From an uncultured Planctomycetaceae bacterium (lineage in GTDB: Bacteria; Planctomycetota; Planctomycetia; Planctomycetales; Planctomycetaceae), in contig CALFSX010000199.1 in assembly GCA_937916515.1 (NCBI GenBank), forward strand, positions 1-56,120: a DNA stretch of 56,120 bases, given 5' to 3'. The stretch's first letter is position 1, and the number at the start of each line of letters is the position of its first letter. The position numbers and the translations under genes are program-made. Under the pieces are notes generated by a model. It searched no databases. It saw only the letters and a list, made by a program, of their open reading frames with translations, and was not told where the DNA came from. Below, in pieces: positions 1-56,120 of this stretch.

Positions 1-827
1 GTCACTCATGTTGTCAAATGAGTTCCAAGGGGCGTCCTGTACTTTGTTCTGCACGACTTTTGCTCCGAATGGCCCGTTAAATTGATGGCGATCCTTCCCA
101 ACTCATGCCAAACAGTTGTTCCGGTTAAAGATTATGAATCACGTAAGACGCGGAATCCACAAGATGCTGACGATTTCACTAATTAGAAATCTGATTGTTG
201 CACAAAATGGAAGCTGGGCGAGATGGGTAGACACGTTGCGGAATGGCATCATTCTCAACGAACGGCATCGCCAAATTCGCTTTTCGGCTCAAGTTTGTTG
301 AGCTTCGTTAACATTTTGTGAGGGACTACATCCCTGCTTCTAATTTACCAGACTTCAATATCAAGCGAGCTTCAATTGCAGCTGTCTGGTGTGGACACGC
401 GGTCACGCTGTGAGAGATCAAGGTGTAATTTACGGTCCGTTAACGACACACATACTGATGATTTTGGGAACGGAAAGTCAAGCAAAATGTGGATGGAACA
501 TTGTTTCTGTGCAACGAAGTATCAACTGGATTCAGCATTGAGAGTTGAGCTATCGGTGGGCTGCAGCGAATTGAGCTTGTGACCGCTGATAACCCCAAAC
601 GGCCAACGTGGTCTGATCCCCAGGAACCAAACGTTCTTCGACAGAGGGGGGAATTGTTTTAAGTCTGTTCGCTGAACCAATGCTGTTACAACACAGCTGT
701 GGCAAAATTCTGCGCAGTAATTTTTCGTGAGTTTGCTGAGTACTTGGGAAACGGCAACACCAAGTTGCATTGAACGTTTTTGTGAAACGCTCAAGTTGCA
801 CAGATAACGCTGGCTCAATCGGTGGCG
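1..827. other. Left-edge intergenic stretch, no gene seen
   Basis: Open frames here are short (60-110 codons), overlap each other on both strands, and have low-complexity or cysteine- and arginine-rich translations typical of non-coding sequence. I see no RNA gene, repeat or clear terminator. The stretch lies beyond the 3' end of purK, so it may hold the purK terminator and the regulatory region of a gene off the left edge. Confidence 0.5.
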
Positions 828-1973
828 TCATGCCAGCAGACCATCTCGACAAGCTCGTACGTTGGCTTCTGCCTCGCATGGGGCTGAGCCTAAAACGGTC
901 ACATGTCCCATTTTGCGGTTGGTTTTCGGTTCCTGCTTGCCGTACAGGTGAAGGTGAGCGTTTCTAACGGCGTCGACGGCGTTCTGAGTCCACTCAGGCG
1001 GCAGGTGCTGTCCCAGCAGGTTTGCCATCGCTGCAACTGGTGCCATCCGGTTAATCGCTACATGCGGAAGACCGCAAATGGTTCTCAGTTGCAATTCAAA
1101 TTGACTGCAGTTGTAGGCTTCGATTGTCAGATGGCCACTGTTGTGCGGGCGAGGCGCAATCTCGTTGACGACAAGTTCGCCCGACGAAGTCAGAAAAAGC
1201 TCAATGCACAGTACGCCAACCACGTCAAAGTGCTCCAAAACGGCACGCCCCATGGCTTCTGCCTGTGAAGCCACCTGAACGCTAATCAGCGGCGATCCGG
1301 AAATTGACACGTCTAATATGTGATTGGCGTGATGATTCAGGAATGGATCAAAGAACGCACAATGTCCGTCAGCGAATCGCCCGGCAATCATCGATAGTTC
1401 GTAATCGAAAGCGACTTTTTGTTCGACCAGGCCGGATGTCAGTTCGCTGGATTCCCAGATTGCCGCAACATCAGCATCTGGGCCGATTCCCCACTGCCCT
1501 TTGCCGTCGTAGCCTTCTGTGTTGGCTTTTAAGATGACATCTCCGCCAAAATCCTGATGAGCGGCCACGAGCTCGTCGGCATTCTGCATCATTAGAAATC
1601 TGGCCGTCGGTAGTCCCAGTTTGGCGAGGGCCGTTTTTTCCAGAAATCGATTTTGAGCCGTGCCCAGCAATCCGACGGCCGGTCGCAGTTCAGTACGAGC
1701 AGCGATTGCTGCGGCTGCGTGTGCCGGGATATTTTCGAATTCGTAGGTCACAACATCCGAAACGGAAGCGAATTCGTGCAGTAGTGCTTCGTTGTTGTAG
1801 TCTTCTGGCCAGATAAGGTCACACACCTGGCCGCAGGGACTAAGTCTGTCACCGCCAAAAACTGCGACGCGATAGCCCATTTGCCGAGCACTGATGGCCA
1901 GCATTCGCCCAAGTTGGCCTGAACCCAGAATACCGATGGTGCTGCCCGGGCCGATTATTTTCGTCATAGCCAT
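828..1973 (-). CDS. purK: N5-carboxyaminoimidazole ribonucleotide synthase PurK
   Basis: The predicted 381-residue ATP-grasp enzyme carboxylates aminoimidazole ribonucleotide with ATP and bicarbonate in de novo purine synthesis; its product goes to PurE. The N-terminal nucleotide-fold motif [12 protein letters not shown] (about residues 14-25) and the ATP-grasp signatures [15 protein letters not shown] and [12 protein letters not shown] are clear, followed by the [12 protein letters not shown] segment that is diagnostic for PurK. Length is normal for the family. The gene overlaps the 3' end of purE by 10 bases, which suggests translational coupling in a purE-purK operon. The start could be the ATG at 1973 or the second ATG at 1967; the choice changes two residues only. 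The cytoplasmic location is inferred from the lack of a signal peptide. Confidence 0.95.
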
Positions 1974-2518
1974 GAATCCTGCAACACGCTGTCGGTTTGC
2001 TCTTTTCCGAACGCGATAAGCTTGCTGGTCAGTTCGTCATTGCTGGTTGCCAGAATTCGAATCGCCAGCAGAGCCGCATTTTTGGCTCCCGCTTCCCCAA
2101 TCGCCAACGTGCCGACGGGGACCCCGCCAGGCATTTGAACGATTGACAGCAGCGAGTCGACTCCATTCAGAACTCTGCTTTTGACGGGCACACCCAGCAC
2201 GGGCAGATGAGTTAATGAAGCGACCATTCCCGGAAGATGAGCGGCACCTCCTGCGGCGGCAATAATCACCTTTAAGCCGCGTTCGCTGGCGTTGGACGCA
2301 TATTCAACCATCCAGTTTGGTGTGCGGTGAGCCGAGACGACTCGACATTCAAAAGGCACGCCGAATTTTTCCAGCAAGGCCGCCGCTCCCTGCATCGTTT
2401 CCCAATCGGAACGGCTGCCCATAATGACACCGACAATGGGAGGGGGGCCTGCGGCATCGGACGTTTCTGAACGTGCAGAATCGTCCTGAGAGGGGGAAGG
2501 CTGGCTTGCGGCTGACAT
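1964..2518 (-). CDS. purE: N5-carboxyaminoimidazole ribonucleotide mutase PurE
   Basis: Class I PurE, which moves the carboxylate of N5-CAIR to C4 in purine synthesis. The core has [13 protein letters not shown] (phosphate and substrate binding), SAHRTPNWM with the catalytic histidine, and [14 protein letters not shown], in the usual order. I place the start at the ATG at 2518, giving 184 residues with a Ser/Pro-rich lead of about 25 residues. The frame stays open upstream to 2665, but those extra 49 codons are mostly translated intergenic repeat (2561-2777) and should not be annotated as protein. The ribosome binding site before 2518 is weak, so a start further inside is possible. The downstream purK overlaps by 10 bases. 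Confidence 0.93.
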
Positions 2519-2560
2519 GTGTTTTTGACTTGTTTTGGGCAGGTTTAAATCAGCCAGCCA

Positions 2561-2777
2561 TCCTAACAAGGGCTTCGCCCTTGCCCCAGTGGCGTGGTTG
2601 ACTGGAAGACATGGAACGCTGGAATCGCCGAGCCGCTCCGTTGTCGCTACGACCAACATGCGCACACCGTGCGCATCATTTTGAGTAAGACTCTAACGAG
2701 GCAGTGCCTCAGACCATTTGAGCTGACGCTCAGAAACGCTCCGTTGTCGCTCAGAAAACCTGACTCAACGTGAACAA
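2561..2777 (-). repeat. Dispersed two-module repeat, copy A (full length)
   Basis: One of six related intergenic copies, here on the minus strand. Read on that strand it begins TTCACGTTGAGTCAGG, carries GAGCGACAACGGAGCG, an inner hairpin GAGGCA-C-TGCCTC and a second hairpin GCGCAC-GGT-GTGCGC. It then repeats AGCGACAACGGAGCGG and ends with the hairpin CAAGGGC-GAA-GCCCTTG followed by TTAGGA. The 3' end points towards purE, about 45 bases before its start. The copy at 48246-48460 has the same architecture. No terminal inverted repeats or target duplications are evident, so the type of element is unknown. Confidence 0.85.
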
Positions 2778-3499
2778 GTTTGCTCCTTTAAGAAGTCTAA
2801 AGCTGAACCTCGATTTCTCAAGTGTTCGGCCAGATTGTATTCTCCGAAACCCCGTGAATGGTGCGGGAGGTTGAATTTCGCTGACGTGATTTGGCAAATT
2901 GGGCCCGTTTCCTATGAACTTTCAGAGGCACGCATTGGATGCATGTTCATGGCAGTCGGGGAATCTGCGGAAGTCGGAACAAATGCGATTGACGTGTGAG
3001 TCGCGATTCCTGCACTCCGGCAGATTGGCAGAATTGACGACGACAAGGCGTCAGATGGGGCGAATTGATGTGCGGGTGAGGCAAACGTCGTATTGCTTCC
3101 GTTTTGCAAAATTGCCCGCCGATTCTCATGCGATTCTCACACAGCGACAGGATTATGTTGCGTCCGATCAACGCTGCTATCGCTGCAGCATCAGGCAGCA
3201 GATTGTCAACGTAATGTACAGTCAGCACAATCGGTGTGCATGGCGTGTTGGGACTGATTCTTCGCTGTTTGGAACCACCGATCCGAAACAAAGTGAGGCT
3301 TCTGTTGTTTATTGGTTCAGAATGCGTGCAGTTCCGATTCGGTCGGTTTCCAGAATTGAAGCCAACAGTGAGTTCGATCTTGAAGTCAATCTATGGGTGC
3401 TCCTGAAAGTTGGGCACGCCGTTCGGTATTGACTAGAGCCAATTTGTTATGTGCGACCTTTCAGAGACGGGCCAGTTATCTGAACATTGTTGAGTCATC
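2778..3499. other. Intergenic, no gene seen
   Basis: This gap separates the divergent purE and acyltransferase genes. A 177-codon frame on the plus strand (2899-3432) and overlapping frames on the minus strand have compositions unlike the neighbouring proteins and no recognisable motif. I treat them as chance. Promoters for both neighbours are expected here, but I could not identify convincing sites. Confidence 0.5.
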
Positions 3500-4627
3500 G
3501 TGAACTCTATGCGATATCATTTTATTGACGCTATGCGTAGCGTTCTGATGGTTTTGGGTGTGGTATTGCACGCAGCCAACGTGTACACCGTGGCTGGGCA
3601 ATGGGAAGTTCATGACTCCTCCACAGTGAGTCCGAAGTTCGACACTCTGGTCGAGCTGCTCGGTTCATTTCGCATGCCTGCGTTTTTCGTCATCGCCGGC
3701 TTCTTTGCTCAAATGATGCTCGAACGCCACGGACGTAAGCATTTTGTCACCCATCGAATTCTGCGACTGGTGGTTCCGTTTCTTGCGTCGGCTTTGGCAT
3801 TTAATTCCGCTCAATTGTGGCTGGAATTCAGCTGGCCTCAACTCACTGCACATTCGATCCCCTTTTCACCGAACCTGGTTGAGATATTCACATCGGGGCG
3901 TTGGCTGCAACATCTGTGGTTTCTGGTGACGCTGTTGATGTTCAGTGTGCTGGCGTTGTATTCCTGGAGATTCATGCGCAGCACGCCGCCGCCGAGTGAG
4001 CAAAAGTCGTCTGTACCAGCTAATTTGTCCGGACGGCTATTGCCCGTCTTTTTATTACTGGGGCCGCTGTCTGAGGTGATGGCGCATACTGTGCTTCACG
4101 GCAGTCGTGTTCTGATGGATGGACCTTTTGTTCTGGGCTTGTTGGATCCAATTCGCCTGGTGACCTATGTGCCCTTCTTCTTATTTGGGCAATGGCTGTT
4201 TACCAACCCGGACGGAATGTCTGATTTTTGCAGGCCGGGGCTTCCGACTGTTGTTGCTGTTATTGCCGCATTCCTGCTGCACAGGTGGCTGGCGACGGCT
4301 CCCGAAGATCGGTTGCATACCGTCGTTTCATGGGGCTATCTGGGAATATCGCACTGGCTGGGATGTCATTTGTGCTTCAGTGTTTTTTGGCGTCTGGTTA
4401 ACGGTCCATCCGTCTTTTGGCGATATTGCTCCGATGCGTCGTACACAGTCTATTTGATTCACCATCTTTTGGTGGTCATTGTTGCGGGCTGTTTGGTGAC
4501 GGTCCCCTGGTCAGCCTCTGCCAAATTTCTAACTGTTTGCTGCGTGGTTTTGGTCGTTGCAGTTCTGGTCCACGAATTGTTTGTCCGTCGTATTCGTTTG
4601 CTGAGTTTCTTGTTCAACGGCAAGTAG
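3500..4627 (+). CDS. Acyltransferase-3 family membrane protein (MdoC/OpgC-like)
   Basis: A polytopic membrane protein of 375 residues. The N-terminus RYHFIDAMRSVLMVLGVVLHA matches the opening segment of acyltransferase-3 proteins, with the conserved D-x-x-R-S and the helix-1 histidine, and MRMPAFFVIAGFF-like residues follow at about 53-65. About ten hydrophobic segments continue to the end. Family members, such as OpgC, move acyl or succinyl groups onto periplasmic glucans or other surface carbohydrates, so this enzyme probably decorates an envelope glycan; the substrate cannot be read from the sequence. The start may be the GTG at 3500 or the ATG at 3509. The gene stands alone and is convergent with the esterase gene at 4691. 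Confidence 0.8.
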   Translation: MNSMRYHFIDAMRSVLMVLGVVLHAANVYTVAGQWEVHDSSTVSPKFDTLVELLGSFRMPAFFVIAGFFAQMMLERHGRKHFVTHRILRLVVPFLASALAFNSAQLWLEFSWPQLTAHSIPFSPNLVEIFTSGRWLQHLWFLVTLLMFSVLALYSWRFMRSTPPPSEQKSSVPANLSGRLLPVFLLLGPLSEVMAHTVLHGSRVLMDGPFVLGLLDPIRLVTYVPFFLFGQWLFTNPDGMSDFCRPGLPTVVAVIAAFLLHRWLATAPEDRLHTVVSWGYLGISHWLGCHLCFSVFWRLVNGPSVFWRYCSDASYTVYLIHHLLVVIVAGCLVTVPWSASAKFLTVCCVVLVVAVLVHELFVRRIRLLSFLFNGK

Positions 4628-4690
4628 CGGGTTCACTTGGCATTGCGTACTGCACCGCCTGGTAAAGCCCTGACGGACGAACACCACGTG

Positions 4691-5791
4691 TCAGTTATCG
4701 TTACTCAGCAGTTCAGAAACAAAGTTCAGTTGCTTTGATCGTATTTCCGGTTTAGCAAATTCAGGGCCACCATGCCCTGCTGATTCAATCACAATCAATT
4801 CAGCAGACACGCCGTTGGCTTCGAGTGCAGAATGCAACACCTGGCTTTGGTTTAGTGGCACGGTACGATCGACATCTCCGTGGATAATCAGGAATGGCGG
4901 ATCAGCTTTGTCGATGTAGGTGATTGGATTGACTCGAATAATTCCCTCGGGATTATTCAGAACGACGCCTCCTCCCAGTAGTTTCGATTCAGGCGAACCA
5001 TCTTCGTTGTGTCGTTCATAGCCTTTTGTGGAAACGAATCTTCCGAAATCGGTTGGCCCGTACAAGTCCACGACAGCCTGCACTGTACTTGACTGATCCT
5101 GCCATCCACCGGTGCCTTCCAGCTCTTTGACGTCTCCTGATGTACCGACCAACGCAGCCAGATGTCCGCCTGCCGAGCTTCCTCCAACCGCAATGCGTTT
5201 GGGGTCAATGTTGTACGTATCTGCATGTGCTCTAAGAAAACGAATGGCACATTTGCAGTCTTCAATCTGAGCGGGAAACGGAGCTTCGCCTGTCAACCGG
5301 TATTCAATGGTGGCTCCAACGAATCCGCGTTGAACCATCGGGATCACCTGCCCTACCCCGCCGTCTTTGTTTCCGCTCTGCCAACCGCCACCGTGAATCC
5401 AGACGTAGACTGGCGAAGCTGTGACGGGTTTTGTTTTGGGGACGACGATGTGCATCGTGAGGTCTCTGTCGCCCCCTTTGCCGAAGACAACGTTTCGGTG
5501 CAGTTCGACGTCGTCCGGGATCTGGATCTTGCCTGTGTTTCGGCCCGGCTGGGCTGGAGGTCCAGCGAAATCCTGTCGTGTCAGAATGCCATCAGCATCG
5601 CGATCGAGTCTTTCAAACAGCCTTGCCGGACCTTTGAATTCATCCTTCGTCACTTTGCCATCTGCATTGGTGTCTTCCCGTTTCACGACTTCGTCGAACG
5701 TTATTCGAGTTTGCCGTGTTGGCTGTTGGGCTGCAACATTGTTGAATGCGAAGCCTGTGAAAATTGCGATGAAGGCGATGTGTTGGCGCAT
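4691..5791 (-). CDS. Secreted EF-hand / alpha-beta hydrolase (esterase)
   Basis: A predicted exported esterase of 366 residues. A signal peptide covers residues 1-21 (MRQHIAFIAIF... ending VAA-QQ). Two EF-hand calcium loops follow, DTNADGKVTKDE (40-51) and DRDADGILTRQD (63-74). The rest is an alpha/beta hydrolase of the BD-FAE/carboxylesterase type: oxyanion motif HGGGW (133-137), nucleophile elbow GGSSAGG with Ser206, an acidic residue near HGDVDRTVP and the histidine in SAGHGG. Such enzymes commonly deacylate plant or algal polysaccharides, but the substrate here is unknown. The frame is open to an ATG at 5875; I prefer 5791 because it starts directly on the signal peptide. The sulfatase gene just upstream, on the same strand, suggests joint use on a decorated glycan. 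Confidence 0.85.
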   Translation of the reverse strand: MRQHIAFIAIFTGFAFNNVAAQQPTRQTRITFDEVVKREDTNADGKVTKDEFKGPARLFERLDRDADGILTRQDFAGPPAQPGRNTGKIQIPDDVELHRNVVFGKGGDRDLTMHIVVPKTKPVTASPVYVWIHGGGWQSGNKDGGVGQVIPMVQRGFVGATIEYRLTGEAPFPAQIEDCKCAIRFLRAHADTYNIDPKRIAVGGSSAGGHLAALVGTSGDVKELEGTGGWQDQSSTVQAVVDLYGPTDFGRFVSTKGYERHNEDGSPESKLLGGGVVLNNPEGIIRVNPITYIDKADPPFLIIHGDVDRTVPLNQSQVLHSALEANGVSAELIVIESAGHGGPEFAKPEIRSKQLNFVSELLSNDN

Positions 5792-5944
5792 GTGAAGGGC
5801 CTGTCGTTTGTTGAGTCGGAATCTATTGGCAAAGATGTATTGGCCTGAAGAACGCAGGAGTGGAGGAACTCTCATCGATTGAAGCGATCGTCGTCAGGTC
5901 TTTCGGTGGGTGTTCACCATCCAGGCTCTTTCCAACGGGCTTTG

Positions 5945-7567
5945 TTACTCAGCGTTTCTCGCCGCTGCGTTCTTTCGTTTAACGCCTGTTTTTTTTCCGC
6001 CCTGTTTCTTCGGAAGTCCGTCAGGTGAAACGTTGCAGCGTTCAGCCCATTCGTTCCATTTGGCAGTCAGCGACTTCACGCGTTCTGGTTGTTCGCTGGC
6101 CAGGTTGTTTTGCTCTGTCCTGTCCGCTTTCAGGTTATAGAGTTCCCATGGGTTCTTACCGCCTTCACGAACCAGTTTCCATTCGCCTTCTCGAACAGCC
6201 GCGTTGCCTTCGTGCTCCCAAAAGAGTGTTTCGCGACCAAGCGTTTGATTCTGAAATGCTGGTGACAGGCTGGTGCCTTCCATCGCTGTGATTTCGTGTC
6301 CGGCAAGTTCTGTGGGGTACGTCGCTTTCGAAAGATCGGCAACGGTTGCCATGATGTCGATCAGGTGCGCGGGTTCCGTATAGAACTTTCCGCGTGCTGC
6401 AATGCCAGCTGGCCAATGAGCGATCAACGGAGTTGCGATACCGCCTTCGTGGTTATAGTGTTTGTATTTGCGGAATGGTGTGTCCTGCATCCACGCCCAT
6501 GATTCTCCGCAGAACCATGTGGAATCTGCCGTGGTTGGATCGCCGACGTCTTTCCCCTGTGGTCCACTTTCAGCGCAGCCTCCGTTGTCGCTCATAAACA
6601 GAATCAACGTGTTGTCGAATTGGTTTCTTCGTTTGAGTTCCGCCACCAGAGTACCAATGGACTTGTCCATGCGGTAAACGCAGGCTGCATAGACGGCCAT
6701 CATGTGATCAAAGCGATTCTGTTCGGCAGCAGTCAGGCTGTCCCAGGCGGCTACCTTTTCCGGTCGAGCCGTCTTGGGATAACTGCTGCTGATAATTCCA
6801 GACGCGAGCTGCCGCTGATAGCGTTCGTCAGACAACTTGTCCCATCCGGACATATACTTGCCACGAAACATGGCAATGTCTTCTGCAGTTGCCTGCAACG
6901 GAAAGTGTGGTGCGTTGTGAGCGAGGTACCACAGAAATGGTTTTCCGGCCGCAATGGCTTCGTCGACAAATGGCAGTCCGTTGTCGATCCATGCGTCTGT
7001 GGAATACCAACCTTCCGGAAGTGGCTTTTCGGCAGACGCGATCACTTCGTTATTACGAACGATTGTTCGTCCCTGCTTCACCTGAAAGTAGAAGCCGCCG
7101 CCTTCGGGGATTCCATAGAAGCGGTCGAAGCCGCGAGACAGCGGCCACATCTTTTTGTCTTTACTTCCCACATGCCACTTGCCGGTTGCCAGAGAATGGT
7201 AACCAGCGCTGCTGGCGACATTTCCCAGGGTCACGCATTGGTTATTAAGAGCTCCGACGTATCCAGGCACACCATAATTGTCGGTCATGTGCCCGACCCC
7301 TGCCTGGTGTGCATACAGGCCGGTCAGTAATGTTGCTCGTGTTGGGCAGCAGCGCCCCGTGTTGTAAAACTGAGTGAACCGTAGGCCACCTTCTGCTAAC
7401 GCGTCCAGGTTGGGAGTCGGGATTTCACTGCCGTAGCAGCCGATATCAGAAAATCCCATGTCGTCCACAAGTATCACAACAATATTGGGACGTTCTGCGT
7501 CAGCTGCGGCGGCTACGGGAAGGACGCACAGCAGGCAGCACATCAGAAACGCAGATAAGTATTTCAT
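5945..7567 (-). CDS. Secreted arylsulfatase-type sulfatase
   Basis: A 540-residue sulfatase with a cleavable signal peptide (residues 1-22). The metal-binding DD pair is at residues 35-36 (VDDMGFSDIGCYG). The formylglycine signature is C-C-P-T-R-A-T-L-L-T-G, with Cys73 as the residue to be oxidised and Arg77 conserved. Further signatures are GKWHVG and LFMSDNGG for substrate and calcium binding. The C-terminus is a short basic Lys/Arg tail. Planctomycetes carry very many such enzymes, usually acting on sulfated polysaccharides; the exact substrate is not deducible. Activity requires a formylglycine-generating enzyme encoded elsewhere. The esterase gene lies about 150 bases downstream on the same strand and may be cotranscribed. 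Confidence 0.93.
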   Translation of the reverse strand: MKYLSAFLMCCLLCVLPVAAAADAERPNIVVILVDDMGFSDIGCYGSEIPTPNLDALAEGGLRFTQFYNTGRCCPTRATLLTGLYAHQAGVGHMTDNYGVPGYVGALNNQCVTLGNVASSAGYHSLATGKWHVGSKDKKMWPLSRGFDRFYGIPEGGGFYFQVKQGRTIVRNNEVIASAEKPLPEGWYSTDAWIDNGLPFVDEAIAAGKPFLWYLAHNAPHFPLQATAEDIAMFRGKYMSGWDKLSDERYQRQLASGIISSSYPKTARPEKVAAWDSLTAAEQNRFDHMMAVYAACVYRMDKSIGTLVAELKRRNQFDNTLILFMSDNGGCAESGPQGKDVGDPTTADSTWFCGESWAWMQDTPFRKYKHYNHEGGIATPLIAHWPAGIAARGKFYTEPAHLIDIMATVADLSKATYPTELAGHEITAMEGTSLSPAFQNQTLGRETLFWEHEGNAAVREGEWKLVREGGKNPWELYNLKADRTEQNNLASEQPERVKSLTAKWNEWAERCNVSPDGLPKKQGGKKTGVKRKNAAARNAE

Positions 7568-7790
7568 GTCTTTGAAGCTTTATGACGGGTGCAGAAGGAC
7601 GCAGGATCAGCAGATCTGTTCCCGAAATTCTAAGTCGTCATGATAACCCTCATTACGTAGGAAACCAAGTTGCAGGAATGCACGCTAATAGCGTCGGCCT
7701 GCTGCAATGTTGTTGTTGTTCCGCGTTTGAGTTGGTAACCTAAAAGCCTTCCTTCCGCAATTTCCCGCCGTACTTTCCACGAGATGCCAT

Positions 7791-10700
7791 ATGACGCACC
7801 AATGGTTTCGCATTGTGTTGCTGGCTGCTCTGCTGGCTCATAGTTCTGTTGTTCCGGCTGTTCCAACCGACGACATAGACTATCGCACTCAGATTAAGCC
7901 AGTTCTTGTCGAAAAGTGTTATTCCTGTCACGGAGTCCTAAAGCAGGAAGGCGGCCTTCGACTGGAAACGTTGGCGCTGATGCAAAAAGGCGGCGACAGC
8001 GGTGCCGCGTTGGTGCCCGGAGACGCCGATGCCAGTTTAATTGTTGAACGCGTTACGGCAGATCACGACAGTCGAATGCCGCCCGCCGAAGACGGCGCAG
8101 CCTTGAAGCCGGAACAAGTGGAACTGTTAAAGAACTGGATCAACCATGGCGCGGTGGCGCCGGCTGAGGACATTCCACAGGGACCGCGAGAACACTGGGC
8201 GTTTCAGCGAATCGAAAAGCCGGACGTTGCATCCCACAACGATACCGCGCCGAATGTTGCGGCTGGCAACCCCATTGACGTGCTTTTGAATAGAAGACTG
8301 AATCAACACGGCATCAAGTCCGTGCCACCCGCTGAACGCAATCTGTTAATTCGTCGACTTTATCTGAATCTTGTCGGCCTTCCGCCCACGTTGCAGCAAC
8401 TGCACGATGAACGTCCGTGGCCGGAAATTGTTGATGAGCTTCTGGCGAGCCCGCAACATGGCGAGCGTTGGGGACGGCACTGGATGGATGTCTGGAGGTA
8501 TTCTGACTGGTACGGTCTTGGAGCTCAGTTGCGTTACAGTCAGAAGCATATTTGGCACTGGCGGGATTGGATTGTGAATTCCGTCAACGCCGACAAAGGC
8601 TATGACCAAATGCTGCACGAAATGCTGGCTGGTGACGAGATCGCTCCATTGGACCCGGAAGTTGTTGCTGCGACAGGTTTTCTGGCTCGCAATTACTATC
8701 TGTTTAATCGGACGACGTGGTTGGATAGTACGATCGAACACACGGGCAAAGCCTTTCTGGGGCTGACGCTGAACTGCGCAAAATGCCACGATCACAAATA
8801 CGATCCGATTTCTCATGTCGACTATTACAGCTTTCGAGCGATCTTTGAACCTCATCAGGTACGGCTGGATCCGGTTCCGGAAGTTACAGATTTCGAACAG
8901 GACGGATTGCCTCGCGTATTTGATGATCATCTGGAAGAGGAGACGTTCTTACATCTGCGAGGAGACCCGCTGAATCCGGATAAATCGACCAAAATTTCGG
9001 CTCGAGTTCCACTGCTGTTTTCTGACTTTCAGCCGGAAGTTCAGTCGGTTGATCTACCAGCATCTGCCTATGCACCCACGCTGCGAGAGTACGTCAGGAA
9101 TGCTTATTTGGATGCAGCGGAGTTACAGATCAGAAATGCTGCTGAAGAGCTGGCGAAAGCAGATTCCGATCTGAAAATCGCCACGGCAGAAACGGCGAAT
9201 TCTGAGTCTCCCAAAGATCCCGAATCGAGCGAGGCGCCGTTTGTTTTTCGCGACGAATTTGATGCTGCGAACCCGGACAATTGGGAGATTGTCGGTGGTG
9301 GCTGGAAGTTTGCCGACGGTGCCTTGATTCAAACAACACCAACTCGTGAATCAGAATACCTGCGGTTGCAAAGACCGATGCCCCGCGATTTCGAAGTGAC
9401 ATGTCAATATACGACGACTGGTGGAGCAACCTATAAGTCGACCACGTTTCGTTTCGATCAATCAGACGATCTGCAATATGCGAACTATGTTTACAGCAGT
9501 GCCCATGCACCTGACCCGAAGGTTCAGGTTGCATATTCGCGAAAAGGAAACAGCGTTTATCCAGCCGAAGGTCGTGCGGCTCGACCGATTAAAGTCGGAC
9601 AGACTTACACTTTGAAGTTTGCTGTGCGAGATCGTTTGGTCAACGTCTGGTTGAATGATGAATTTGTGTTGGCCTATCAGTTTCCTGATCGTCGACCGGA
9701 CGGGCATTTTTCACTGCAGGCATTCGACGCGACAGTGGCCTTTGACTGGATCGAAATTCGGTCTCTGTCAGCGGACTTCGACTTGTTGCCCGCAAAGAGT
9801 TCAACGTCGCCGACTTCAGATCCTCAGCAGTTGGTGAAGATTGCTTCTGCAAAACTGCGTTCTGCAGAAGCGGAAAAACTTTCTCTGCAGGCGAAATTTG
9901 CGGCTGATCAGGCAAAGTTTGAAAAGGCGTCCGCTGAACGTATTGCCGAAACGGCACAGGCTGCTGCAAAGCTGGAAGCGTTGGCACTTGTCGCGAACGC
10001 CGATGCTGAACTGATTCAGGCAAACGGGGATGTTGCCAGGGTGAAAGCTGCCAATGAACGTCTCGCTGCGGCTCACAAGCAACTGGCCGCAGCAGAAAGT
10101 GGTTCGGGGTCGTACCAGAGTCTTCGCAGTTCAAAGAAGGCGTTGGAAGGTCCGGCGGACAAGGAGTCGAATTATCCAGTTGCCTATCCGGAAACCAGCA
10201 CCGGTCGACGTCTGGCGTTGGCACAATGGATGACGTCTCGCGAAAATCCGTTGACCGCTCGAGTTGCCGTGAACCATGTCTGGATGAGACATTTTGGTGA
10301 GCCGTTGGTCGAATCGGTCTTTGATTTTGGCCTGCGAGCAAAACGTCCACTGCACGCAGATGTGCTGGACTATCTGGCGGCTGACTTCATGGAATCGGGA
10401 TGGAGCTTAAAGCATCTGCATCGTCTGATTGTGACATCCCATGCATATCAACGCAGTTGTTCGACGGTTGGCTGTGATCCGACCGCGTTACAGGAAGATC
10501 CGAACAATACGCTGTATTGGCGAATGAATACTCGCCGCATGGAATCCGAAGTTGTGCGTGACAGTCTGTTACAGCTTGCCGATGAATTGGATCTCAAAAT
10601 GGGTGGCCCGTCGGTTGATGTTGGAAAGAACAGCCGTCGACGAAGTGTCTACTATAAGCATTCTCGCGATGATCAGGACAAGTTTCTTACGATGTTTGAC

Positions 10701-11051
10701 AATGCTGACCTGCTGCAGTGTTATCGTCGTAGTGAGAGCATTGTTCCGCAACAGGCGTTGGCTTTGGCTAACAGCGAACTTGCCATGACGGCTGCAGAAG
10801 CGATTGCCAGAAGGATTTCAAAAGAAATGCCGGAAGCCACTGAAGGCGTCTTTGTTAACGTTGCCTTTGAAACATTGATGGCGCGCCTGCCAACTTCTGA
10901 AGAGCATGCCGAGAGTCTTCTGTTCTGTCAGCAGTTAAACGACTTGCTGAAGTCTGATTCATCGCAAGCGGAAGTCGATGTGACTGGCCGAGTTCGCGTA
11001 AGGCTGATTCATAGCTTGCTGAATCACAACGATTTTGTTTCCGTTCGATAG
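7791..11051 (+). CDS. PSD1 / DUF1549-DUF1553 cytochrome c domain protein
   Basis: A large exported protein of 1086 residues. After a signal peptide (about 1-24) comes a cytochrome c domain (PSCyt1) with heme motif C43-Y-S-C46-H47 and a likely axial methionine in RMPP (Met96). The DUF1549 domain follows (about 155-360) with a second CxxCH, C329-A-K-C332-H333. Residues about 484-660 form a beta-rich insertion resembling the 3-keto-disaccharide hydrolase/LamG-like folds. An Ala/Glu/Lys-rich predicted coiled coil covers about 685-785, and DUF1553 about 800-1075. Such proteins are planctomycete-specific in abundance and typically sit beside a DUF1501 gene, as here. Their function is not settled; an extracytoplasmic redox role in glycan breakdown has been suggested. 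The ATG at 7791 follows a GAG-type ribosome site. Confidence 0.93.
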   Translation: MTHQWFRIVLLAALLAHSSVVPAVPTDDIDYRTQIKPVLVEKCYSCHGVLKQEGGLRLETLALMQKGGDSGAALVPGDADASLIVERVTADHDSRMPPAEDGAALKPEQVELLKNWINHGAVAPAEDIPQGPREHWAFQRIEKPDVASHNDTAPNVAAGNPIDVLLNRRLNQHGIKSVPPAERNLLIRRLYLNLVGLPPTLQQLHDERPWPEIVDELLASPQHGERWGRHWMDVWRYSDWYGLGAQLRYSQKHIWHWRDWIVNSVNADKGYDQMLHEMLAGDEIAPLDPEVVAATGFLARNYYLFNRTTWLDSTIEHTGKAFLGLTLNCAKCHDHKYDPISHVDYYSFRAIFEPHQVRLDPVPEVTDFEQDGLPRVFDDHLEEETFLHLRGDPLNPDKSTKISARVPLLFSDFQPEVQSVDLPASAYAPTLREYVRNAYLDAAELQIRNAAEELAKADSDLKIATAETANSESPKDPESSEAPFVFRDEFDAANPDNWEIVGGGWKFADGALIQTTPTRESEYLRLQRPMPRDFEVTCQYTTTGGATYKSTTFRFDQSDDLQYANYVYSSAHAPDPKVQVAYSRKGNSVYPAEGRAARPIKVGQTYTLKFAVRDRLVNVWLNDEFVLAYQFPDRRPDGHFSLQAFDATVAFDWIEIRSLSADFDLLPAKSSTSPTSDPQQLVKIASAKLRSAEAEKLSLQAKFAADQAKFEKASAERIAETAQAAAKLEALALVANADAELIQANGDVARVKAANERLAAAHKQLAAAESGSGSYQSLRSSKKALEGPADKESNYPVAYPETSTGRRLALAQWMTSRENPLTARVAVNHVWMRHFGEPLVESVFDFGLRAKRPLHADVLDYLAADFMESGWSLKHLHRLIVTSHAYQRSCSTVGCDPTALQEDPNNTLYWRMNTRRMESEVVRDSLLQLADELDLKMGGPSVDVGKNSRRRSVYYKHSRDDQDKFLTMFDNADLLQCYRRSESIVPQQALALANSELAMTAAEAIARRISKEMPEATEGVFVNVAFETLMARLPTSEEHAESLLFCQQLNDLLKSDSSQAEVDVTGRVRVRLIHSLLNHNDFVSVR

Positions 11052-11103
11052 GCCGAATGTTTTACGCATTGATTGCAGAGTTAGATTTCCAATTGAGTCG
11101 AAC

Positions 11104-11217
11104 ATGTTCCCAGTGAGTCAATATTTCAGAGCGACAACGGAGCGACTTGGCGTTTCGAGCTTTCTACGTCTTCCCGTATTCCACGCCACCGGGTCAAGGG
11201 CGAAGCCCTTGTTGGAG
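11104..11217 (+). repeat. Dispersed repeat, copy B (short form)
   Basis: The left part (TGAGTCAATATTTCAGAGCGACAACGGAG, which I split as TGAGTCA...TTTCAG and AGCGACAACGGAG) matches module 1 of the full copies. The sequence then continues directly as module 2 up to the hairpin CAAGGGCGAAGCCCTTG. The roughly 100 bases between the two AGCGACAACGGAG boxes of the full form are missing. The copy lies between the PSD1 and DUF1501 genes, and its last bases (GGAG, 11214-11217) are positioned as the ribosome binding site of the DUF1501 gene. Confidence 0.85.
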
Positions 11218-11224
11218 TTTCACT

Positions 11225-12682
11225 ATGAATAAGTCTGGTTATTCAATCGACAGACGGACGCTGCTTGGCAGTGGGTTGGGGTTTGGTTCACTGGCACTAC
11301 ATTCGCTTCTGCAGGCAGATGGGTTTGCTGCTGAACATAGTTCTGATGCGGGTGACGCTCTCCAGGGTATCCGTATCCCCAGTTTTGCTCCCAAAGCCAA
11401 AAGTGTTATCTGGCTGTTTATGCGTGGCGGCCTTAGCCATATGGAAAGCTTCGATCCGAAGCCGTCTTTAAATCAGTATGCGGGTAAGTCTATTGCAGAG
11501 ACTCCGTTTGCAGACGTGCAGAATCCAGAACGCTTGAAGAAAGTCAGAGTTGTCGTTGTGAACGACGCCAACGGTCAGCAGCGTAATCGAATTTATCCGC
11601 TGCAGGTTGGTTATCGCAAGTACGGCCAAAGCGGCATTGAAATCAGCGATTGGTTTCCGCACATCGGTTCTGTGGTGGACGATATTTCCATCATTCGTTC
11701 GATGTGGACAACGGACGACAATCATGGAGCTCAGGTGCAGTTTCATTCCGGTCGCCACATGTTGGATCCTCGCGTTCCGACAATTGGTGCGTGGGTGAAC
11801 TGGGGGCTGGGCACGCTTAATGAGAACCTGCCGCAGTTTATCAGCATGGGGCCTCGGTTCTTTGATCGTCGTGATGGTCACTATCTGGGGCCAGCCTATG
11901 ATTCCGTGGCGCTGAAGGTGGATCCGAAAAATCCGCTGGACTACGCTCGACCAGAACAGTCGATGGCGGCAGGCGAGCAGCGACTTAGTTTTGATCTGGT
12001 GAATCGGCTTAACAAACTGGCGGCACGCGAATATCCCAACGATGCCTCACTTGACGCTCGCATCAAGTCTTACGAACTGGCATTTCGTATGCAGACAGCC
12101 GTTCCCGGAGTGATCGATTTTTCATCGGAGACCGAAGCGACGAAAAAACTGTACGGATTTGATCAAAAGGAAACTCGACCATTCGCTGAGCAACTTCTGG
12201 CGGCTCGGCGGTTTGCTGAACAGGGAGTCCGCTTTATTCAAATTCAACATGGCAGCGGCGCCGCAGGAGAATGGGATCAACACTCCGGTTTGAAAGCGAA
12301 ACACGCAGAACTGGCGATGCAGGTTGATCAACCTGTTGCGGGGTTGATTTCAGACTTGAAGCAACGTGGAATGTTGGATGAGACGTTGGTTGTGTTTGCG
12401 ACGGAATTCGGTCGCACACCGGGTTCGCAGGGAGCCGATGGACGTGACCATCATCCTCACGGCTTCAGTGTGTGGATGGCGGGTGGCGGATTGAAGGGCG
12501 GGATTGCTCATGGGGCCACGGACGAAATCGGGTTTCATGCCGTTCAGAACCCTCACTACGTTACAGATGTGCACGCAACCATCTTGAAGCAACTCGGCCT
12601 GGACTCGCACCGCATGGAAATTCCAGGTCAGAAGCGTCTTGAGCAGGACTTTGGCACGCCGATCGCGGAGATTATAGGCTGA
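11225..12682 (+). CDS. DUF1501 domain protein (sulfatase-fold, Tat-type leader)
   Basis: A protein of 485 residues of the DUF1501 family, which has an alkaline-phosphatase/sulfatase-like fold. It starts with a twin-arginine-like leader, [21 protein letters not shown], suggesting Tat export. Family landmarks are [20 protein letters not shown] near the N-terminus, the histidine-rich [17 protein letters not shown] region, FIQIQHGS and WDQHSGL, and the C-terminal [25 protein letters not shown]. The gene follows the PSD1 gene by 173 bases, the standard planctomycete pairing. I choose the ATG at 11225 because GGAG lies seven bases before it and the leader begins there. The frame is open to 11147, but the extra 26 codons are translated repeat. 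The reaction catalysed is unknown. Confidence 0.93.
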
Positions 12683-12864
12683 TCGTGTGACGGCTGAAAC
12701 AGTCAATGCGTTTCCGTTGGCGTGAACGTATTGTTCGCTGATTCGGGATCATTTGCACAACGCTCGACGCACTTTTTTCTGGTGTTAGAATTCGGCTTCG
12801 GTACGGCATGCGGACGCTATTGTCGTTTCTTATCCCATGAACTTCGATCGTAAAGGTCACACTG

Positions 12865-13215
12865 ATGACGGAAGAAATTACCTGGAGCTACCATCGCAAG
12901 GGCTGAACGTCCTGCACTCGCGCGCAAGAGTTTCTTGCGACTCATGAAATATCCACTCGCGAACAGATTGATGCGAAGAAAGAGCGATTGGGGGCTGACG
13001 AAGCGATCGCTCTTTTAAAGGGCATGTCGAAGCTTGTTGTGGCCAAAGGGAAAAAGGTTGACGAGATTGATCTGAAAAAAGATCGTCCCGATGACACGGC
13101 ATTGGTTAAGTTGATGCTGGGGCCAACGGGTAATCTGCGTGCTCCCACGATGAAGGTCGGCAAGTCGTTGCTGATTGGATTCAATGCCGAGGCTTATGCT
13201 GCCTACATGACGTGA
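12865..13215 (+). CDS. ArsC-like thioredoxin-fold protein, probable selenoprotein (in-frame UGA)
   Basis: Reading from the ATG at 12865 gives 116 residues if the TGA at 12904-12906 is read as selenocysteine (residue 14). The protein then begins MTEEITWSYHRKG-U-T-S-C, a UxxC redox motif in the position where ArsC/Spx-like and glutaredoxin-like proteins carry CxxC. The frame continues without break to TGA at 13213, with a likely cis-proline motif LRAPT (Pro94) typical of the fold. AAAGG at 12852-12856 stands eight bases before the ATG. A stem-loop just after the TGA (12923-12939) fits a bacterial SECIS. Homologs with Sec or Cys at this place are, as I recall, annotated in planctomycetes as ArsC family (seleno)protein. 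The role is probably a thiol-disulfide or reductase reaction; the substrate is unknown. A standard gene caller would start at 12988 and lose the active site. Confidence 0.85.
12923..12939 (+). promoter_or_regulatory. Candidate bacterial SECIS hairpin
   Basis: The six-base-pair stem CGCAAG (12923-12928) pairs with CTTGCG (12934-12939) around the loop AGTTT. The loop lies about 23 bases after the UGA at 12904-12906, within the distance range known for bacterial SECIS elements. The loop contains an accessible G followed by U, as in known elements bound by SelB. The hairpin is inside the coding frame, as bacterial SECIS elements are. Confidence 0.6.
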
Positions 13216-13292
13216 TGTTCGTGTGGCGACGGCGAGGCCCTTGCAAACGCTTACGCAAAGGTGATGGCTGTTTAGTTCGGCTTCTTAAAACG

Positions 13293-13330
13293 AAAGAGCC
13301 CGGCTTTCGAAAATGAAAGCCGGGCTCTTT
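13293..13330. terminator. Bidirectional terminator between selenoprotein and HU genes
   Basis: A perfect 16-base-pair stem, AAAGAGCCCGGCTTTC (13293-13308) with GAAAGCCGGGCTCTTT (13315-13330), and a six-base loop. It is flanked by a T-run on the plus strand and A-rich sequence on the other side. It lies between the convergent genes ending at 13215 and 13426 and can serve both. Confidence 0.9.
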
Positions 13331-13425
13331 TAATATTCCGGATGGAAACTGGATCTTGTTGGTGTCGTATTCAGTGCGGTCAGTTCAGTGTGGATCCATT
13401 TCTCCAGATGAACAGACAGGTCTTC

Positions 13426-13758
13426 TTAGACCATGTCTTTCAGGCCCTTCAGAGGCAGAATCTTGACAACGTTGCGAGCTGGCTTGGCCTTGAAGATTGT
13501 TTCTTCTTTGGTGAACGGGCTGATGCCTTTGCGTTCTTTGGTGGCTGGCTTGCGAACAACCTTGATCTTCATCAGGCCTGGAATGTTAACAACGCCTGGG
13601 CCCTTCTTGCTCAGATTCTTGCCGATCAGTTCGCCAAGTGAATCCAACAGATCGCCGACCTGCTTGCGAGTGAGTCCGTTTGATTCTGCAAGAGATGTCA
13701 GCATCTCAGTCTTTGTCATTGGCTTGGGAGCTGCTGCTTCTTCGGCTTTTTTTGCCAT
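13426..13758 (-). CDS. HU/IHF-family DNA-binding protein
   Basis: A small basic protein of 110 residues. The MTKTEMLTSLAESNGLTRKQVGDLLDSLGELI helical part (about 14-45) and the GPGVVNIPGLMKIKVVRKPA beta-arm start (about 53-72) match the HU/IHF fold; the arm continues with ERKGISPFTKEETIFKAKPARNVVKI. The usual RNPQTGE at the arm tip is replaced by a diverged KPATKERKG stretch, and there is an Ala/Glu/Pro/Lys-rich N-terminal tail of about 13 residues. This variant type occurs in planctomycetes. It likely binds DNA as a dimer in the nucleoid. The ATG at 13758 has AAGGAAG upstream, a good ribosome site. Convergent with the selenoprotein gene. Confidence 0.88.
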   Translation of the reverse strand: MAKKAEEAAAPKPMTKTEMLTSLAESNGLTRKQVGDLLDSLGELIGKNLSKKGPGVVNIPGLMKIKVVRKPATKERKGISPFTKEETIFKAKPARNVVKILPLKGLKDMV

Positions 13759-13785
13759 GATGGCTTCCTTTCAGGATGGTCTATA

Positions 13786-14629
13786 ACGGGAATTGCGGCG
13801 GAAAAGTAGTGGCATAAACTTAATATGTCAACAAGCGAAAGCTCGTTTAACCCCTCAATTTGTAGCGTTTGCTGAATACGGAAGCCACGGACAGCGCACC
13901 TTCAGCTGCAAATATTGGCGATTACGCCCTCATTTCTCAGCCGAAACACGCTTGTTCATGATTTGAGAATTTGAATTTTGTCGCACGTGCAACATGTTAG
14001 TTTAGGGCGACAGTTGGCGAAAAACGCCTTGTTTTTGAGTGTTTTCGGGATGTCTCGCCGCCGAAATCGCTTTGTTTGAGGCACATGGCCGGTGATTTTC
14101 GCTGTGGAAACACCTTGCAGGCGGACAGTTGGTGCGGGCATGAAGCGGCCGGATTTTTGGGGGTTGATCATTCAAAATACGGTGTTCGCAAGTTTCTGAA
14201 ATGATTTTGGCGGTGGTCAGAACTTCCGGGTGACTGGGGCCTGCGTTACGGTGTGTCGCGGCGATTTGCAGACGCGTCGGCTGACATTCGTTGACGAGGC
14301 GGCAATGACGTCGTTGCCTGAAGTAGATGATTTCAGCTACTGCCGCGCCGCCCTGCCTGTCACTGTTTTTTGATCACATGTCTACCTGCGTTCGGAAGCA
14401 GTCATGTGAGATTCATAACGCAGAATTGAAAGGATATCAGTGTGCGCGAATGCTGTGAAATTGCATGGCCCCTGCAGTGCCTGGTAGCCGAAGTTCGATC
14501 TGGCTGCCACGTTTAGAACGGCAACAGTTCATCGGCAGAACACGAATATCTTTAGGGCGTTTGGAAGCTTGTGTTTCAGAGAAACCCAGGTGGTGCGTGA
14601 CCGGATATTGATGTATTGAGACTTGCCGT
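13786..14629. other. Long intergenic region with three loosely related motifs
   Basis: No convincing gene. A 71-codon minus-strand frame (13956-14171) has no recognisable features. Three imperfect copies of a GCCGAAA..CGC..TTGTTT..GAG pattern occur at 13940-13967, 14016-14039 and 14060-14080. They may be regulatory or the remains of a short repeat. The region upstream of the HU gene should contain its promoter. Confidence 0.45.
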
Positions 14630-16690
14630 CTAGTTTTTCCAGATCGATTTTAATTGTTGCAACGTGGTGTTTCTTAACTTCGCTGATATGTCGCCAGCGA
14701 ACGCCTCAATAACGGCAGTCTGACTGGTGGGGAAAATGCGATCACTGATAACCGCTTCGCCATCGTTGATGAAAACTTCGATGGTTGATCGATCAACAAT
14801 GATCGACAATTTTGCCGCTCCATCGATCAGTTGAACAGGAGCATCGTGACGGCCAGCAAACGCGGGATGAAAATCGACATTTCCGGATTTGCGACGATCA
14901 ACGTACACAACGCCCGGTTCACGGTCGTAGCCAACTTCTGTGTATTCATCTTCACCGGTTCGAATTCGAATTCCGCAGGATCGAGCACTTCCTGGTTGTA
15001 GAGTTGTTTCCAGAATGAAATTCATGTCGGTCAATTCGGCAGGCTTGCTGACGGCAACTGGTGGCCAGGCTGCGGCAGTTGTGTTGAGCGGTATTACACC
15101 GTTCGAAAGTTTGCGGAATTCCTGCACGGGACGTTGGATCAGTGTGTAGGTGGCATTGTCGCCTGAAGGTTGTTTGCGGAGCGTCAATGTGCGTGGCACG
15201 GACATGCAACTGCGCCAGGGAGACGTGGGGACAAGGCATGTTTCCCAGTTATTGAACCAACCCAGCCAGATGCGACGTCCATCGGTTTCCGGGATGTCGG
15301 ACCAGCTGACCGGAGCATAAAAGTCGCGACCGTAATCCACCCATTTGGCATCCTGAGTTGCCGTGAAAGTGGTTCCGTCGAAGTGGCCAACAAAGTATTC
15401 GCTGCCGCTGCCTCCCGCGATCGAACCGCTGCCCATGTCGGCTTCCAGAACCCAAAGCTTCTTGCCCGTTTCGTTTTCCACCGGAAGCTCAAACAGATCC
15501 GGGCATTCCCAGTTTGGCTTGTTCTTTGTACCGGCCGGGCCGAACCGGCTCAGTTCTTTCCAGTTCTTCAAGTCGTCGGACGCGTAAAATACAATCACCT
15601 TTTCGTTCGCTAAACTCACCACCATCACCCAGCGATTCGAGGCTGCGTGCCAGAATACTTTAGGGTCGCGAAAGTCCGGGTTGTTGATATCCAGCACGGG
15701 GTTGCCCGAGTACTTCGTCCATGTTCGGCCGTTATCGTTGCTGTAAGCCAGGTTTTGCACCTGCTTGCCGCGTCCGTGTCCCGTATAGACGGCAACCATC
15801 GGTGGACGCTGGCCGGATCCGAAACCTGACGTGTTTCGGTGGTCAACTATGCAACAGCCACTAAATGCCATGATTCCGTCTTCTTCAGGAATGGCCAGCG
15901 GCAAATGTTCCCAGTGCGTCAGGTCGGTGCTGACCGCATGCCCCCAGCTCATGTGGCCCCATGAATTTCCCGCCGGATTGTACTGATAAAACAAATGGTA
16001 TTCGCCGTCATGAAACACCAGACCATTGGGATCGTTCATCCAGTTGATTTCAGGTGTGAAGTGAGCCTGTGGTCGAAGCGGTTCGTTAAGATAGTCGGCA
16101 GACTTGCGATATTCTGCCAGCTTGAATTCCAGGTCGAAACGTTTGGGTGGCACGTTTGTCTGGATGATGTGATCGACGTTAATGTGGCCCCAGCCACCGG
16201 TCGCTCGGTCAAAAATTCGCAGCCGAGCCTGCCTGCCGGTAAAGTCGCTGACATCCCATGAAGACCATTCCAGCTCTTCTGATTCCGGTCCGGTGGCAGC
16301 ACGTTCCGGCTCGCCGTCGATTAGCAGCTCAATCCCCAAATTTTCCTTGTGAGGGCCGCCGCCAATCAGGAATGCGATGTTGGAACGTTCGATTGTAAAT
16401 TCGCTACTTGTGGCCGTTCCGACGGAAGCGTCGCCATTGCGAAACGTGTTCACAAGGCCGGTGCCTCGAAATCCGGAGACAGACATCTGCCCTGGCAAAG
16501 CGCCCGTTGCGGGAGCATCACCGAACGCGTCGCCGGTGATCGACCAGCCTTCGTATGTTCCGGATTCAAAATCCTCCAGCACGATGTCATCGGCCAGCAC
16601 GCGCGCATTGCTGACCAGGGTAAGGCTGACCACCAGAATCCTGATATTGAAGAGGCTGAAGAGTGTCATGGCTGGTTTCCGGGCGTTCAT
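14630..16690 (-). CDS. Glycoside hydrolase family 32 (fructan/sucrose hydrolase), secreted
   Basis: An exported enzyme of 686 residues that likely cleaves beta-fructosidic bonds in levan, inulin or sucrose. After a signal peptide (about 1-34) comes an extra N-terminal beta-domain (about 36-178), opening DDIVLEDFESGTYEGW and resembling a carbohydrate-binding jelly roll. The GH32 five-bladed propeller follows with the three acidic residues in place: WMNDPNG (nucleophile Asp220), FRDPK (Asp342) and WECPDLF (general acid Glu395). The C-terminal beta-sandwich includes IVDRSTIEVFINDGEAVISDRIFP, the GH32C signature. The order and spacing match active enzymes. A fructokinase gene lies directly upstream on the same strand, arguing for a fructose-polymer utilisation pair. 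The start could also be Met8 at 16669. Confidence 0.92.
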   Translation of the reverse strand: MNARKPAMTLFSLFNIRILVVSLTLVSNARVLADDIVLEDFESGTYEGWSITGDAFGDAPATGALPGQMSVSGFRGTGLVNTFRNGDASVGTATSSEFTIERSNIAFLIGGGPHKENLGIELLIDGEPERAATGPESEELEWSSWDVSDFTGRQARLRIFDRATGGWGHINVDHIIQTNVPPKRFDLEFKLAEYRKSADYLNEPLRPQAHFTPEINWMNDPNGLVFHDGEYHLFYQYNPAGNSWGHMSWGHAVSTDLTHWEHLPLAIPEEDGIMAFSGCCIVDHRNTSGFGSGQRPPMVAVYTGHGRGKQVQNLAYSNDNGRTWTKYSGNPVLDINNPDFRDPKVFWHAASNRWVMVVSLANEKVIVFYASDDLKNWKELSRFGPAGTKNKPNWECPDLFELPVENETGKKLWVLEADMGSGSIAGGSGSEYFVGHFDGTTFTATQDAKWVDYGRDFYAPVSWSDIPETDGRRIWLGWFNNWETCLVPTSPWRSCMSVPRTLTLRKQPSGDNATYTLIQRPVQEFRKLSNGVIPLNTTAAAWPPVAVSKPAELTDMNFILETTLQPGSARSCGIRIRTGEDEYTEVGYDREPGVVYVDRRKSGNVDFHPAFAGRHDAPVQLIDGAAKLSIIVDRSTIEVFINDGEAVISDRIFPTSQTAVIEAFAGDISAKLRNTTLQQLKSIWKN

Positions 16691-16721
16691 TCGTGAATAA
16701 AGTAGATCTGAGGTTTAAATG

Positions 16722-17615
16722 TTAGGTGCCAGTTTGCAGGTGATCCGGAAAGCTCACTGTGGCTCCGGATTGCGAACAAACATACGCGGCGACGTTAATT
16801 GCGTGTTGATTGATTTTGTCCACTGCATGCCCGGCCAGCAGGCCCAGCGTCATTGCAGCAGTGAATGCGTCTCCGGCACCCACGGTGTCGGCAACGGCCA
16901 CTTCCACACCAGCAAGATCGCTGATCGCATCCCCGCACATCAGCACGGCTCCATTTGGACCTCGAGTGAGTGCCACGCACCTGAGCTGATATTTTTCAGC
17001 CAGTTGGCTCATGATTTCTGTTGCAGTGCCGCGAATACCAAAGAGTTTTGCCAGGTGCGGAAGTTCGTCGTCGTTGAGCTTCAGGGTGTTTGCCAATGTC
17101 AGAGATTCAAGAATCACTTCGTCGCTAAAGAAGGGAGCTCGCAAGTTTACATCCAGAATACGCATTGTTGTTGCGGGTGTTGCTGCAACAAACTTATGAA
17201 TCGTGTCGCGAGAAACGGAGCCTCGCTGGCCCAGAGATCCAAAACAGACGGCATCGCACTCTGCAGCCAGCTGATCAAGTTGGCCGGTCCATTCCAGATG
17301 ATCCCACGCTCCGTCATCTGCAAAGCGATAGCTGGCGACACCCGCCGCATCAAGTTCAACATACACCTGCCCTGTTGCACGATCGTTGCGTTGAATGTTG
17401 GCGATTTCAACTCCATGACTCTTCAACGCATCGATCGCTGACCGTCCCAGAGCGTCGTTGCCGACAGCGCTCACCATAAACACCGTGGCAGAATCGCCAG
17501 CCAGTTCTGCTGCGCTGCAACTGAAGTTCAAGGGAGCTCCACCCAGCCTTGGGCCATCCGGGAAGACATCCCACAACGTTTCTCCCAGTCCAACAATTTT
17601 TGGAACGTTCTTCAT
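16722..17615 (-). CDS. PfkB-family carbohydrate kinase, probable fructokinase
   Basis: A cytoplasmic sugar kinase of 297 residues. N-terminal GLGETLWDVFPDG and RLGGAPLNFSCSAAELAG are the PfkB signature 1 region with fructokinase-like residues; signature 2 is DTVGAGDAFTAA (residues 243-254), with catalytic base Asp249 and the GAGD anion hole. It should phosphorylate fructose released by the neighbouring GH32 enzyme. That substrate is inferred from context and from similarity of the N-terminal motif to bacterial fructokinases; other hexoses remain possible. The GH32 gene starts 31 bases downstream of this gene's stop, so the two are probably cotranscribed. No sugar transporter gene is present in the window. 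Confidence 0.9.
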   Translation of the reverse strand: MKNVPKIVGLGETLWDVFPDGPRLGGAPLNFSCSAAELAGDSATVFMVSAVGNDALGRSAIDALKSHGVEIANIQRNDRATGQVYVELDAAGVASYRFADDGAWDHLEWTGQLDQLAAECDAVCFGSLGQRGSVSRDTIHKFVAATPATTMRILDVNLRAPFFSDEVILESLTLANTLKLNDDELPHLAKLFGIRGTATEIMSQLAEKYQLRCVALTRGPNGAVLMCGDAISDLAGVEVAVADTVGAGDAFTAAMTLGLLAGHAVDKINQHAINVAAYVCSQSGATVSFPDHLQTGT

Positions 17616-17798
17616 GTGCTGATCCCCAGCTTGGTTTACGTTTCTTCGAGCAAGATGAATTTGGTGTGCTCAAACATGATTCGCAGGAATGTCTTTGCGC
17701 AGGTCTGACTAAGTACCTTAGCCGACGGGCGGCCTTGATCATAGTTGCGGAAATTCGGACTTCGCAGCGGAACGCAGGGTATTGTTTGTGCGAGCGAG

Positions 17799-19049
17799 CT
17801 ATCCGTTCAGTTGCGTCCGCAATCGTCGAATCTGTTTGCGAATGATAATGGGAATTCGTTCCAGAATTGGTGAATTTCCATAGCTGGCTGCAAACTGTTC
17901 CACCGTTGTGGGGATCGCATTTTGAAGCTGTTCGCAAAGTGTCTTTGCAGCTTTGATGACGACGTTGTGGCGAATTCCAAGATCATCGGCCAGTGCTTCC
18001 AGTTGTTTTGCACCTACCAAATCCGGATCCGTTATGCCTCCAAGGCTCATTGCCATGTGGCGAGAGATGTTCCTGTAGTTTCGCGTGCAGACCAAGTCAT
18101 AGAATGGTGCCAGCTTTAAGCTGCGTTGATTTTCGTACAGCAATGACAGGTTCTTGCCGTGAGCATCTGCATTGCCTGCCAATAAGTTGAACAACGCCCA
18201 CTGAAGCAGTTTCTGCAATTCCAGCACAGGGAATGACGCATGCTGTCGGATAATTTCCGCACATTGACGAAGGCCAGGGCCACCCTCTTTTTCGTATTTG
18301 TTGACAGAGCTGATTCCGAGTGCCTGACAAAAGTCTTCCTGGTGTAGTCGACGATAGTGCTCTGCTTGTTCAGTTCGGTCGTATCGAGCGATGACAGCAA
18401 TGTTGGCTTTTGCCGTTTTCTTAAGTTGAATGTCCACGACCGGCAGGCCGACGGCCGCAGCCAGCATGGTGGTAAATGTTTCGTTCTCCGGCAGGTGTGA
18501 ATAAAAGGGAGACGCAAATTTCAGCAGATACGTGCTGGGAGTATTTCCCTGCGGAATCAAAAGCTGGCTGTTCTTGATGTGGACTGGAAGCTTGTCCTGT
18601 GCTCCCGCCAGTGACAATCGAATTTCGTTGTGACCAGTGACCGCCGAAAAAGCATCGGGAGCGCCAATGGACCAATCGGCAAGCTGCGCTTCTGAAATGG
18701 GCTCATACCGTTGATCAAGTGGGTCAGGTACGAGTTCCTGAGTGATTGCTAAAGCCCCCGCACAGTCGCCTCCAATGGCCTTCAGCAGTTCAAAATCGTT
18801 TCCCTGTGAAATCTGCAGCGATTTGCAGATTTGTTGTCGAACATTCGCTTCGGGAAGCAGGTTGACGAAGAAGTGATGGCTGGCTTCAACGCTAAAATCG
18901 CCGCTGAGTGGCAACGAAATGGAAACGGCAAAGTTGTCTTTGTTCGTCTGCCATGCAGGTTGATATTCGAATTTGATCTGGCCGGATTCTGTGCGAGTCA
19001 GCAGGCCGATCGTTTGGTGTTCGTAATGAACAAACAACGTTTCAGTCAC
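17799..19049 (-). CDS. hipA: HipA-family serine/threonine kinase toxin
   Basis: A HipA-like kinase of 416 residues from the GTG at 19049, four bases after the hipB stop. Family motifs are SLAGAQDKLPVHI (about 146-158), LLKFASPFYSHLPENE (P-loop and activation region), the catalytic loop GNADAHGKNLSLLY with Asp295 and Lys299, and YDLVCT with the metal-binding Asp318. Length matches known HipA proteins (about 415-440). HipA toxins phosphorylate translation factors such as aminoacyl-tRNA synthetases and cause growth arrest until neutralised by HipB; the target here is not known. The frame is open upstream to 19145 but would overlap hipB, so I reject the longer form. All catalytic residues are present, so it is probably functional. 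Confidence 0.9.
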   Translation of the reverse strand: MTETLFVHYEHQTIGLLTRTESGQIKFEYQPAWQTNKDNFAVSISLPLSGDFSVEASHHFFVNLLPEANVRQQICKSLQISQGNDFELLKAIGGDCAGALAITQELVPDPLDQRYEPISEAQLADWSIGAPDAFSAVTGHNEIRLSLAGAQDKLPVHIKNSQLLIPQGNTPSTYLLKFASPFYSHLPENETFTTMLAAAVGLPVVDIQLKKTAKANIAVIARYDRTEQAEHYRRLHQEDFCQALGISSVNKYEKEGGPGLRQCAEIIRQHASFPVLELQKLLQWALFNLLAGNADAHGKNLSLLYENQRSLKLAPFYDLVCTRNYRNISRHMAMSLGGITDPDLVGAKQLEALADDLGIRHNVVIKAAKTLCEQLQNAIPTTVEQFAASYGNSPILERIPIIIRKQIRRLRTQLNG

Positions 19050-19053
19050 ACTG

Positions 19054-19269
19054 TTAGCCTCGAGTTTCCACAAAAAGTTCCAGGCCAAACAGTTGCATGA
19101 CGTGGATTGTGAGCCCGATCTGAGAAGTCGGTTTTCCTCGCTCAAGTTCGGACAAAAAGCGGACGCCGACTCCAGACATCGCTGCGGCGTCTTTTAAGGT
19201 CAGCCCGGCCGCTTTTCGGCGCTGCCGAATGAGTTGTCCCAGCTGAACGGCGTCGTTGACTTTAGTCAT
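19054..19269 (-). CDS. hipB: HipB-like antitoxin, XRE-family HTH repressor
   Basis: A 71-residue DNA-binding protein made almost entirely of one helix-turn-helix domain: LGQLIRQRRKAAGLTLKDAA, then MSGVGVRFLSELERGKPTSQ, typical XRE/Cro spacing. It ends with a short beta segment (LELFVETRG), as in HipB, which pairs in the dimer. It is expected to neutralise HipA and to repress its own operon. Three palindromic sites lie directly upstream (19272-19388). The nearest covers the ribosome binding site (GGGAG, seven bases before the ATG at 19269), which would couple repression with translation. hipA starts four bases after the hipB stop. Confidence 0.9.
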   Translation of the reverse strand: MTKVNDAVQLGQLIRQRRKAAGLTLKDAAAMSGVGVRFLSELERGKPTSQIGLTIHVMQLFGLELFVETRG

Positions 19270-19271
19270 GA

Positions 19272-19293
19272 AATACTCCCGTTCGGGAGTATT
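19272..19293. promoter_or_regulatory. hipBA operator site 1
   Basis: A perfect inverted repeat with arms AATACTCCCG and CGGGAGTATT and a two-base spacer TT, centred at 19282.5. It lies three bases upstream of the hipB start codon and includes the Shine-Dalgarno sequence, so in the mRNA it could also fold into a hairpin that hides the ribosome site. Confidence 0.75.
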
Positions 19294-19326
19294 ATGCGGC
19301 GTTCAATGCTACGCCGCACTTTTTTG

Positions 19327-19338
19327 TCCCGATCGGGA
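19327..19338. promoter_or_regulatory. hipBA operator site 2
   Basis: The perfect palindrome TCCCGATCGGGA, centred at 19332.5, exactly 50 bases upstream of site 1. It shares the core TCCCGNNCGGGA with the other two sites. Confidence 0.7.
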
Positions 19339-19376
19339 ACTATTGCTTCAGTTTGGTCTTTTGTCAACCGGAATTT

Positions 19377-19388
19377 TCCCGAGCGGGG
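19377..19388. promoter_or_regulatory. hipBA operator site 3
   Basis: TCCCGAGCGGGG, a one-mismatch version of TCCCGNNCGGGA, centred at 19382.5 and exactly 50 bases beyond site 2. It is the weakest of the three by sequence and the farthest from hipB. Confidence 0.6.
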
Positions 19389-19406
19389 TGTTTCAGGTTT
19401 CTGGTC

Positions 19407-19521
19407 TTGGAGTCTTGCTTAAAATGATGCCCGTACGTTGGCCGGAGCGTCTCGGCGATTCGAGCGTTCCACGTCTGTCTGCGTCCCACGCTACTCGGTC
19501 AAGGGCGAAGCCCTTGTTAGG
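19407..19521 (+). repeat. Dispersed repeat, copy C (right module)
   Basis: It begins in the middle of the full element (GGAGTCTTGCTTAAAATGATG). Compared with the full copies, the part that carries the GCGCAC hairpin and most of the second AGCGACAACGG box is shortened. It ends with CAAGGGCGAAGCCCTTGTTAGG. It sits between hipB upstream sites and the 3' end of the glycosyltransferase gene, pointing into the latter; the gap to that stop codon is 11 bases. Confidence 0.8.
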
Positions 19522-19532
19522 GTTTCGGGCGG

Positions 19533-20678
19533 CTATTTGTAGAGTCCGGCTTTCAGTTCTTTCAGGGAGTAGAATCCGTTTCGCCATTTGACTCCTCCCT
19601 GACGCAAAGTCACCCAGCTGGAACGCCAGAAGGCGAACGACATCAACCACGAGGCAATCGGAAACATGGGGGCCAGCAATAAGCTGCCTCCAAACGATAC
19701 CGCCACGATCGTGTACATGGTGTGCCAAAGAGCGATGGCTGCCGCAAAGCCCGAACAGGTGGGCCATTCGAAAACGGCTACGGCGACGTATGGAAAGACC
19801 ATTGTGCTGAAGAACAGCACTGAAGTGGCTATCAGCGCTGTGAGGGAATAGCCCAGGGCCGCGAAGCCGTTCTTTTCCAATCCCTTGATGACTTCCCACA
19901 GCGAATTGTACCACCGAATTGATAGCAGGTTGGGAGCCGCCAGGACGTCCTGTCTGCCGCCGTTTTGCTTAACCAGTTTTCCAAGCTTTACGTCGTCGAT
20001 GACGTCCATCGCCAGTGGTTTGTGGCCGCCAACGCTTCTGTAGAATTCAGCATCAATCAAACTGAACGCTCCCACGCCCGCATAGGCGAATGGCCATTTC
20101 GTGCGTGTGAGATGTACCTGCTGGCCGATTGCAAACGCAAAGCCGAAGAACGCAACCATGCTGTTTTCGATGTAGCTGCCAGGGATCATGCGAGGCAGCA
20201 GGCAAACGTGTTGAAGCTGACGATCCACAAGATAACAAACAGCCGCATTCAGCGAATCGGGTTCGTGAATAACGTCTCCGTCAGTGAACAGCAGCAACTT
20301 GCCGGTGGCATGTTGTGCAGCTGTGTGCATCGCGTGATTTTTTCCCAGCCACCCGGACGGCAATTCGCTGATGTGGATAATGCGGCAGCGAGCATCTGTT
20401 GCCGCAACACAATCCATGATTTCGCCCGTGGCGTCAGTACTACGGTCATTGACCGCTATGATTTCAAAATCCGAGTACTGAAGTTTCAGCAAAGAACGCA
20501 ACGATTGTTCAATCGCATCTGCTTCATTGCAGGCCGGAACAATAATCGACACGGAGGGCAGTGTTCGCGAAGTGCCCTGCTTCGTCGGATTCAGCCGTCG
20601 CGAAACGAACCACAGTACGGCGGGAACCGTCCATAGAAAAATTCCGCCGAACAGCAGCCAGCCAGACCAGAATATCAT
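19533..20678 (-). CDS. Membrane-bound family 2 glycosyltransferase
   Basis: A protein of 381 residues with an N-terminal membrane helix (about 5-25), a GT2 catalytic domain and about three C-terminal helices (about 275-355). GT2 motifs are VSIIVPACNEADAIEQSL (nucleotide-sugar site), IIAVNDRSTDAT, LLFTDGDVIHEP (the DxD-type metal site) and later MDVIDDVKLGKLVKQNG with the acidic base region. The GWLGKNHAMHTAA stretch resembles HpnB-type and related lipid-linked glycosyltransferases. It probably adds a sugar to a membrane lipid or carotenoid-like acceptor; the acceptor is not evident. It precedes no obvious partner: the GDPD-S15 gene lies 66 bases upstream on the same strand and could be cotranscribed. 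The start is the ATG at 20678. Confidence 0.85.
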   Translation of the reverse strand: MIFWSGWLLFGGIFLWTVPAVLWFVSRRLNPTKQGTSRTLPSVSIIVPACNEADAIEQSLRSLLKLQYSDFEIIAVNDRSTDATGEIMDCVAATDARCRIIHISELPSGWLGKNHAMHTAAQHATGKLLLFTDGDVIHEPDSLNAAVCYLVDRQLQHVCLLPRMIPGSYIENSMVAFFGFAFAIGQQVHLTRTKWPFAYAGVGAFSLIDAEFYRSVGGHKPLAMDVIDDVKLGKLVKQNGGRQDVLAAPNLLSIRWYNSLWEVIKGLEKNGFAALGYSLTALIATSVLFFSTMVFPYVAVAVFEWPTCSGFAAAIALWHTMYTIVAVSFGGSLLLAPMFPIASWLMSFAFWRSSWVTLRQGGVKWRNGFYSLKELKAGLYK

Positions 20679-20744
20679 GTGTCGTGAGACTTCCGTTTAA
20701 TGGATAACGGTATGGCAGGATGTTGAACGGCGATTTTCAACGTG

Positions 20745-23420
20745 CTAATTTTCCGTTGCAGCGTTATCAGCAGGGCGAAAAGCATTTTCGTAGGAACTGA
20801 TGCCTCCCACAACTGGCAGATCAATGCTGGTTGCGTCCAGATCGATTGTTAGTTCAGTGCCGGGTTCAGGCCAGAGTGTGAAGTCTTTGTCGCTGCAGAA
20901 AATCATTAAGCCGATTTGCTGTCCTGCGGGCACAATGTGGTCATCGGGCTGCAAATCGAATTCCAGGCTATAGAAGGTACCTGGTTCCAGAGGGCTGGAT
21001 TCTGTGAGTGAATGGCGGTTTTGTGGATCCGCCCAGCCTCGGGTAATGATGTTGTCGTAGATCTGCGTTTCGGGATCTGTTGACCATGGCAGGGAAACCA
21101 GCCAGACGGAAAAATTCGCAGCGGGTTTGCTGCAGGCGAGTTTTGTTTTGAAACGAGTCAGGCCGGACAAATGAACGGGTTTCGTCAGCGTTGGCGTAAC
21201 AAACATAAGTCTATGCTTTGATTCTTCAGCCTTCGCCAGCGTTGTACCGTCGACCGTATAGTCGTCGATGATCTTCGCCGTGCCCTCCCCTGCATATGCA
21301 ACTGGCAGCAAACTTCCGGGGCCGGTTTCTTGTTTTGCCGGTTTAAGTACTACGGATTGGGACTTGGGATTGGGATAATCTGCGTATGCCGTTGGCTTTT
21401 GGCGGTCTTCGTTTTCTCGAACAATCCATGCTTTGGGATCGTTTTCCACGCCGTTTTCGATTCCGCAGACATAGCGAGTGAACCAGCGATTCATCATCTT
21501 CAATGGCGGAGGACCACCGTGACCACCCTGGTGGAAGAACGACTGAACGGGAAGTCCTTTCGCCTGAGCTGCTTTGTAAATGCGGACGCTGTGTTCTGGC
21601 ATAACGTTCCAGTCGTTGAACGCATGAGCCATCAGCAAGGCGGCTTTCATCGGTCCCATGTCGTTCAGGTAATCGCGTCCTGCCCAGAATTCGTTGTAGT
21701 CGCCTGATTCGCGATGTCGGCCAGCTGCCATTTCTTTGTCGCGAACGTTGCAGTCACAGTATTCGCGTTTGGATGGATCACCGCTGTTGATGAAGTTGTA
21801 CAGTACGTCAACGTCTTCACCGATGTAGCCTCCAGGATGGCGGACCAGTCCATTGGAGCGATAATAGTGGTAGTAAGATGTGTTGGGGGCCACTGGAATG
21901 ATGGCTTTCAGTCCATCAACTCCGGTTGTTGCGGCTGCCAGTGGAATTGTGCCGTTGTACGATGTTCCCGTCATGCCAACATTTCCTGAAGACCAATATG
22001 CCGTCACTCTGTGGTCACCGTCTGGCGTTGTGTATCCTGCAGCGCGACCGCAAAGCCAGTCGATGACGGCTTTCGGTGCCAATGATTCGTTATCGCCGCC
22101 GATTGTGGGGCATCCCTGCGACAGACCTGTTCCGGGTGATGCCGAATGCACAACCGCGAATCCTCGCGGTACCCAGTCATTCAAGTGCGTTCGAGAAATA
22201 ACGACACGACGTCTGACGAAGGGAACCGACGTTGGAGCTTCATGTTCCGGCGGCGTTGCTCCCAGTTCCTGTTGCGGATTCCAGAAGAAGTTGCGGCCCG
22301 ACGCGGTTCCGGAAAAGTAGGGACTTGATTCGTAGATGATCGGAACCTTGAGGTGTTCTGTGTCCGTTTGCCTTGGGCGAGTCACACTGACGTGCATTCT
22401 GTCTGGCTTGCCGTCACCGTCGGTGTCGAATTCTGTTTCCACCCATAGATCGTGGTTGATCCACAGATTCGCATCTGAGAATTCGGGTACAATCTGAGCT
22501 TCACCATCGGTAAATACTGCAGTGGCTGGCACCTTTGAGGGCTGTGTTCGTTCCCGATAGACGGGCGTCAGTCGTTCGATGCCCAGATCGTCTGATACCG
22601 CCAATATGTCTTCCAGTTTGTCGGCCAGAACAAATTCCACGCCCGCCTGAAACAACGCTTTTGCCGGCTCTACTTCGTTTGTGCAACAAAAGTTTGTTCG
22701 GATTTCTGCATCTTTCAACTGTTTCGTCAGGGCTGGGTCAACTGATGCGCCACCGTGTAGTTGAATGAAGTCTGCCTTACCAGCGATTGTTTCGTCGACG
22801 TATTGCTGAGTGTTACTTTGGCGTTCCATGTTGCAGATTTTGATGTCGTTACTGATTGCCTTTGCAGCGATGGCGGCTTCTTTGCCGCAGGCCAGAAAGC
22901 ATTGATGAACGCGGTCTGCCGCGATGATCTCCTCTGTCGCTTTTGCGGCAAGCTGAGCGTCGCCTTTTAAGTGGACGTTCAGCCAGATGTTTTCCGGCAT
23001 TATGTCCAGGGCCTGGCGAAGTGTTGGCACGCGTTCATCTTTGAAGTTTTTACTCTTCCAGCTGCCAGCGTCCAGTTTTTGAATTTCGTCAAACGTTAGT
23101 TCGCTGATCCTGCCTTTTCCGTTTGTTGTTCGATCAACAGTTGCGTCATGCATCAGAACAAGGCTGCCGTCCTTTGTTATGGCAACGTCGAACTCAATCA
23201 TCTGTGCCCCCAGAAGAATGGCCTTACGAAAGGCGGCCAGTGTGTTTTCCGGATGAGTATCGCTGGCACCACGATGCCCACAGACGCCCTTTGCTGGCAT
23301 TTGAAATGGAATTGGTTCGCTACAAACAGCAGTCGCGCCGCAACAACTGGCCACCACCAGTAAAACGATGGAGACTTTGGAGACGCATGAAGAGCGCAGG
23401 AAGTACGGTGGAATCCGCAT
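20745..23420 (-). CDS. GDPD - X-Pro dipeptidyl-peptidase (S15/CocE) fusion lipoprotein
   Basis: About 891 residues from the ATG at 23420 (an ATG at 23435 adds five). A hydrophobic leader ends in V-A-S-C, a possible lipobox. A glycerophosphodiester phosphodiesterase domain follows (about 40-290) with HRGASDTHPENT, EFDVAITKDG and MHDATVDRTTNG, holding the catalytic His pair and metal-binding Glu/Asp. The second half (about 310-880) is an S15/CocE-type alpha/beta hydrolase: YWSSGNVGMTGTSYNGT with the nucleophile serine, the HQGGHGG histidine, and a C-terminal jelly-roll region ending near the last 40 residues. No frameshift separates the halves. The pairing of a phosphodiesterase with an X-Pro peptidase/acyl esterase on one exported chain is unusual. 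Substrates are unknown. Confidence 0.85.
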   Translation of the reverse strand: MRIPPYFLRSSCVSKVSIVLLVVASCCGATAVCSEPIPFQMPAKGVCGHRGASDTHPENTLAAFRKAILLGAQMIEFDVAITKDGSLVLMHDATVDRTTNGKGRISELTFDEIQKLDAGSWKSKNFKDERVPTLRQALDIMPENIWLNVHLKGDAQLAAKATEEIIAADRVHQCFLACGKEAAIAAKAISNDIKICNMERQSNTQQYVDETIAGKADFIQLHGGASVDPALTKQLKDAEIRTNFCCTNEVEPAKALFQAGVEFVLADKLEDILAVSDDLGIERLTPVYRERTQPSKVPATAVFTDGEAQIVPEFSDANLWINHDLWVETEFDTDGDGKPDRMHVSVTRPRQTDTEHLKVPIIYESSPYFSGTASGRNFFWNPQQELGATPPEHEAPTSVPFVRRRVVISRTHLNDWVPRGFAVVHSASPGTGLSQGCPTIGGDNESLAPKAVIDWLCGRAAGYTTPDGDHRVTAYWSSGNVGMTGTSYNGTIPLAAATTGVDGLKAIIPVAPNTSYYHYYRSNGLVRHPGGYIGEDVDVLYNFINSGDPSKREYCDCNVRDKEMAAGRHRESGDYNEFWAGRDYLNDMGPMKAALLMAHAFNDWNVMPEHSVRIYKAAQAKGLPVQSFFHQGGHGGPPPLKMMNRWFTRYVCGIENGVENDPKAWIVRENEDRQKPTAYADYPNPKSQSVVLKPAKQETGPGSLLPVAYAGEGTAKIIDDYTVDGTTLAKAEESKHRLMFVTPTLTKPVHLSGLTRFKTKLACSKPAANFSVWLVSLPWSTDPETQIYDNIITRGWADPQNRHSLTESSPLEPGTFYSLEFDLQPDDHIVPAGQQIGLMIFCSDKDFTLWPEPGTELTIDLDATSIDLPVVGGISSYENAFRPADNAATEN

Positions 23421-23435
23421 GGCGTGATTGAACAT

Positions 23436-24294
23436 GATTGGTGCTCGTCAGTTTGGAAATCAGGGCAACACGAACGCACGATCATATCAAGACGCCAAGT
23501 TGTTTTCCGCACTGGCGGAAGGTGGCACACAATTCTGCCGGAAGAATTTTCCAACGCCGGAAAGTACGTGCGGCATACAGTCTTCCAGCGACGCTGTGCA
23601 ACGGAATCTGCTTCCAGCAGCGACGTTCGCGCAAAAGCACGGGAGCTCAACGCAGGACACGAGCGGACAGGCGAAAGTCCGGTCCCACGCTGAACCCCCG
23701 TGTGGCGATACGCGTCAGGTACTGTTTGCTATTTTGACAGCTGCAGTCGTCATTCAAGGGAAAATGCAATTAACGGTCACACCGTGATTGGGGTGTAGAT
23801 TCGTGAAGTGACATCTTCACGTACGGGGCAGTCTTACGATGCCGATCTTTGTCGCAGCAAGGTTCGTACCATCCAATGCCAAGATCTTTTGAGTCGGATG
23901 AGTTATTTGAAGGCCACGTGGAATAGTGCATTTCATATTCGTTTTGGGAGAACGATTCGAAAGAGACATCGCTGTTTCCTTCACCTTTCCACGTAGGCGG
24001 CGAGCCAATAATATTCTGGCGTGAACATATGGCCGGTCAGAATTCTTAGATCGGGTAAGTTTGTTCCGTCTAATTGACAGGCGTTGGTGCTCGATCAATT
24101 GGCAGGATCCCGTTTGGGGTCCCGGTGCCACGTCACAAAGTGAACGGTATCGCTGGAGCCGCGATATGAGCGTTTGCCAGGCAAAAACCGGTTTACTTTC
24201 GCCCGGCAAACTGCGGGTTGCCGAGTTGTTCTGCGGTTGTGCTTTGAGATTCCAATGTAAATGCTCTAATGTCTGCGTTTTTGCATTTGTTTAA
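23436..24294. other. Intergenic, no gene seen
   Basis: Between the divergent GDPD-S15 and DTW genes. Overlapping frames on the plus strand (23424-23787) and a 130-codon minus-strand frame (23817-24209) lack recognisable motifs and have biased, shadow-like compositions. A small hairpin CGGAC...GTCCG occurs near 23667-23685, next to GAAAGTCCGG, but the rest of an RNase P RNA is absent. Confidence 0.5.
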
Positions 24295-25476
24295 GTGAAT
24301 CCAGTGCCGCTACGGAACGAAACTGAGCCTGAAAATCACCGACAGCGTTGCTACGTTTGCTTTCGCCCGCTGGAGTCCTGTTTTTGCCACGCGATTCCAT
24401 CGATTGCCAACCGCACTCACGTTCTGATTTTGCAGCACGTCAAAGAACGTTTTCACCCCTTTAATACTGCTCGAATTGTGAAGCAGGCATTGCAGAATTC
24501 GACGTTGATTGTTGATCAAACGCTGAAGCTGGCAAGTCGCGAACTTCCGTTCCACAAAAATACGGGTGTGCTGTTTCCGGGTGCTGACGCGAAGTTACTG
24601 TCTGAAGTACAACCGGAAGATCGCCCCGAACAACTTGTCATTTTGGATGGAACGTGGCATCACGCCAAAACATTCATGCAGCAGATTCCGGTGCTAAGTC
24701 GTTTGCCTCGGTATCGGCTGGATCCCGTTGAGCCGAGCAACTATCGCATTCGACAGGAACCAACCGAGACTGCTTTGTCGACTTTGGAAGCCACCGTCGA
24801 GGCGCTCAAGTGGCTGGAGCCGGAAACAGAAGGATTTGATCTGCTGCTGCGGGCATTCGACACTATGGTGGATGCTCAGGTTAAGTTTCCGTATCTGGTC
24901 AAGCAGCAGCGTCTGCGCAAACGTGCGGCTCGTCCACCGTCAAACATTCCTTCCGCTGTGATGGACGACCTGCCGAATGTGGTCGTGGCATACGGCGAGG
25001 CAGATCAGCGGGCGGATGGCGTTCGCCAGAAGGATCGCCTGCCGGTTTACTGGGTTGCCGAAAGGTTGGGGACGGCAGAGCGATTTGAGTGTGCAATTCA
25101 GACCGACACGACGCTGCCATCTGATTTTCTGGTTCACCTGGAACTGCATGAAAGTGACTTCGCCAATGCCGTTTCAGCCGATGAATTTCGAGACAGATGG
25201 AAGGCCTTCCTTAAGCCGACGGACACGCTTGTCGTCTACAAGGAAAGTACGCTAAGACTTCTGCATTCTGTTGGTGCAGGTCATTCGCCAGCGTTATCGA
25301 TGAAGTGTGTCAACCTGCAGAATGGCGTCCGGACGCTCGACCGCATTCTGGAAAGGCTTGACCTGAAACCTGAACCGCCGCTTTTAAAGGGCCGAGCCGG
25401 GCGACGTCTGTCAAACGCGATTTGTTTTGCTCACTACCTGCATCAACTGGGCCGTTCGTTTACCAGTCCGGAATAG
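24295..25476 (+). CDS. DTW-domain protein (TapT-like tRNA aminocarboxypropyltransferase) with extra C-terminal domain
   Basis: A protein of 393 residues starting at GTG. The N-terminal half is a DTW domain: a four-cysteine zinc-like motif CYVCFRPLESCFC (about 19-31), HVLILQHVKERFHPFNTARI, the name-giving LDGTWHHAK, and the RIRQEPTETALSTLEA segment. DTW proteins use S-adenosylmethionine to attach a 3-amino-3-carboxypropyl group to uridine in tRNA (acp3U47). Known bacterial forms have about 200-230 residues. Here about 165 further residues follow (from VVVAYGEADQRADG), with a VYWVAERLG segment, that I do not recognise. They may be an RNA-binding or nuclease-like domain; this is inference. The gene stands alone. 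Confidence 0.82.
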   Translation: MNPVPLRNETEPENHRQRCYVCFRPLESCFCHAIPSIANRTHVLILQHVKERFHPFNTARIVKQALQNSTLIVDQTLKLASRELPFHKNTGVLFPGADAKLLSEVQPEDRPEQLVILDGTWHHAKTFMQQIPVLSRLPRYRLDPVEPSNYRIRQEPTETALSTLEATVEALKWLEPETEGFDLLLRAFDTMVDAQVKFPYLVKQQRLRKRAARPPSNIPSAVMDDLPNVVVAYGEADQRADGVRQKDRLPVYWVAERLGTAERFECAIQTDTTLPSDFLVHLELHESDFANAVSADEFRDRWKAFLKPTDTLVVYKESTLRLLHSVGAGHSPALSMKCVNLQNGVRTLDRILERLDLKPEPPLLKGRAGRRLSNAICFAHYLHQLGRSFTSPE

Positions 25477-25503
25477 CGGCGTCGCTGTGTGCCTTGTGAG
25501 CGG

Positions 25504-28140
25504 CTACTTGATGTCTCGAATGCGGTTGATGGCTTCGTCTGCCTCTCGGTCTCCCGGGACCAGAAACTGAATTCGGTACCATTGTTCAAGTGACGATTTG
25601 TAAAGTTGTTGTTTTTCCAGCAAGCGTGCCAGGTCGCGTGTGAGTAGGAGGTTGTCTCCGTCTGCTTTCATGCACTGTTGCAGCCACTTCACTGCCTCAT
25701 CCATTCGGTTTGTGGCGACTAAATGTGAGGCTCGCAGAGAGTTGGTGGATTCGTCCTGTGGTTTGGGCAATTCGTTCCAGAACTTCTCAGCTTGATTCCA
25801 GAATTCTTTCCGTTGGATATGGTCGATGGCATTGCGCGCTGCCTCTACACATTCGGTGTAATTTCTGGGGCCGAACAATGCCATGGCGTCTTCCATGGAC
25901 CAGTGATTCAACGCGTTGTCCAGCATTGCTGGTCGAAACTGTTCGGAATACTTCAAGCTGTGATCCCAGAATTCCTGTGCCAGGTTGTGTTGATCAGCCT
26001 GAAGAGCAAGTGTTCCCAGAGTCATGGCAATTCCAGCATTGGCAGGTTGCACAAACAGAGCGTGCCTTGCCTGTTGTTCAAACAGTTCCATGTGGTTCTG
26101 CAGGATCGCGATCGCGCAGCGTGTTTCTGCGATTTGCGGCATGAGTGGATATTGCTTCTGAGTTGACTCAAACAATTCAGCAAGGTGATTTTCGTTCGCG
26201 AGTTCTGTCAATTGCGTCCTGAGACTTGCGGCTGTTTGTGGATCTGCTGCATCCATTTCTGCTAACGACCCCATGATCTGCTGCAGCATTGATCGCTCCC
26301 ACAGTAAACCGAAACCCTTGTCTTCTCGTATTGCCTCACCCTTCGCTGCCAACATTACCTGCCACCGAAAACTGGCGTCAGCCAGTCGTGTCATGGTCCG
26401 CATGCCTTCTGCATCATCCGGACGTTCAGCCAGTCTTTGGCCAAGTGTCTGCATAATCGATGCAACTTCGTCCAGCTTTGAAGGCTCAAATGGTTTCATC
26501 AAGACTCTGTGGCCATCTACCACACTCTGGTCAATTTCAACCGTTGCCCACTGGTCCTGCAGAAAGTTTCCGGCCGCCACGATCAGGCCGATCTGAATTG
26601 CGATCGAAAATAGTGGATGGCACCGCATAGAAGCCGAACGAAACGGCGATGGTGAGCTGACTGCACTGTCGATCAGCCCGCTGCAGGCTGCGATAATGAC
26701 AATCAGAAGGCTGCTGGCAGACGGCATGCCGACGCCGAAGTCAAAAAAGCCGGAAACTGCCTGAGTCAACGTGCACAAAACGGCAACTGAACCCGCGGCG
26801 CCCAGCAGGCGGCGTGAGATACGCGGTGCCTCTGACGACTTTGAGACACTGCGAGTCTTTTGTTCTTTCCAGCCAGCAAACCCGACGATCAAGCCAATTG
26901 CCCCGATGCTCACGAATAGCGTCAGCCCCACCAGGCCACCTTCGATCAGTATATCCATAAAATGGTTGTCAGCGTTTCGAAACCAGGTTGTTCCGGTGAA
27001 CGATCGGTAGGGCAGCGTGGCAAACCGGTAACTGCCCAGGCCGGTGCCTGTGATTGGAAAGTCCAGCAATGCATGCGCCGAATCCAGCCAGTGCTGTGGT
27101 CGAGTTCCTGCTGCATCGTCAAGGTCGCGCAGGGTTTCCATTTCTCCCACAATCGCTTCGTCTAGTTCCAGCCAGTGCAGCAGTCCGTAGACTCCTCCTC
27201 CGCAAACTGTCACCAGCAACAAAACCGCAGGTAAGCGTTTCACTGATGACTTGATGCTGGCTGCAATGGTGACTCCAACAACCAGTGCAAGAATTCCGCC
27301 TCGCGACTGAGTTGCAGCGATACCCGCTGCCAGAAATGCCACGGCCACGATTGCCAAAATGTGCCAGGTGGTCAGGTCGGATATGAATTGCATGGACCGG
27401 CGAAAGGCATCTTCCCAGAAAGGTATATTCAGCCTGCCAACCTGTTGCTTGCCATCAACGCCCGCACGAGCCATATGGAAACTCAGCCAGCCTACGGCAC
27501 ATGCAAAACAAAGACACAGCCATCCGGCGGCATTGTTCGGGTTGATGAACGTTGCAAAGGCCGCAGCGCCGCTACCCTGGTTCAGTCCGAGTGCCCAGAG
27601 CTGGTTGAGTTCCAGGCCCTGATTCTGAAACAACTGCGACAGACCAATCGTGGTGGCTGTGATGCCGTTTACGATGAAAATCAGGCTGCCCCACATCAGG
27701 GATCTGGACGTACGGATGTGTGCAAACGACGTGAATGCCAGAAGTGCGAGGGCAAGCAGTGTCGCGATTGTTGTGCGAGTGTCAGCTTCCAGTAGCGAGG
27801 CGACTGCTGGCGAATCCGGTATGACAGCGTCCGCCAAATCTCCAACGGTATGGTGCATCCTGCTTATCGGATGGCTGTCTACGGTTCGAAGCTGCCACGT
27901 TCCGAGTAATGCTAATCCGATCAACGGCATCGCGACCAATGGAAGCGATCGTGGTAATCTACCTTGCAGCAGGTGAGCGACGATGGACAGCAACGCTGCG
28001 GCAATGGCACCCGCCAGCAGCGTGAATCTCGCCAGTGGAATCACACCACCCAGCATCCAGGGAACTGCCGCGATCGTGGACAGCATGACAAGAGTTGCCA
28101 GGATCCCAATTAACTTTCCTGTCACCTTGAACAAGGCCAT
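25504..28140 (-). CDS. O-antigen ligase-like membrane protein with C-terminal TPR region
   Basis: A large protein of 878 residues from the ATG at 28140, which follows GGGAGAAGAC, a strong ribosome site; an upstream ATG at 28188 is less likely. About twelve membrane helices fill residues 1-520, including a long periplasmic loop with TGTGLGSYRFATLPYR-like residues, the Wzy_C/O-antigen ligase signature around the G-x-G and the following ADNHFMDILIEGG segment. Residues about 560-878 are hydrophilic, helical and repeat-like (for example ALFVQPANAGIAMTLGTLALQADQ), consistent with TPRs. Members join or polymerise surface polysaccharide on lipid carriers, so this is likely a glycan ligase or polymerase. 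The adjacent upstream gene for a polyprenyl-phosphate sugar transferase supports that. Confidence 0.85.
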   Translation of the reverse strand: MALFKVTGKLIGILATLVMLSTIAAVPWMLGGVIPLARFTLLAGAIAAALLSIVAHLLQGRLPRSLPLVAMPLIGLALLGTWQLRTVDSHPISRMHHTVGDLADAVIPDSPAVASLLEADTRTTIATLLALALLAFTSFAHIRTSRSLMWGSLIFIVNGITATTIGLSQLFQNQGLELNQLWALGLNQGSGAAAFATFINPNNAAGWLCLCFACAVGWLSFHMARAGVDGKQQVGRLNIPFWEDAFRRSMQFISDLTTWHILAIVAVAFLAAGIAATQSRGGILALVVGVTIAASIKSSVKRLPAVLLLVTVCGGGVYGLLHWLELDEAIVGEMETLRDLDDAAGTRPQHWLDSAHALLDFPITGTGLGSYRFATLPYRSFTGTTWFRNADNHFMDILIEGGLVGLTLFVSIGAIGLIVGFAGWKEQKTRSVSKSSEAPRISRRLLGAAGSVAVLCTLTQAVSGFFDFGVGMPSASSLLIVIIAACSGLIDSAVSSPSPFRSASMRCHPLFSIAIQIGLIVAAGNFLQDQWATVEIDQSVVDGHRVLMKPFEPSKLDEVASIMQTLGQRLAERPDDAEGMRTMTRLADASFRWQVMLAAKGEAIREDKGFGLLWERSMLQQIMGSLAEMDAADPQTAASLRTQLTELANENHLAELFESTQKQYPLMPQIAETRCAIAILQNHMELFEQQARHALFVQPANAGIAMTLGTLALQADQHNLAQEFWDHSLKYSEQFRPAMLDNALNHWSMEDAMALFGPRNYTECVEAARNAIDHIQRKEFWNQAEKFWNELPKPQDESTNSLRASHLVATNRMDEAVKWLQQCMKADGDNLLLTRDLARLLEKQQLYKSSLEQWYRIQFLVPGDREADEAINRIRDIK

Positions 28141-28354
28141 GTCTTCTCCCGCTTTGTGTACACGTTGTTGACGTGTACAAGACGTCAATTGTTCGCCTGT
28201 TTTGGATCAAAAAATTGAGTGCGAGTCAAACTGAGTTTGAGCTGACTTCAGGCTCAGCAGAAGACAACCCCGACCGTCGCTCCTGAGTCACTTCTGGTTC
28301 GAAGTCAGAATCAATATCGGAAGGGCGCGGGCGGGATGGGCGACTTGAGGCTGG

Positions 28355-29914
28355 TTAGTGAGCGGAATGCCCACCGTGCAGTTTTTCCGGCTGAAAACGT
28401 TCTGGCACTGGCACTGGCACTGTCTTGGTTGGTGCGGGCGGGCTTAGCTTTTCGCGGCGCAGATCTTCAATGAGTGTGACCAGTTCTGCTTCAAACGCTC
28501 CCAGGCCACCAATCAGGTCGCTCATCCATTTGCAGATAGATCCGTCACCAACGGCACCGACAACTTTGATATGACCAACTCTCATGTCCTGAACGATCAA
28601 TGGAATTTCAGACTTCCATTCTTCGTGCATTTGAGTTTGAGTCTTTCTTTTCCAGCTGGCGTGATATTCTTCGCCAATCAACGGTAGGTTCACAATCAGC
28701 TCAACCCTGTCCATCTTGAAGCGTTCAGCGAAGTCGGTAAGTGTTTCCCAAAGCTGTTGCCAGTTATGGTCGCCTCTCAGCTGAGTCTCTTCATCATGGA
28801 GTACGGTCTGCATTGGGGCAGAACGATGCATCATTGATGCTGTGAGCCGTTTCAATCGGTTTGACAGCAGTCTCATTTCTGTATGGCCGAATGACCGAGT
28901 CAAAATGAGCAGTGATAGTGCTGTGGCGGCTCCAATCACCGCAATCAGATCGTTCTTCAATGCAGAAGCGACGATTGCCCCCATACCGGTCAGTGCACAC
29001 AGCGAAGCAGTGATCAACAACAGCTTGGCACCACTCAGCCCGCGACGCTGCAGGCAGTGATGCAGATGTCCACGATCCGTTTCATAGATACTGCGTCCCG
29101 TCAGCTTTCGGCGCACAATGGCCATGGCGACATCGAACAGTGGTATCGCCCAGATAGCGGTCGGCAGCAACAGGGTTGCCGCAGTGTATTGCTTGATGGA
29201 GCATTTCAGCGCGACGGCCCCCAACACCAGGCCGATCAGCATGCTTCCGGAATCACCCAGAAACATGCGAGCTGGGGGGAAGTTGTAAATCAGAAATCCA
29301 GATAAGCCTCCAGCCAGTATCAATGAAATCATCAGGCCATCCGGGCGACCGCCATAGATGTACGTGACTCCCGCAATGGAAAGGCTCAGCACAATTCCGG
29401 TGGTGCTTGCAAGGCCATCTACGCCATCGATCAGATTCAATGCATTGATCGCCCCGACGATGCACAGCAATGTCACAATGGGAGCGAGGTCGCCGAAGGA
29501 CATGTGGAAGCCAAGAATGCTGACTTCGCGAACAGTGATGCCAGACGGCAGCATGATGATGCCCGCCAGAATCTGAGCTGCCAGTTTTTGCCTGCCACGA
29601 ACTCCAAATCGGTCATCAACAATTCCCACACCGACAATCAGCAGCCCCGCAAAAAACAGGGATAGCAGAAACTTGATGTCGTTGGTTGTCGGAGCCAGCA
29701 GGCCTGGGTAAGCCAGTAACGTGGTCGTCACAGCCACAATGATGGTGATCAGCAGTGTTGGTCCGCCCGTAAGGGGGACTGGCATTTCGTGCAGTTTTCG
29801 ATGGCCGTCCGGCGCATCGACAACACCGAAGCGCGTTGCCACACGACCGACCAGCGGAGCTGTAATCGCACTGGCAAAGAACGCGGTGACGAAAGCCAAT
29901 AGGCCAAATGACAT
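28355..29914 (-). CDS. WecA/MraY-type undecaprenyl-phosphate sugar-1-phosphate transferase
   Basis: A polytopic protein of 519 residues from the ATG at 29914. It transfers a sugar-1-phosphate from a UDP-sugar to undecaprenyl phosphate, the first step of a lipid-linked glycan. The family signatures are all present: RKLHEMPVPLTGGP, GIVDDRFGVRGRQKLAAQ (the DDxx(D) metal site), NALNLIDGVDGLAS, FLGDSGSMLIG and the DRGHLHHCLQRRG loop. WecA proteins have about 360 residues; here a soluble C-terminal extension of about 170 residues follows the last helix, with a Pro-rich end. The frame is open upstream to 30007. The O-antigen ligase-like gene downstream on the same strand fits one polysaccharide pathway. 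Whether the sugar is GlcNAc or another cannot be told. Confidence 0.9.
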   Translation of the reverse strand: MSFGLLAFVTAFFASAITAPLVGRVATRFGVVDAPDGHRKLHEMPVPLTGGPTLLITIIVAVTTTLLAYPGLLAPTTNDIKFLLSLFFAGLLIVGVGIVDDRFGVRGRQKLAAQILAGIIMLPSGITVREVSILGFHMSFGDLAPIVTLLCIVGAINALNLIDGVDGLASTTGIVLSLSIAGVTYIYGGRPDGLMISLILAGGLSGFLIYNFPPARMFLGDSGSMLIGLVLGAVALKCSIKQYTAATLLLPTAIWAIPLFDVAMAIVRRKLTGRSIYETDRGHLHHCLQRRGLSGAKLLLITASLCALTGMGAIVASALKNDLIAVIGAATALSLLILTRSFGHTEMRLLSNRLKRLTASMMHRSAPMQTVLHDEETQLRGDHNWQQLWETLTDFAERFKMDRVELIVNLPLIGEEYHASWKRKTQTQMHEEWKSEIPLIVQDMRVGHIKVVGAVGDGSICKWMSDLIGGLGAFEAELVTLIEDLRREKLSPPAPTKTVPVPVPERFQPEKLHGGHSAH

Positions 29915-30007
29915 GTCCGAGGAACCTCGAAAGACTGGTAAACCCGAACTTTCAATGTCGATGCACCCTGGTTGCAAAACATCAACGTTCGTTCCACACA
30001 GTTTCAC

Positions 30008-30383
30008 GAGTCATCAGGGGCCGTTGCAAGGACGCAATCGGTGAATCCCTAAAAAGGCATTCAAACGCAACAATCGTTCTATTTTCCCTGAAATTTGCGG
30101 CTACTACTTTTGAATCACAAGGTTGCACAATTCCATCACCTACACTGCGGACCGCGCGATGGCTCGCTTGTTTGGTTAAGTTTACCGGTTAGGCAGACTG
30201 TGTCGCAGTAGGCTTTGGTGGTGTAGGGGGGGTAGGTTCTGAGGCCGCAAAGTGTGAGTTGCCTGCACGCGCACCCCTTGCGAGCGAACACGTCGCATGG
30301 GGCATTTCCCCGCCCTGCATTTTGGGCCACTGAGACGCGATCTTTCACAGGCCCTATCTCAATGGCCCGAATTCTCAGCGCTG
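30008..30383. other. Intergenic, no gene seen
   Basis: Lies between the transferase gene and cysH on the same strand. The minus-strand frame 30136-30576 overlaps cysH and is a shadow. I find no hairpin with a T-run convincing enough to call a cysH terminator. Confidence 0.45.
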
Positions 30384-31175
30384 TTAGATCATGTAGTCGG
30401 TCGAGCGACCAAGAACGCGATCGACAAGGTCTTGTGGCAAGTCGATTGCTGGTGAGCGTTCTGGATCCAGATCTGTCGGATTGATGCCGCAGTAGACGGA
30501 CCATGGCCCAAGATGTCTCCACCTTCCGGCTCGTCGAGGTTCCGTCGGCAGAACGGGTGTGGTGCAGCGATTGCACCCGATGGTGGAGTATCCCTGATCG
30601 TGGAGTGGGTTTGTGATTACAGTGTGCTCTGCAATGTAGCCAGCAAGCTGTTCATCATCGAAATTCACCAGTGGGTTAATTCGAAGGCAATTCAGCCGCG
30701 TATCGACCGCCAGAATCGGGCAGGCTCCCCGAGCACCGCCGTCTGACCGTCTTAGGCTGCCAATTAACGCGTCATATTCGTGTGCTACGGCATCCAGTGG
30801 TGCAGATTTACGAAGTTCGCAGCACTGTTTTTGACCTTCCGGGCTTAAGTACAGGACGCCCAGTTCAGCTGTTTGCTCCGCCATGGTTTTTTCTGGTGCG
30901 AGCGTGCGGAACCTGAGATTGTATTCATTCATCAGTCGGTCACGGGTTTCCAGTGTTTCCGGAAAAAGCACACCGGTATCGACGAACAGCACATCCAGGC
31001 TCAGCGACAAAGACTGAATCATGTGACAAATCGTGTTCCCTGACTTCTGCATGGAAGACAGCGCGCCAACACGCGTGCCAAACGTTGTCACGGCCCACTG
31101 CAGTAGTTCCTGCGGAGTTCGGTCCTCAAATGTTCGATTAAGTTCGATTAGATCGGCCTGACTAAGCCTCGCCAT
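30384..31175 (-). CDS. cysH: Phosphoadenylyl/adenylyl-sulfate reductase family protein CysH
   Basis: A protein of 263 residues from assimilatory sulfate reduction, which reduces APS or PAPS to sulfite using thioredoxin. Conserved segments are [17 protein letters not shown] (PP-loop), [14 protein letters not shown], and the C118-C119-ELRK and G-C201-N-R-C204 pairs that bind a [4Fe-4S] cluster in APS-type reductases, then TEPRRAGRW. The catalytic cysteine motif near the C-terminus, usually ECGLH, reads YCGIN (Cys229), with the acidic and histidine residues changed. The [4Fe-4S] pattern favours APS reductase over the cluster-free PAPS type. Because of the altered motif I am less sure of activity than of family. 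It stands alone, without cysDN or cysI in the window. Confidence 0.85.
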
Positions 31176-31442
31176 TTGGTTACTGCCCTGTGCTGATTAT
31201 CTGTTTCTAACAGGCTCATTTAAAACGGTTCCAGTCGTCGGAACAGCCTGTTCGGCCGCGAATCATACTTAGTTCTGCGATTGCCGCCAATCACGAATAG
31301 AAGTGCCCAAAAATGGCAACAAACCTTCGAGAATTGATGTCAAATGCATGCGTTCGGCCGAGTCAGGTGTTTGGTTTCAGTGCATTTTTTCTGATTCAAG
31401 GTTCCTGTTCGCCCGCCATCAAACAGTTGTTAGCAAACGAAA
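31176..31442. other. Intergenic, cysH upstream region
   Basis: About 270 bases, AT-richer than the genes, between the cysH start and the terminator of the next minus-strand gene. It should hold the cysH promoter, but I could not pick a clear site. The 79-codon frame at 31303 has no recognisable content. Confidence 0.4.
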
Positions 31443-31466
31443 AAGCCCCGTGATTTCACGGGGCTT
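31443..31466 (-). terminator. Terminator of the DUF1598-type gene
   Basis: Inverted repeat AAGCCCCGTGA (31443-31453) and TCACGGGGCTT (31456-31466), with a very short loop, followed on the minus strand by TTT and further T-rich sequence. It lies 37 bases after the stop of the gene ending at 31503. Confidence 0.85.
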
Positions 31467-31502
31467 GGTCGAATTTATACGATTTTTGGTTGATCGCATT
31501 CT

Positions 31503-33167
31503 CTATTTTGCTGCGTCCCACCACCATCGACCGTTTTGCTGACCCATAGGAGTTCCCTTGCTGGTCTCAGCGTCCAATGTTGGGTCGGTTGTGAGATTGT
31601 TCTTGTCGTTCACAAACTTCACCATGTCGCCCCGAACACCACCAGCCACCTGAATGACCACGCTACCACCACTGTAAACTCGGTGATGAGCGGCTGTCAT
31701 CAGTTCGGTTGGCACTTCCACAGATTTGGTGTCGAGGTTGCTTTTGTTTCCAAAGTAAGCCGGAGTCCAGCCAACCTGATCAGCAAGCCCTTGAGAATGG
31801 ACGAGTGCTGAAACCATGGCGAGATCAAAAATGTTTTCCATGTCAGCAAACACAACGTCTTGAGCTGCCAGTTCAGAAACATGTTTTGTAAACAGTTCAG
31901 CGAATTTCGCATTCGCTTTGGTGGCCTTGCCTGTTCCGTTGTGGGTTCCGTCGTTTCCAACTGTTTGATCTTCTGCAAGACACTGAACAGCGTTGCCGGC
32001 AAATTCGAACACCTTGCCGTTTGATGACAGGTTCACGGCGTCGTAGCCTACCGCCATCCACCAGCGAAGTGCGTCCATGGAACCAGAGCCTCGTTGTTCC
32101 GATCGGCTTAAAAGGTCGAAGTAGCTTTTCATGCCTTCAGGACCTTTGCGTTTGCCGATTCCGATTTCCTTCATGCGATAGTCGGCATCAACAATCACAG
32201 ACGCGATGCGAGAATCCTGTGGCACTCCCTGAACAAATACGTTTTGCAGTCCCAGACGTTGTTCCAGTTCCGTTGCAAAGCTTGCAGCTGTTTTCGCATT
32301 CAGCGTGTTACGATTTTTGTTGACATATTCCTGAACCGCCACGATCTGATCCTGCTTGGGGTCGATCGTACACATAAAGAAGCCACTTCCGCCGCGGCTG
32401 AATGTTCGAGTCAGGGTTACCAGGTCGTCAAAATTCAATGTGGGGCGACCGTTGTTTTCGCTCACCATACGACCTTCTGCACCACGCGACCAGTTGCCAG
32501 CGGGGCCGGCAATGACAATGTCGCCAGTTTCCGGGTAGACCATCAAAAATTCAATGTTGCTAAGTCCCGCCAGAGTGCGGATGTCATCCGTCATTGGTTT
32601 ACCAGCTTCAGCAAGTTGCTGAACGTGTTTTTCCAAACGAGGCAGCGACACCATTCGTAAGGTTGAAGACTGTCGAACGTTGGTGTTGTGGTTTGCGCTC
32701 TTTGCCAGTTCAGCCGCTTTAATCAGGTTGGAATCATCACTGATATTTTTCAGTGCCTTCAAAACGGCTGGGGCTGCTACGAAAACACCTTGAGACGAGA
32801 TTGAAACCGTTCCGCCTTCTCCGTCCGTCGCGAGCCACTTTGCCGGTGGACTGGTCTGCTCCTGAATCAGTTGCAGAATTTCGCCGAAGTTGGCAAATGG
32901 GCTACCACCGCCAATTTGAGGCGTTGGTTGTATTTGGCGAGCTCGATCGGCCGTGACACGGTCACCGGTCAGCTCCGAAGCTTCCATGATGTCTTTGATG
33001 GCCGTTCCAAAGTCGCCCTGCTCTGCAGCGACTCGAGCCTGCATCTTCAGCTGAGCCGCGCGAACTTCTACGGGGACAGCCGTGGCGTTTTCGCCAGCAA
33101 TCGACACAGACGACGATGCAGCTACCAAAGAGACAATTGACAGCAGCCAGGATGACGTACGCAGCAT
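31503..33167 (-). CDS. DUF1598-type planctomycete secreted protein
   Basis: A protein of 554 residues with a signal peptide (about 1-24, ending SSVSIAG). After a helical region (about 30-80) come globular alpha/beta stretches with KWLATDGEGGTVSISSQGVFVAAPA, SLPRLEKHVQQLAEAGKP and EFLMVYPETGDIVIAGPAGNW, then MKEIGIGKRKGPEGMKSYFDLL. This pattern matches what I know of the planctomycete DUF1598 family. The function is unknown; an extracytoplasmic location is inferred from the leader. The C-terminus ends GQQNGRWWWDAAK. AAGGGC precedes the ATG at 33167. It has its own terminator and appears monocistronic. Confidence 0.75.
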   Translation of the reverse strand: MLRTSSWLLSIVSLVAASSSVSIAGENATAVPVEVRAAQLKMQARVAAEQGDFGTAIKDIMEASELTGDRVTADRARQIQPTPQIGGGSPFANFGEILQLIQEQTSPPAKWLATDGEGGTVSISSQGVFVAAPAVLKALKNISDDSNLIKAAELAKSANHNTNVRQSSTLRMVSLPRLEKHVQQLAEAGKPMTDDIRTLAGLSNIEFLMVYPETGDIVIAGPAGNWSRGAEGRMVSENNGRPTLNFDDLVTLTRTFSRGGSGFFMCTIDPKQDQIVAVQEYVNKNRNTLNAKTAASFATELEQRLGLQNVFVQGVPQDSRIASVIVDADYRMKEIGIGKRKGPEGMKSYFDLLSRSEQRGSGSMDALRWWMAVGYDAVNLSSNGKVFEFAGNAVQCLAEDQTVGNDGTHNGTGKATKANAKFAELFTKHVSELAAQDVVFADMENIFDLAMVSALVHSQGLADQVGWTPAYFGNKSNLDTKSVEVPTELMTAAHHRVYSGGSVVIQVAGGVRGDMVKFVNDKNNLTTDPTLDAETSKGTPMGQQNGRWWWDAAK

Positions 33168-33464
33168 GAGATGTGCCCTTGATTCAATCTAAAATCCGAG
33201 TCAGAAACGGAGAGGTTCAGACTCCGAAAGCCCCTGCGCGCACACAAACCAAAATGGGGCGCAATAGACCTAGTCTCTAGCATCGTCGCGAGGATCGGCG
33301 TCGTCAAGAACATTCCCCGAATTCCCCGACATACGCATCGTTTGGAAACTGCCGACTGTACCGGCTGTGCTGGTCAGACGAATGCTTCAGGTTACAATAC
33401 CGCCTTACGACTAATTTCCTCCATTTACCCTTCGAAATCCGCACAAACGGACGCCCAGCCAAGC

Positions 33465-34304
33465 ATGCCAGAACTGCCTGAAGTTGAAACGATGGTACGC
33501 GGAATCAAAGCCGAAACGGAGCAGCGAATAATCTCCGAGCTGGAGTTCTGCCCGTGTACTCGGCGCCCGATTCAAGTGTCCCCGGAACCGGCAGAATTTC
33601 GGAAACGAGTCAAAAACAGAGGAATCAAACGCGTCCTTCGATTCGCGAAACGCGTGATTCTTGAGCTGTCTGATTCGCAGTTTATTGTCATTGAGCCTCG
33701 AATGACCGGACTAATGCTGGTTTCCGAACCTCCCACCACGGAGCATCGTCGACTGTGCTGGCACCTGTTGCCGGTTCGTGGCCGAGTCGATTCAGTGGAA
33801 TTCTGGGACCGTCGTGGGCTGGGCACCGTTCGCTTGTTGAATTCCGACCAGATGGATGAACTCCGCAATTCCCTGGGCCCGGACGCGCTCGACATTTCGG
33901 TTGAGCAATGGAAGCGGCAATTGGCTCGAACGTCTCGCCCGATTAAAGTGGCGTTGCTGGATCAGAAGCTTGTGGCTGGCATCGGCAATTTGTACGCCAG
34001 CGAAATTTTACACCGAGCCCGAATCTCACCGCTGCGTCCGGCATCTCAATTGACATTCAGTCAGATCGAAAGGCTTGCCGAAGCCACAGATCTTATTTTG
34101 AACGAAGCCATAAAGTACGAAGGCTCAACGCTGAGTGACGGAACCTATCGGAATGCTTTGAACAAAGACGGCGGCTACCAGAACGAGCATCGAGTTTATC
34201 AGAAGTCAGATACTCGATGTTCGAACTGCGATCGTGGAACCATCAAACGGATCGTGCAGGCTCAGCGATCCACGTTTTATTGTCCGGTGTGTCAAAGAAG
34301 ATGA
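33465..34304 (+). CDS. mutM: Formamidopyrimidine-DNA glycosylase Fpg/MutM
   Basis: A base-excision repair enzyme of 279 residues that removes 8-oxoguanine and ring-opened purines and nicks the strand. The start ATG at 33465 gives MPELPEVETMVRG, with the catalytic Pro2 and Glu3 that must be exposed after Met removal. A long frame upstream to 33342 is therefore not coding. Later landmarks are LDQKLVAGIGNLYASEILHRARISP (helix-two-turn-helix) and the C-terminal zinc finger with Cys252, Cys255, Cys273 and Cys276 (SNCDRGTIKRIV...YCPVC). Length matches the family. It is convergent with the next gene, whose stop codon lies two bases away. Confidence 0.95.
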   Translation: MPELPEVETMVRGIKAETEQRIISELEFCPCTRRPIQVSPEPAEFRKRVKNRGIKRVLRFAKRVILELSDSQFIVIEPRMTGLMLVSEPPTTEHRRLCWHLLPVRGRVDSVEFWDRRGLGTVRLLNSDQMDELRNSLGPDALDISVEQWKRQLARTSRPIKVALLDQKLVAGIGNLYASEILHRARISPLRPASQLTFSQIERLAEATDLILNEAIKYEGSTLSDGTYRNALNKDGGYQNEHRVYQKSDTRCSNCDRGTIKRIVQAQRSTFYCPVCQRR

Positions 34305-34306
34305 TG

Positions 34307-34738
34307 TTACCAAAGTGTTTCCAGCTTGCCGTTGTGGCTGTGTAAAATCTGCCCTGGCCCAGTTCCTTCCGGACTTTCCTTCAGCACACGCAGCCAGACT
34401 TTGTGCCCGCGAGCGGTTCCTTCAAAGGAAACATGTTGAGCCAGATCGTCATCGTCTGCGACGGCATCTGATTGCCAGGACACGTTATCGACTTCATCAA
34501 ACAGATTCATCACCTCACTGATGTTCAGTCGCAGACTGGTTGTGAAACTGGTGCCGTCCATGGGGCCACCCACAATTTCTGTGGTGCCGACAAATACAGA
34601 TACTTCCCAAACGGAATTTTCAAAGTCGTGGAAATAATGACATCCGATCGGGCACTTGCCTGCTTCAGATGTGATTGCTCGAGCCGCATCGTTCCCGAAC
34701 CAGCGGAGCCAGGATGGCGGCTGTTTTCCTGAATTCAT
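34307..34738 (-). CDS. Hypothetical protein, unrecognised
   Basis: About 143 residues from the ATG at 34738 (MNSGKQPPSWLRW...). In-frame ATGs at 34750 and 34819 would add 4 and 27 residues. The sequence is acidic, with CPIGCHYFHDFENSVWEVSVFVGTTEIVGGPMDGTSF, a DADDDDLAQHV-like acidic stretch and a conserved-looking C-terminus. There is no signal peptide or membrane segment. I cannot assign a family. The gene seems real: it fills the space between the convergent mutM stop and a clear promoter-like gap, and its codon use looks like that of its neighbours. Confidence 0.65.
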   Translation of the reverse strand: MNSGKQPPSWLRWFGNDAARAITSEAGKCPIGCHYFHDFENSVWEVSVFVGTTEIVGGPMDGTSFTTSLRLNISEVMNLFDEVDNVSWQSDAVADDDDLAQHVSFEGTARGHKVWLRVLKESPEGTGPGQILHSHNGKLETLW

Positions 34739-34819
34739 TCGGGTTTCCATGTCTTGCGTTCCAAAAGTTGAGCAACTGGGCTGGAGTGACGAGAGTGCTC
34801 TGGCGTCCGGGAAGGACAC

Positions 34820-35070
34820 GCTGCACGCCTGAATGTGTTTATGCCTGAGTCTGTTTATGAAGGTGGCATCATTTCAGGCCAGGCACCGATTCCAGTAGTT
34901 GCAACTGCCGCGCCGGTTAAGAAAACTGTTTTGTTTTCTATTGGAAACGCTTTTTGTCGGATTTTTGACGAAATTAAACGTTTGTGATGTTAAACCGCAT
35001 CGTTTACGGTTTGTTAAGAGTCTAAAACGTTCACGCGCTGAGACAGCCGCAAATGAGTGAGGCAAACGCC
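34820..35070. promoter_or_regulatory. AT-rich divergent regulatory region with inverted repeats
   Basis: This gap separates two divergent genes. From 34920 to 35012 it is AT-rich and contains three symmetric elements: AGAAAAC..GTTTTCT (34920-34939), AAACGTTT (34976-34983) and AAACCG..CGGTTT (34992-35012). They may be operators or promoter parts for the secreted protein at 35071. This is inference from symmetry and base composition only. Confidence 0.4.
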
Positions 35071-36453
35071 ATGAAAATCGTCTTTAACCTTGCGATTGTG
35101 CTGTGTGTTTTGACAGCGTTTTGTCTTCCGACAACCTTGATTGCTGCTGAAGTGCCGTTGCGTGAGCGAGCTGTGGACCTGCTGTTGTTGAAAGATGGCA
35201 CTCGATTGTTCGGCGTGCTGTTGTCGGCGGAACGAGCCAAAGAAGTACGGTTTTTAGTACGTGGAGCATGGCTGCAGCAGAATTCTCCAACGCTTCTGGC
35301 TGAGATTCAGAGATTGGCTGTAGCGCCGGCTCCCGTCGCAGCTGAAGTGTCCGTTGGCATTAGTGGATTGCTTGCCGCACATATTGCGAAATTGCAGCAG
35401 GATCCGTCGGTAAGCGCGGAGCAGATTGGCTTCCTGCAGGAGCAACTTGATCGACAGATTCCGGCTGAGCAACCTGTCGTCGATGTGGCAGTGCCAGACG
35501 CCGTTGTGGTGAGATTTCCGTCGAGTCTGGTTCGTCGGCAATTGAGGCAAAACGACAAAGTGAGGCGGCTGGCTGGTCTTGCAATTCTGAACCAGGTTGA
35601 CGACTGCGAACGGTTGAGTCAGTCGGACGTGCAGGCCGAGTTGCAGAAGATTCCTGTCTCTCAATTGCGTCAGGATCTGCCGGGCGAAGCGACAGCAATG
35701 TCCGAAAACGGAATGGCAGAAACAGATCCCGCGAAAGCTAAGCTTGCTCGCATCCTGCTGAACGCCGACCGGATTTTTGGAAAGACGTGCCATCTGATTT
35801 TTCAATCAGGACAATACCTGCAGGATGGTCAGCAGTCTCCCGCAGACTTGCAGCAGCTGGCGGGGCAAATGCTGCAGGGGCAACTGCAATCACAGTTGCA
35901 GGAACTTCTTGGTGAAGGATTTGGGCCACCAGGCGGCTTGTCCACATCACAGAAAAACATCAAACAGAAGCCGGGCGACATCCTGAACGCCTCTGCTGCG
36001 GCAATCGCAGATCGAGACAACGCAGATGTTGTTGAATTGACTCAAATGCAGATGAACCCAACCGCTGGTTCTGCGGTCGTTCACATCGATGTCTACCACC
36101 GTCACCCTGATGACAATGATTGGAAGCTGGTTGTTCAGGCAACAGGTTCGGCAACGTCGGCTGATATTTCTGAAGCTCAGCGACAACGAATTGCGAACGA
36201 TCCGCAGGTTCAGCAGATTACTCAATTATTCAGCGGACTTGGCAGCGGCGTCACAGATCTCACGAAAGCAATTTCCATCGGCGCCTGTGTTGAAACAGCA
36301 CAGACTCGCGCTGCGGAAAAACTGACCGATGCGCTGAAAGTTGCCGTGCCCGGCGGCAATGTTTCCGCGACTGGGTTTTCGGTGGTCGAAGCCGCTTTGT
36401 CGGAACTTCCAGTTGCCGCGGCGCTACCAGTTGGGGCGGCAAACGTTGAGTAG
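35071..36453 (+). CDS. Secreted protein of unknown function
   Basis: About 460 residues from the ATG at 35071; an upstream ATG at 35053 adds six. A signal peptide covers about residues 1-25 (KIVFNLAIVLCVLTAFCLPTTLIAA). A short LLLLKDGTRLFGVLLS segment resembles the beta-strand start seen in many planctomycete proteins with a small SH3-like motif. The middle is rich in Gln, Leu and Ala with predicted helices (QILQQLAGQMLQGQLQSQLQELL-like), and the C-terminal part is more globular with AVVHIDVYHRHPDDNDWKLVVQ. I recognise no family. It is flanked by divergent genes and is likely monocistronic. Confidence 0.7.
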   Translation: MKIVFNLAIVLCVLTAFCLPTTLIAAEVPLRERAVDLLLLKDGTRLFGVLLSAERAKEVRFLVRGAWLQQNSPTLLAEIQRLAVAPAPVAAEVSVGISGLLAAHIAKLQQDPSVSAEQIGFLQEQLDRQIPAEQPVVDVAVPDAVVVRFPSSLVRRQLRQNDKVRRLAGLAILNQVDDCERLSQSDVQAELQKIPVSQLRQDLPGEATAMSENGMAETDPAKAKLARILLNADRIFGKTCHLIFQSGQYLQDGQQSPADLQQLAGQMLQGQLQSQLQELLGEGFGPPGGLSTSQKNIKQKPGDILNASAAAIADRDNADVVELTQMQMNPTAGSAVVHIDVYHRHPDDNDWKLVVQATGSATSADISEAQRQRIANDPQVQQITQLFSGLGSGVTDLTKAISIGACVETAQTRAAEKLTDALKVAVPGGNVSATGFSVVEAALSELPVAAALPVGAANVE

Positions 36454-36569
36454 GCTGATTACGGCAGCGTGCAGAGTTGCCGCCGCAGAATTCCAGGCGG
36501 CGATTGCCGGTCTTCCTCGGAGCTTCGACGCCATTGGGACGTCCCTCGCAGCGATTGTGCGGGTGCCAG

Positions 36570-37352
36570 CTATCCTGCGGGCAATTTTGCGTCAAACGGC
36601 AATGCCGCAGTTAGGATGTTCCTCAGGAATTCGGTGAAAATCTCTTTTTGGGTCTCTTCGTTCAGATCACTGCTGATTGGGCACTTGATCACGCATTCCG
36701 TTTCGCTTTGCGGTTGAGTCCTTTTAGTGTTTGTCTTTGTAACTAATGGTGCAACCACTTTGGCGAAAAGGTTTGAGCCATCCTGCTTAGCGGCAACGAA
36801 TTCAAAACATGAAGGATCGAATTCTTTCGAGAAGATCCTGGTAAGCTCAGTTGGCACGACAGCAACGTCCGGCGGTAGCTGGATTCGTAATGGCAGTTGA
36901 CTAAGTCTTGCCAGCAGTTCGGCGTTGGTGGCGTTTAGGAGTGGGTGGACCCATTCGCTGGCAATTTCCGCCAGAGGGGCCATCACGAATCTGCGATACC
37001 ACATGCAGGGATGAGGAACCACGATCTGGTCGTTGTCGAGGCAGGTGTCGCCGTAAAGAAGCAGGTCCAGATCGATGATTCTGGGGCCCCAGTGCTGGGT
37101 TCGCAATCGCCCCAGTTCGGCTTCGACGCGGTGCAGTTCGGCAAGCAGCTGGTCTGGCGATTGGTCTGTTTCCAGAACCGCAGCAGCGTTTAGGAAGTCC
37201 TTGCCAGCGTCAGCTCCCATTGCTGGCGTGCGATAGACGCTGCTAAGCGAAATTGTTTTGTGTCCCGCGTTTTGAAGCAATTCCAATGCCGCGTGAAAGC
37301 TGGCTTCTGGATTTTCCTTATTTCCGCCCAATGCGATACAGCAGTAAGCCAC
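36570..37352 (-). CDS. folK: HPPK (FolK) with C-terminal extension
   Basis: 6-hydroxymethyl-7,8-dihydropterin pyrophosphokinase of the folate pathway. I choose the GTG at 37352, which has AAAGGAA seven bases upstream and places the family's opening strand (VAYCCIALGGNKENP) at the start; an ATG at 37406 would add 18 residues without family support. Further motifs are SSVYRTPAMG, FLNAAAVLET, and the signature RTQHWGPRIIDLDLLLYGD, then IVVPHPCMWYRRFVMAPLAEIA. HPPK is about 160 residues; here about 100 more follow, Lys- and Thr-rich, with no recognised domain. It is not next to folP or folB in the window. The catalytic Asp pair (DLD) is present, so it should be active. Confidence 0.9.
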   Translation of the reverse strand: MAYCCIALGGNKENPEASFHAALELLQNAGHKTISLSSVYRTPAMGADAGKDFLNAAAVLETDQSPDQLLAELHRVEAELGRLRTQHWGPRIIDLDLLLYGDTCLDNDQIVVPHPCMWYRRFVMAPLAEIASEWVHPLLNATNAELLARLSQLPLRIQLPPDVAVVPTELTRIFSKEFDPSCFEFVAAKQDGSNLFAKVVAPLVTKTNTKRTQPQSETECVIKCPISSDLNEETQKEIFTEFLRNILTAALPFDAKLPAG

Positions 37353-37519
37353 AAGAACGTTCCTTTTTTTGAACGCGACTGTGACTGGATTTGACTCAGT
37401 TGTCAATTCCCAGATTCTCAGCAGACTGGTCAGCGGGAATCAGTAATGTTGGCCGTGAGCAATCTGGCAAATAAGGCATTTTGGCCAGGCGTAGAATCTG
37501 TCAGCACCATAATTGCTGA

Positions 37520-37702
37520 TCAGAACCCGTTACTGTCAAGTTCTGAATCGATATTTCCCCACCAGCTTGCGACTCCTGAGCCGGCTGCAGCGAGTCCAAG
37601 CATCATCGCGAGCAGGATTGCGGCGAGCATTACGCAATACTCAACGGCAGTTGTGCCGTCGGAGTCGTTCAAGAATGTCTTGACCGGGTTTTTAGGTTGC
37701 AT
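37520..37702 (-). CDS. Flp-family type IVb pilin, orphan
   Basis: About 60 residues from the ATG at 37702 (MQPKNPVKTFLND...); the frame is open to 37738. It contains DGTTAVEYCVMLAAILLAMMLGLAAAG, a type IVb pilin N-terminal helix with the conserved Glu-Tyr (VEY) five residues after the expected G/T cleavage region. Flp pilins form tight-adherence (Tad) pili. No tad assembly, prepilin peptidase or other pilus genes are in the window, so it relies on machinery elsewhere or is a stray copy. It is short, but the motif is characteristic. Confidence 0.8.
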   Translation of the reverse strand: MQPKNPVKTFLNDSDGTTAVEYCVMLAAILLAMMLGLAAAGSGVASWWGNIDSELDSNGF

Positions 37703-38036
37703 CGAAAAACGCCTCAACAAGTTCAGTCTACGGTTCATTGACGATAGGTCTCTGAATTACGGGAGGCAAATTGACGTTGCGAAATACGCAGTGATTTCAC
37801 GACTCGCCGGGCCAACTATTCCGACTTTGCGTTAGAATCCTCACCACTCGAACGTTGGGATTCGGTTTTCACCCGGACTCGATACTGATAAAAGTCAGCT
37901 CACGTACATTATCAATTTCCGTTACGCAAAGATCGCACGTTCGGCTTTGATCAGGCGGTAGCCCATCCGACGCTCGTTCCCGGACTGAATTGCATCGATA
38001 CTTCATTCGCCTTGTTTTATTCTTCACAGTTTCGTT
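37703..38036. other. Divergent intergenic region between flp and pyrF
   Basis: No gene or RNA seen. It must hold promoters for the pilin gene and pyrF. The reading frames that overlap it on the plus strand (37446-37835) are antisense to the pilin gene. Confidence 0.4.
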
Positions 38037-38960
38037 ATGCCTACTTATTCACAACGTCTAAATAGCCGCGTGCAACATCTTGGGACCTCTGCTTTGGTCG
38101 GGCTGGACCCGCGGTGGGACTGGTTGCCCGAGGAAATTACTGACCGAGCCAATGCTGCTGGTGGGTCGGAATTGGAAGTGCAGGCTCGGGGTTTTAACTA
38201 TTTCTGTCGAGAAATTGTGGATGTTGTTGCTCCGCTTGTTCCGGCTGTGAAACCGCAGATTGCTTTCTTTGAGCAACTTGGGCCTTACGGTGTCATGGCT
38301 GTTCAGGAAGTGATTCAGGCGGCTCGCGATCAGGGATTGATCGTGATTGCGGACGCCAAGCGGGGTGACATCGGTTCAACTGCCGCCGCGTATGCCGACG
38401 CCTGGCTGGCCGGTGAAGATCCGGACGCAGCACCATTTGCCGCCGATTGCCTTACTGTTAACGCCTATCTTGGCAAGGACACGCTGCAGCCTTTTGTTGA
38501 TGCCTGTATCCAGCGTAACGCCGGGATTTATGTTCTGGTACGCACAAGCAATCCTGGGGCCACCGTGTTTCAGGATCGTTCAATGGATGGGACGACTCTG
38601 TTTGAATCTGTTGCCGACGTTGTGCAATCACTAAACGTAGATAACTGGCCTGACGACGCGTATGGCAACGTGGGCGCTGTTGTTGGCGCAACCTGGCCGG
38701 AGGAATTGAATGCATTACGGCAGCGAATGCCTCATACGCCGCTGTTGGTTCCCGGCTATGGCAGTCAGGGCGGAACAGCGGCGGACGTCGCTGGTGCGTT
38801 TGACGCAGAAAAATTGGGAGCGGTAATTAACAGTTCTCGAGGAATCAACTTTGCATATCGACAGGATCGATATGTGGCTGAGTTTGCCCCGAATCGCTGG
38901 CGAGAAGCAATCGAAGCGGCCACTCATCAGATGATCGCAGATCTTCGCGAACATTGCTGA
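38037..38960 (+). CDS. pyrF: Orotidine 5'-phosphate decarboxylase PyrF
   Basis: A protein of 307 residues that converts OMP to UMP, the last step of de novo pyrimidine synthesis. It belongs to the longer type II bacterial form (about 270-310 residues). Landmarks are ALVGLDPRWDWLP at the start, the catalytic VIADAKRGDIGSTAAAYADAWL with the Asp-Lys-x-x-Asp charge network, LTVNAYLGKDTLQPF, and VPGYGSQGGTAADV with the phosphate loop, then INSSRGINFAY. The start at 38037 is followed immediately by the family N-terminus. It is followed by a candidate terminator at 39028 and appears monocistronic. Confidence 0.95.
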   Translation: MPTYSQRLNSRVQHLGTSALVGLDPRWDWLPEEITDRANAAGGSELEVQARGFNYFCREIVDVVAPLVPAVKPQIAFFEQLGPYGVMAVQEVIQAARDQGLIVIADAKRGDIGSTAAAYADAWLAGEDPDAAPFAADCLTVNAYLGKDTLQPFVDACIQRNAGIYVLVRTSNPGATVFQDRSMDGTTLFESVADVVQSLNVDNWPDDAYGNVGAVVGATWPEELNALRQRMPHTPLLVPGYGSQGGTAADVAGAFDAEKLGAVINSSRGINFAYRQDRYVAEFAPNRWREAIEAATHQMIADLREHC

Positions 38961-39027
38961 AGCGAACAGCGATCATCGATCGGCTGTCCTGGGTAATGTT
39001 TCAGGTTGTTGTTACGGCACATAATAA

Positions 39028-39056
39028 GTGAACGCCGGATTGATTCCGGTATTCAC
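39028..39056. terminator. Candidate terminator after pyrF
   Basis: An interrupted hairpin, GTGAA-CG-CCGGA (39028-39039) with TCCGG-TA-TTCAC (39045-39056), followed on the plus strand by GTTTTGTTT. It sits 68 bases after the pyrF stop and just before the convergent gene ending at 39064. One internal C-A mismatch and a G-U pair weaken it. Confidence 0.5.
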
Positions 39057-39063
39057 GTTTTGT

Positions 39064-40752
39064 TTAGAATCGCAACACAGAGTCGTCTGACGAAACTTCT
39101 TTTTCGGGTTCGTCGGTGCGTGCGTCGTTGTTAATCATGTCGTCGCGAAACGTCAGGCGTACACCTTCCAATTCGATTTCACTGATTTCAAATCTGGAGT
39201 CACTGGCTGTTCGTGGAACCGGTCGCAGGTTCAGTCCGCCAATTCCCGATGGAAATGGGCCGCGTTGCACGATGGTTGTTCGTTCAGAAATCAGCTGCTT
39301 GTGAAGCGTAATATGAATCGCAGGTGTGCCTGGGTAGTTAAGCACCAGCCGAATTGAATTTGCTTCGTCTGCTGGAGTTTCGCTTGATGGCGTTGGTACA
39401 AAATCGGCGTGAAGTCCCAGCTGTCCGGCTCGATAGCCGACGGCTTGAAACGGTTGATTTCCAGAGGCCACCTCTGGGCGAGCATCCTGTAATTTCCACC
39501 CCGGCGACGCTGCCAGTGTCACCGTATCGCCTCGGCTGGTTCGGCGAACGGATGCGGTCAACGTTGCCACAAGATAATCCTGAGCCACGCGCGGCATAGA
39601 ATCAGACCCCAATAGACGGGCACTTAACAGTAATCCCGGAATCGGCACATCGCGAACGACGCTTTCGTCATCCAGAAGTTCTGCCAGCTTTGTTTTGTTT
39701 TCTGAGTGGTAATACAAAGAAACAAGGGCCACCCGACTTTGTTCCCGCTCAACACCTTCGTCAAGATTGCACAGAATCAGTTCTTCAGCGTTGTCGTATT
39801 CTGCGTGACGCCCGAGCACCCACGCGCAAATCAGATTGGATTCCCAGTTTCGAATGGAATAGTCCATTACTCGAGCCGCAGTTCGTGCGGCATCGGGATG
39901 CCCCTGCATTTCCTGAAGCAACGCCATATTGGCCATACTGGTCGCCAGCATGTCATCCTGTCGAAAGTGTCCGCTGCCGATATCTGTCAGGCGTTGATAG
40001 GTATCCATCGCTTCATCGTTCAGACCGAGCTGTTGCTGAGTGCGGGCGACGTAATACCAATAGGGAGGATAGCATTCCATGAAACGCTCCATCCGTTTCA
40101 GCTTACGAAGCCGCGCCTCTGCGTCCTTATCGTTCAGAACGTGCCCCAGTTGGTCCAGGTCCTGATCGCGGATCAGCCATTTGTCTGGAATGCTGTTCTT
40201 TTGCGATAAGCGCCAGAAGCTATCCAGAAATACGCTGCTGCGCGACATAAGACTTGTGAATTCAGTCTTTTCAACTTTCCACTGGTCTGAATCTCTGCGT
40301 ACTTCATTGTTGCGATAGTCCCACCAACTGCTGGCTCCCGACTGAACGGCGTTTCCCAATTGGCCGGTGGCAACCTGAGCTCCAATGACAAAGAAGTTCG
40401 TTCCAAGTTGACGGTGGACGTTTCTTCGAAACTGTTCATCGATCACAACTCGTTCTCGATCGCTGATTTCAACCTGGCTGATTTCGTCCAGAATCGATTT
40501 GTACAGCGAGATCACTTCCGGATCTTCAATCCGATTCAGGTCCAGATTGTTCAGGATGCGAGTTTGCTCTTCCAGGAAAACGCTTTTGTCGGCCTGACGC
40601 CGAATTCGATGCAGCGCGGCGCGGCAATAGTTTAAAGCGACAGCCGTTGTCCTGCGGACTGATTCTTCGTGCGCAGCGTTCTCGTCGGCGTATAGACCTG
40701 AGCTGAGAAGCACGATGGACAATAGGGCGATAATGATTGGTTGCTGTTTCAT
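39064..40752 (-). CDS. Secreted TPR-like protein of unknown function
   Basis: A protein of 562 residues with a signal peptide (about 1-22, ending SGLYA). The body is strongly helical with TPR-like repeats between about 235 and 345, including ECYPPYWYYVARTQQQLGLNDEAMDTYQRLTDIGS and following helices. A beta-rich C-terminal part (about 400-540) follows, with YPGTPAIHITLHKQL and ELEGVRLTFRDD. An AQVATGQLGNAVQSGASS segment near 125 may be a buried helix. I do not recognise the whole as a named family. It may be a periplasmic scaffold. The next gene upstream is far away, so it is probably transcribed alone. Confidence 0.72.
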   Translation of the reverse strand: MKQQPIIIALLSIVLLSSGLYADENAAHEESVRRTTAVALNYCRAALHRIRRQADKSVFLEEQTRILNNLDLNRIEDPEVISLYKSILDEISQVEISDRERVVIDEQFRRNVHRQLGTNFFVIGAQVATGQLGNAVQSGASSWWDYRNNEVRRDSDQWKVEKTEFTSLMSRSSVFLDSFWRLSQKNSIPDKWLIRDQDLDQLGHVLNDKDAEARLRKLKRMERFMECYPPYWYYVARTQQQLGLNDEAMDTYQRLTDIGSGHFRQDDMLATSMANMALLQEMQGHPDAARTAARVMDYSIRNWESNLICAWVLGRHAEYDNAEELILCNLDEGVEREQSRVALVSLYYHSENKTKLAELLDDESVVRDVPIPGLLLSARLLGSDSMPRVAQDYLVATLTASVRRTSRGDTVTLAASPGWKLQDARPEVASGNQPFQAVGYRAGQLGLHADFVPTPSSETPADEANSIRLVLNYPGTPAIHITLHKQLISERTTIVQRGPFPSGIGGLNLRPVPRTASDSRFEISEIELEGVRLTFRDDMINNDARTDEPEKEVSSDDSVLRF

Positions 40753-41438
40753 GGGTCTGTCTTGCGATTTATCTCTTACGAGGACAGAATTTTAATTCGT
40801 CTGGAATCAAATTCTGCGGTGGCAGAGTCACGCTGGCGGATTCTTCCCTGAATACAACGGCGAATGTCTCCAATGATTCCATTCTGTGGTGGCAAGGCAA
40901 GGGGCAACCTGTCCGCTGTTTCGGATGTGCGTCAGTCGACGCCGAAAACGACGATCAGGAAGCTAAGGCAATCTGCGAGATTTGCCGGTGTTAAGGGCTA
41001 GCTGCCGATTCTGCCGGCTTCCTTCAGGCAGATGTCGCTTCACCGAAGACTGATTCCGAGTAGCACTGGCTGTTTCGTTCTGAAGTTTCGAACATCCGCC
41101 AACTGTCGTATGGTTAGACTTTTTGTCACATTGAATCTACTTCACATTGAGTCAGGATTTCAGAGCGACAACTGAGCGTCTCGGCGGTTCGAACGTCCCA
41201 CGACTTTCCGCATTCCACGCCAATGGGGCAACGGCGAAGCCCTTGTTTGATGATTGAGTTGTGAATATGCTGAGTTGTCAGGCTGCTTGTTTCCTATACC
41301 GCCCTTGTTCCCTGAATTTGCTATGGCTGTGAGTACCAGAAATCGCTAAACAACGTGTTCGCCGTCGCTGCCAGGCGATGTTTGCGAACGAATACATCAG
41401 ACCCATTGCGGTCACGTCTATGCATGGAGGCATTCACG
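40753..41438. other. Long intergenic region containing repeat copy D
   Basis: No gene is convincing: an 85-codon plus-strand frame (40737-40994) overlaps the start of the secreted protein gene and has no motif. The right part contains repeat copy D (41141-41249). The last 15 bases contain GGAGG, the ribosome site for the aminotransferase gene. Confidence 0.45.
41141..41249 (+). repeat. Dispersed repeat, copy D (short form)
   Basis: It starts TTCACATTGAGTCAGGATT, continues CAGAGCGACAACTGAGCG and passes straight into module 2 (TCTCGGCGGTTCGAACG). It ends in a damaged hairpin, CAACGGCGAAGCCCTTG. Like copy B it lacks the roughly 100 internal bases between the two AGCGACAAC boxes. It lies 190 bases upstream of the aminotransferase gene and has the same orientation. 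Confidence 0.8.
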
Positions 41439-42611
41439 GTGCGAGAAACATTTCTACCTTTTGCTCCGCCAATGATCGGCGAAGAAGAAATCGCTGAAGT
41501 TGTTGACACTTTGCGATCAGGATGGCTGACCACCGGTCCCAAGACGCGGCAATTTGCTGAGGAATTTTCGGCTTATACTCAGGCACCGGCGGCTTTAACC
41601 GTCAATTCGTGTACTGCCGCCCTGCACCTTTCGCTGGTTGCTCTGGGAGTAACGACTGGCGACGAAGTCATTACCACTCCGTTGACGTTTGCAGCATCTG
41701 TCAACGTGATTGAACACGTGGGGGCTCGCCCGGTATTGGTTGACGTGGAACCCGATACGCTGAATATCGATCCGAAGAAAGTGGAACAGGCGATCACACC
41801 TGCAACGAAAGCGATTATTGCCGTACACTATGCCGGACATCCGGTTGAGTTGGATGCCATTCGAGACATCGCAGATCGACACAAACTGCATCTGATTGAA
41901 GATGCGGCTCACGCCATCGGTGCGTCGTACAAGGGCCAGCCAATTGGCAGCGGCAGCAACCCGACCTGTTTCAGCTTCTATGCAACCAAGAATCTTACGA
42001 CCGGTGAAGGCGGAATGCTGACCGGCGACGAAGAACTTGTTGACAAAGCCAGAACGCTGAGTCTGCACGGGATGAGTCGTGAAGCCTGGAGTCGCTATTC
42101 GGCCGGTGGCAAATGGGCGTACGACATTGTTGCTCCCGGATTCAAAAATAACATGACCGATATGCAGGCTGCTTTGGGGCTGCAACAGTTGCGACGTTTT
42201 GAATCAATGCAGGCACGACGTCGTGAAATTATCGGTCAGTACCAGGCCGCATTTGGAAACGATGCAGCCTTCCAGACACCCGTTCATCGTGACCATGTAA
42301 CTCATGCATGGCACCTGTACGTTCTGCGACTGAATGAATCAGAGCTTACGATCAATCGAAACCAGTTTATCGAAGAGATCAACGCACGCAACATCGGCAC
42401 GTCTGTTCACTTCATTCCGATTCACATTCATTCGTTTTATGCGAAGAAGTACAACTGGAAGCCCGAAGATCTGCCCGTTGCACTTTCAAATTATAATCGT
42501 ATGTTAAGTCTGCCACTGTCGCCCAGAATGACAAACAACGATGTTGCTGACGTCATTAATGCAGTGCAGGACGTAAACGCAAAAGCCAGACGTAAACGAA
42601 TGGCTGGTTAA
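41439..42611 (+). CDS. DegT/DnrJ/EryC1/StrS-family PLP aminotransferase
   Basis: A sugar aminotransferase of 390 residues. I choose the GTG at 41439 because GGAGG stands eight bases before it and the family N-terminus (RETFLPFAPPMIGEEEIAEV) begins there; an ATG at 41424 lies inside that ribosome site. Motifs are GWLTTGPKTRQFAEEF, VNSCTAALHLSLVALG, LIEDAAHAIGASYKG with the PLP-binding Asp155, and SFYATKNLTTGEGGM with the Schiff-base Lys184. The C-terminus has GTSVHFIPIHIHSFY. Members aminate nucleotide-linked keto sugars, such as UDP-4-keto-6-deoxy sugars, for surface glycans. Specificity cannot be read, and no nucleotide-sugar dehydratase genes lie nearby. Confidence 0.92.
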   Translation: MRETFLPFAPPMIGEEEIAEVVDTLRSGWLTTGPKTRQFAEEFSAYTQAPAALTVNSCTAALHLSLVALGVTTGDEVITTPLTFAASVNVIEHVGARPVLVDVEPDTLNIDPKKVEQAITPATKAIIAVHYAGHPVELDAIRDIADRHKLHLIEDAAHAIGASYKGQPIGSGSNPTCFSFYATKNLTTGEGGMLTGDEELVDKARTLSLHGMSREAWSRYSAGGKWAYDIVAPGFKNNMTDMQAALGLQQLRRFESMQARRREIIGQYQAAFGNDAAFQTPVHRDHVTHAWHLYVLRLNESELTINRNQFIEEINARNIGTSVHFIPIHIHSFYAKKYNWKPEDLPVALSNYNRMLSLPLSPRMTNNDVADVINAVQDVNAKARRKRMAG

Positions 42612-42907
42612 GTCGCTGCAGGCAGGTTCCGCGGTGCCGAGGCCCAGTTGTATTCAATATATGGCAATTCAAGTGAATTGGCACCAGCATATCGTAGCCC
42701 GCGAACGTTTTTGGGAATCGTTGTGGCTGGCGAATCATTGGCAGAAACCGTCTAATGTTGAAGCAGATTTTGGGTCATTGCTGAGCAGCGTATCAGTCGC
42801 GACTCCGCACAGAGTCCGTTGAATCTCAGCCCCTGTCTATCTTGCGCAGCGCCGGACAGGCAGGATTCTGAATACCGTTCGAGCGTTTCGCTGCGAGAAG
42901 TTCTTCT

Positions 42908-43372
42908 ATGGCGTCAAGCAATTTGATAGTTGATATTAAGATCACCGATGGTGGACAGTTCCACGTCCAGATCGGAAACGAGACTCGTGCCGGCGACCTC
43001 TATTACCTTGGGATTGATCCTCGCAATCAGGATTTCGATTGTCCAGCCAGCATTGGCTTGCTGCGGCTGATCGATGGCTGGATCGAAACCATCATTTCCA
43101 GCAAAGATGGACAGGTTTTCTATCTGCCATTCGACTTTTCCGATGAGTTTACTCGGTGGCTTGCCTGTGAAAAATCAGGGGCACAGATCACAGTCGTTAG
43201 TGGCTGGGCGGAAGTTGAAGGTTGGGCGATTTCGCCATCTGACTTCAGCGAACATTCTAAAGGTTTGCACGGGTTTAGACCGGATGAGCCGGTGAATCCG
43301 CAAACGTTTTACGTGCCTCGATTCTTGAGCAATCTGCGACGCAGTCGCGCGCTGGTGATGCAGCCCACGTAG
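42908..43372 (+). CDS. Hypothetical protein, unrecognised
   Basis: A 154-residue cytoplasmic-looking protein starting MASSNLIVDIKITDGGQFHVQIG. It is beta-rich, with WIETIISSKDGQVFYLPFDFSDEFTRWL and GWAEVEGWAISPSDFSEHS. No signal peptide, membrane segment or family motif is visible. The final stop codon TAG (43370) lies in the first bases of repeat copy E, so the original C-terminus may have been altered by the repeat. A frame this long with ordinary amino-acid use, and its position after the aminotransferase gene on the same strand, make it a probable gene. Confidence 0.6.
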   Translation: MASSNLIVDIKITDGGQFHVQIGNETRAGDLYYLGIDPRNQDFDCPASIGLLRLIDGWIETIISSKDGQVFYLPFDFSDEFTRWLACEKSGAQITVVSGWAEVEGWAISPSDFSEHSKGLHGFRPDEPVNPQTFYVPRFLSNLRRSRALVMQPT

Positions 43373-43503
43373 AGCCTTACTGAAAATGATGCGCGCACCG
43401 TGCGTATGTTGGTTGTAGCGACAACGGAGCGGCTCGGCGGTTGGAACGTTCCAAGTCTTTTTACGTACCACGCCACTGGGTCAAGGGCGAAGCCCTTGTT
43501 AGG
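43370..43503 (+). repeat. Dispersed repeat, copy E (right module)
   Basis: It begins TAGAGCCTTACTGAAAATG, which matches the middle of the full copies, and includes GCGCGCACCGTGCG, the AGCGACAACGGAGCGGC box and the hairpin CAAGGGCGAAGCCCTTG with trailing TTAGG. The left module is absent. It lies between the gene ending at 43372, whose stop codon it overlaps, and the convergent rhomboid gene. Confidence 0.82.
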
Positions 43504-43587
43504 CAGTCGCTGTTGCAAAGAAAACGAAACCGGAGCGTCGCTTGCCGAAGTGGTATTGTTAGCACCACACGCTCAAATGGGGTTTCA

Positions 43588-44187
43588 TCAGATTGCCTTC
43601 TGCTTTACTGCTAAGGCACTGTTTGCAGAATTTGTTAACGCGACGATAGCACCTGCGATTGCTCCCATCAGGTGCCCGTCCCACGAAACGTTTTCTCCTA
43701 CGGCAAACGGCAGCACTCCCTGCAACAAAGTGGTTCCATACAGGAACGCAACAAGCAGCGCCACAGCAAGTGCCACGATTCGCCCTTCGCGAAAGCCGGC
43801 AACTATGAGAAAGGCAATCAGCCCATAGATCAGCCCGCTGGCTCCCACATGGTTGAGCCTTTCACTTCCGGAACTTCCACGCCCGAAGATCCACAGCAGG
43901 ATTCCGCCCAGCAAAATAATCTGAACTACGATTCGGCCGCTGCTGGCCTGCGACCCCGCCAGCAGACACAGCAGCACGATTAACGGAATTGTGTTTCCGA
44001 TCAGGTGTCCCCAGCCGTCGTGTAAAAACGGCATCGTGAACACTCCGAACGATCCTCCAAGAGTACGGGGGGAAAGCCCAAAGTGCGTGAGATCGGCGGG
44101 AAGAATCCAATCGATGATAAAAATTGCCCAGATGGCTGCGACAAACATCGTGATGCCATTCAGTTCTTCAGTCACTCGATGCTTCAT
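43588..44187 (-). CDS. Rhomboid-family intramembrane serine protease
   Basis: A membrane protein of 199 residues with about six helices. The rhomboid catalytic features are clear: GWGHLIGNTIPLI with the conserved Asn65 in helix 2, GASGLIYG with nucleophile Ser117 in helix 4, and WDGHLMGAIAGA with His172 in helix 6. It should cleave substrates within the membrane. The short N-terminus (about 12 residues before the first helix) is normal for small bacterial forms. The gene is convergent with the hypothetical gene at 42908. Natural substrates are unknown. Confidence 0.93.
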   Translation of the reverse strand: MKHRVTEELNGITMFVAAIWAIFIIDWILPADLTHFGLSPRTLGGSFGVFTMPFLHDGWGHLIGNTIPLIVLLCLLAGSQASSGRIVVQIILLGGILLWIFGRGSSGSERLNHVGASGLIYGLIAFLIVAGFREGRIVALAVALLVAFLYGTTLLQGVLPFAVGENVSWDGHLMGAIAGAIVALTNSANSALAVKQKAI

Positions 44188-44458
44188 TTCGTGTTTCCAG
44201 TAAAGGCGATGCTTGCTCGTTATGTTGGAGGCTGTTTTTCAGGCGTTTTCGTCAGGTGTCGCAGCTTTTAGCGGTCTGTCGCTTAGTGTTCGTCTTAGCA
44301 TTGTCCAATTCGCTGAATACAGCAAATCTTGAATGCTTTCGGTTTATCCAGCGAAGTCTGAGCTACTAAAGCGTAACGTTTAGAACTCGATTGCAGATTA
44401 AAACCAGGTTGTGAAATCAACGATTGGTGGGTTTGCCGCTGCTTAAGGTGATGGTAAA

Positions 44459-45589
44459 GTGAAACTCTTGCTGAACGAAATTCGTCAACTTTCCAAGTTT
44501 TCTTGCGCCGGCCTTCTTATGTCTCAAAGAAGTATGCTGTTACTGGGTACGATCGGCTTGGCTGCCTTGTCCCCCAATTGCTGTGCGTTCAACGATGCTA
44601 AGTTTGAGCGTGTTGAAGTGATCGTTGGTGGAATTCTTCCAGACGAAGGTGGTACCTGGAACTCTGAAGATAGTCCTTTGTTGCGACCGTTTGGAATCGA
44701 CTTTAACAATTCCGGACAGATGTATATTGTTGAACTGGAGGGCGGTCGAGTTTTTCAGCTGACGGGAACCGTGCAACCTGTGAAGTTGTCAGGAGATGGT
44801 TCCAAAAGCTATCGAGGTGACGGGGGGCCGTTGGTAGACGCAACGTATAATGGAATGCATAACTGCGCGGTCACTTCCAATGGCGACATATTTATTGCCG
44901 ACAGTTGGAATCATTGCATCCGGAAAGTTGATGCTAAAACGGCCATCGTTTCAACTTTTGCTGGTACAGGCAAAGGCGGATTCAGTGGTGACGGCGGTCC
45001 CGCAGTGGATGCGGCATTCGACTTTATTATGTGTATTACCCTAAATCACAGTGGGGAATTGCTGCATGTTGCTGATTTGAAGAACAGGCGGATTCGCGAG
45101 ATTGATCTTAAGTCGGGGCTTGTGACGACGATCGCCGGTAACGGAAAAAGAGGCGTTCCGGTGGACGGTTCAAAGGCGACCGAGGCTCCACTGGAAGATC
45201 CGCGAGCCGTGGCGTCTGATTCCCGGGGCAACGTCTACATTCTTGAGCGCAACGGCAACGCACTGCGCGTTGTTCGCACAGATGGCACGATTCATACCGT
45301 CGCTGGCGATGGTACACGCGGTTTTAAAGATGGTGACGCCTTGCAATCGCAGTTTGGCTCACCCAAACACATCTGTGTCGATGACAAAGACAACGTGTTT
45401 ATTGCGGACGACGAAAACAAGGCGATCCGCAAGTACGATCCGGTCTCCGGAAAGGTCACCACCGTTCTTGGTCGGGGTTTTGGTGAGAAGAATCTTCAGC
45501 TTCTTCATCCTCATGGCGTGTGCTGGCAGAAAGACTGGCTTTACGTTTTGGACACAAGTCACAACCGAATTCTAAGACTAAAACCCTGA
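44459..45589 (+). CDS. NHL-repeat beta-propeller protein, secreted
   Basis: About 376 residues from the GTG at 44459, which has AAGGTG nine bases upstream. The alternative ATG at 44519 would start MSQRSMLLLGTIGLAAL, a more normal signal peptide, so the start is uncertain. The body is a six-bladed-type propeller of NHL repeats, shown by repeated patterns such as GDIFIADSWNHCIRKVD, ELLHVADLKNRRIREID, GNVYILERNGNALRVV, NVFIADDENKAIRKYD and WLYVLDTSHNRILRL. FSGDGGPAVDA repeats between blades are typical. NHL proteins bind proteins or ligands; some have lyase activity. Planctomycetes have many exported forms. The exact role is unknown. Confidence 0.88.
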   Translation: MKLLLNEIRQLSKFSCAGLLMSQRSMLLLGTIGLAALSPNCCAFNDAKFERVEVIVGGILPDEGGTWNSEDSPLLRPFGIDFNNSGQMYIVELEGGRVFQLTGTVQPVKLSGDGSKSYRGDGGPLVDATYNGMHNCAVTSNGDIFIADSWNHCIRKVDAKTAIVSTFAGTGKGGFSGDGGPAVDAAFDFIMCITLNHSGELLHVADLKNRRIREIDLKSGLVTTIAGNGKRGVPVDGSKATEAPLEDPRAVASDSRGNVYILERNGNALRVVRTDGTIHTVAGDGTRGFKDGDALQSQFGSPKHICVDDKDNVFIADDENKAIRKYDPVSGKVTTVLGRGFGEKNLQLLHPHGVCWQKDWLYVLDTSHNRILRLKP

Positions 45590-45709
45590 TTCGATTTGAC
45601 GCACTTAGCTCACTGATTGTTACGGGGCCTGTCTTTCGACAACCGCTCCGGAGTTCGCGTGCTGCATATGTGTACGGATCGTGGCAACTTGTGTTACAGA
45701 AAAAAACAA

Positions 45710-45729
45710 GCCGACGGTCGAGCGTCGGC
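45710..45729 (-). terminator. Terminator downstream of ppnP
   Basis: Stem GCCGACG (45710-45716) with CGTCGGC (45723-45729) and loop GTCGAG. On the minus strand it is followed by TTG and a run of seven T. It serves minus-strand transcription from ppnP, whose stop lies about 150 bases away. Confidence 0.75.
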
Positions 45730-45876
45730 CCAGTCGCCAGCTTGCTTTGCGAGAGAAACCGATCAACGGAACAAGAGTTGGCATCCTGAAGTTGAAGACT
45801 GCAGACACGCTGCGGAATTTATAGTGTGTGTGGCGTTTGCGACGGTTCTTGTTGCGGTCTTCGGTTTGCCGCCGAT

Positions 45877-46197
45877 TTAGCTGTCAAGAAATGAGCAAAC
45901 GTAGTCGGAAATTTCCGTGACCTTGATTTGAAATGACGAATCACCTGGAACGTTGAATTCGCCGCCGCTGCTGACTTCATTCCATGAACTTTCACCTTTC
46001 AGGCAGTAAGAGACCTGTCCGGAAGTGATCTCCATTAGTTCCGGCTTGCCGGTATTAAACGTGTATTCGCCTGGCAGCATAATTCCCAGAGTCTTTGTGG
46101 TGCCGTCAGAAAACTCAACCGTACGACTTGTCACTTTTCCGTCAAAGTAGATGTTTGCACCAACAACAACGTTTACGTTTTCAAACTTTTTCATCAT
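45877..46197 (-). CDS. ppnP: Pyrimidine/purine nucleoside phosphorylase PpnP
   Basis: A small cupin-fold protein of 106 residues. It splits several nucleosides into base and ribose-1-phosphate. The motif set matches the PpnP/YaiE family: NVNVVVGANIYFDGKVTSRTVEF, TLGIMLPGEYTFNTGKPELMEITSG and SWNEVSSGGEFNVPGDSSFQIKV. Length is as expected (about 95-105). The start may be the first or second Met (46197 or 46194); the ribosome site GGAAAG is consistent with both. The gene is divergent from the HDOD gene and has a terminator at 45710. Confidence 0.93.
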   Translation of the reverse strand: MMKKFENVNVVVGANIYFDGKVTSRTVEFSDGTTKTLGIMLPGEYTFNTGKPELMEITSGQVSYCLKGESSWNEVSSGGEFNVPGDSSFQIKVTEISDYVCSFLDS

Positions 46198-46464
46198 GGT
46201 GGCTTTCCGGGTTGGCGATCAGCGCGAGTGCGTTGTCGTATCTTTGGCTTTTTTAAATGTGGTTCGCAACAGGATTTCAGTTGCCGCAAGCAGACCTGTT
46301 TGGGCAGATACCCTGCCCTCTGGGTTCTGATCGCGGATTCTAGCTTCGATTATTTGGGCAAATATCAGCATTCGCGTTTTTCCGCACAAGTTGTTGGGTT
46401 TGAATTCGATCCATTTTGCACTGCAAGGATTTTGCCCACGAATTTTCGCGAAAGAGAAACCGAC

Positions 46465-48039
46465 GTGTCCATTGCCACTAACATGTCGCTGGATGAATTG
46501 ATTGCCCTGGATCAAGTTCCCACGTTGCCGGAAACGGCGATCCGTGTGATTCAGGTAGCTCAGCAGGCCGACCCCCATATTGAAGACCTTGTTGACGTAG
46601 TCAGAACTGATCCGGCGATTGCCGGACGCATTCTGATGTTTTCCAATTCCGCATTGTTTGGGCTTCGAAGCCGGTGTAGTTCGATCGAAGCTGCAATTCT
46701 GTTGCTGGGGACGCGACTTGTGCGAACATTGGTGCTGGGCTTTTCGCTCGCTCAGCAGACCAAACAACCGAATGTTTCCGGGCCATGGTTCAGGCGACTG
46801 TGGAAGGAGTCGTTATTCCAGGCCTCGGCGGCGGAGATTTTTGGTGAACGAGTCAATCCCGCAGAAGCTCCGTCGTGGTTTTTGGGTGGGTTGTTGCAGG
46901 ATATCGGCCACTTGGCAATGCTGAATGTGTTCGGCGATCACTATGTCGAACATGTTTTAGAGCCGCAAAACAGCAGAGCTCGGGTGGAATTGGAAGCGGA
47001 ACACTTTGGGTTCACCCACGTCGAAGTCAGCGTGGCATTGTGCCGTCGTTGGGGGCTTGATGACGAACTTGTGAATGCAATTTCCACACATCATTCTCGT
47101 ACTGCAAATGTTTCACAGCCTTATTCCACCTTAATGTGTGACGGACTGCCAGGGGCCGCGTGCTGCAGTGAGTATCTGACTAAAGTTGCCACGCGACTTG
47201 ATGAGAATCGTACAAACGTCGAATCGTTTATGATCGGGGCGTTCGGTATCACACCGGTTGAATTGTCTTCAGTTCTTGCTGATGTTGGACGTCGCTCAAC
47301 AGAGCTGGCAGCCGGGTTTTCGGTTGAGATCGGCAATCTTCCTCCGTGCGAGCAGATTCTTGCGAAAGCACAGTCGGTTCTTGTTAACATCGCCGTCGAA
47401 AATCATTTGAAGACGCTTACTCTATCATGCAGCCCTGGCGGCAAGGCTGTTGCCAATAAGGCGATTTCCTCAGTCAATGAGGACTTGTCGCGTGAGAAAA
47501 CAAAATGGCTTGACGTTGAATCAATGCTCTATAACGCGACTTACCTGAATGATGTGCTTCCGACTGAACTGAATGAAGCACAGTCTCAGGACAAGCTGGT
47601 GGGACTATTGCAGATCGAACTGCCGGAAGGCGTAGAACTGGATAATCCATTGAGGACAATTCCAGAACTGAGTACACAGGAATTGGTAAAACTCATCAAA
47701 TCTCACGTGCGACCGTCAGATCAAATTGTTCGGTACAGTTCAAGTTCGTTCATTGCCCTGTTGCCTGGGATTAATATTGATGTGCTGAGTCGAATTGCAC
47801 ACGAGCTGAGTGACTGTTTGAACGAGCAATTAACGTTGTCTTCCGAGATTGATCAGAAAGTCAAAATCGGAGGCGTTGTTGTGATTCCGGCCGGAAGAAC
47901 GGCTGCGTCATCAGACCTTGTGATCAGTTCACTGCAGACTGCAACTCGGCAGGCTCAGAATGCGATCAGTCAGATTTCAATGCTTGCTGTTATCGGAAAG
48001 AAAACACAACCGCTTGCCGGAAGTGCTGCAGCAGTCTGA
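46465..48039 (+). CDS. HDOD-domain signalling protein with degenerate GGDEF domain
   Basis: About 524 residues from the GTG at 46465, which has an AAGAG ribosome site; the 79 codons upstream in the same frame have non-protein-like composition. Residues about 10-215 are an HDOD domain, a non-catalytic relative of the HD phosphodiesterases: LDQVPTLPETAIRVIQVAQQ, VVRTDPAIAGRILMFSNSALFG, WFLGGLLQDIGHLAML and AISTHHS. A linker follows, then a C-terminal domain (about 365-500) resembling a GGDEF fold, where the GGDEF signature site reads RYSSSSF (423-429). It should not make cyclic di-GMP, so it may bind nucleotides or act as a partner module. HDOD proteins are involved in signalling and motility. 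It is divergent from ppnP. Confidence 0.82.
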   Translation: MSIATNMSLDELIALDQVPTLPETAIRVIQVAQQADPHIEDLVDVVRTDPAIAGRILMFSNSALFGLRSRCSSIEAAILLLGTRLVRTLVLGFSLAQQTKQPNVSGPWFRRLWKESLFQASAAEIFGERVNPAEAPSWFLGGLLQDIGHLAMLNVFGDHYVEHVLEPQNSRARVELEAEHFGFTHVEVSVALCRRWGLDDELVNAISTHHSRTANVSQPYSTLMCDGLPGAACCSEYLTKVATRLDENRTNVESFMIGAFGITPVELSSVLADVGRRSTELAAGFSVEIGNLPPCEQILAKAQSVLVNIAVENHLKTLTLSCSPGGKAVANKAISSVNEDLSREKTKWLDVESMLYNATYLNDVLPTELNEAQSQDKLVGLLQIELPEGVELDNPLRTIPELSTQELVKLIKSHVRPSDQIVRYSSSSFIALLPGINIDVLSRIAHELSDCLNEQLTLSSEIDQKVKIGGVVVIPAGRTAASSDLVISSLQTATRQAQNAISQISMLAVIGKKTQPLAGSAAAV

Positions 48040-48245
48040 AACTGGTTTCGATTGTGATTTTCATTTCACCTGCCGCTCAAAACGAAAATGCGTCCTCAGC
48101 AACAAGGCTGAACACTCGCGGGTGGTTTCACGAAATGTTGCATTCACCTGCGGCATACAGGATATGCCGCACATGGTTGAGGGGGCCGGTGATCATGTAT
48201 CTGCATGTGCGGCAGAAAGTTTAGACTTCTTATTGGACGAGACCT

Positions 48246-48460
48246 GTTCACGTTGAGTCAAGTTTTCAGAGCGACAACGGAGGGTTTCGGGGCGTCAGTC
48301 CGCATCTTATGAGGCACTGCCTCGCTGGAGTCTGACTTAAAAAATGTGCGCACTGTGGGCGGATGTTCGCCGTAGCGACAACGGAGCGGCTCGGCGATTC
48401 GAACGCCCCACGCCTTCCCGCATGCCACGCCACTGGGTCAAGGGCGAAGCCCTTGTTAGG
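48246..48460 (+). repeat. Dispersed repeat, copy F (full length)
   Basis: It begins TTCACGTTGAGTCAAG, followed by GAGCGACAACGGAG, the inner hairpin GAGGCA-C-TGCCTC, a GCGCAC-type segment and the second AGCGACAACGGAGCGGC box. It ends CAAGGGCGAAGCCCTTGTTAGGA. It has the same order and length as copy A and points into the 3' end of the PutA-like gene, whose stop codon is 10 bases further. Confidence 0.85.
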
Positions 48461-48470
48461 ATCGCGACGC

Positions 48471-51400
48471 TTAAGAAGTTTTCTTTTTCTTAGCGGCCTT
48501 CTTCTTTGCGACCTTTGCTTTAGGTGCAAATCCGTTCCGGGAAATGTTTTCAGTGACGTTAATCGGTGTCATGAATTGAAGCAGGTAATCAGGGCCACCC
48601 GCTTTGGCACCGGTGCCGCTCATGCGATATCCACCAAATGGATGTCTTTGCACCATGGAATCCGTGATGTCACGATTCAGGTACAGGTTCCCTACGGAGA
48701 ACTCATTGCGTGCTCGTCGCAAGGTAACCGGGCTTCTGCTGTACACGCCGCCTGTCAGTGCAAATCGAGTGTTGTTGGCGATGTTGAATGCTTCGTCCAG
48801 GTTTCTGGCCTTCAGCACGGCAAGGACTGGCCCAAAGATTTCGTCCTGAGCAAGTGCGGATTCCGGATCGACACCGGCGACGATCTGCGGTCCGACATAA
48901 GTGCCCTGCTTGGCCAGAGTTTTGACGTCGACCCCTAATGCAAGTTCTTCACCGAATTCTGTATCGATGGTTTGCACGGATTTTAGAATTCGCTTGCTGG
49001 CTTCTTCGTCAATGACCGGGCCAATTGTGGTTGACGGATCGTCGGCTGGCCCGATTTTCAGGCTGGACGTCGCATCGACCAGGCGTTTCAGAAAGTCGGC
49101 GTAGATCTTTTCCAGAACGATAACTCGCGAACACGCGGAGCACTTCTGTCCGGAAAATCCAAATGCGCTACGAATGACTCCAGCAACGGCTTCGTCCAGA
49201 TCGGCATCGGTGTCGATGATGATTGAATTCTTGCCGCCCATTTCAGCGATGACTCGACGAACGCTGGTTTGGCGATCATCTGTGTCAGCAGCGACGCGAT
49301 TAATTTCCAGCCCAACTGCCTGCGAACCTGTAAAGCAAACCACATCTACGTTTGGACTGGCGACCAGTTCGGGGCCGATATCTTCTCCAATACCAGGCAG
49401 GAAGTTGACCACGCCGTCCGGAACCCCTGCGTTGCGGATGAATTCCATCAACTTTGCAGCCACAATCGAAGCCTGTTCTGCGGGCTTCATCACAACGGTG
49501 TTGCCCCCCACGATGGCGGCGGCTGTCATGCCGGTCACTGCGGAAAGTGGAGAGTTGAACGGAGCAATCACAACGGCTACGCCGCGCGGTCGATAGCTGT
49601 AGCTGCTTTCTTCACCCAGCAGATTTGTCTGCTGCGGTACGTCCAGTCGACGCATTTCGTGAGCGTAGTACATGCAGTAGTCAATCGCTTCTGCAACGTC
49701 GGCGTCTGCTTCGGCCCAAGGTTTGCCGACTTCCAGGCAGATCCACGCCGCCAGTTCCATTCTGCGGTCACGAATTTCGGCGGCGATCAGTTCGACGTAT
49801 TCGCAGCGATTGCTGGTTTCGACGGCTGCCCATTGCGGGAATGTTCGGCGTGCGGCATCAACGGCATCGGCAGACTGGTCTGCTGATGCAGCGGCAACGT
49901 AGCCTAGAATCTCTGAAGTATTCGATGGGTTACGACACGTCAGCGTGGTGCGACTTTCACTTGACTTACCATCAATGACCAATGGGTACGTTGCGCCGAA
50001 TTCATCGCGAACATTGGCCAATGCTTCCTGCATGGCGTTGCGGTTTTCTTCGATACTGAAGTCGGTTCGTGGTTCGTGGGTGAATCCAGGAACCGTTTCG
50101 TCTTCGATCGGAGGCTCTTCGACTGAGTTATCAGATGGTTTCATAAGAAGTTTCTCAACAGCAACTTGTTCTGCAAAGTTTCGTCGCAGCAACGAGTCGT
50201 TGGATGTGTTTTCCAGGTGCTGACGCACAAGTGAAGCGATGGTTGGAGTCAGCCTGCCAACGGGAGTATTCATTCTGACGCGAAGGCCTCGGCCGGAAAG
50301 CAACTGAGCCTGCTCGTCGCCGATACCGTACTGCATCTGAATTTCGAACGCTCGTTCCGGAACCTTGTATTCTTCTGCCCACGCGACGCCATGAGCAACA
50401 CTGCGAAGGTCATGAGTGGCAATTGCCGGGCGCAACCACTCGTGGTTCTTCATCAGAAAACCAGATTGTTGTTCGAAATTGTCGTCCGTCTGCCACTTGC
50501 GGCGGAACACGGGGCAGGTTCGACTGAAGTATTCAGCCGTAGCCGTTTCGTAGTTCCAGAAATCACCCTTGATTAACCGAACGGTGATTGGGGTCCCTCG
50601 TGTCTTTGTCCATTTCAAAAGCATTGCCAGATCTGCGTCGGCATCTTTTTGGTACGCCTGAACGGTTACGCCGGTTTCTGACATTCCTTGAAATTCATCT
50701 TCCATCATCACGTGCTGGAAAATATCCAGCATCAGATTTTTGAAAGGACTCTGTTCCATTTCAAACTGGATGTGAGCGTCATGTTCCTGAGCAGCGCGTA
50801 GAATTGGTCGCAGCCTGGCAAGCACTCGTTCGCGACTTCCAGCGGCATCGACGGGGGCGAACTGACTATCCAGATTGGAAAGTTTCAACGACAGGTTTAA
50901 TCGTGGAATGGCTCCCAGATGGTTGGTGTCCAATTGCCCCACTTCAGACCAGCGATCCAGTGTTTCAGACATTCCTTCGATTGTCCGGATGTTGGATCGC
51001 TGATATTCGTCAGCTTCGCTTTCACTAAGAATTGCGTTGCTGACCAGGTTCAGCGACGCGGCAAAGCCAGCTTCCCGCACTCTGCGAACAGACTTCAACA
51101 CTTCGGCAACTGTTTCTCCGCCAATAAAGCGGCGAGCCATTCTGGCAGTGTTGGTCCGAGCGTTGAATGCGAGTGCTCGACTTAGAATGTTGTTGTTGAC
51201 CGACAGGTCCAGACCGATTCTTGCGGCCCACGGCAGACGCTCTTTGACGTCTTCGAAGTATTCGTCCAGGTGCCGAGCAATTTCGACATGGTCCCGCAAC
51301 ATGGGCAGAACATCGACAAAGCGAAATATCTGGATTTTGATCGCTTCGTCAGCCATCGCCCAGTTTAGCAGGCGGTTTTCCCACCAGCGTCCATGGAATA

Positions 51401-51497
51401 CGGTGGGTGATCGATGTCCAAGTCGCTCGAACAGCTCATTCCCGATTTCCCGCGTGCGATCCTCAACACGGTCTTCAATTCGAACACGCTTGGCCAT
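48471..51497 (-). CDS. Bifunctional proline dehydrogenase / glutamate semialdehyde dehydrogenase (PutA-like)
   Basis: About 1008 residues from the ATG at 51497; an upstream ATG at 51539 adds 14. The N-terminal half is a FAD-type proline dehydrogenase (about 100-450), with ISLNLSLKLSNLDSQ-like strand, HIQFEMEQSPFKN and the GTPITVRLIKGDFWNYE barrel segments. The second half is an aldehyde dehydrogenase (about 510-980): NSPLSAVTGMTAAAIVGGN, EMGGKNSIII and FSGQKCSACSRV with the catalytic cysteine. Together they oxidise proline to glutamate with channelling of the semialdehyde. There is no N-terminal DNA-binding domain, so it is not a PutA repressor. The last 15 residues are a Lys-rich tail. Standalone gene. 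Confidence 0.92.
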   Translation of the reverse strand: MAKRVRIEDRVEDRTREIGNELFERLGHRSPTVFHGRWWENRLLNWAMADEAIKIQIFRFVDVLPMLRDHVEIARHLDEYFEDVKERLPWAARIGLDLSVNNNILSRALAFNARTNTARMARRFIGGETVAEVLKSVRRVREAGFAASLNLVSNAILSESEADEYQRSNIRTIEGMSETLDRWSEVGQLDTNHLGAIPRLNLSLKLSNLDSQFAPVDAAGSRERVLARLRPILRAAQEHDAHIQFEMEQSPFKNLMLDIFQHVMMEDEFQGMSETGVTVQAYQKDADADLAMLLKWTKTRGTPITVRLIKGDFWNYETATAEYFSRTCPVFRRKWQTDDNFEQQSGFLMKNHEWLRPAIATHDLRSVAHGVAWAEEYKVPERAFEIQMQYGIGDEQAQLLSGRGLRVRMNTPVGRLTPTIASLVRQHLENTSNDSLLRRNFAEQVAVEKLLMKPSDNSVEEPPIEDETVPGFTHEPRTDFSIEENRNAMQEALANVRDEFGATYPLVIDGKSSESRTTLTCRNPSNTSEILGYVAAASADQSADAVDAARRTFPQWAAVETSNRCEYVELIAAEIRDRRMELAAWICLEVGKPWAEADADVAEAIDYCMYYAHEMRRLDVPQQTNLLGEESSYSYRPRGVAVVIAPFNSPLSAVTGMTAAAIVGGNTVVMKPAEQASIVAAKLMEFIRNAGVPDGVVNFLPGIGEDIGPELVASPNVDVVCFTGSQAVGLEINRVAADTDDRQTSVRRVIAEMGGKNSIIIDTDADLDEAVAGVIRSAFGFSGQKCSACSRVIVLEKIYADFLKRLVDATSSLKIGPADDPSTTIGPVIDEEASKRILKSVQTIDTEFGEELALGVDVKTLAKQGTYVGPQIVAGVDPESALAQDEIFGPVLAVLKARNLDEAFNIANNTRFALTGGVYSRSPVTLRRARNEFSVGNLYLNRDITDSMVQRHPFGGYRMSGTGAKAGGPDYLLQFMTPINVTENISRNGFAPKAKVAKKKAAKKKKTS

Positions 51498-51539
51498 GGA
51501 GAAACTGAAATCCGTCTCGTGACGGTTCTTGATAAACAA

Positions 51540-52165
51540 TTGGAATTCAGAAAAGCAGATTCGCGGCGATACTAAAATGACCTATCAAAGGCAATTCCTT
51601 TGACTCAAAGCGAGCGGTCACTTTGAAACGCGACGTTGTTGCTGCGACATCACACTTACCATGTCCGCAACCACCTGTGTGGAAGTCCCATTTGCATGAA
51701 AACTGCACACTGCCGTGTCTCAGAACATTCCAAACTTCGCCTGGAGACTCGAATGAGTTGTTCTGAAAACCCGGCTGATTGTGACCTTGCCGCCTTCAGC
51801 CAGAAGTCTAACCTGCAACAGATCGCGGATTCTAGGAAGAATCGCAGCAACGTGAAGCAGCGATACAGTTCTTTATATTCGATTGCTGCCAAAACCCGAA
51901 AATACACAACGCGCACGGAATCAGAGAAAATTGCGGGCGCAAGGCGATATGAGGCGCGACTGACAGCAATTGGGCTTGTGCCAGCCAGACGGGGACCGTG
52001 AGTCTTATCGGGCTCGCCCCAGAAGGCCTTCGAAATTGCATGAAATGAAAGTATGCTCACACCTGTTGATTCCCACCGCGACAGGTTATCATGCAGCTCC
52101 CGTAGGTTGGTCTGTCAGGCGTATCTTTACTGACTGGCGAAGGACGGTCGAGGAAAGGAAAATTG
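51540..52165. other. Intergenic, no gene seen
   Basis: Divergent region between the PutA-like gene and the gene at 52166. Frames of 121 and 134 codons overlap on opposite strands (51636-52060) and neither shows a motif. The last bases contain AGGAAAGGAAAATTG, which includes the ribosome site for the downstream gene. Confidence 0.45.
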
Positions 52166-52645
52166 ATGTCGGAAGATAGTTCGGCGGCAGCGGATCCACG
52201 AAAATCTGCCCCTCAGGTCAAGTTGGCGAAGGATCTTTGGGAACGTCTGGCCAAAAGTCGTCCCGGTCCAGACAATAAAGACCTTATCTACCTCGCTCGA
52301 TTCGTTCCGATGCTTTCCAGCGTTGCGGCGAAGACTTTGCTGTCTCGCAAGCTCACTCTGGACGAACTGAAAGAACTGATTCAGCATGTCCCGAAAGCGC
52401 AGGATGCCGCGACCAAGCTGACTATTAAGACGTATGGCGACGAACTGTCCGAAGATGACCTGCGTTTTCTGGTCACTCAGACAAAGTCGGTTGAAGTCGG
52501 CAAGTTTCTACTGAAACGACATCCCAACGATGCCAACCTGGGACTGATTGAACGCACACTGGATGAACTGAAAGGGCTTGTGGACGAGCTGCGGATGCGT
52601 GAATCCACGAAGAATATTCTGCGAGAAATCGACCGGAAGCTGTAA
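52166..52645 (+). CDS. Hypothetical all-helical protein, unrecognised
   Basis: About 159 residues from the ATG at 52166, preceded by AGGAAAGG; the frame also begins one codon earlier at TTG. After a short polar lead it is predicted mostly helical, Leu- and Lys-rich (KLTLDELKELIQHVPKAQDA, SEDDLRFLVTQTKSVEVGK, ERTLDELKGLVDELRMRES), without signal peptide or membrane segment. It might form a small helical bundle or a protein-protein adapter. No family is recognised. It is followed by a terminator shared with tRNA-Cys. Confidence 0.7.
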   Translation: MSEDSSAAADPRKSAPQVKLAKDLWERLAKSRPGPDNKDLIYLARFVPMLSSVAAKTLLSRKLTLDELKELIQHVPKAQDAATKLTIKTYGDELSEDDLRFLVTQTKSVEVGKFLLKRHPNDANLGLIERTLDELKGLVDELRMRESTKNILREIDRKL

Positions 52646-52820
52646 TTCGCATTCGTTCACTGCCAGAAACGGATCTTGTTTTTGATGTAACGAGCCCGTT
52701 GCGTTTAGATTTTCCGGCGGAAACCCTGAGCCGAGCGTTTGCTTCTGCTCGCGACCGTCCGAAACTGCAACACATACCCGCCGCTGGTGGGCGAAGGTCT
52801 GATTCGCGGCAGCGCATGAA

Positions 52821-52846
52821 AAAACCCAGCGAAAACGCTGGGTTTT
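52821..52846. terminator. Bidirectional terminator next to tRNA-Cys
   Basis: Inverted repeat AAAACCCAGCG (52821-52831) and CGCTGGGTTTT (52836-52846) with loop AAAA. T-runs are present on both strands. It can end the helical-protein gene (plus) and the tRNA transcript (minus). Confidence 0.85.
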
Positions 52847-52849
52847 AAG

Positions 52850-52922
52850 AGGGGCGAGCGGGAGTCGAACCCGCGCGTATCGGATTTGCAATCCGGTGCC
52901 TTAGCCACTTGGCTACCGCCCC
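52850..52922 (-). tRNA. tRNA-Cys (GCA)
   Basis: Read on the minus strand, the cloverleaf is complete: acceptor stem GGGGCGG with TCGCCCC, D-arm GCCAAGTGGCTAAGGC, anticodon arm with loop TTGCAAA (anticodon GCA), short variable loop, and T-arm GCGGGTTCGACTCCCGC. The discriminator base is U73 (52850), as in cysteine tRNAs. The CCA end is not encoded. One mismatch (C-A) lies at the base of the anticodon stem. A terminator follows directly. Confidence 0.95.
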
Positions 52923-53377
52923 ATAAATCTGCTGCACCCCAAAGTAATCCAGGCGAATGACGCAAAGATTGCCGGTCAGGGTGAACGCGTCGATTATAAC
53001 TGAGATATCGGCAATCCTTCCAGCCACCTTCACTCGAAAACTCAGGATTCTAAAACCTGGATGTCGGATAATTACCTGACCCCACCTTTCAATGCTCGGA
53101 CACGCCTGCTTTTTTCAGGTTCGACCTACCTTTGGTAGAACGCCCGGTTTGTCGTGTATAGCATAGGTTAAGCCCAAACAGCGCGATACGCAGCTGGGAT
53201 GACCATTCATCGAACCGATCGAACGCAGACTTTTTCTACGTTTTCGTATGGCGAATCCTCACCCCACACCGCCGGTTCCCTGCATTTGGTTCAGGAACTT
53301 TGGGCATCGTTATCGTCATGAAAATACCGCTACGGACGGCGGCAGTATCTACTCACCCTGCTTGTTCGGAGTTCAAC
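52923..53377. other. Intergenic, no further gene seen
   Basis: Separates tRNA-Cys from the gene at 53378. Nothing but likely promoter sequence is seen, including TTGTCG near 53151 followed by AT-rich TATAGCATA near 53157. The upstream part of the frame 53300-53377 is probably not coding. Confidence 0.4.
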
Positions 53378-54169
53378 GTGGTTTCTGAAACAGAAGAAAA
53401 TCTTATTTCTGTCGCTCGCAATGCTGTCAGCCAATGCAATTGGGTTGTCGGCGAGTGTGCAGCAAACTGGACTCAAAAATACGCTCGAGGTCGCACCGAT
53501 GCGGATTTTGGTCAGATGGTCGGACTTAGCGGCGATCAGATCTATCAGCGCCGCCGAGTTTGGGAAGCGTTTGGCAGCATTCATGATAAGTACCAAAATC
53601 TAAAATGGTCGTTCTTCTATGTCGCGTTGAACTGGGAAGACGCCACGAAGTCTTTGAATTGGGCCGACGAAAACGAAGCCACCGTTGCTGAAATGCGAGC
53701 CTGGCGTCGAGCTCAAAACGGCGAAGACCTGTTTGCTGAGCCAGAAGAAGCTTATTCCGAATGGGCAGCGCCGCTGGTGATGGACACCAGCGATATGCCG
53801 ATGAGCACTGTTCAGGATCCTGCAGGATTCACACCTCCCGGTCAGGGGGCTCGTGCCGGCATGACCTACGAAGGCAGCGAAGTGGCCACGATGGCCGGTG
53901 CCGCTCGCGAGTCTGGCGAGTACGCTCCGTTTCGAAGTGGGGCGGCGACTCCACCACCGGGAGAGCAGGAATCAGAAGTCAATGTGCTTGAGCGTCCTGA
54001 AGCAACACCGGATCAGGTTTGGCGACGTGCCGTTTCTATGCTGGAACGACTAAGCAAAAGTCTGGACAAGCGAACGCTGAAAGCTTTTGAAGAGCAACCC
54101 GAAAAACTGCAAAAACGATTCGCTCAGGCATTGGAAGATATCCAGAACAAAGTGAGCGAGTTCGTTTAG
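53378..54169 (+). CDS. Hypothetical protein with HTH-like N-terminus and acidic linker
   Basis: About 263 residues from the GTG at 53378, which has GGAG seven bases upstream; the frame is open to 53300. The first 110 residues are compact, with DFGQMVGLSGDQIYQRRRVWEAFG, a helix-turn-helix-like segment, and WSFFYVALNWEDATKSL. The middle (about 120-200) is acidic and Pro/Gly-rich and looks disordered (GQGARAGMTYEGSE, TPPPGEQESEVN). The last 55 residues are helical and basic-acidic mixed (PDQVWRRAVSMLERLSKSLDKRTL). It may be a DNA-binding regulator or phage-like accessory protein; this is inference. No family is recognised. A terminator follows at 54225. Confidence 0.7.
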   Translation: MVSETEENLISVARNAVSQCNWVVGECAANWTQKYARGRTDADFGQMVGLSGDQIYQRRRVWEAFGSIHDKYQNLKWSFFYVALNWEDATKSLNWADENEATVAEMRAWRRAQNGEDLFAEPEEAYSEWAAPLVMDTSDMPMSTVQDPAGFTPPGQGARAGMTYEGSEVATMAGAARESGEYAPFRSGAATPPPGEQESEVNVLERPEATPDQVWRRAVSMLERLSKSLDKRTLKAFEEQPEKLQKRFAQALEDIQNKVSEFV

Positions 54170-54224
54170 TTGATTTGCTTCACTGAATCGAAATTCAGTC
54201 GCAATTCACCACTGACATGAACCT

Positions 54225-54250
54225 AACCGCGAAAGGACTCGCGGTTTTTT
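54225..54250 (+). terminator. Terminator after the HTH-like gene
   Basis: Stem AACCGCGA (54225-54232) with TCGCGGTT (54239-54246), loop AAGGAC, followed by a run of T to 54250. It lies 55 bases after the stop of the preceding gene. Confidence 0.85.
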
Positions 54251-54610
54251 CATGCGCCTCCCAGCTCTCCAGCCGCCGACAACGTAGCCGTCCTGCTCTG
54301 CCGTGACGAGCTTCGTAGATTCGGCTTCCTTAAAACGTCAGCGTTCTTCGGTACCTGTGGATCAGGGCGATTGTCCGTGTTCGCGGGAAAGGCAAGGTCA
54401 ATGATGTTGCCTGCTGTTGTTGGAACGATCGACAGTGGCTGCCGAGACTTGCTGACCTTCAGGCTTTGCTGGCTCCGTCGAATTAACTCGTTGTAAACTG
54501 GGTTGAGATTCGTCGTCTTTGGGGTGAACTTCGGCTACGATGCTGCAACCTTCTCTTCAATTCTTTGCTGCCCGCCGCGCAGTTGAACATCGCACCTGTG
54601 GATATTGGCT
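54251..54610. other. Intergenic, HtrA upstream region
   Basis: About 360 bases without a credible gene or RNA. It probably contains the promoter of the protease gene; I could not single out a -35/-10 pair with confidence. Confidence 0.45.
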
Positions 54611-55789
54611 ATGTCGGAAAAGCCTGAATCATCGAATGCGTCAACACGTTTTAGTTCGACGAATCTGTGGCTTGTGGCGACTGTGCTTGCGCTTGTGGTT
54701 CTGTTGGGAATTCAGTTGTGGGGACGTTGGAGTAGCAGCGAGCGTTATGTTTCTCGCGAGATTACTCCCAAGGGAAATCTGAATTCCGATGAGCAATCGA
54801 CAATTCAGGTTTTTCAGAAGACGTCACCATCGGTCGTGTTTATTCGCACCAAGGGTTATCAGCCGTTTCTGTTTGGTCGGGGGCAGGAAAAGGAGCTGTC
54901 TTCAGGAACGGGTTTCGTTTGGGATCGTCAGGGACATATCGTCACAAACCTGCACGTAGTGGAGGAGGCACTTCGCAGCAGCAGTACGGCTTTGGAGGTG
55001 CAGTTTGCAGACAAAAGCGTCGCGGATGCCGTGTTTGTCGGCGGCGTTCGAGAGCACGATATTGCAATATTGAAAGTTAACGTAGCCGCAAGTTTGCTGC
55101 TGCCTATTCCTTTGGGAACATCCGACGATCTGCAGGTTGGTCAGCTTGTTCTGGCGATCGGCAGTCCATTTGGGTTTGACCAAACATTGTCGACGGGCGT
55201 CATCGGCGGGCTTAATCGCAGCGTTGCCGCAGAAGGCGGTTCTGGTTTGTTGGCGGGACTGATTCAGACGGACGCGGCCATCAATCCAGGTAATTCGGGC
55301 GGTCCGCTGCTGGACAGTTCCGGACGGATGATTGGCGTGAACACAGCGATTGTGTCTCCCACAGGAGCGTATTCCGGACTGGGTTTCGCCGTTTCGGTTT
55401 CCAGTGTGGTTGCTGCTGTGGAAACCGTGCTTGTTGAATCGATCGGTAACCCGCGTCCTGTTCTTGGGATCACCGTTTGGTCTCCCGAACAGACGGCAAA
55501 GCTAGGTTTGCGAGCCGAGATTATTAGCCGAGGACTGTTCATCAAGCAGATCGATCCCGGCGGACCAGCCTTCAAAACGGCTCTTCGCCCGACTCAGCAG
55601 CGCGGCTTCCAGATCATCCTGGGCGACCAGATTGTTTCCGTTGATGGTGAGCAGGTGCGAACTCTACCAGAACTGCAGGCAGCGTTGGCTCTACGAAAAC
55701 CAGGTGACGTTGTTTCGCTGGAAATTATTCGCGGCGACCAGGGCGGCAAGGTTGAAGTCACGCTGGATGCTCAGAAGTTGATTTTCTGA
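54611..55789 (+). CDS. HtrA/DegP-family serine protease with PDZ domain, membrane-anchored
   Basis: A protein of 392 residues from the ATG at 54611 (a TTG at 54605 is in frame but unlikely). The N-terminus has one membrane anchor (about 20-38), placing the protease outside the cytoplasm. The trypsin-like domain has the full triad: NLHVVEE with His115, EHDIAILKV with Asp150 and the GNSGGPLL motif with Ser229. One PDZ domain follows (about 285-385, with GLFIKQIDPGGPA and LGDQIVSVDGEQV). It likely degrades misfolded envelope proteins and may act under stress. There is one PDZ only, as in DegS/HhoA-like members. The neighbouring greA gene lies on the opposite strand. Confidence 0.92.
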   Translation: MSEKPESSNASTRFSSTNLWLVATVLALVVLLGIQLWGRWSSSERYVSREITPKGNLNSDEQSTIQVFQKTSPSVVFIRTKGYQPFLFGRGQEKELSSGTGFVWDRQGHIVTNLHVVEEALRSSSTALEVQFADKSVADAVFVGGVREHDIAILKVNVAASLLLPIPLGTSDDLQVGQLVLAIGSPFGFDQTLSTGVIGGLNRSVAAEGGSGLLAGLIQTDAAINPGNSGGPLLDSSGRMIGVNTAIVSPTGAYSGLGFAVSVSSVVAAVETVLVESIGNPRPVLGITVWSPEQTAKLGLRAEIISRGLFIKQIDPGGPAFKTALRPTQQRGFQIILGDQIVSVDGEQVRTLPELQAALALRKPGDVVSLEIIRGDQGGKVEVTLDAQKLIF

Positions 55790-55850
55790 GGCTTTGTCAG
55801 AGAGGCTTTTCGATGTTGCGTTGTCACAACAGCGCGATGCGCATTGAAAA

Positions 55851-55877
55851 AGCTCGACCCAATGACAAGGTCGAGCT
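55851..55877. terminator. Bidirectional terminator between HtrA and GreA genes
   Basis: Stem AGCTCGACC (55851-55859) with GGTCGAGCT (55869-55877) and loop CAATGACAA. On the minus strand the stem is followed by TTTTTC. On the plus strand a T-run follows a few bases later. It can serve both convergent genes. Confidence 0.8.
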
Positions 55878-55934
55878 CTCTGGATTTTTTCGCAGGCAAG
55901 GCCGTTTGCGTTCGCCCTGGTTCATAGTCGAAAA

Positions 55935-56120
55935 CTAAGGGTCGATGATTTTAACGACTTCCAGTTTCAAAATTCCGGCAGGAATTTCGGCTTCGAATTT
56001 GTCGCCGACCTTCTTGTGCAGCATGGCCTGAGCCAGTGGGCTGGACGTAAGAATCTTCAGTATGTCGCCGTCGTAGTCTTCTTCGCCGGGGCCAACCAAT
56101 TCGTACACTTCTTCCATGTT
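55935..56120 (-). CDS. GreA/GreB-type transcription elongation factor, partial (C-terminal domain)
   Basis: The C-terminal part of a Gre factor, cut by the right window edge; the true start lies beyond. The visible 60 or so residues read [20 protein letters not shown], then [20 protein letters not shown] and [12 protein letters not shown]. They match the FKBP-like domain of GreA, which binds RNA polymerase and helps rescue backtracked complexes by cleaving the RNA 3' end. The characteristic order (VGP, SPLAxALLxKKVGD, P-G) is intact. An in-frame ATG at 56117 is internal and not the start. It is convergent with the HtrA gene. Confidence 0.88.

Follow-up and report, generated by a model that had tools for sequence, protein, structure and literature searches.

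A probable selenocysteine codon, followed by a conserved hairpin, in an ArsC/Spx-like gene of a planctomycete

On the plus strand of the 56,120-nucleotide stretch of planctomycete DNA analyzed here (the window), a frame of 116 codons at 12865 to 13215 is broken by a TGA. The question that this locus raises is whether that codon, at 12904 to 12906, specifies selenocysteine (Sec) or marks a gene in decay. An earlier note, made from the letters alone, had proposed a functional selenoprotein with an ArsC-like fold. Translation confirmed the frame, its sole break at codon 14, and the claimed motif, MTEEITWSYHRKG-U-TSC, in which the inferred Sec14 takes the first position of UxxC and its partner Cys17 is encoded at 12913 to 12915. 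The 116-residue frame ends with a second TGA at 13213 to 13215. The ribosome site that had been described corresponds, as judged by eye, to a Shine-Dalgarno-like AAAGG at 12852 to 12856, 8 nt upstream of the ATG. Under the standard code the frame shrinks, as predicted, to an open reading frame of 75 residues with a TTG start (12988 to 13215).

Sec/Cys exchange and the selenocysteine machinery

The earlier note had staked its reading on codon 14 falling in a Cys/Sec column and on the presence of sel genes in the genome. Homologs were present in 61 of the 170 genomes of the order. At column 14, 31 of these genomes carried TGA and 30 carried TGC or TGT, and none of the 61 had both forms. The 65 matches comprised 31 rows with TGA and 31 with a Cys codon (the 62 aligned rows referred to below), two short fragments from G002 and G076, which were left out, and a 63rd row (L086, from G002), also left out, in which the matched stretch stops short of the motif column. 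A TGA or Cys codon therefore occupied the column in 62 of 63 homologous rows. Because of this, and because the sequences flanking the TGA match one family on both sides, we regard the observation as beyond chance. Cys17 was invariant in all 62 rows, which had been chosen by a pattern requiring that Cys and passed by 62 of 63 rows.

Six changes between Sec and Cys were counted on the best tree, at least three of them forced by well-supported branches; the tree was built from 112 columns, has several long branches, and its bootstrap had not settled. In a sample of 392 genomes of the phylum, 80 had a match over the cut-off to NF041106, the family model described below. One TGA was present in 70 of the 81 matches, a hand count from the table that accepts a TGA anywhere in the match, with the column unaligned, and excludes five further TGA-bearing matches under the cut-off. 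A first scan of named genomes confirmed no relative. A second, performed with a Cys-demanding pattern and for that reason favoring Cys members, returned 25 loci, which were entered in no count.

The source genome (8.33 Mb in 343 contigs; completeness, 99.34%; contamination, 1.83%) was found to contain selC, selB, selA, and selD, with scores of 77.6, 310.8, 500, and 257.3 bits, respectively, each above its family cut-off. All four lie on a single contig of 10.5 kb (C72), and ARAGORN called the tRNA as tRNA-SeC with the anticodon tca. Across the order, selA exceeded its cut-off in 70 of 170 genomes. These were every one of the 31 TGA genomes, 9 of the 30 Cys genomes, and 30 genomes in which no homolog was found. 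The association between selA and the TGA form was strong when kinship was ignored (Fisher, 1.2e-9). When kinship was considered, well-supported branches supplied only three independent Sec/selA pairs, a number too small for a test, with a mean of 1.3 changing the same way and 0.0 the opposite way. G014, a congeneric genome assembled as one contig, carries both the TGA gene and selA on it, so binning error does not explain their pairing.

On contig C72, selB, selA, and a selD fusion are codirectional, and selA and the fusion overlap when taken as longest open reading frames. The selD part forms the C-terminal portion of a 746-residue frame (L151, 3955 to 6195), whose N-terminal part resembles, by eye, an FAD/NAD(P)-dependent oxidoreductase. 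A gene that by eye looks like a phage-type integrase (L151, 923 to 2230) adjoins the tRNA-Sec gene (2292 to 2383) and may be the mark of a mobile element inserted at selC.

Hairpin downstream of the UGA

In bacteria, the SECIS element is a hairpin that closely follows the UGA and has a G in its apical loop at a set distance. A hairpin of this kind is found on the plus strand at 12923 to 12939, where a 7-bp stem (CGCAAGA/UCUUGCG) carries a GUU loop; 16 nt separate the UGA from the stem and 23 nt separate it from the G of the loop. We presume it to be a bacterial SECIS element. The small hairpin that the earlier note had placed about 23 bases after the TGA is thus located correctly, but it did not stand out by single-sequence stability: folded alone, the 47 nt that start at the UGA were no stabler than dinucleotide shuffles (z, 0.00). 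Support for the hairpin derives instead from its conservation in TGA genes and from the lack of conserved structure in Cys genes. A search of Rfam with positions 12600 to 13400 gave eight matches, all under their gathering scores.

A counterpart of the hairpin was present in all 31 TGA genes. In 24 TGA rows that share the register of the window, 97.0% of the pair cells were standard. The pair closing the loop was A-U in most of these rows and G-C in four, where the protein has Gly for Glu. In the remaining seven rows (L041 to L045, L047, and L048), all from a single genus group, the 3' arm is shifted by one base and the loop is a 4-nt AGUU; counted at the unshifted register, all 31 rows together still had 88.5% of their cells paired. 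One stem pair was G-C in the 24 rows; among the seven shifted rows it was C-G in six and U-G in one. Both the closing pair of the GUU triloop and the register shift may help models of bacterial SECIS elements.

In the 24-row and in the 31-row count, the number of paired cells, the number of double-change cells, and the covariation score were above those of all 500 shuffles. The number of pairs changed on both sides was no higher than in shuffles (two pairs for 31 rows, a count reached by 362 of 500 shuffles, and one pair for 24 rows, reached by 273 of 500); such double changes may each have arisen once and been passed on within a clade. Cys rows had 39.2% of their cells paired, the same as their shuffles.

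Fold energies of the stretch were lower in TGA rows than in Cys rows (Mann-Whitney, 2.7e-9, with kinship ignored). Relative to synonymous shuffles, the mean z values were only -1.1 for the TGA rows and -0.4 for the Cys rows; at most 3 of 300 such shuffles were as low in energy in five of the TGA rows and in one of the Cys rows (31 rows of each). Since this energy comparison was weak, tests of stem length and pair count were added. The stem-length test was designed after the hairpin had been seen, with the Cys rows as the control. A stem of six to eight pairs around a loop holding GU or GG was found in all 31 TGA genes, while synonymous recodings averaged 3.4 pairs, and none of 500 recodings of the window gene attained its seven. 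Stems of the Cys genes were typical of their own recodings, with a six- or eight-pair stem somewhere in the stretch in 5 of 31. Codon choice agrees with a constraint on the RNA, as the Leu codon at +10 was CTT in 24 of 31 TGA rows compared with 28 of the 297 Leu codons that lie farther downstream in the same genes. The gene is a clear case of Sec/Cys exchange, with a hairpin that is conserved along with Sec and not with Cys.

A nonsense mutation in a decaying Cys gene, or a sequencing error, would have to alter just a single base of TGC or TGT and would sit well with a standard-code list that holds only the last 75 codons. This explanation is scarcely credible, however, as it is contradicted by the retention of the hairpin and of a TGA at the same column, with frames open on both sides, across 31 genomes. 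The hand count of 70 TGA-bearing matches among 81 in the phylum, made with the column unaligned, points in the same direction, and the earlier note's argument against decay stands. Decoding of the TGA as Cys or Trp, through a suppressor tRNA or a changed genetic code, might be suspected from the Cys at this column in half of the rows. It is nevertheless highly improbable, given that tRNA-Sec (anticodon tca), selA, selB, and selD are present, that selA accompanies the TGA gene in 31 of 31 genomes, that under table 11 TGA is also the stop codon of this gene and of its upstream neighbor, and that such decoding would give the downstream hairpin no role. Because the sel genes are present, the column holds TGA or Cys, and the hairpin is kept in the 31 TGA genes, a SECIS-directed Sec site is the most likely explanation.

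These results support the proposed selenoprotein. From the computed frame, Sec/Cys column, sel genes, conserved hairpin, and predicted fold we infer Sec insertion and catalysis, and we assign a probability of roughly 0.95 to the gene encoding a functional selenoprotein, with a hairpin bound by SelB, Sec at residue 14, and a product acting as a selenol/thiol oxidoreductase. When a ribosome reaches the UGA at 12904 to 12906, SelB carrying Sec-tRNA-Sec would bind the hairpin 16 nt downstream, and Sec would be inserted at residue 14. The UGA at 13213, taken as lacking such a signal, would end the protein.

Protein family, fold, and likely role of the product

For the profile searches, codon 14 was read as Cys. 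The protein matched NF041106, "ArsC family (seleno)protein," with 144.8 bits (cut-off, 85) over positions 1 to 107 of the 107-position model, and Pfam ArsC (PF03960) with 32.7 bits (gathering cut-off, 24). All 62 aligned homologs matched NF041106 at E values up to 0.001. AlphaFold2, supplied with the 62-row alignment, predicted the structure with a pLDDT of 91.9 and a pTM of 0.84. A fold search returned nine solved chains at E values up to 0.001 (4.7e-5 to 7.1e-4), namely Spx, Spx relatives, and YffB, with TM values of about 0.5 to 0.6 and rmsd of 6 to 8. By sequence, the best solved relative was also Spx (E, 2.3e-10). Residues 7, 9, 11, 14, 17, 62, 86, and 89 were invariant in the 62 rows, with residue 14 being Cys or Sec. 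Arg92 was kept in all 61 rows that have a residue at its position, as was Pro94 (13144 to 13146), in agreement with the cis-Pro that had been noted near residue 94 and is presumed from the thioredoxin fold.

The conserved residues fit a redox protein of the UxxC selenol/thiol type, and the product is most likely a selenol/thiol oxidoreductase. It would be small and consist of one domain, a thioredoxin fold of the ArsC/Spx variant that carries the pair Sec14-x-x-Cys17. Sec14 would attack an oxidized substrate, Cys17 would resolve the intermediate as an Se-S bond, and the thiol systems of the cell would then reduce that bond.

Two more specific roles have to be weighed against this general one. 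As a true arsenate reductase, the protein would use Sec as its nucleophile. The Pfam ArsC match speaks for such an enzyme, as does the HxxxU spacing, which we take to resemble the ArsC active site. Nonetheless, no model of an arsenate reductase, and none of the curated glutaredoxin type, was among the 11 NCBIfam families matched at E values up to 1, a list from which HMMER filters drop most weak matches. In addition, the second Cys of UxxC, present in 62 of 62 rows, is a Spx-like arrangement, and the 34 genomic regions compared have no widely shared neighbor. We therefore consider this role unlikely. 'ArsC-like' is not to be equated with arsenate reductase; the name is inherited from the superfamily.

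The protein might otherwise be a Spx-like regulator that binds RNA polymerase and carries a selenium-sulfur redox switch. Both the sequence and the fold comparison place Spx among the best solved relatives, and the window protein resembles it (1z3e and 6ghb) in the fold and in the position at which UxxC aligns to CxxC. Model TIGR01617 (Spx/MgsR) matched 61 of 62 members at E values up to 0.001. In contrast to Spx, the window protein falls far under the cut-off of that model (34.2 versus 75.05 bits), and its fold match is moderate (TM, about 0.5). The column matched by eye to Gly52, a residue important in Spx, is unconserved: Gly occupies it in just 23 of the 62 rows. A regulator of this kind is quite unlikely. 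That the whole family is a selenium-based Spx, docking on RNA polymerase and setting the planctomycete oxidant response through its Se-S bond, is an idea we hold to be very unlikely. To our knowledge, such a Spx would be the first transcription regulator with a selenocysteine switch.

The preferred reading, a selenol/thiol oxidoreductase, places the gene in an already named and curated family. The protein is a full-length match to NF041106 (ArsC_rel_Se_1), has its UxxC motif, and showed no difference from it. This is an ordinary finding; since the family is curated, a model that detects such genes exists. It sets right how one gene is read, and illustrates that reading raw sequence can find a recoded gene.

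ArsC-family selenoproteins were described as UxxS in the Sargasso survey of 2005 (PMC1088965), and ArsC-like selenoproteins were listed in 2006 (PMC1794560). The GOS survey of 2008 (PMC2398784) divides them into two families, UxxS and UxxC. The 'Arsenate reductase' entry of the Sargasso and GOS surveys (PMC1088965 and PMC2398784) likewise belongs to the ArsC family with a Sec nucleophile, but its motif is UxxS where that of the window protein is UxxC. The GOS entry 'Arsenate reductase 2' (cd03032; 42 sequences) has the UxxC motif in common with it (PMC2398784). A 2022 review places the same UxxC entry under COG1393 (PMC9312934). A 2026 review names NF041106 "Arsenate reductase-like protein, UxxC" and cites the GOS survey as the reference for this entry (PMC13188914); from that citation, 'Arsenate reductase 2' would appear to be the NF041106 family. 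Sec genes and selenoproteins of planctomycetes were described in 2016 (PMC4807772). A limited search of titles and abstracts returned no study on the function of the NF041106 family.

Genomic surroundings

Neighboring genes were compared in 34 regions (20 TGA and 14 Cys) from 34 of the 61 genomes, as clusters and not by family name. No widely shared neighbor that could hint at the substrate was found in these regions. The positions of clusters 0, 3, and 4 overlap that of the gene itself. Cluster 1, which we take to be a large planctomycete protein family, occurred in 8 of 34 regions at varying distances, and each of the other clusters occurred in at most five.

Downstream of the gene, a 17-bp hairpin at 13292 to 13331 (plus strand; -31.5 kcal/mol; z, -7.85) is a probable transcription terminator, although a scan for consensus terminators did not list it. 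It sits between the selenoprotein gene and a convergent gene that by eye looks HU-like, and may terminate transcription in both directions. In the window, ARAGORN called a single tRNA gene, a tRNA-Cys (gca) at 52849 to 52922 on the minus strand.
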